The notes under the pieces are model-generated. The model was not told where the DNA came from, ran no database searches, and was given only the letters and a program-made list of their open reading frames with translations. The translations under genes were made by a program, and so were the position numbers. A DNA stretch of 8,471 nt. It comes from Chloroflexota bacterium. Its GTDB lineage: Bacteria > Chloroflexota > Anaerolineae > Anaerolineales > Villigracilaceae. How positions within the stretch are numbered: position 1 is the first letter of the stretch; each line of letters starts with the position of its first letter. Of the stretch, positions 1 to 8,471 are shown one piece after another. The stretch covers positions 1-8,471 of the forward strand of contig JAKANW010000090.1 of NCBI GenBank assembly GCA_021823555.1, written 5' to 3'.

Positions 1-121
1 CGGCCGGCGGCGCGGCCGTAGCGGACGCTGCGGCGGCCGGTGCCGGCCCATCGCCCGTCGCCGCGCCGCAAGCGGTGCAGACGCGATGATCGGCGGCGAG
101 CGCGGCGCCGCAAGCGGTGCA
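1..121 (-). other. Fragment encoding a zinc ribbon plus Ala/Pro-rich linker, apparently from another gene
   Basis: Read on the minus strand from 121, in a different frame from the chromate transporter, the segment is open for 40 codons. It gives CTACG, nine residues (AALAADHRV), CTACG again, then a linker of almost only Ala, Pro, Thr and Gly. Two CxxCG knuckles with this spacing are the classic small zinc ribbon found at the ends of many bacterial proteins, often followed by such a linker. The segment is 99/120 GC, against 72/120 for the next 120 bases. In this frame a stop lies a few codons upstream (140-142), so the peptide has no start of its own here. I read it as part of an unrelated high-GC gene joined to the transporter. 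The owner protein cannot be identified. Confidence 0.5.
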
Positions 122-422
122 GAACCACCACGACTCCCATCATGAGAGCAGTGGGCGGCAGGATGGAACCGAGCAGGGCTGTCAGTACACCGGGGATTCC
201 ACCCGCTGCGAAGCCCACGAACATTGCCAGTTTCAAGGCTTCGCTGCCGGGCAGTACATTCGAGAAACCTACCGCCTCCACGAATTGGGATTCGGTCATG
301 ATCGCGCCGACAGCCTCCTTATACAATAAACCGATGGAAGCAGGCCCGGAAGGCGAGAGGATATTGACCTTGAGGAACATCCACAACAGGCGCAGCCATA
401 CGGAGAACTTCGACTGGTTCAT
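1..422 (-). CDS. chrA: Short chromate transporter (CHR family), second copy; 3' part replaced by foreign sequence and open to the window edge
   Basis: This is a membrane protein of the CHR family, which exports chromate or related oxyanions. Translation from the ATG at 422 gives about 100 residues of good CHR sequence, including LSPSGPASIGLLYKEAV, NVLPGSEALKLAMFVG, GGIPGVLTALLGSILPP and LHRLRR. It matches its upstream neighbour at 62 of 94 aligned positions. Short CHR proteins are usually about 170-190 residues, and the neighbour continues after LHRLRR with a normal membrane-protein sequence. Here the frame instead becomes an Arg-rich, implausible string from about position 105 down to 1, without a stop. 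The start overlaps the upstream stop as ATGA, and no Shine-Dalgarno sequence is visible, so translation is probably coupled. The genuine part is about 105-422. The C-terminus is missing, either through a chimeric join or a real rearrangement. Confidence 0.75.
   Translation of the reverse strand, partial: MNQSKFSVWLRLLWMFLKVNILSPSGPASIGLLYKEAVGAIMTESQFVEAVGFSNVLPGSEALKLAMFVGFAAGGIPGVLTALLGSILPPTALMMGVVVVLHRLRRRARRRSSRLHRLRRGDGRWAGTGRRSVRYGRAAG
63..123. repeat. 19-base exact direct repeat (63-81 and 105-123)
   Basis: The plus-strand 19-mer gcgccgcaagcggtgcaga occurs at 63-81 and again at 105-123, 42 bases apart. On the minus strand each copy covers a CTACG zinc knuckle. The 105-123 copy is also where the chromate-transporter frame encodes LHRLRR, a motif the intact neighbouring paralogue also has. 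The repeat therefore sits exactly at the boundary between plausible transporter and unrelated sequence. Confidence 0.85.
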
Positions 423-934
423 GAAAGGAAGAATACCCCGATCAGGCCGGCAATCAAAATGATGAAACGGGCGGGCGCTTCCAGGAACATGGCAACCAGG
501 CTGACCAAACCTATGACCCAGGCCTGCCAGCCTGTTGTTCCGCCATTTTCAAATATTTTCCAGGCAGTGAAGAGCATCAACACGGAAATGGCGGGGGTGA
601 GGCCCTCAATGAAATTGCTCACCCAGACCTCCCGCCGCAGGCGATGCAGGATCAAGGTAATCCCCAGGATGATAACGGTGGGCGGCAAAATGGAAGCGAG
701 CAGCGCAACCAGTCCACCGGGGATTCCGGCTACCGCATAGCCGACGTACATCGCCAGTTGCAACGCGTCGCTGCCGGGCAAAACGGAGGAGAGGCCGACG
801 GCCTGAACGAACTGGCCTTCCGTCACCATGCCTGGCACGGCTTCGTGATACAACAGGCCAACGGACGCAGGCCCTGAGGTGCTTAAAAGATTGACTTTGA
901 TGAAAGTCCAGAAAAGTTGAAGGAGAGTATCCAT
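419..934 (-). CDS. chrA: Short chromate transporter (CHR family), first copy, intact
   Basis: A 171-residue polytopic membrane protein of the CHR family, the half-size form that normally works as a pair of separately encoded domains to export chromate or related oxyanions. The sequence shows the CHR signature region (TSGPASVGLLYHEAV at about 19-33), the VLPGS motif with a following hydrophobic helix (about 51-55), GIPGGLVALLASILPP (about 70-85) and several C-terminal hydrophobic helices ending at FFLS. The length is normal for a short CHR protein. It starts 21 bases after the elp3 stop with only a weak GGTG upstream, and its TGA overlaps the ATG of the next transporter gene, so the pair is an operon tail. 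In typical short pairs the two partners are clearly diverged; here they are close paralogues. Family call is firm; substrate (chromate, sulfate or another anion) is inferred. Confidence 0.9.
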   Translation of the reverse strand: MDTLLQLFWTFIKVNLLSTSGPASVGLLYHEAVPGMVTEGQFVQAVGLSSVLPGSDALQLAMYVGYAVAGIPGGLVALLASILPPTVIILGITLILHRLRREVWVSNFIEGLTPAISVLMLFTAWKIFENGGTTGWQAWVIGLVSLVAMFLEAPARFIILIAGLIGVFFLS

Positions 935-955
935 GACACCGTGAAGGGATATGTC

Positions 956-2584
956 TTACCGAATGGTTTTGACGAGGTAATATTCCCCGCGCTCAAAGTC
1001 ACGGTCGAGATAATACTGACGCGTACCGACGGCCGAGATAACGGCCATGCGATGAAAGCCGCGCTCGCGCGCCAGGGACTCTGCTTCTACCAGCAAACGC
1101 GTGCCTAACCCGGCATGTTGTGCTGCACCGACTTGTTCCACACCGACCGGCAGGGATTGTCCATAGACGTGCACTTCGCGGATCAGGGCCGCGCCGTCCA
1201 GGTCGCTCATGCCTGTGGAGGGAGAACCTTGACCGGGCAGGGACAAGCGAATGAAACCGGCCAACCGGTCATCGGGAGTGACGAAGGAGAGGAAATGCTC
1301 CTCGGCCGCGCCCGCCCGGTAGGCCAAATCATCGAGGTGCAGCGAATCCGGGTGGACCGCTTCGCCGCGGATTTCGCGGCAACGTACACATTGGCAACGC
1401 GTCCCGCGCCGTTTCATCTCGTCGTGCACGTCCTGGCGCAGGCTGGTGCGGCGGTTGCCCTCGACAACGTTGTTGGACGGGATGTCGCGGATGATGCGGT
1501 TGACGCGGCAATAACGCGGGATGGTCGGTTTCACATCCGCGATCAGGTCAATCAATTCCTGGGTGCTGTAGGGATGGAATTCCCCGCGCTGCCAATATTC
1601 GTACAGCTCGGCGTTGGCCAGCAGTTGGTTGGGATAGATCTTGATCTCGTCCGGGCAGAAGTCATCCCACAGGCGGACGAAATCGGCGCGGTCTGATTCG
1701 GGAGTGGCGCCCAGCAGGTTGGGCATCCAGTGCAGGACGATCTTGAACCCTGCGGCTCGGAGCAATGCGACTGCTCTGCGGGTGGTCGCCACGTCATGTC
1801 CGCGTTTGTTGATCTCAAGAATGTGGTCATCCAGGCTTTGCGCGCCCATCTGCACTTTGGTCACGCCGAGATGGCGCAGCCAGCGCAGCTCATCGGGCGT
1901 GATCTCATCCGGCCGGGTCTCGATGACCAGTCCCACGTTCCGGTGAGAGGCGGTTTCGTTCAATTTGTGAGTCTCACCTAACCCCCCGTCCCCGCGGGGA
2001 AGAGGAACTGGGGGGATGGGTGCATTCATTGCATCGAAACAGCGCTGGACGAACCATTCCTGATAGTCGCGGCGATACGATGACCAGGTGCCGCCCAAGA
2101 TGAGCAGCTCGATCTTGTCGGTGGGATGCCCAACCGAGTCCAACGATTCAAGCCGCGATTTCACCTGCGCGTACGGATCGAAGTCATGTTCGAGGCCGCG
2201 CATCGCGCCGGGTTCATCCGGCAGGTAACTCTTGGGCATACGCACGTCGGTGGGGCAGAAGATGCACTTGCCGGGGCAGGGATATGGTTTGGTCAACACC
2301 GTGACGGTGGTCACGCCGGAAAGCGTTCGCACCGGCTTCATGCGGATGCGTTCGAGCAGGGCCGGGTCTTCCGGCCAGGCGCCCGCCGCGACGATTTCCT
2401 GGTAGGCGCCCACCAGCATGGACTTGCTCAGGTAGCCGCCATGCGGCAGGGGATAACTTCGCAGGGCGCGCATCACCTCGCGGCCGCTGCGGATGTCTTC
2501 CAGCACGCGGCGGGCGAGATCGAGCTTTTCGGGTGTCAACTGCTGGCGGTCGCGCCACTGTCGCTGGCGTTCGTTCAGGGTCAT
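956..2584 (-). CDS. elp3: Elp3 family tRNA uridine-34 carboxymethyl synthase (radical SAM + GNAT acetyltransferase)
   Basis: Elp3 uses a radical-SAM cluster and acetyl-CoA to put a carboxymethyl-type group on C5 of wobble uridine 34 in tRNA. Bacteria and archaea use Elp3 alone, without the rest of Elongator. The 542 residues fit: an N-terminal tRNA-binding part; the radical-SAM CxxxCxxC (Cys103, Cys107, Cys110, in PCPGKCIFCP); GLVIETRPDE (about 218-227); QMGAQSLDD; the late Cys-rich stretch RCQCVRCREIRGEA (about 396-409); IREVHVYG (about 468-475); and the GNAT acetyl-CoA loop QHAGLGTRLL with the terminal GTRQYYLDRDF. The ATG overlaps the cysH stop as ATGA and lacks a clear Shine-Dalgarno, suggesting translational coupling. 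Residues about 188-204 (Pro/Gly-rich, PVPLPRGDGG) are encoded by a palindromic repeat absent from the usual family sequence as I remember it. Catalytic motifs look intact. Confidence 0.95.
   Translation of the reverse strand: MTLNERQRQWRDRQQLTPEKLDLARRVLEDIRSGREVMRALRSYPLPHGGYLSKSMLVGAYQEIVAAGAWPEDPALLERIRMKPVRTLSGVTTVTVLTKPYPCPGKCIFCPTDVRMPKSYLPDEPGAMRGLEHDFDPYAQVKSRLESLDSVGHPTDKIELLILGGTWSSYRRDYQEWFVQRCFDAMNAPIPPVPLPRGDGGLGETHKLNETASHRNVGLVIETRPDEITPDELRWLRHLGVTKVQMGAQSLDDHILEINKRGHDVATTRRAVALLRAAGFKIVLHWMPNLLGATPESDRADFVRLWDDFCPDEIKIYPNQLLANAELYEYWQRGEFHPYSTQELIDLIADVKPTIPRYCRVNRIIRDIPSNNVVEGNRRTSLRQDVHDEMKRRGTRCQCVRCREIRGEAVHPDSLHLDDLAYRAGAAEEHFLSFVTPDDRLAGFIRLSLPGQGSPSTGMSDLDGAALIREVHVYGQSLPVGVEQVGAAQHAGLGTRLLVEAESLARERGFHRMAVISAVGTRQYYLDRDFERGEYYLVKTIR
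1975..2022. repeat. 48-base palindromic repeat inserted in frame within elp3
   Basis: Nested inverted repeats: a perfect 12-base palindrome tccccgcgggga at 1989-2000; six C (1982-1987) facing six G (2010-2015); and outer arms at 1975-1986 and 2011-2022 pairing at 10 of 12 positions. The segment is 48 bases, exactly 16 codons, and encodes Pro/Gly-rich residues about 188-204 of Elp3. It resembles REP-like interspersed palindromes common in Chloroflexota and cyanobacteria. No target duplication is visible. Confidence 0.7.
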
Positions 2585-3339
2585 TTGGTCAGCCCGTTCA
2601 ATTCAGGGTGGATCACAAAATCAGCCTGCGCTTCCGATAAACCTTTTTCAAACATACGGGTATGCAGACCGCATTCCGTCTTGCCGCGGCCGGCCCAGCG
2701 ACCAGCGCGCTCGTCCTGGTCCGCGCCGGCGGCGATCGTGCAGGGCGCGCAGCCCACGCTGCGATAACCTTTTTCGTAAAGCGGATGGGCAGGCAGGTTG
2801 TGTTCTTGGATATAAGCCTGCACATCCTGCTTCGTCCAATTCAGCAGCGGGTTGATCTTGAGCAGGCCATCCTTTTGCAATTCCAGGATTTTTGCGCCTG
2901 CCCGTTCGGGCGTCTGGTCGCGGCGGATGCCGCTGATCCAGGCTTTGACCTCGCGCATGGCTTTTTGCATGGGCATCACTTTATGGATGTAACAACACAG
3001 GTCGGGGTCTTCGAGCGGCAGGGTGCGCACGCGCTGGCGCACGAACACATCCCAGCGCGAGTCTCGGTACAGGTCCACCACGTTCAGCATCAATTTGTGA
3101 GCAATCTCCTCCCGGAACATCAACGATTCCCAGAAGTGATAGCCCGTGTCCAGGTAAAAGATAGGCAGGGCGCGCTGGATCTGGATCGCCATGTGCAGCA
3201 GCGGCATACTCTGCGTCTGGAACGAGGAACTCAGGGCGATCTCGGGCCAAAAGGTCTCCACCGCCCAGGTGATGATCTCCTGCGGCGTTTTGCGCTCGAA
3301 TTCCTGCGAAAATCGCTCGATTTCAGCGGCTGAAAGCAT
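2581..3339 (-). CDS. cysH: Phosphoadenylyl/adenylyl-sulfate reductase (CysH)
   Basis: CysH reduces activated sulfate (APS or PAPS) to sulfite in the cytoplasm, with thioredoxin or glutaredoxin as electron donor, during sulfate assimilation. The 252 residues are full length. Visible motifs are the nucleotide-binding region ALSSSFQTQSMPLLH (about 35-49), FYLDTGYHFWESL (about 61-73), WISGIRRDQTPERA (about 134-147), Cys115-Cys116, GYRSVGCAPCT (Cys197 and Cys200) and the catalytic tail ECGLH (Cys223). The CC...CxxC set ligates a [4Fe-4S] cluster in the APS-type enzymes, so APS is the more likely substrate. The ATG lies six bases from a perfect minus-strand TATAAT with no Shine-Dalgarno, suggesting a leaderless message. 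It heads the run cysH-elp3-chrA1-chrA2 and overlaps elp3 by four bases. A thiolation enzyme is a weaker alternative, because ECGLH is the reductase hallmark. Confidence 0.93.
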   Translation of the reverse strand: MLSAAEIERFSQEFERKTPQEIITWAVETFWPEIALSSSFQTQSMPLLHMAIQIQRALPIFYLDTGYHFWESLMFREEIAHKLMLNVVDLYRDSRWDVFVRQRVRTLPLEDPDLCCYIHKVMPMQKAMREVKAWISGIRRDQTPERAGAKILELQKDGLLKINPLLNWTKQDVQAYIQEHNLPAHPLYEKGYRSVGCAPCTIAAGADQDERAGRWAGRGKTECGLHTRMFEKGLSEAQADFVIHPELNGLTK

Positions 3340-3368
3340 GACGGGATTATACCGTTATAATTCCGCTT
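3340..3368. promoter_or_regulatory. Symmetric divergent promoter between cysH and the methyltransferase gene
   Basis: The 29-base gap contains ATTATA-CCGT-TATAAT (3346-3361), two perfect sigma-70 type -10 boxes pointing outward from a four-base centre. The plus-strand box (3356-3361) ends seven bases before the methyltransferase ATG; the minus-strand box (3351-3346) ends six bases before the cysH ATG. Transcription would start at or next to each ATG, so both messages are probably leaderless, in keeping with the absence of ribosome-binding sites. I see no good -35 hexamer at the usual spacing on either side. Confidence 0.65.
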
Positions 3369-4094
3369 ATGGATTCGGCCACCGCCTCCCGCCTGGTTGC
3401 CCTAAACCGCGAATTTTACGATCAGTTTGGCGCGTCCTTTTCGGCCACGCGCGAACGATCGCAGCCCGGCGTATTGCGGATTCTGAGAACCCTGCGCGGC
3501 GATGAGGCGATCCTTGACCTGGGATGCGGCAACGGGGAACTGGCACGCGAACTGGCGCGGCGCAGCCACCGCGGCCCGTATCTTGGCCTGGACTTCAGCC
3601 TGCCTCTGCTCCGAGCGGCCGAATCGCAGCCCGAAGGATTCTCGGCCACCTTTCGCGTCGTGGACTTGACTCAGTTATCAGTCATCAGTGACCAGTTATC
3701 AGTGACTGAACACTGGTCACTGATAATTGCTTTCGCTGTCCTGCATCACATCCCTGGCGAAGAACTACGCTTGAATTTGTTGAATACAGTTTCTGCCCTG
3801 CTTCCCGATGATGGACGCTTCATCCTTTCGAACTGGCAGTTCCTCAACAGCCCGCGGCTCAAGGCGCGCATCCAACCCTGGGACAGGATCGGTTTGAAGG
3901 ACTCCGACGTGGACGCGGGCGACTACCTGCTCGATTGGCGCCGCGATGGACGGGGCTTGCGTTACGTGCATCACTTCTCAGTGGAGGAATTGTCCGGGTT
4001 GGCCGGGCAGGTTGGGCTGCGCGTGAGCGAGTCGTTTGAGTCCGATGGGGATGGAGGAAAGCTTGGCTTGTATCAGGTTTGGAGAAAACTTTAA
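3369..4094 (+). CDS. Class I SAM-dependent methyltransferase, Trm9/ALKBH8-like (putative tRNA U34 carboxymethyl methyltransferase)
   Basis: A 241-residue cytoplasmic methyltransferase. Motif I is ILDLGCGNGE (about 48-57), followed by YLGLDFS (about 71-77) and AVLHHIPGEEL (about 123-133). The pattern recalls eukaryotic Trm9, which turns cm5U34 into mcm5U34: the start NREFYDQFGASFSATR resembles Trm9's VYNEIAPHFSQTR, and the C-terminal LRYVHHFSVEEL resembles YRYYHLYREGEL. I compare these from memory. Its divergent neighbour is elp3's operon, which makes the Trm9 substrate, so genomic context supports the role. Residues about 101-119 (LSVISDQLSV) come from an inserted palindromic repeat in a loop where family members vary. 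The ATG directly follows a TATAAT box, so the message is likely leaderless. Methyltransferase class is firm; the tRNA substrate is inferred. Confidence 0.85.
   Translation: MDSATASRLVALNREFYDQFGASFSATRERSQPGVLRILRTLRGDEAILDLGCGNGELARELARRSHRGPYLGLDFSLPLLRAAESQPEGFSATFRVVDLTQLSVISDQLSVTEHWSLIIAFAVLHHIPGEELRLNLLNTVSALLPDDGRFILSNWQFLNSPRLKARIQPWDRIGLKDSDVDAGDYLLDWRRDGRGLRYVHHFSVEELSGLAGQVGLRVSESFESDGDGGKLGLYQVWRKL
3668..3727. repeat. Interspersed palindromic repeat (ttatcagt type) inserted in frame in the methyltransferase gene
   Basis: The 13-mer atcagtgaccagt at 3684-3696 is matched by its exact reverse complement at 3712-3724, and ttatcagtga (3696-3705) by tcactgataa (3717-3726). The 11-mer cagttatcagt is directly repeated at 3672-3682 and 3693-3703, a 21-base step that yields QLSV twice in the protein. 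Repeats of this cagttatcagt type are widespread intergenic elements in several bacterial phyla and give the recurrent low-value peptide LSVISDQLSV when translated. Confidence 0.75.
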
Positions 4095-4116
4095 CGGAAA
4101 ATCCGCAGGGTTGTAA

Positions 4117-6585
4117 TTAAGTACTCACAGCCACTTGATTGCGCCCCTTGTGTTTGGCGATGTACATGGCTTGATCGGCTCTTGCTATTAATGTTTCAAA
4201 ATTGGGCGTGTTCTCGTCCTTCTTCGCTACCCCCAAACTGGCTGTTATATTCAATAATAATTTTTTATCGGGAATTGGAACTGGTTCAGATATTTTATTT
4301 CGTAGCCGCTCAGCTATTCGTAAAGCCATATCCAGTGCGGTTTCAGGCAGAAGAATGATGAACTCCTCGCCGCCATACCGTCCCACCAGGTCAATTTCTC
4401 GCACGGAAGTCTGGCACCGCCTCGCACATTCTGTGAGAATTCGATCACCCACTGAATGACCATAGGTATCATTGATTTGTTTGAAATGATCCAGGTCCAG
4501 CATGATACAGGAGAAAGAGCGCTGGAGTCGGGCCGAGCGTCCAAACTCGATTTTGCCCAACTGGAACAGGCTTCGACGGTTGTGCAGGTTGGTGAGGGGG
4601 TCAGTGATGGCCAGGCTTTGAACCTCCTGAAAGAGGCGTGCATTCTCCAGGGTAATCCCCACTTGTTTGGCGAAAGTGGATAGGATTGGCAGATCTTCCT
4701 TTTCCAAATTTTCTCCCCACAGCCAGAGAGCCGCCAACAACCGTTCCTCGAACACCAGCGGTAAATGGAAAAGCCGGGTCTGGGTCTCGACGTTAACGAT
4801 CTGGAGGAGTTTTGACGATATTCCCTTTAACTTGCTCGGAAACAAAATGTCTAACCTGTCCAAAGGGGTAGATATGATTGACGGCGTCGTGAGATTTTTG
4901 GCATTCAACAGGGTTTTTATGCTCTCGGCTGGGAACGAGAAAGAAGTGATCGGAAAACCCAGGTATTCTCTTAACTGCTCGGTGTGTTTTTTGGAGAGCA
5001 GGGTGTAATCCACGACAAATTCGTCTTTGCGTGGAATGTAAAATGCCAGGATGCTGATTATATTGAGTTTTTGGAATTCTTCTCCCAGCGTCTTAATTAC
5101 GTCGCTTACATTGGGCGTTTTCTCGATCTGGGTTGTGATATGGGCGAGAATACGGGTCAATTCATTGGAATGGGCCAGTTGGCTGAGCCATCGTCGCTCG
5201 GCTTCGGCTCTGCGAAGGTGTTCGATGGCAGTCGCCATTTGGCCAGCCAGCGTGATCAGCAAACGTTCGTCATCAATGGTGAAAGCATCGTTTTGAGCGC
5301 TTTCGGCGTTGATGACGCCCAATACATGTTCCCGTAATTTGATGGGTACACAGATCTCTGAATGGATGCGATCATCAACATTGATATAGTTTTGGATCTG
5401 GCGGACGTTGCCAATACGTTGTGATTGGCCTGTCCTGGCCACTTCTCCTGTGATGCCCTGGCCGAGGGATATATCAATCGTTTTCAACCTTTCGCGGTCA
5501 TTAAAACGATAGGATGGGTATGAGCGCAGGGTGTTATTTGTTTCATCGAGCATTAGGACGCCGAAATTATCAGGGAACAGGTTCTGCCCGATGATCTCTG
5601 TGACACGCTCGATCAATTCTTCCTCAGTTTCTGCCTCGGTCGAAGCGAGGGCCACTTCGTGCAGAGCGGTCAGCCGTTTCACCTGTTTATAGGCATCCTC
5701 GAGATACCGAACCTTCGTGAGAGCCAGGGCGATTTGCTGGGCAGCCATATTGGCGCGCTCGATCTGGCTCTGATCAAATTGGCGCACCTCGTTGTATCCC
5801 AGATAGAGGATTGCCAGTTTGCGACTCTGAATTGTAAGCGGCAGGCCAAGAATGGAACGGCTTGGAAAAAGATTGGCGATTTTTGGATTGATGTAAGGGG
5901 AGTTTTTTATATCCGGAAAGACCATGGGCTGCCCAGACTCAATCAAAGTAGATGCCAGGGTCTTTTCGCCTGCCTCGTATCTCAAGGATGGATAAATGTC
6001 GTCCATGGAGCCGTACGCGGCTGCGGGGAGAGGCACCTTGTTCACGTCATCCCAAAACGAGAAGAAACAGTCATCTGCTTCGAACAATTCCCCGATCTGC
6101 TTCACGAGCACTGCAAGCGCCGAGTCGAGGTTGTCTGCCTCAAGGGCCGTCCGCGTGATTTTGTTGAGCGTTTCCATGAAGGTGATGTACGTCTGACGCT
6201 CTATTTCCGTTTTTTTCAATCTTGAAATAACGTCAGCTCGTTCCCGATCCACTTCCCCCAATTTGCCCACGACCCACCCAACGATGATGAGCGCCAAGCC
6301 GCCCATGGCAGCGTCTGGATTAACGATCTGATTAGAAAGCGAATAACCCAGAAGCGCAGTAAGGATCACGGTCATGAGAAACGCAAGAACCCCCGATATC
6401 AAACCGTTCTTTGCGCCCAGGTACCAGCCTGAAACAGCCACGGGGACAACGGCCAGGGCGGCGATCCCCGTGCCCATGCGGTTATGCAGCAAAATGAGCG
6501 ACAGTGCATATATCGCATATACAGTGAAAACAACGATGCGGACCGTAGCTTTTGAGCTTGGGTAAAAGATACCTTGAAGGTCCAT
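4117..6585 (-). CDS. Membrane-anchored multi-GAF diguanylate cyclase (GGDEF)
   Basis: An 822-residue signalling protein predicted to make c-di-GMP from two GTP. About four membrane segments lie within residues 15-108, then a short coiled linker (about 111-140). GAF-like domains follow at about 145-290, 315-457 and 480-650, the third being the most divergent. The GGDEF domain is at about 656-820, starting with the usual TDPLTNLHNRR. Active-site features are present: LDLDHFKQINDTYGH with Asp697 and Asp706, and the signature GGEEF (738-742). An RxxD inhibitory site (Arg729-Asp732) sits the canonical five residues upstream, so product inhibition is likely retained. No EAL domain follows. The gene is more AT-rich than its neighbours, e.g. 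26/60 GC at 4201-4260. No strong Shine-Dalgarno is seen. A TACAAT (6611-6606) and a palindrome (6633-6649) upstream may form its promoter and operator. GAF ligands are unknown. Confidence 0.93.
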   Translation of the reverse strand: MDLQGIFYPSSKATVRIVVFTVYAIYALSLILLHNRMGTGIAALAVVPVAVSGWYLGAKNGLISGVLAFLMTVILTALLGYSLSNQIVNPDAAMGGLALIIVGWVVGKLGEVDRERADVISRLKKTEIERQTYITFMETLNKITRTALEADNLDSALAVLVKQIGELFEADDCFFSFWDDVNKVPLPAAAYGSMDDIYPSLRYEAGEKTLASTLIESGQPMVFPDIKNSPYINPKIANLFPSRSILGLPLTIQSRKLAILYLGYNEVRQFDQSQIERANMAAQQIALALTKVRYLEDAYKQVKRLTALHEVALASTEAETEEELIERVTEIIGQNLFPDNFGVLMLDETNNTLRSYPSYRFNDRERLKTIDISLGQGITGEVARTGQSQRIGNVRQIQNYINVDDRIHSEICVPIKLREHVLGVINAESAQNDAFTIDDERLLITLAGQMATAIEHLRRAEAERRWLSQLAHSNELTRILAHITTQIEKTPNVSDVIKTLGEEFQKLNIISILAFYIPRKDEFVVDYTLLSKKHTEQLREYLGFPITSFSFPAESIKTLLNAKNLTTPSIISTPLDRLDILFPSKLKGISSKLLQIVNVETQTRLFHLPLVFEERLLAALWLWGENLEKEDLPILSTFAKQVGITLENARLFQEVQSLAITDPLTNLHNRRSLFQLGKIEFGRSARLQRSFSCIMLDLDHFKQINDTYGHSVGDRILTECARRCQTSVREIDLVGRYGGEEFIILLPETALDMALRIAERLRNKISEPVPIPDKKLLLNITASLGVAKKDENTPNFETLIARADQAMYIAKHKGRNQVAVST

Positions 6586-6663
6586 AAGTTTTATCTTTAC
6601 CGCTAATTGTATATCTTCATACGATACTTTGGGTTTGCAGCTTGCAAACAGTGCTTTATCGCT
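6586..6663 (-). promoter_or_regulatory. Probable promoter region of the GGDEF gene
   Basis: This is the space between the GGDEF start and the mobile element. It holds a minus-strand TACAAT (6611-6606, one mismatch to the -10 consensus), 20 bases before the ATG. No -35 hexamer is recognisable at 17-base spacing; that position (6629-6634) is instead partly covered by a palindrome at 6633-6649. Confidence 0.3.
6633..6649. promoter_or_regulatory. Operator-like perfect palindrome GTTTGCA-gct-TGCAAAC
   Basis: Seven-base arms GTTTGCA (6633-6639) and TGCAAAC (6643-6649) are exact reverse complements around a three-base centre. The site begins 48 bases upstream of the GGDEF start and just upstream of its candidate -10 box. 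It has the size and symmetry of a dimeric transcription factor site. It is followed by no T-run and has only a three-base loop, so it is not a good terminator. Confidence 0.4.
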
Positions 6664-6885
6664 ATTTTTTATTCTCTACCGTACATCCCATAAATTTGTG
6701 TCATTGCGAGCCGCCGCTCGCCTGCCCCGATGTACTTGCGGGGTGCTCTTCCCTGGCACCGCCCGCCAGGGCAGGTGTGGCGGCGTGGCAATCCCCTTTT
6801 GACAGGGAAAACTTTTTATCAAACAGGGGCTTGCTTCGGGGAAAACGCCCTCGCAAAGACATTTGTACGGTAGGGAAATTTTTTA
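6664..6885. mobile_element. MITE-like non-autonomous element with 14-base terminal inverted repeats and 8-base target duplication
   Basis: The element body is 6672-6877 (206 bases). Its ends, TTCTCTACCGTACA (6672-6685) and TGTACGGTAGGGAA (6864-6877), are inverted repeats matching at 13 of 14 positions. Both are flanked directly by ATTTTTTA (6664-6671 and 6878-6885), which is not self-complementary and so is a true direct repeat, as expected of a target duplication. A second inner pair, TGTCATTGCGAG (6699-6710) and CTCGCAAAGACA (6850-6861), matches at 11 of 12. Smaller hairpins lie inside (6721-6727 with 6769-6775; 6751-6757 with 6765-6771). There is no credible reading frame inside, so any transposase would act in trans. 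It ends 13 bases short of the stop codon of the next gene. Confidence 0.75.
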
Positions 6886-6898
6886 TGGCAAGCTGACC

Positions 6899-7906
6899 TC
6901 AAGGTGTGGGCTGGTTTGGATTGATGATGTACTGCCACCAATTGTTATGGATGGCGTTTTTGCGCCCGGCTACGCGCGGCAGATGATTGAGCCACCATTG
7001 ATGGTGAGCGCGGGTGTCGCCGCTGCCCCATTCGGCCGCGTTCACGTCGCGGATGTCGCCTTTGAAGTTGGGAAAGTTATTCAGCCAGTCGTAGCATTCG
7101 CTTTTCACGTAGGCGGAATTGTCCCATTCGTAATCGCGTGTGCTGTTCGGGGCGAAATGTACTGTGCCAATGGCGGCCCTGCCCGGAGCGATCTGTTCAT
7201 AGCGCGTATACCGGCTCCACAGGTTGGCGTCGTTGGAAAGTTTTGCAAAGGTCTTGTCCATGATCGATTCGGCGCGATGGCAGAAGGCTTCCAGCGCCTC
7301 GCCGATGTAGCGCTCCAGTGAAAATCCCATGATGATGAAACGACGCTGGCTGGCATCCGTGTTCTTGAGCGCCGGGGCATTGCACCAGAAAGCCCCCGGC
7401 CCGGCCATGACCGATTCGTAGAACCCGGCGTTCGGAAAATTAAAGATCCACACCTCGTCAATCTCGTTTTTTGCCACGCGCTCCAGGATTTTGAAACGCG
7501 TCAGGATGGGCATGTAATCCACTTCCTGAGGCATGTGTGGGGGAGTGCCGCCGCGCATCACCTCCGTATAGCCCTCTGGAGTGTAGACAAAGCCATCTGT
7601 TTTGGCGGGGAATTCGTTGATGTCAATGCGCTGGGCGATCTGGTAGCGTGCCATGCCCCCACTGTTCTTCAGGATGTCGGCCATGAAGCCGGTCGCGATA
7701 TCTTCCACGCGGTACCAGTTCTGTTGCTGGGATAGTTTCTGGCCGATGGCCAGGTCCATGACCGGGTCATAGACCAGCACCAGCACACGGCAGGTGGTGA
7801 TCTGCGCGGGTTCGGTTGCGTTATCCGGTGGGTAAACAGGCCCGGGCGGCGATGCCGGTTTTTTCCTGCCGAACAAAGCGGACAAGGACGCAAGCAGGTT
7901 GTTCAT
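6899..7906 (-). CDS. Conserved protein of unknown function, 335 residues
   Basis: I do not know a function for this protein. The N-terminus is a short hydrophobic stretch ending in GRKK, then a Pro-rich linker to about residue 32, with no convincing cleavable signal peptide. The globular part starts with RVLVLVYDPVMD (about 40-51). The strongest block is DEVWIFNFPNAGFYESVMAGPG followed by AFWCNAP (about 150-178), then RRFIIMGFSLERYIGEALEAF and CHRAES (about 188-214). Later blocks are GTVHFAPN (about 247-254) and TRAHHQWWLNHLP (about 298-310). I recall similar blocks in uncharacterised proteins from Chloroflexota, actinobacteria and fungi. Cys175, His210, Glu213, His250, His301 and His302 are possible metal or catalytic residues, but this is speculation. 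The start is supported by a good Shine-Dalgarno, AAGGAG (7919-7914), seven bases upstream. That site overlaps the stop of the preceding gene, 11 bases away, so the two are co-transcribed. Confidence 0.85.
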   Translation of the reverse strand: MNNLLASLSALFGRKKPASPPGPVYPPDNATEPAQITTCRVLVLVYDPVMDLAIGQKLSQQQNWYRVEDIATGFMADILKNSGGMARYQIAQRIDINEFPAKTDGFVYTPEGYTEVMRGGTPPHMPQEVDYMPILTRFKILERVAKNEIDEVWIFNFPNAGFYESVMAGPGAFWCNAPALKNTDASQRRFIIMGFSLERYIGEALEAFCHRAESIMDKTFAKLSNDANLWSRYTRYEQIAPGRAAIGTVHFAPNSTRDYEWDNSAYVKSECYDWLNNFPNFKGDIRDVNAAEWGSGDTRAHHQWWLNHLPRVAGRKNAIHNNWWQYIINPNQPTP

Positions 7907-7913
7907 CGCTCCA

Positions 7914-7919
7914 CTCCTT
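7914..7919 (-). promoter_or_regulatory. Ribosome-binding site AAGGAG overlapping the upstream stop codon
   Basis: The minus strand reads TAAGGAG: the TAA stop of the upstream gene (7920-7918) shares two bases with the AAGGAG that serves the 335-residue protein, seven bases before its ATG. It is the clearest Shine-Dalgarno in the window and fixes that start. Termination and re-initiation are likely coupled. Confidence 0.7.
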
Positions 7920-8471
7920 ACGGCATGTTGGTCGCAAAATACACCTGGTCTTTGACCGCCAGGTATAAGACGTGATTCGTCCCGGCCGCGATCGCGCCAA
8001 CAGGACTGGATGGCAGAGGGTTGCCGCTTCCGATTGCCGGGCGGAACTGGTTCTGCAATTGGAGCGAGCTGGGGGTCAGGCGCAGAACGTTTTGGCTGTC
8101 TGCGTCCAGCAGCAGAATGGCAGAATCAGGCGGGGGCGTGAAGAGCATTTGAGTCAGGTGAGTCTGGGCAAACAGGTCGGTATCTTTATATGCCGGGAAA
8201 GGATTGACCAACGGGCTCGGGTCCTGGCAGCGTGTCGGTTTGGATTCGATATGGCTGTAGGAGCAGGTGGAGATATGTCCATCGGCGTGGAGCATATACA
8301 GGTCATCGCCAGAAATGATAAAGTCAATTACATCCTGCTTTTCATGGGTTTGCCCGCCAAAGAAAAAATAGGGCCGATCAATGAATGCGCCGTCTTTGCC
8401 GTTATACACCCAAAGAGCCCGCGCAAGCGAATCCAGCACATAGAGGTTGCCGTTGTCCAATGCTATTGCAG
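7918..8471 (-). CDS. C-terminal part of a beta-propeller-like protein, 5' end outside the window
   Basis: The frame is open to the right edge (last codons seen read AIA before LDNGNLYVLDS), so the start is missing; the codon at 8460-8458 is TTG inside the gene, not a start. About 184 residues are visible. Repeated strand-like units, NGNLYVLDSLARALWVY, DDLYMLHADGHISTCSY, AILLLDADSQNVLRL and NHVLYLAVKDQVYFATNMP, look like NHL- or WD-type propeller blades. I associate such tails with Chloroflexota proteins whose N-terminus is a PP2C-like phosphatase, but no such domain is visible here, so this is only a suggestion. It ends 11 bases before the start of the unknown 335-residue protein, and its stop overlaps that gene's ribosome-binding site. 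Confidence 0.75.
   Translation of the reverse strand, partial: AIALDNGNLYVLDSLARALWVYNGKDGAFIDRPYFFFGGQTHEKQDVIDFIISGDDLYMLHADGHISTCSYSHIESKPTRCQDPSPLVNPFPAYKDTDLFAQTHLTQMLFTPPPDSAILLLDADSQNVLRLTPSSLQLQNQFRPAIGSGNPLPSSPVGAIAAGTNHVLYLAVKDQVYFATNMP

Follow-up and report, generated by a model that had tools for sequence, protein, structure and literature searches.

Introduction

In archaea, a stand-alone Elp3 is found together with a putative Trm9 (Haloferax HVO_1032; Sulfolobus, where the genes are clustered), as described in part of a 2017 review (PMC5372719). For bacteria, the same review states that no relatives of the eukaryotic methyltransferases that partner with Trm112 could be detected, and that Trm112-like proteins occur there as conserved proteins whose function is not known. 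The methyltransferase domain of human ALKBH8, with Trm112, converts cm5U34 to mcm5U34; we liken our locus to it by described function and not by sequence. MnmE/MnmG(/MnmC) act on C5 of U34, a site that they have in common with Elp3, according to a section of a 2020 review (PMC7663514). The chemistry of these enzymes, found in most bacteria, is of the aminomethyl type, whereas the Elp3 route is carboxymethyl. The bacterial Elp3 structures solved so far are from Dehalococcoides, for which that section describes direct evidence for cm5-type U34 derivatives as lacking (PMC7663514).

Here we analyze 8,471 nucleotides of DNA from a Chloroflexota bacterium (contig JAKANW010000090.1), referred to as the window, with genes for Elp3 and for a Trm9-like methyltransferase. 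By description, it resembles the archaeal case in joining a stand-alone Elp3 to a Trm9-type gene, clustered as in Sulfolobus; it differs in being bacterial, with a head-to-head arrangement and with MnmA present in nearly all the Elp3 genomes examined in relatives. A sequence-only reading had proposed a bacterial route to mcm5U34 at this locus with a shared promoter. Profile kinship, co-occurrence and the absence of MnmE/MnmG uphold the core of that idea; the promoter did not survive. We consider it likely that the window encodes a two-enzyme bacterial version of the eukaryotic and archaeal wobble-uridine pathway, which replaces MnmE/MnmG. It appears that these bacteria have given up the common bacterial way of modifying the tRNA anticodon in favor of a two-gene pathway of the yeast and human type.

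Results and Discussion

The genes of the window

The elp3 gene (956-2584, minus strand) encodes a radical SAM and GNAT domain enzyme of 542 aa that is predicted to make cm5U34 on tRNA. The protein is a full Elp3, as had been claimed: it matches the full-length profile TIGR01211 over residues 67-540 with 484.5 bits (curated cut-off 350), and it has the cluster motif CPGKCIFC in the radical SAM part and the stretch QHAGLGTRL in the GNAT part. Its best PDB match is 5l7j of the ELP3 family (E 1e-110, residues 83-539); this Elp3 from Dehalococcoides mccartyi (5l7j, 6ia6) is the nearest solved relative.

The methyltransferase gene (3369-4094, plus strand) encodes a Trm9-like class I enzyme of 241 aa, predicted to convert cm5U34 to mcm5U34. 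Five class I Pfam models score above cut-off and the structure model (pLDDT 84.5) matches class I folds; on these grounds the protein is a class I SAM-dependent methyltransferase. Both genes are real and intact. The enzyme contains FSATR at residues 24-28 and LRYVHHF at 197-203. In an alignment of 40 family members drawn from the 120 top-scoring homologues out of 5998 (alignment A1), R28, H126, H127, W156, R198, Y199 and H201 are invariant (40/40), a conservation that, judged from the alignment, exceeds chance.

Inside the gene, at about residues 104-121, lies a near-palindromic heptamer repeat (3679-3729, plus strand), an inverted repeat with 25-nt arms that are 84% complementary. The repeat occurs at the equal place in the methyltransferase genes of several relatives, and its region covers a low-confidence loop of the model (pLDDT <50 at residues 104-111).

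Between the two genes lies cysH (2581-3339, minus strand) for an APS/PAPS reductase (NF002537, 258.2 bits against a cut-off of 154), the product of which shows the motifs CC, CxxC and ECGLH. The cysH stop and the elp3 start overlap by 4 bases (ATGA), so that the two genes form a unit in which elp3 follows cysH. A 29-base spacer (3340-3368) separates the divergent start codons of cysH and the methyltransferase gene. This gap had been read as a divergent promoter of Elp3 and the methyltransferase. Because cysH sits between them, the gap belongs to cysH and the methyltransferase gene, and a 29-base promoter common to the pair was rejected. The string TATAAT at 3356-3361 in the spacer, read by eye, suggests a near-leaderless transcript; a sigma-70 scan of 3200-4200 gave no promoter-like site. 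The cysH gene is probably a lineage-specific insertion that stands outside the modification pathway.

The pairing of Elp3 and the methyltransferase is genuine despite cysH in the window. We fetched 80 Chloroflexota loci by the methyltransferase profile alone, and Elp3 is divergent from the methyltransferase gene in 66 of them. The direct head-to-head arrangement is the commoner state in these relatives (42/80, compared with 24/80 with cysH between). The other 14 loci show no Elp3, but six of them end within 1 kb upstream.

Kinship with Trm9

The methyltransferase family was compared with fungal Trm9 by hhalign, which linked the two with a probability of 97.5 and an E of 5.8e-12 (alignment A1). 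A PDB search with the single sequence gave generic matches, with 5cm2 (Trm9) at E 0.015. The window enzyme and yeast Trm9 have in common the class I fold, an N-terminal FSxTR, an HH motif, a two-stranded lid followed by RYxH...EL, and Elp3 as a partner. They differ in that the window enzyme is bacterial, its gene stands beside Elp3, and it has a short loop where fungal Trm9 has a long insert.

R28, H126 and R198 of the window enzyme align with R29, H115 and R241 of yeast Trm9, each of which is needed in yeast according to mutations described in part of the 2017 review (PMC5372719). Five yeast residues have been tested by mutation, and the window enzyme carries these three, with V in place of Y243 and G in place of N271. 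The three are kept in 21/21 window-family rows, and all three also occur in 1/33 control methyltransferases. Y243 and N271 are each found in 0/21 rows; the positions are held by V (15) or A (6), and by G (18), S (2) or A (1), respectively. Since both residues are absent from the family, we call the protein Trm9-like and not Trm9. The N- and C-terminal signatures noted in the sequence-only reading are present, but with Y243 and N271 replaced the protein is less Trm9-like than had been implied.

Beyond these positions, the family retains the yeast Trm9 residues W145, D163, W168, Y242 and H244, along with R29, H115 and R241, in 21/21 rows. R29 is seen in only 2/33 controls and W145 in 1/33. In Trm9-diagnostic columns the window family shares 17-23%, and the 33 controls 0-12.5%. 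The controls for this count and for the tree were the best hits of profile searches, one of them listing 92 matches; 33 of the 38 collected were used, and five were dropped as too long or identical.

The tree did not contain a supported clade of Trm9 with the groups labeled D and F, and a tree in which they were forced together was not rejected (p-AU 0.389). In fold searches with the window model, Foldseek placed Trm9 second, whereas VIA-align ranked many class I enzymes above it. As the two programs disagree, the fold alone does not decide, and structure was dropped as an arbiter of Trm9 identity.

A second methyltransferase family beside Elp3

Thirteen Elp3 genomes are devoid of the window-type enzyme. 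In all 13, the best match to the fungal Trm9 profile is head-to-head with Elp3, at a distance of 41-259 bases as measured by match ends. This second family, of Dehalococcoidia type, matches Trm9 with E 3.7e-27, and its first PDB match is the Trm9 structure 5cm2 (E 2.8e-20), with 1ve3 just behind in the SAM-binding part only (E 3.7e-20). All five yeast Trm9 residues occur in 17/17 second-type rows, compared with 0/33 controls. A Foldseek search with a model of a second-type enzyme (P0241, mean pLDDT only 70.9) returned 5cm2 at rank 4, with the highest TMt (0.80) of 50 rows, which lends weak support. By its profile matches and residues, the second-type gene is a clearer Trm9 homologue than the window-type enzyme. 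One genome of the second type (G046) carries an Elp3 that is almost the same as 5l7j (458 residues aligned, 976 bits) and lies head-to-head with a Trm9 homologue of this more Trm9-like family. The window family and the second family are linked by hhalign with E 2.7e-16. The proposed relationship to Trm9 is supported by the profile comparison of the window family, and more strongly by way of the second family.

Co-occurrence of the genes

Two samples, which have some genomes in common, were examined: 131 genomes of the phylum and 150 genomes of one class. All carriers of the window-type enzyme in the phylum sample (13/13) and 71/72 methyltransferase carriers in the class sample have Elp3, as the earlier reading had anticipated. 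Of the 26 Elp3 genomes of the phylum sample, 13 carry the window-type enzyme, and the other 13 carry the second type. Elp3 and MnmE/MnmG are mutually exclusive, which also agrees with that reading: MnmE was found in 0/26 Elp3 genomes of the phylum sample and 0/79 of the class sample, and MnmG, searched in the phylum sample only, in 0/26, including 0/13 window-type carriers. MnmE was likewise found in 0/13 methyltransferase carriers of the phylum sample. In the phylum sample, 46/131 genomes were without Elp3, MnmE and MnmG, and MnmA was present in 25/26 Elp3 genomes. Eight class genomes have Elp3 without the methyltransferase; three profiles gave no match beside Elp3 in these genomes, in which some contigs are short.

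Proposed pathway and alternatives

In the proposed pathway, Elp3 alone would use acetyl-CoA and radical SAM chemistry to carboxymethylate U34 at C5, giving cm5U. The Trm9-like enzyme would then transfer a methyl group from SAM to the carboxylate of cm5U, giving the methyl ester mcm5U; R28, H126 and R198 may keep the uridine of the anticodon in place, the role that R29, H115 and R241 have in yeast. MnmA would add a 2-thio group to the tRNAs that carry Lys, Glu and Gln, giving mcm5s2U there. Elp3 and the methyltransferase together would stand in for MnmE/MnmG. A comparable reaction is known from E. coli, where CmoM is the carboxyl methyltransferase of cmo5U34. The window enzyme would also form a methyl ester on the U34 side-chain carboxylate; this likeness is by reaction only, and the CmoM substrate is cmo5U, unlike the cm5U proposed here.

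It seems very improbable that the protein is an ordinary class I methyltransferase, acting on a small molecule or on some unknown substrate, and that its conserved place next to Elp3 in Chloroflexota has no functional meaning. The Pfam matches, which are generic only, and the generic fold matches would fit such an enzyme, as would the fact that no NCBIfam model scored above cut-off for the window methyltransferase (CpaM, BioC, UbiE and others fell below it). However, 71/72 carriers have Elp3, and for 16 of these 71 pairs linkage is not shown on the assembly, so that contact alone does not explain the co-occurrence. Furthermore, 0/72 carriers in the class sample have MnmE, and the share of Trm9-diagnostic columns is above that of every one of the 33 controls. 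We also regard it as unlikely, if less so, that the methyltransferase acts downstream of Elp3 in some other reaction, on another atom, a further-modified cm5 side chain or another position of the anticodon loop. Three features sit where Trm9 has them, namely the RYxH of the lid strand, the HH motif and the arginine of FSxTR. In addition, the slot beside Elp3 is held by a plain Trm9 homologue in the other 13 Elp3 genomes, which indicates that this position goes with Trm9 chemistry.

A further alternative, compatible with methylation of cm5U as proposed above, is that the enzyme depends on Trm112, as the yeast holoenzyme does, with the activator encoded elsewhere in the genome; we find this plausible but somewhat doubtful. 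Within the window, neither a Trm112 gene nor any Elongator subunit besides Elp3 was recognised. In favor of the holoenzyme, short Trm112p-matching frames (69-127 aa) were seen in 16/26 Elp3 genomes (12/13 of the window type and 4/13 of the second type). Several of the matches in window-type genomes are, however, close to the cut-off, 9/13 second-type genomes have no short frame at E 0.01, and in G046 the sole Trm112p match lies inside an 822-aa frame. The Trm112 independence suggested in the sequence-only reading belongs to a bolder view, which we rate as somewhat less likely than not. In this view, Chloroflexota would make mcm5(s2)U with a minimal set of Elp3, a Trm112-free Trm9-like enzyme with a rebuilt active site (two of five key residues replaced) and the usual bacterial thiolase MnmA, with the methyltransferase gene still beside Elp3 and MnmE/MnmG displaced.

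The neighbors of Elp3 are thus candidates for the second enzyme in two bacterial lineages, with mcm5(s2)U as the predicted product. If this is true, one phylum contains two different enzyme sets that take each other's place at the same base. We found no published account of the Elp3/Trm9-like gene pair in the literature searched, which included few subscription papers and little of bioRxiv. In the automatic annotation of one source, the name 'tRNA (uracil-5-)-methyltransferase TRM9' is already given to some proteins of each of the two methyltransferase families, and others are named as quinone-pathway methylases. The TRM9 label of these members predates this analysis and was left out of the evidence.

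Conservation of the elp3-methyltransferase pair

The window contains elp3 in full length (956-2584, minus strand), as the sequence-only reading had recognized; its profile match scores 484.5 bits (cut-off 350). The class I methyltransferase gene (3369-4094, plus strand) matches general class I models only. A 29-base promoter common to both genes, which had also been proposed, is wrong: cysH (2581-3339, minus strand), missed in that reading, intervenes. The stop codon of cysH runs into the start of elp3, and the 29 bases lie between cysH and the methyltransferase gene. Genes for a chromate transporter (419-934), a GAF-GGDEF protein (4117-6585), an unnamed 335-aa protein that matches no Pfam family (6899-7906) and an open frame without Pfam match (7918-8460) complete the layout; all are on the minus strand. 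By the names of its relatives, the window belongs to Chloroflexota.

Related loci were collected from contigs of one-per-species genomes by a profile search with 40 methyltransferases; Elp3 was not used for selection. We analyzed the best 80 of at least 252 stretches encoding a methyltransferase relative, which are hence the nearer relatives. In 66 of these 80 loci Elp3 is on the opposite strand, head to head with the methyltransferase. The two are directly adjacent in 42 loci (match ends 13-285 bases apart, median 58.5), and in 24 Elp3 stands behind cysH in the window-like order. Direct contact thus prevails among these loci; cysH looks like a later insertion. Elp3 was not found in 14 of the 80 loci; six of these have at most 1 kb of DNA in front of the methyltransferase gene, and the other eight have at least 2.6 kb there, still without Elp3. 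The gene pair is real and conserved. A literature search found no published report of it.

The same pair is present in L049, a contig that had been assigned to a Bacteroidetes bin, with proteins 74% and 57% identical to those of the window; a mis-binned contig is more likely here than a transfer.

Elp3 and MnmE/MnmG exclude each other

We counted the genes in 131 genomes belonging to the same phylum as G001, which is the genome that carries locus L071; a completeness of at least 85 was requested. The methyltransferase occurs in 13 genomes, Elp3 in 26, MnmE in 58 and MnmG in 57. All 13 methyltransferase genomes contain Elp3; Elp3 shares no genome with either MnmE or MnmG. In twelve of these 13 genomes the pair is head to head, with match ends 221-1084 bases apart, and in the remaining one, G092, the genes are on two contigs. 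At the thresholds used, 46 of the 131 Chloroflexota genomes had none of Elp3, MnmE and MnmG.

The second sample, 150 genomes from the class of G001, overlaps partly with the first; MnmG was counted in the phylum sample only. Here the methyltransferase is found in 72 genomes, Elp3 in 79 (77 above the cut-off) and both in 71; one genome (G255) has the methyltransferase without Elp3. MnmE is present in 46 genomes, none of which has Elp3 or the methyltransferase, and 25 of the 150 are without both MnmE and Elp3. Among the 71 pairs, 54 are head to head with match ends within about 1.1 kb; 15 are split between contigs, one has its genes far apart on a single contig and one includes a frame cut at a contig end. 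In the eight genomes with Elp3 only, no methyltransferase profile match lay beside Elp3 in the DNA examined. Fisher tests of co-occurrence gave small p values in both samples, but the counts weigh more because related genomes are not independent. The co-occurrence of the two genes and the absence of MnmE (and, in the phylum sample, MnmG) from genomes with Elp3, both named as checks in the sequence-only reading, are borne out.

A second family beside Elp3 with clearer kinship to Trm9

The phylum sample's 26 genomes with Elp3 were searched with a profile of 40 fungal Trm9 proteins, which had been selected among the 120 best of 2996 matches. In all 13 without the window-type enzyme, the top match adjoins Elp3 head to head at a distance of 41-259 bases (E 2.7e-21 to 2.4e-10). 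These proteins carry Trm9 landmarks, typically RYYHLF and SRN. A profile of 30 of them, searched against 177,635 distinct PDB sequences, ranked Trm9 (5cm2) first, with E 2.8e-20 over profile positions 41-197, through the lid; the runner-up, 1ve3 (E 3.7e-20), reaches position 137 only. With hhalign the family matches fungal Trm9 at E 3.7e-27.

One of these proteins (locus L081) has an identical counterpart in the database, named from a Dehalococcoidia bacterium. In another genome, G046, Elp3 is almost the same as the Elp3 of D. mccartyi (5l7j; 976 bits), which PMC6367351 terms a rare bacterial example. Dehalococcoidia is probably also the class of the other 11 second-type genomes.

The window enzyme is Trm9-like

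The Trm9 kinship proposed in the sequence-only reading holds in part. The window family matches fungal Trm9 at E 5.8e-12 and the second family at E 2.7e-16 (hhalign). Replacing R29, H115 or R241 cripples yeast Trm9, according to PMC5372719. These residues correspond to R28, H126 and R198 of the window enzyme and are kept in 21 of 21 family rows, as are W145, D163, W168, Y242 and H244 (yeast numbering). Of the 33 methyltransferases used as controls, 2 share R29, 13 share H115, 1 shares W145 and 9 share R241; one control has R29, H115 and R241 together. The Trm9-diagnostic columns (47-50 counted) were chosen with both bacterial families left aside. They are matched to 17-23% by the window family, to 15-23% by the second family and to 0-12.5% by the controls; rows within a family are not independent. 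In a structure model of the window enzyme (mean pLDDT 84.5), strands at 185-189 and 197-201 would, as placed by sequence, sit at the position of the two-stranded lid described for Trm9 (PMC5372719).

However, Y243 is replaced by V or A and N271 by G, S or A. Of the 13 genomes with the window-type gene, the fungal profile recovers it in 7 (as top match in six, second in one) and misses it in six at E 0.1, and the second-family profile scores several other methyltransferases higher. A profile of 40 window-type proteins finds 5cm2 in PDB as 15th of 80 matches (E 8.3e-5); among the 60 of these listed, only 5cm2 and 3sm3 reach position 220. In a tree of 83 rows Trm9, the second family and the window family each form one clade (bootstrap 100 each). 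Trm9 and the second family join weakly (81/0, with a long-branch warning), and the window family lies nearby without firm placement; holding the three together is not rejected (p-AU 0.389). A structure comparison was not specific. Given the two substitutions, the patchy profile matches, the tree and the unspecific structure, the enzyme is called Trm9-like and not filed as Trm9. One source's automatic annotation already gives the name 'TRM9' to some proteins of each family. Bacterial relatives of Trm112-partner methyltransferases went undetected, according to PMC5372719.

A predicted wobble pathway

In the most likely pathway Elp3 would make cm5U34, the methyltransferase would esterify its carboxylate, and MnmA would add sulphur where needed; this set would replace MnmE/MnmG. 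Gene content, the pairing and the mutual exclusion come directly from the data, while we infer the substrate, the product and the order of steps. Cells with Elp3 only (8 of 79 in the class sample) may end at cm5U or recruit another enzyme. Among the 26 phylum-sample genomes with Elp3, 25 also have MnmA, the bacterial 2-thiolase; the exception, G052, is also without a Trm112 match and may be incomplete. A eukaryote-type wobble pathway is a well-supported prediction for a bacterial phylum. Elp3 occurs in Dehalococcoides, where direct evidence of cm5-type nucleosides is lacking according to PMC7663514; the gene pair turns an open question into a directly testable one.

The methyltransferase may or may not act without Trm112, as the sequence-only reading had proposed. 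Short-frame Trm112p matches, many of them weak, occur in 12 of 13 window-type and 4 of 13 second-type genomes. Strong short Trm112-like frames were seen in second-type genomes G078, G110, G126 and G134 (E 1.1e-11 to 9.1e-16); the remaining nine had none at E 0.01. The function of bacterial Trm112-like proteins is described as unknown in PMC5372719.

Other features of the window

Only 7 bases separate a TATAAT (3356-3361) from the ATG of the methyltransferase gene, whose transcript would then be nearly leaderless; a consensus scan of 3200-4200 found no sigma-70 site. Of the 80 related loci, 36 encode a relative of the 335-aa protein downstream, again on the minus strand, and 37 contain a match to a GGDEF protein at some position. 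A near-palindromic heptamer repeat (3679-3729), translated as QLSVISDQLSV, lies in frame within the methyltransferase gene, at a loop. Its forward core motif occurs at about the same place of the same gene in 9 of the 80 loci, a number that rises to 13 when the reverse pattern is included. By a rough pattern, at least one heptamer unit is present in 49 of 120 methyltransferase homologues, one of which has four.
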